From Desulfuromonadaceae bacterium GWB2_53_15 (lineage in GTDB: Bacteria > Desulfobacterota > Desulfuromonadia > Geobacterales > Pseudopelobacteraceae): a stretch of 9,180 nucleotides of DNA. Made by a program: the position numbers and the translations under genes. Under the pieces are notes generated by a model. It ran no database searches, was not told the DNA's origin, and was given only the letters and a program-made list of their open reading frames with translations. This document shows, piece after piece, positions 1-9,180 of the stretch. How positions within the stretch are numbered: position 1 is the stretch's first letter; each line of letters begins with the position of its first letter. The stretch lies in NCBI GenBank assembly GCA_001824455.1, contig MHXL01000067.1:1-9180 (forward strand), read 5' to 3'.

Positions 1-687
1 GACGGGATAGCTTACATCTCCAGTGTAGGAACCGCTGGTGCTAAAGTTTGGGAATTTTGTGAATTTAACTGCAAGCGAGCGTTTACCTGCACTGGTTGCA
101 TGGGCAAATTTATTCGACTCCGCCAGATGATCGGAGTGGCACTTCGGACAGCTTGCCGTGTCACTGCCATAATGCACACCATGTTTTTTACCGTGAGCAC
201 CGTCGTTTGGCGGAGCACCATGACAGCTTGTGCAACTGGTGTCCGCTGGATTGCTTCCCCAGTCAGGACTTGGAGATTCAAAGTGACAGTTGACACTATT
301 GCAGCTCCCTGGCGTAGGGCTGCTGGTTTGGGGCCAGGCCGTGGTTCTGTTGTTGTAGGAAGTTGTTGCAGGTGAATCGTTTATTTTGGTAGAAATCCGT
401 ATATTGCCGTTTCTGTGCGAGGCTGTATAGCCGGCGCTGCCCGGATGGCATGTGGCACAGGTTGCTTGAGTCGCATTGTCACCCATATGGCTGAGATGGT
501 TGCCCTGAAAACCGCCGGTGGATGGATTGCGAAACCAAGTGTCCTGCGGTCGTATGCCACTGGTTTGTGCTCCGTGGCAGCCATTACATGAGAGCGCTGC
601 CTCGGCTATTGTACTTAGCATCATTATGGCAAACAAAACAGCAACACATGTCATTAAAGAAAAGTATTTGTTTCTGGCGCAGATCAA
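1..687 (-). CDS. Secreted multiheme c-type cytochrome, C-terminus beyond the left edge
   Basis: Likely an exported electron-transfer cytochrome acting in the periplasm, outer membrane or outside the cell. The frame is open for 229 codons and runs off the left edge. Residues 1-9 carry R5 and K7, residues 10-28 are hydrophobic, and an A-E-A-A stretch at 28-31 suits signal peptidase cleavage just before the first haem site. Haem-attachment motifs are CNGCH (34-38), CATCH (77-81), CNSVNCH (129-135, the C-x4-CH type), CTSCH (152-156) and CPKCH (180-184). Extra histidines (for example 64, 67, 166, 169, 172) could be distal haem ligands. The C-x4-CH, then W at about 144, then C-x2-CH-G-x-PP spacing resembles the repeated haem domain of large Geobacter cytochromes (TIGR01904 type). 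I chose the TTG start because of its strong ribosome site and the basic residues it adds; the first ATG (codon 12) has neither. Total haem number is unknown because the gene is cut. Family assignment is sure; the exact orthologue is not recognised. Confidence 0.9.
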   Translation of the reverse strand, partial: MICARNKYFSLMTCVAVLFAIMMLSTIAEAALSCNGCHGAQTSGIRPQDTWFRNPSTGGFQGNHLSHMGDNATQATCATCHPGSAGYTASHRNGNIRISTKINDSPATTSYNNRTTAWPQTSSPTPGSCNSVNCHFESPSPDWGSNPADTSCTSCHGAPPNDGAHGKKHGVHYGSDTASCPKCHSDHLAESNKFAHATSAGKRSLAVKFTKFPNFSTSGSYTGDVSYPV

Positions 688-698
688 ACGGCACCTCC
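685..698 (-). promoter_or_regulatory. Shine-Dalgarno site and TTG start of the cytochrome gene
   Basis: On the minus strand GGAGGT (698-693) is followed by five bases and then TTG (687-685). The in-frame ATG eleven codons later has no purine-rich site in front of it and would leave the signal peptide without basic residues. The site therefore decides the start in favour of TTG. Confidence 0.75.
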
Positions 699-917
699 CT
701 GCTGGCTCAAGATTGTGTAATGTTGCCGTTAAATGACTGATAAATGTAAAATAGTACGTGCGATGCCATCACGGGCCGCTCTTGGATAAGGGTGCAAATT
801 AGTTAAATACAGCGTAACTACCTACGCAGCGGGCATAAACCTGCGCTTAAATTAATAGCATCTAATTTAAATGCAATAATTATGCCTTTTTAGTGTGCGG
901 GTGCGGATTGCGAAAAG
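688..917. other. Intergenic region upstream of the cytochrome gene
   Basis: About 230 bp with no supportable gene. It presumably holds the promoter and leader of the cytochrome gene on the minus strand. It contains an AT-rich inverted repeat (847-870) and a small GCGTA-N6-TACGC dyad (812-827) that could form a short hairpin. I found no convincing -35/-10 pair at proper spacing and no clear -24/-12 (sigma-54) pair. Hexamers partly resembling -10 boxes occur (CATAAT at about 882-887 on the minus strand), but their -35 partners are poor. Confidence 0.6.
847..870. repeat. AT-rich inverted repeat, possible operator
   Basis: TTAAATTA (847-854) and TAATTTAA (863-870) are perfect inverted 8-mers separated by 8 bases. 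The repeat lies about 160 bp before the cytochrome start and about 80 bp beyond the terminator of the giant gene. Its symmetry and location suit a dimeric regulator's binding site, but AT-rich palindromes also arise by chance. Confidence 0.4.
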
Positions 918-937
918 CTAAAAGGTGGGCAGGTGTG

Positions 938-984
938 AAATATAAAAATGGCGGTAAAGGACGAAAATGCCCATTACCGCCATT
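938..984 (-). terminator. Rho-independent terminator after the giant gene
   Basis: An 11-bp perfect stem (947-957 pairing with 974-984; AATGGCGGTAA on the plus strand) closes a 16-base loop. An A-A mismatch followed by two more G-C pairs can extend it inward. Reading along the minus strand, the stem is followed by TTTATATTT, a T-rich tail; the plus-strand side has AATAATAAG instead. It therefore points toward the left and should end transcripts of the giant gene and the short ORF. It lies about 100 bases after the giant gene's stop codon. Confidence 0.7.
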
Positions 985-994
985 AATAATAAGA

Positions 995-1054
995 TCAACA
1001 GGGATGAACGACGGCACTACCAACAATTCGTGGGCGTAAATAGCGCATTTTCAT
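995..1054 (-). CDS. 19-codon ORF with perfect ribosome site, possibly a frameshifted small membrane protein
   Basis: An ATG at 1054 follows an ideal Shine-Dalgarno sequence and lies 32 bases after the stop of the giant gene. It reads a 19-residue basic peptide (MKMRYLRPRIVGSAVVHPC) and stops with TGA at 997-995. The frame entered by restoring one base in the C-C-C codon at 1003-1001 continues as LLILLLMAVMGIFVLY and ends at TAG 920-918. The joined product would be 45 residues: a basic N-terminus followed by one membrane helix. Alternatives are a genuine micropeptide, the decayed 5' end of a lost gene, or a sequencing error. Against a longer protein, the hydrophobic stretch lies over the terminator hairpin. 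I do not recognise the product. Confidence 0.4.
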   Translation of the reverse strand: MKMRYLRPRIVGSAVVHPC

Positions 1055-1061
1055 GGCGGGT

Positions 1062-1070
1062 ACCTCCTTT
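1062..1070 (-). promoter_or_regulatory. Consensus Shine-Dalgarno site before the short ORF
   Basis: AAAGGAGGT (1070-1062 on the minus strand) sits seven bases before the ATG at 1054. This near-perfect anti-16S match just after a stop codon is the main reason to take the 19-codon ORF seriously. Confidence 0.65.
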
Positions 1071-1086
1071 CGTAAATTTTGCAGGA

Positions 1087-4000
1087 TCATGGACGACATA
1101 TGCCGTCTTCGGCAGTGAAGGCCGGGGTGGTGTTGGAAATCCAGGTCCCGGTCGGTGTGCCATCGCTTGTAGTCACCGCCTGGGCCTCGTTGCTGTAGGG
1201 ATTCTGGTTGACAGCACCCGGAGTAGTGATCTTCACATTATCAACCGCTGCCTTGATACTTGTGCCGGGTATTTCGGCTTGGTTGGCCAGATGATAGATG
1301 GCAAGCAACGTCGGGGTCACCACGCCCGGGAGATCATACTTTTTGACCGGTATCCAGGCGCCGCCGCCGGGCGAGGTATAGAAGGTGATGCTGCCGGTGT
1401 TGTCGGTATTGGTCGTTTTCACCATCCGCAACTGTCCTGATATGTCAGCAGTGGCTACAAACGTAAAGTCACTTATCCCGGTCGGCTCGGTTGAGGCGAG
1501 TCGATAGGATTCCAGCGCCGGGTGACTGGTATCGATGATCTGATAGGAATCACCGCTGGCGATCGCGGTGCTGAATGCGGGTGATACTGTAATGCTGCTG
1601 GTGGTATTGGCTGTGATCGGCCTTGTCTGGCCTGCATTTGTGCCGCTGTTCATTTTCAGTGTAAATCCGACCCACTGATTGGCTGTCCACCCCGGCAAGG
1701 TGTCGTTCAGCACGGTTGTTGTGCCGACAATAGAGGCATTGCTGGTAATCGAATTGATGCTGTAGGTGTCGCCACTTGCGATCTGGCTGCCAAAGGCGGT
1801 GGCCACGGAAATGGTGTTGGCCGTGTTGCCGCTGATCAGCCTGGTCTGCCTGTTGCTGGCGCCGGAGGTCATCTGCAGGTAGTAGTTCTTGAACTGGTCT
1901 GTAGTCCAGTTTTTCAAGGAAGTTGCAGTGCCGGTCATTTTCCTGGCATCGGTAAGGCTCTTCTTGTCTGCCGTTCCTGCTGTCGCTGAGCCGCTTTCAA
2001 AAAGCTGGGACTTCTGACGAGCCAGGGTGATGGTGTAATTGGAATCTGCCGGCGAACTGAAACCAAGCCGCAGGATAGCGTAGTAGTTGGTGTTGTTGGA
2101 AGTTGAGCTGATCACGCCGTCCGGCAGGCTGTAATCAAGCTGCATATCAAAGTCAGCCATCAGAGGTGTCAGATTGGAGAGTGACATGAATTCATAGTTG
2201 TAGCCCACGCCGATACCGGAGGCGATGGAGTTGAATTCTACGTTGCCGGCAAGCGACGACAGTTTGGCAGTGCCATTACTGTTGGTTGAAAGCATGACAT
2301 CATTGGCAAAAAGTGCCGCCGTATCCGGCGTTCTCCAGGAATGTCCGACATCAAAGCTCCAGATTGCCGGATTCAGACCGGCATTGAAATCATCCTGGAA
2401 CAGGGTCGGAGTTGTCCCGCCCGCCTTTTTGACCCGGTAGGCATATGGTTTCAGCGGTTCGATCCCAACCTTGTCGGTGTAGTTGAGCAGGTTGCCAACC
2501 GTTGCGATGTTGGCGAAGCTTCCATTCGCCAGCTTCTTCTCGATTTCGAAGCCGCGGATGTCATCGGGAACATTATTCCAGAAGAGCTTGACGGCAAATG
2601 GCCCCTGTGCCACAGCATCCAGATGGATTGTGTCGGAAAAGCTGACGCAGTCCGATGTGGACCAGGCGGTCGGCCAGCCGCAGACAGCACCGGTCTTGAC
2701 AGCCCGTACGCTGTAACAGTGGTTCACCGGCTCGTTGGACGGCTGGATAGTGGCCGTACCTGAAGTCAATGCTGAATTATAGTGTGAGGCAATCTCAGCG
2801 TCGCTCAAGGCGCGGTTGTAGACGCGCACCTCGTCGAGTGATCCTAAGAAGAAGGCATTTGCAATTTGAGTAGTGCCATCGATAGCTGCGCCGATAGTGA
2901 GAGGTTGATTGCTTGTGCCGATGGTTATGGTGGGGGTGGCAACAGCATCAAATGCCGTATCATGTACGCCGTCGAGAATCAGGGAGACAGTACCCGTAGA
3001 TGCCACGTACCTTCCGGCAAGATGATGCCAGTTGTTATCGGTGACCAGTGGCGCGGTAGCCAGAGTTTGAATAGAAACCGGCCCAGCGCTGCCATCCGAC
3101 ACATAGAACCCTAAGCAGTGACTGGCAGTACCTGCAAAAAGTTCATACAATAATTTGTTAGTTGTGTTCCTTTTACTGATAAATCGGAAGTTGGTTATAT
3201 TGGGGAGCGTGGCGCCGGTGTATTTGAACCATGTCTCAACGGTGACATCACCGGTGATGTCGAGTGAACTGCCAGTGGTGTCTGTGACACTGGCATAACT
3301 GCTCGTCCCGTTCAGGCTCATTCCGTTGTCGAATTTTCCCGCCTCGACAACCGAAGCACTGCTGGTAAGTGTGCCTTTCATCCCTTTGCCGCTGACATCG
3401 GCAGTAAAGGCGCCGGTGGTGGTGCCGACAGCTTCATCGAACGGCCAGTACCCTGCCAGGCCGCTGCCAAATACATTGGCAACATTGCTGGCCGAAGTCC
3501 CGTTGGCGTTGCCGTAGTACATATAAACTGCATCGTTTGCACCGGTCTTGACCCATACCGTTGCCGTACCTCCACTAATTTTCTCAACCCAGTAGGGCAG
3601 TTCTACAACCGGGGAAACACCGATATCGTAGAAGCGGATATCGGAAAGGTCTGATTTCACGGCAGTGGTATCGGAAATGGTGACCGTTACCTTTGTGGCA
3701 ATATTGGGCTGGAAGTTGCTAATCGTGACCGGCACCCGCTTGTTCCAGACATTGCCGGCGGCACTGTATGCCGAGGTGTTTGCAGGCACGCTCACATTGA
3801 CGCAAGTGGCCGGGGTACAACCGGTGCAGCAATCCTGTACCTCGAAACCGGTCTCGTCACCGGTATTGTCCAGCCAGGAAATATTCACCCGGTTTGGGAT
3901 CACCTCGGTTGTTGTGAGATTGGAAGGAGACAGGGCTGCAGCGGTCGTGACCGAATTACTGGTATTGCTGTAATATTTGGTAGCATCGCCCCACTGGTTA

Positions 4001-7000
4001 CTGAAACTGAAACAGGGCAGCGGTGTCGAGACAACTTCTGAGTTAAGCGTAATACTTGGTTCAACCGACGCATATTTGCGCACCCGCACCCAATCGTAGT
4101 CAGCGGCGTACAACTGGCCGGGGGTTGCGACGCTTCCCCCAATGATAATAGGCACATTGGATTGTCCGCTGCCAGTGGTGGTAGTAGCATTAGTGTGCGG
4201 TATCCCCCTGTCCAGTTCATCAATGCGATAATTCACGTTAGCTGCATCAATGAGCGCAACCCGGTACAGCAGGTTATCGCTGGTCATGATCTGGGCGTTG
4301 TCCGTATAATTCGGGTCTGCTCCGACAGACATCTTGAAATAGTTCATGGCGGCCTGATAGTAGATGCCTCTGCCCGTAAACAGACTACTTTGATTGGCCG
4401 GCACCCAGGCAATCTTGTACGGCGCGGCGTCAAAACCACCAAAATAGGTATAGTCATTGGGCCACTGGGTTGTCTTGGCCTTGAACTCCAGCATGCTCCC
4501 CGGATTGTACGTTGCATTCGACTTTATCTGCCCGGAGCTGTTGGTGGCGTGCATGTTTCCGCCGGACACGCTCAATCCGGTTGCATTAACAACAGTCCAC
4601 TTTGCGGTGTCGATGGCAGAGCCGTTAAATTCATCGATGAAATCGAACACACTTGATCCATTGGCCGTGCTCGCGGCATGGGTATTGCCGTAGTACATAT
4701 CGATATTGTTGTAGTCGCCAGCCTTTATCCAGACCTTGGCTGTGGGCGGACTGCCGGTCACGCTTTCTACCCAGTAGGACAGTTCCTTCATGGCCGTGGC
4801 ATCGTAAAAACGCAGGTCGCTGAAGTCGGCATTCATCCCGTTCACATAGGCAACAGATACAACCATTGGGAACTGCGCCTGGAAACTTGTGATGCTGAGA
4901 TGTTTGCGCTTGCTCCAGCCATCACCGGGTGCGGCACAACTGCTTGCCAGGCCCCCATCCAGAGAAAGCCCCTTGTTGAGCGCTCTGATGCGATAGCTGT
5001 AGGTAGTATCCGGGCAAGCCGTTGTGTCGGAAAAACTCGTGCTGTTAAGCATCGCCAGGGTCGGGCTTGGCGCGGTTGAGGGCAATGGCTCGAATGTATT
5101 GCCGTTATCCGAGCTGCGTTCAACAGCAAAGCCTGATTCAGCCTGGGTATTGTCGATCCAGGCCAGGTCCACCTGGGTGGTGTTGATCTCCTTGGCCGTG
5201 AGGAGCGTAGGCGTCGCAGTGCCTGTTGTTACCGGAACAGCACTGCTGGTGCTGCTGGTCCAACCGCAAACCCCATCTTTGTAGGCTTCAACCTCGTACT
5301 GATAGGAGGTATTCGGCTGTAGGTTATTTGAGTCCTTAAACGAGGTCACTCCGGCGCCAACCGTGGCAACCTGGGTGAAGTTTGCCGAATTGGTACAGTC
5401 TGCCGGAGGAGCACATCTCAATATCCTGAAACCGGATTCATCTTTGGTAGAGTTGGCCCAGGCAAGATCGATCCTGGTTTCGGACACCTTGCTGGCGGTC
5501 AGGTTGAAGGGATTGGCGGGTACCAGTTGGATCAGATCCAGATTGATCGCATCGACACCGTCGCTGCCGGAGTTGTTGTCCCTCGCTATTCCGCAGATCA
5601 GTTTTGCCCTGGCTGCATCCGCAACCGGCAATTCGGTTTTCAGGGTTATGGACAACGTGAATGGGTACCATAGGTTGTCATTAAATCCGGCGAGATTCTG
5701 TAAAACGGCACTATAGAGACGCTGCTTCTGTTGTATGGATGGATCAAAACCCTGATACCACATTCTGAATGTCGAGCCATCCTTGAACACGCTTGCGCCT
5801 TGTATATGACTGACATCCCCTTTGCCGGCACTGCCGAGACCGAGGCGCCCGTTCGTGCTATTGATGTCGGACATGACCGGAGTGCTGTTGTCCTGTTTGG
5901 TCCAGTTCAGGCCATCGGGCGAGGTCGCATAATAGATACGCCAGATGCCGCTGCCATCGCACCCCGAGTACCACATCCTGTAAGTACTCCCGTCTTTGAT
6001 AACCGACGGATTAAACGTATGGTTACTGTCTCCTTTTCCGGCTGTGCCCAAGGGGATTTGGCCATTGGTGGAAGTAGTATCAGATGCTGCAGGCGGATCA
6101 TTGTTAACTTTTGTCCAGGTCAAACCACCGTCGGACGAGGTGGCCAGATAAATGCGCCAATTCACGCCGTTAGTTCCGGAATACCACATCTTGTAATTTA
6201 AGCCGCCCTCCCATACTACCGATCCCGGACCGGTCCTGACCTGACGGCTGTCCCCCTTGGTACCTTCGGTACCGACAAAGAGACGGCCTCCACCCGGCCC
6301 TGTCCCGGTATCCTGAACAGCGGAAAGCATGTTGTTATTAACCTTAGTCCAATCCTGGCCGTTGGCTGAGGTCGCCATGTAGATGCCGCGCCAGTTCAGG
6401 CCATCATGGCCCGTATACCACATCTTATAGTGTGTTGCGTCCTCCTTGACCACGCTCGGGGTATAGACATGGGCGCCATCACCTTTGCCGAAGCTACCTA
6501 AGGCAAGGCGACCGTTGGCGCTGGAAGTATCGGAGATAGCCGGGACAGTGCTGTCCACCTTGGTCCAATTCAGGGCATCGCTGGAGGTGGCCTGATAGAT
6601 CCGCCAGTTGGCACCGTCCGAAGCCGAATACCACATCTTGTAAGTGTTGTCGCTCTCCTTTATTACACTCGGCAACGCAGCGTGGTAAGTGTCACCGGCC
6701 GTTGCCACTCCCTGGGGCAGGCGACCGTTTGAACCGACCGAATCGGAGCGGTCCGGAATGGTATTGTTCAGCTTGGTCCATGTCTGGCCGCCGTCCGTGG
6801 TGCTGGCGCGGTAGATCCGTGACACTCCCCCCCCGGCAAGTCCCGAATACCACATGGTATATGTGTTCACACCCTCATTGAGCACGAATGGGGCGATCGG
6901 ACCAACGGAATCACCAGTGAAGGGAGTTCCGTTATAGAGTTGATAATTGCCAGAATTAACGTCGGACGCGGCATAGACTGTATTGTTCTGTTTTGTCCAG

Positions 7001-9180
7001 GTCAGGCCATCGGTCGAAGTCGCATAGAATATGCGGTAGTTTCTGGTTTCAGGGTTGCTGATTCCAGACAGATAAAACCCTGTATACCACATCTTATACG
7101 TGCTTCCCTCTTTAAGCACATGGGGATAGGTTGCGTATAAGCTGTCTCCCTTGGTGCTGTTGCCTAGCGGAATCCGGCCGTTGGTACCGGTGGTGTCCGA
7201 AACCGCCAAAATGGTGTTGTCCTGCTTGGTCCAGGTCAGGCCGTCCGGTGAAGTGGCGTAGAAGATGCGCCACCAGGTGCTGGCATCGGCTCCGGCATAC
7301 CACATCTTGTATGTTGCGCCATCCTTTATGACTGTGGGGGCAAATGTGCCGTTGCTGTCCCCTTTTCCGGCTGACCCAAGCGGGATGCGGCCGTTGGTTC
7401 CGGGGGTGCCGTCGGAGTCAGAAACAGGTGGAACCGAATTATCGTATTTGGTCCAGTTGAGGCCATCCGGGGATGTGGCGTAATAGATACGCCAGTTGGA
7501 ACGGTCATATCCCGAATACCACATCTTGTAAAGACCAGCGGCGGAATCCCATAGCACGCTGGGCGACATATAGACATGCAGGCGGTCGCCGATACCGGCC
7601 ACATCGCTGCCAAGCCCAAGCCTGCCGTTGTTGTTGACTGGAACGGCCCCGGTGTCCTGGATTGGCGGCAAGGTGGTGGCAACTTTGTTCCAGGTCAAGC
7701 CGCTATCGGCCGAGGTAGCGTGATAGATGCGCCAACTGCCGCTGGCCCCATGATCGTTGCCGGAGTACCACATCCTGTAATTGGTGGCATCATCCTTGAT
7801 TACTGACGCGCCCTGGATCGACCCGGTGTCTCCCCTGTCCGTCGGGGTGCCGTAAGGACTGGTGGCTAGCCCCACGTTTCCGCTGGAGATGCCGACCGGA
7901 ATGCGGCCGTCGGTGGAGGTGGTGTCGGAACCGGCCGGTATGCTGTTGTTTGTCTTGTTCCAGATGATAGCCGATGGCGAAGCAATTGCGTATTCCGCCA
8001 GCGGATAATCTGATGAGCCATTGTTGGCTGCCAGTCGGCAGAAGGCATAGCCGTTGGCCAGGCTGGCCTTGATGTTGCCGGTCAATGTGTAGCTGCCGCC
8101 CGGAGTCAATTGCGGCAGAGTCATACTGACCGTTTCGGATGTATTCAGAGCCAGCGATTTGGATATCTTGAGACTCTTGAGACCACTGACAGCGGTTGTG
8201 ATGTCGTCCGAGGCGCCGCTACCCACGGTCCACTTCTCCGTACCACCCTCAAAGTCGGCGTTGCTGATCAGGTTGGCGACCTGCGGTGTTGTCAGCGTAA
8301 CCGTATTGGAGTAGGAGCTGCCCCAGTTGTTCAGAAACTGGTAGGCTTCCGGGGCTGAGTCCTGGTTGACTCCGATGGCGTCAGACAGGACAACCGGTTC
8401 TGTTGATGCGTATTTGCGGGCGCGAACCCAGTCGATTGTCATGGTGTCGATTGTTTCGCCGGCCGAATTGGAACCCTTGAAATATCCCAGCCAGAGATAG
8501 GGGCTGCTGCTCCAGCCGCCGGGTGCCGTAAATCGTTTCAGCACGGAATAACCGGCATCCTTGATCAGGTATTCCAGCTTGCCATCCGGGTTGAATTCAA
8601 TACCGACCATCCCGTCGTTAATGGGGCTGTAGCCTGTAATCCCCGGCTTGACCTGGGTTACGTCGATATATTCATCCAATACACCTCTGGTATACAGACT
8701 GGTATAGATGCCGGAGGTGGGTGTTATGGCCGTCCATGTCCCGGGCTCAGTCCTGTTATACACCCTGACGACGGATTGTCCGCTGGCATTAAAGACATAG
8801 GAGTCACTCCAACCGCCGTCTCCTGTCTTTCCCTTCACGTAGATATCGGTGATGTTAGAGCCGTCCGGCATGGACCATAAGCTGCCAGCAGGCTTTCGCA
8901 GGGTATTGTTTAACCCGTTGCTTGGGTTGTACAGGGCGCTGCCGGTGCTTGTTACCGAACCAGGTGACACCAGGTTGTAGCGATTGGCCGGGTCTGTGCC
9001 GGTTCCGTCGGCACCATAGGGGAAGAGTGTTGTAGCGGCAGCATCCGCATCGATCAGATACGCCAGCCTGTTGTTGTTGCCGTTCATGGAGTAGGTGCCG
9101 GATGCATCTGCCATTGCCAGACCGCCATAGGCGCCATTGGCTACGCTCTGCCAGCTGCCCTTCATCTCAAACCTCAGGTT
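1087..9180 (-). CDS. Giant modular surface protein with nested FN3, DUF2341, LamG and propeller domains, N-terminus beyond the right edge
   Basis: A single open frame of 2,697 codons ends at TGA (1089-1087) and is still open at the right edge. Residues below count from the ATG at 9165, which is probably internal: it begins no signal peptide and the upstream residues NLRFE read like a beta strand. Order: concanavalin-like tail ending DWVRARKYAS (245-254); jelly-roll first half (about 300-396); ten-motif propeller array (about 397-1157); jelly-roll second half (1158-1215); FN3 (1216-1314); FN3 (1319-1411) whose tail reappears at 1716-1742 after a DUF2341-concanavalin insert; FN3 (1744-1800 plus 2136-2175) split by DUF2341-LamG; FN3 (2180-2248 plus 2653-2666) split by a concanavalin-like domain with a twin module. 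There is no membrane helix, haem motif, or PEP-CTERM or LPXTG-type tail at the C-terminus. These families suggest a secreted or surface-attached adhesin or glycan binder; no enzyme activity is indicated. The gene is recognised by domains only, not as a named protein. Confidence 0.9.
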   Translation of the reverse strand, partial: NLRFEMKGSWQSVANGAYGGLAMADASGTYSMNGNNNRLAYLIDADAAATTLFPYGADGTGTDPANRYNLVSPGSVTSTGSALYNPSNGLNNTLRKPAGSLWSMPDGSNITDIYVKGKTGDGGWSDSYVFNASGQSVVRVYNRTEPGTWTAITPTSGIYTSLYTRGVLDEYIDVTQVKPGITGYSPINDGMVGIEFNPDGKLEYLIKDAGYSVLKRFTAPGGWSSSPYLWLGYFKGSNSAGETIDTMTIDWVRARKYASTEPVVLSDAIGVNQDSAPEAYQFLNNWGSSYSNTVTLTTPQVANLISNADFEGGTEKWTVGSGASDDITTAVSGLKSLKISKSLALNTSETVSMTLPQLTPGGSYTLTGNIKASLANGYAFCRLAANNGSSDYPLAEYAIASPSAIIWNKTNNSIPAGSDTTSTDGRIPVGISSGNVGLATSPYGTPTDRGDTGSIQGASVIKDDATNYRMWYSGNDHGASGSWRIYHATSADSGLTWNKVATTLPPIQDTGAVPVNNNGRLGLGSDVAGIGDRLHVYMSPSVLWDSAAGLYKMWYSGYDRSNWRIYYATSPDGLNWTKYDNSVPPVSDSDGTPGTNGRIPLGSAGKGDSNGTFAPTVIKDGATYKMWYAGADASTWWRIFYATSPDGLTWTKQDNTILAVSDTTGTNGRIPLGNSTKGDSLYATYPHVLKEGSTYKMWYTGFYLSGISNPETRNYRIFYATSTDGLTWTKQNNTVYAASDVNSGNYQLYNGTPFTGDSVGPIAPFVLNEGVNTYTMWYSGLAGGGVSRIYRASTTDGGQTWTKLNNTIPDRSDSVGSNGRLPQGVATAGDTYHAALPSVIKESDNTYKMWYSASDGANWRIYQATSSDALNWTKVDSTVPAISDTSSANGRLALGSFGKGDGAHVYTPSVVKEDATHYKMWYTGHDGLNWRGIYMATSANGQDWTKVNNNMLSAVQDTGTGPGGGRLFVGTEGTKGDSRQVRTGPGSVVWEGGLNYKMWYSGTNGVNWRIYLATSSDGGLTWTKVNNDPPAASDTTSTNGQIPLGTAGKGDSNHTFNPSVIKDGSTYRMWYSGCDGSGIWRIYYATSPDGLNWTKQDNSTPVMSDINSTNGRLGLGSAGKGDVSHIQGASVFKDGSTFRMWYQGFDPSIQQKQRLYSAVLQNLAGFNDNLWYPFTLSITLKTELPVADAARAKLICGIARDNNSGSDGVDAINLDLIQLVPANPFNLTASKVSETRIDLAWANSTKDESGFRILRCAPPADCTNSANFTQVATVGAGVTSFKDSNNLQPNTSYQYEVEAYKDGVCGWTSSTSSAVPVTTGTATPTLLTAKEINTTQVDLAWIDNTQAESGFAVERSSDNGNTFEPLPSTAPSPTLAMLNSTSFSDTTACPDTTYSYRIRALNKGLSLDGGLASSCAAPGDGWSKRKHLSITSFQAQFPMVVSVAYVNGMNADFSDLRFYDATAMKELSYWVESVTGSPPTAKVWIKAGDYNNIDMYYGNTHAASTANGSSVFDFIDEFNGSAIDTAKWTVVNATGLSVSGGNMHATNSSGQIKSNATYNPGSMLEFKAKTTQWPNDYTYFGGFDAAPYKIAWVPANQSSLFTGRGIYYQAAMNYFKMSVGADPNYTDNAQIMTSDNLLYRVALIDAANVNYRIDELDRGIPHTNATTTTGSGQSNVPIIIGGSVATPGQLYAADYDWVRVRKYASVEPSITLNSEVVSTPLPCFSFSNQWGDATKYYSNTSNSVTTAAALSPSNLTTTEVIPNRVNISWLDNTGDETGFEVQDCCTGCTPATCVNVSVPANTSAYSAAGNVWNKRVPVTISNFQPNIATKVTVTISDTTAVKSDLSDIRFYDIGVSPVVELPYWVEKISGGTATVWVKTGANDAVYMYYGNANGTSASNVANVFGSGLAGYWPFDEAVGTTTGAFTADVSGKGMKGTLTSSASVVEAGKFDNGMSLNGTSSYASVTDTTGSSLDITGDVTVETWFKYTGATLPNITNFRFISKRNTTNKLLYELFAGTASHCLGFYVSDGSAGPVSIQTLATAPLVTDNNWHHLAGRYVASTGTVSLILDGVHDTAFDAVATPTITIGTSNQPLTIGAAIDGTTQIANAFFLGSLDEVRVYNRALSDAEIASHYNSALTSGTATIQPSNEPVNHCYSVRAVKTGAVCGWPTAWSTSDCVSFSDTIHLDAVAQGPFAVKLFWNNVPDDIRGFEIEKKLANGSFANIATVGNLLNYTDKVGIEPLKPYAYRVKKAGGTTPTLFQDDFNAGLNPAIWSFDVGHSWRTPDTAALFANDVMLSTNSNGTAKLSSLAGNVEFNSIASGIGVGYNYEFMSLSNLTPLMADFDMQLDYSLPDGVISSTSNNTNYYAILRLGFSSPADSNYTITLARQKSQLFESGSATAGTADKKSLTDARKMTGTATSLKNWTTDQFKNYYLQMTSGASNRQTRLISGNTANTISVATAFGSQIASGDTYSINSITSNASIVGTTTVLNDTLPGWTANQWVGFTLKMNSGTNAGQTRPITANTTSSITVSPAFSTAIASGDSYQIIDTSHPALESYRLASTEPTGISDFTFVATADISGQLRMVKTTNTDNTGSITFYTSPGGGAWIPVKKYDLPGVVTPTLLAIYHLANQAEIPGTSIKAAVDNVKITTPGAVNQNPYSNEAQAVTTSDGTPTGTWISNTTPAFTAEDGICRP
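1211..2403 (-). other. C-terminal concanavalin-like domain inserted in the last FN3
   Basis: FQDDFNAGLNPAIWSFD (from 2256) is a typical opening of a concanavalin-like lectin/glucanase domain, and AVDNVKI (2640-2646) is its usual closing strand. At about 390 residues it is longer than usual because a pair of short modules (about 2412-2541) lies inside it. It sits between YAYRVKKA and NQNPYSNEAQAVTT, which together look like the two final strands of one FN3 domain. Confidence 0.7.
1531..1932 (-). repeat. Tandem pair of a short GQTR/IASGD module
   Basis: Two copies align without gaps over 52 residues, with 24 identities by my count. Each reads W-T-x2-Q, L-x-M-x-SG, QTR-x-I, NT-x3-I-x-V, AF-x3-IASGD-x-Y-x-I. 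The tryptophans are at 2420 and 2493, 73 residues apart. Similar W-x-NQ / GQ-R-I / DSY modules are familiar to me from phage tail and other structural proteins. The duplicate sits inside the last concanavalin-like domain, presumably in a surface loop. Confidence 0.7.
2776..3753 (-). other. DUF2341 plus LamG domain, second copy
   Basis: W-N-K-R (1807-1810), DIRFYD, ELPYWVE, A-T-VWVKTG and VYMYYGN mark DUF2341. LamG follows, with GYWPFDE (about 1905), VTVETWFKY, NNWHHLAGRY, LILDGV and LDEVRVYNRALSDAEI (2110-2125), all standard strands of the LamG/Laminin_G_3 fold. Unlike copy one, the partner here is a LamG domain and not the DWVR-ending sandwich. Confidence 0.85.
4057..4923 (-). other. DUF2341 plus concanavalin-like domain, first copy
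   Basis: DUF2341 signatures in order are W-S-K-R-K-H (from 1417), DLRFYD, L-S-YWVE, A-K-VWIKAG and DMYYGN, followed by VFDFIDEFNG (1511), which opens a concanavalin-like beta sandwich closing at DWVRVRKYAS (1691-1700). This pairing is common in large surface proteins of bacteria and archaea and is generally thought to bind glycans or polymers. Confidence 0.75.
5521..8268 (-). other. Jelly-roll (CBM4_9-like) domain split by a propeller array
   Basis: Residues 300-396 begin with NADFEGG-x3-W and continue with strands typical of a carbohydrate-binding jelly roll (a PGGSYTLTGNIKAS-like strand). The expected closing strands, a W-x-x-FT strand and an NLDLIQL strand, appear only at about 1168-1215, after the propeller repeats. 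The two parts together make one domain of about 155 residues. The split is inferred from motif order, not from a structure. Confidence 0.6.
5695..7980 (-). repeat. Ten-motif beta-propeller repeat array (Asp-box / GH43-like)
   Basis: The motif Y-[KR]-MWY-[SAT]-G, then WRIYYATS and DG-x-[TN]-W-[TN]-K, recurs with M at residues 465, 548, 621, 692, 771, 844, 915, 993, 1064 and 1135, a spacing of 71-83 residues (213-249 bp). Between motifs comes SDT-x2-TNGRIPLG, then KGD, then a [VH]-[IVL]-[KN]-[DE]-G-x-[TN] strand. Several units carry the S-x-D-x-G-x-T-W Asp-box of BNR/sialidase propellers. The MWY-SG and ATS-DG-W text also recalls five-bladed GH43/GH32-type propellers. The first unit begins with only its W-N-K part and the last lacks it, as expected if blades are closed by N- and C-terminal strands. 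No catalytic triad is evident. Confidence 0.85.
8392..9180 (-). other. Concanavalin-like domain, C-terminal part, at the right edge
   Basis: The segment ends in DWVRARKYASTEP (from residue 245), almost the same as DWVRVRKYASVEP at 1691-1703, where it closes a DUF2341-associated concanavalin-like domain. By analogy a DUF2341 domain may lie just outside the window. The first 120 residues match nothing I can name. Confidence 0.5.

Follow-up and report, generated by a model that had tools for sequence, protein, structure and literature searches.

We conclude with considerable confidence that, in a giant protein of which the window (the whole 9,180-nucleotide stretch analysed) encodes a large part, guests larger than their hosts interrupt a jelly roll and three of four fibronectin type III (FN3) domains, in a layout that probably arose from repeated insertion into host loops. 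The strongest evidence for this probable nesting is that the same hosts appear unbroken in relatives. Judged from these alignments, the splits seem best supported for FN3-C, FN3-D and the jelly roll, through unbroken relatives and alignment across the cut; that of FN3-B probably stands with a little less support, which comes from relatives and a predicted model. A sequence-only reading had named four split hosts, a third level of nesting made by a duplicated module and an evolutionary route of repeated insertion. The four hosts are borne out, with unbroken relatives and halves that align across the guests (FN3-B slightly more weakly, although closed in the model). The third level holds too, the module count in the FN3-D guest varying between relatives (0, 2 or 3), and so does the route, as the same hosts exist filled and empty among relatives.

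The window is bases 1-9180 of contig 67 in a draft metagenome-assembled genome (1.83 Mb, 189 contigs, 52% complete). The frame runs on the minus strand from 9180 to 1087, 2697 codons free of stops, and the order of motifs was confirmed there in a single open frame. Its 5' end is lost in an assembly gap: the window ends at the start of a 139-base N run, behind which the frame continues to the contig end. The host row consists of the jelly roll followed by FN3-A to FN3-D, with guests in 4/5 hosts. The jelly roll holds a ten-repeat propeller, FN3-B a DUF2341+ConA pair in its FG loop, FN3-C a DUF2341+LamG pair in its EF loop, and FN3-D, again in the FG loop, a ConA-like domain that itself holds two modules of ~53 aa. 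The features, in order along the protein, are as follows.

8389..9180, minus: C-terminal part of a ConA-like guest, aa 1-264 (in-house ConA profile recognises only aa 227-264; upstream part cut by the N run)
8284..8319, minus: FN3 G-strand-like segment SSYSNTVTLTTP, aa 288-299 (motif by eye)
7975..8274, minus: jelly roll (CBM_4_9-like), first part, aa 303-402 (relatives' alignment, Pfam)
5695..7974, minus: propeller guest, GH43/GH130-like, ten ~72-aa repeats (9 whole and 2 end pieces), aa 403-1162 (Pfam, family profiles)
5509..5694, minus: jelly roll, second part, aa 1163-1224 (relatives' alignment)
5227..5511, minus: FN3-A, uninterrupted, aa 1224-1318 (family FN3 profile, 92.6 bits)
4966..5211, minus: FN3-B strands A-F, aa 1324-1405, profile columns 2-77 of 92 (family profile, model)
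4684..4917, minus: DUF2341 guest in FN3-B, aa 1422-1499 (Pfam, family profiles)
4054..4647, minus: ConA-like guest in FN3-B, aa 1512-1709 (family profiles)
3937..3972, minus: FN3-B last strand G after the guest, aa 1737-1748 (post-guest test p=0.063, model)
3751..3927, minus: FN3-C strands A-E, aa 1752-1810, columns 2-60 (family FN3 profile)
3508..3747, minus: DUF2341 guest in FN3-C, aa 1812-1891 (Pfam, family profiles)
2779..3462, minus: LamG guest in FN3-C, aa 1907-2134 (Pfam, family profiles)
2635..2739, minus: FN3-C strands F-G after the guest, aa 2148-2182, columns 64-89 (profile, split alignment, relatives)
2425..2622, minus: FN3-D strands A-F, aa 2187-2252, columns 5-72 (family FN3 profile)
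1954..2415, minus: ConA-like guest of FN3-D, first part, aa 2256-2409 (family profile, model matches)
1762..1920, minus: third-level module 1 inside the FN3-D guest, aa 2421-2473 (module profile)
1543..1695, minus: third-level module 2 inside the FN3-D guest, aa 2496-2546 (module profile)
1222..1518, minus: ConA-like guest of FN3-D, second part, aa 2555-2653 (family profile, model matches)
1156..1218, minus: FN3-D last strand after the guest, aa 2655-2675 (post-guest test p=0.003, relatives)
1090..1155, minus: C-terminal tail TPAF...C, aa 2676-2697 (alignment with relatives)
1..687, minus: neighbour gene, next on the same strand, incomplete CxxxxCH/CxxCH multihaem c-type cytochrome (TIGR01904, 39.9 bits, cut-off 27)

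The N-terminal ConA-like guest would have the first part of its host beyond the gap. In the same frame beyond the window end (L007, 9361-10635, minus strand), a DUF2341 is nested in itself: an outer copy (columns 1-56, 60 bits) surrounds an inner DUF2341 (102 bits) and a LamG (204 bits) and is completed by VWIRTGQFNSIAMYYGN, an over-extended match to column 77 (16.1 bits). On contig 65 of the same genome (C65, L008, aa 520-1658), the module-hosting ConA-like domain is also split by a DUF2341+ConA cassette, with five modules before the cassette and three after; the window copy is unbroken at that point. At the other end of the chain, a Cys lies among the last five residues in 31/37 family proteins, mostly following a TPA[FYW]-like sequence (window 1090-1155), and is a possible anchoring, sorting or cross-link signal.

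Since whole-protein Pfam and NCBIfam scans list the best stretch only and leave splits invisible, family profiles were built, that for FN3 having 92 columns and being made from 218 uninterrupted FN3s. The Pfam scan listed six families for the frame, none of the RTX or type I secretion kind. DUF2341 (PF10102) scored 109.6 bits against a cut-off of 23.4, in two stretches, Laminin_G_3 (PF13385) 76.8 against 27.6, and fn3 57 over the whole protein. CBM_4_9 (PF02018) reached 28.5 bits on the first half of the jelly roll (cut-off 25.9), covering only positions 1-74 of 136 in the profile. Glyco_hydro_130 (PF04041) reached 27.2 bits against a cut-off of 26, with no stretch passing alone, and NCBIfam enzyme models stayed far under their cut-offs (24.2 of 550). 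A propeller fold is thus likely for the GH130/GH43-like guest, and these scores do not appear to support an enzyme.

To place the window among its relatives we surveyed 46 rows (the window, C65, 16 genome frames, P0001-P0026, P0038 and P0093), which after removal of three exact duplicates, one near-duplicate and five rows without FN3 matches gave 37 non-redundant proteins. The relative search scored 7983 candidates; among the best 120 of 145 matches listed, the best-scoring named relative was P0002 of Geotalea uraniireducens Rf4, 4433 aa long and named 'Fibronectin, type III domain protein', which suggests a source related to Geobacter. A scan of genome contigs gave one distant locus only. A tree was built from the hosts of 32 rows, leaving out C65, G051, P0013, G041 and G063c (contig end or long C-terminal extension), and a host was called empty where no profile-recognised guest lay in a gap of >60 residues; one insert, in FN3-B of G063b, matched no known profile. 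FN3-A is filled in 0/32 of these proteins, FN3-C in 4/32, with four different guest and loop combinations, and FN3-D in 7/32. FN3-B has its FG loop uninterrupted in G063b, G050 and P0021, where the C'E loop carries another kind of insert, and in P0017 and P0023 its FG-loop guest is a DUF2341 plus a five-repeat propeller-like domain, the ConA being replaced.

These distributions bear on the alternative that nesting is ancestral, the hosts having been born split and the 'empty' relatives having lost their guests. Losses are possible for any single host, and the DUF2341+ConA guest of FN3-B is common to most of the 32 proteins, so that this guest may be old. Yet the four filled copies of FN3-C require four changes on the tree, and FN3-D also requires four, at least two of them forced by well-supported branches; as different guests occupy different loops of one host, losses alone are insufficient, and we regard a generally ancestral nesting as improbable. 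An arrangement with all filled FN3-D hosts as one clade was rejected, the best tree needing the four changes just given (the placement of the long row P0093 being unsure).

A somewhat less probable alternative, to which we give little credence, is that the chain is built as beads on a string, with degenerate six-stranded FN3s that close by themselves and post-guest segments that are mere linkers. It can be weighed host by host, with joined halves scored against 60 shuffles in a split-alignment test and with a post-guest test confined to the segment between the guest and the next host (300 shuffles each). Uninterrupted FN3-A gained nothing in the former, as expected of a control, and only FN3-C passed it cleanly (84.0 against a shuffled maximum of 77.2). 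The profile matches of FN3-C are complementary, 1752-1810 (columns 2-60) and 2152-2179 (columns 64-89) with DUF2341 and LamG between them. In five aligned relatives FN3-C reads approximately CYRVxAxKTxxCxxWxxxYSxxxC; in the window, the LamG is shortly followed by HCYSVRAVKTGAVCGWPTAWSTSDC. This second half, with 28 residues in complementary columns and the family-specific pattern CYxVxAxKTxxCGW, is hard to see as a linker.

The segments after the guests of FN3-B and FN3-D are short (~12-20 residues), and the first parts of both hosts score by themselves, as the beads alternative would have it. Joined FN3-D did not pass the split-alignment test (54.2 against a null maximum of 61.3), but its post-guest segment gave p=0.003 and its relatives are unbroken: FN3-D with the tail TPA[FYW]...C is continuous in 25/32 proteins, typically as ...YRVRAFRGxDxSPYSNEAxxTTPAF, and the window guest is placed between YRVKKAGG and QNPYSNEAQAVTT. 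FN3-B reached 98.8 against a null maximum of 98.4, passing only by borrowing a piece of FN3-C, and its short last strand gave p=0.063. The joined jelly roll aligns over its full length with the unbroken jelly rolls of G030, G050, P0020 and P0021 (47-65 bits, against 30-52 for the first half alone), and unbroken jelly rolls precede FN3-A in ten family proteins.

The sequence-only reading had looked to joined halves scoring as one FN3, and to predicted structures, for support of the nesting. The test of joined halves with general Pfam models is weak, joining bringing little gain overall: FN3-B rose over the cut-off of 25 (24.2 to 26.3 bits), while FN3-D (no match to 12.9 bits) and FN3-C (14.3 to 14.4, against 13.3 for a mismatched decoy join) stayed under it, and the jelly roll went from 28.5 to 27.1 bits over the same profile stretch. 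The two structure models are of low confidence (mean pLDDT 50.8 and 46.7), which also leaves room for the beads alternative. According to each of the 50 PDB matches listed for its model, FN3-B closes around the guest, through residues ~421-431. In that of FN3-D the last strand falls in a stretch with pLDDT under 50, closure of the host is not seen, and the 50 listed PDB matches all cover the guest (GH43 side domains and lectins) and none the host. A sequence search of solved structures gave no match for the FN3-B and FN3-C region. MAFFT alignments of FN3-C with FN3-D, of jelly roll with propeller, and of FN3-B with FN3-C in mixed rows were discarded because repeated domains were misplaced.

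Across the 37 proteins the survey counted 356 uninterrupted FN3s, 111 FN3 first parts followed by guests and 43 partial matches left unclassed; since the proteins are related, the splits are not independent cases. Both halves were recognised by profile in 25/111 split FN3s, 24 of them cut in the C'E loop and one in the EF loop (FN3-C of the window), and when the 500 downstream residues were shuffled no such case appeared among the 111 at the same score in any of five rounds. The remaining 86 splits are of the FG type, and a G-strand-like segment follows the guest at p<0.05 in 56/86 (~4 expected) and at p<0.01 in 44/86, an excess that argues against linkers; in 30/86 the post-guest strand is not significant at 0.05. 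Five hosts carry two guests each, a LamG in the C'E loop and a DUF2341+ConA in the FG loop. One FN3 cut twice in this manner is seen in Geotalea uraniireducens (L062, frame aa 3496-3753 and on). Automated screening for further split hosts of the DUF2341, LamG, jelly-roll and ConA kinds found none, by a method that also missed the evident split DUF2341.

That wrongly joined repeats in a fragmented assembly mimic nesting is very improbable: the incompleteness of the genome, its many contigs, the N run and the abundant repeats would favour such an artefact, but a stop-free single frame crosses every junction, the same kinds of nest occur in other assemblies (including a Geotalea uraniireducens contig of 5,136,364 bases), the junctions agree with unbroken hosts within a few residues, and five junction pairs hold no shared sequence above chance. 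The longest shared stretch at those pairs is 5-7 bases (null mean 6.7, 95% point 9), with no target duplication, and guest borders show no clear step in composition (GC 0.52-0.57 in 13/14 parts, 0.61 in the short C-terminal tail), from which we infer insertions that are ancient, precise, or both. Guests may have entered by homologous recombination between repeats.

Returning to repeated insertion, the window is unique among the 37 proteins, with these profiles, in having a propeller in a jelly roll, an EF-loop guest in FN3-C and modules in the FN3-D guest, and none of the other proteins compared has its exact guest set in full. With the module profile, none were found in the FN3-D guests of P0002, P0003, P0093, G100 and G084a, and the window has two at one site; P0122, a partial protein outside the set of 37, likewise carries them in this guest, at two sites with three and two modules respectively. 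Used as query at E<=1e-10, the window propeller found matches in 2/141 genomes of the order, the source genome and G004 of the same genus, and among solved structures its region had a single weak sequence match (4onz_A, E=0.0029). Its host is the jelly roll in the window and an FN3-B loop beside a LamG in G004, and among the nine whole window blades seven are nearest to blades of other proteins and two to G004. A sister relation of the two propellers was rejected on these grounds, and a single acquisition is not supported. We also rejected a split of the G004 LamG itself by the propeller, the piece before it scoring -2.2 bits. Two similar SGL...GPNIxAGTTI-like stretches (aa 4066-4130 and 4550-4610, by eye) flank the G004 propeller (L035) and could mark an insertion route. 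The ten evenly spaced repeats of the window (5695-7974) have no linker, and G004 and P0001 show 5-blade sets; the window may have either two back-to-back 5-blade propellers or one 10-blade propeller.

We give an even chance to a broader reading, in which a conserved FN3 backbone offers standing loop sockets and large cassettes (DUF2341 with ConA, LamG or propeller) keep entering three defined loops, one cassette within another and even a DUF2341 within a DUF2341. Whole inserts exceed the 92-column host in 110/111 cases, with medians of 212 aa in the C'E and EF loops and 289.5 aa in the FG loop; taken as single domains, DUF2341 (77 columns) is smaller than the host and the 18 LamG-only inserts have 179-237 aa; one insert can comprise a pair of domains. 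In the FN3 sandwich the FG loop is at one end and the EF and C'E loops are at the opposite end, and the ends of a guest in any of them would lie close together. For both reasons guests could project without breaking the chain, and the branched shape proposed earlier would follow from these loop positions. We propose that the FN3 row forms a secreted rod from which the ConA, LamG and GH43-like propeller guests would project sideways, leaving the rod unbroken. Secretion is suggested by a signal-peptide-like N-terminal stretch in P0002 (by eye). The guests may bind polysaccharide or surfaces; their folds are sugar-binding-like (LamG, ConA-like, GH43/GH130-like propeller), and the jelly roll, itself a host, is CBM-like. 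The protein would then be an adhesin or matrix scaffold for Geobacterales cells, acting with the extracellular multihaem cytochromes encoded next to it. Multihaem genes adjoin or fuse with the giant gene in 11/13 family loci with flanking sequence (a raw count), the two others being those without upstream sequence. In L039 (G038, 1836-10619) six CxxCH haem motifs share a frame with a giant FN3/DUF2341 protein, some of them near the N-terminus.

Engineered monobodies show that the FG loop of FN3 accepts foreign sequence, but those are short engineered loops, in contrast to the natural inserts of ~300 aa here. Nested domains are already known; what is unusual here is inserts larger than their hosts, repetition along the chain and turnover between relatives. 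The P0002-type giants of Geobacterales share the host row B-D, the DUF2341+ConA/LamG guests and a similar tail ending in Cys. In the account given in PMC10865825, the RTX adhesins FrhA, MpIBP and that of Aeromonas veronii have split Ig-like domains that orient ligand-binding domains outward. They resemble the proposed arrangement in that the surface rod bears a small Ig-like host, which is interrupted by a ligand-binding domain or supports it, and projects it outward. Our hosts differ in being an FN3 row and a jelly roll, with ConA, LamG, propeller and DUF2341 guests, and several nests, up to three levels deep, lie on one chain. These RTX adhesins work as is proposed for the giant protein, for which RTX membership is not claimed. 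The A1-B-A2 architecture, also in recursive form, is described generally for inserted domains in a census of 48,551 insertion events, which reports nests up to six levels in RNA polymerase and, for 77% of events, an inserted domain smaller than the host (medians of 115 and 199 aa respectively; PMC13114784). In the present family the whole inserts are instead almost always the larger, and turnover between relatives is seen. A 'Fibronectin type III domain protein' of Geobacter sulfurreducens, GSU1945, is named among regulated genes in PMC10599522. With the terms used, our search of the open-licence literature turned up nothing on these giants or on repeated natural insertion with FN3 as the host.

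Inserts larger than their hosts would contradict the rule of thumb that the insert is the smaller partner, and they are evidence from nature that inserts several times the size of the host can be accommodated in the FG, EF and C'E loops of FN3. Because one family shows the same host empty, filled and doubly filled, rates of insertion gain, loop preference and size limits become directly testable. The finding suggests a possible route by which bristled surface fibres are built in bacteria such as Geobacterales, and if the socket reading is true, the surface of these bacteria would have diversified through the nesting of domains, not through their stringing.
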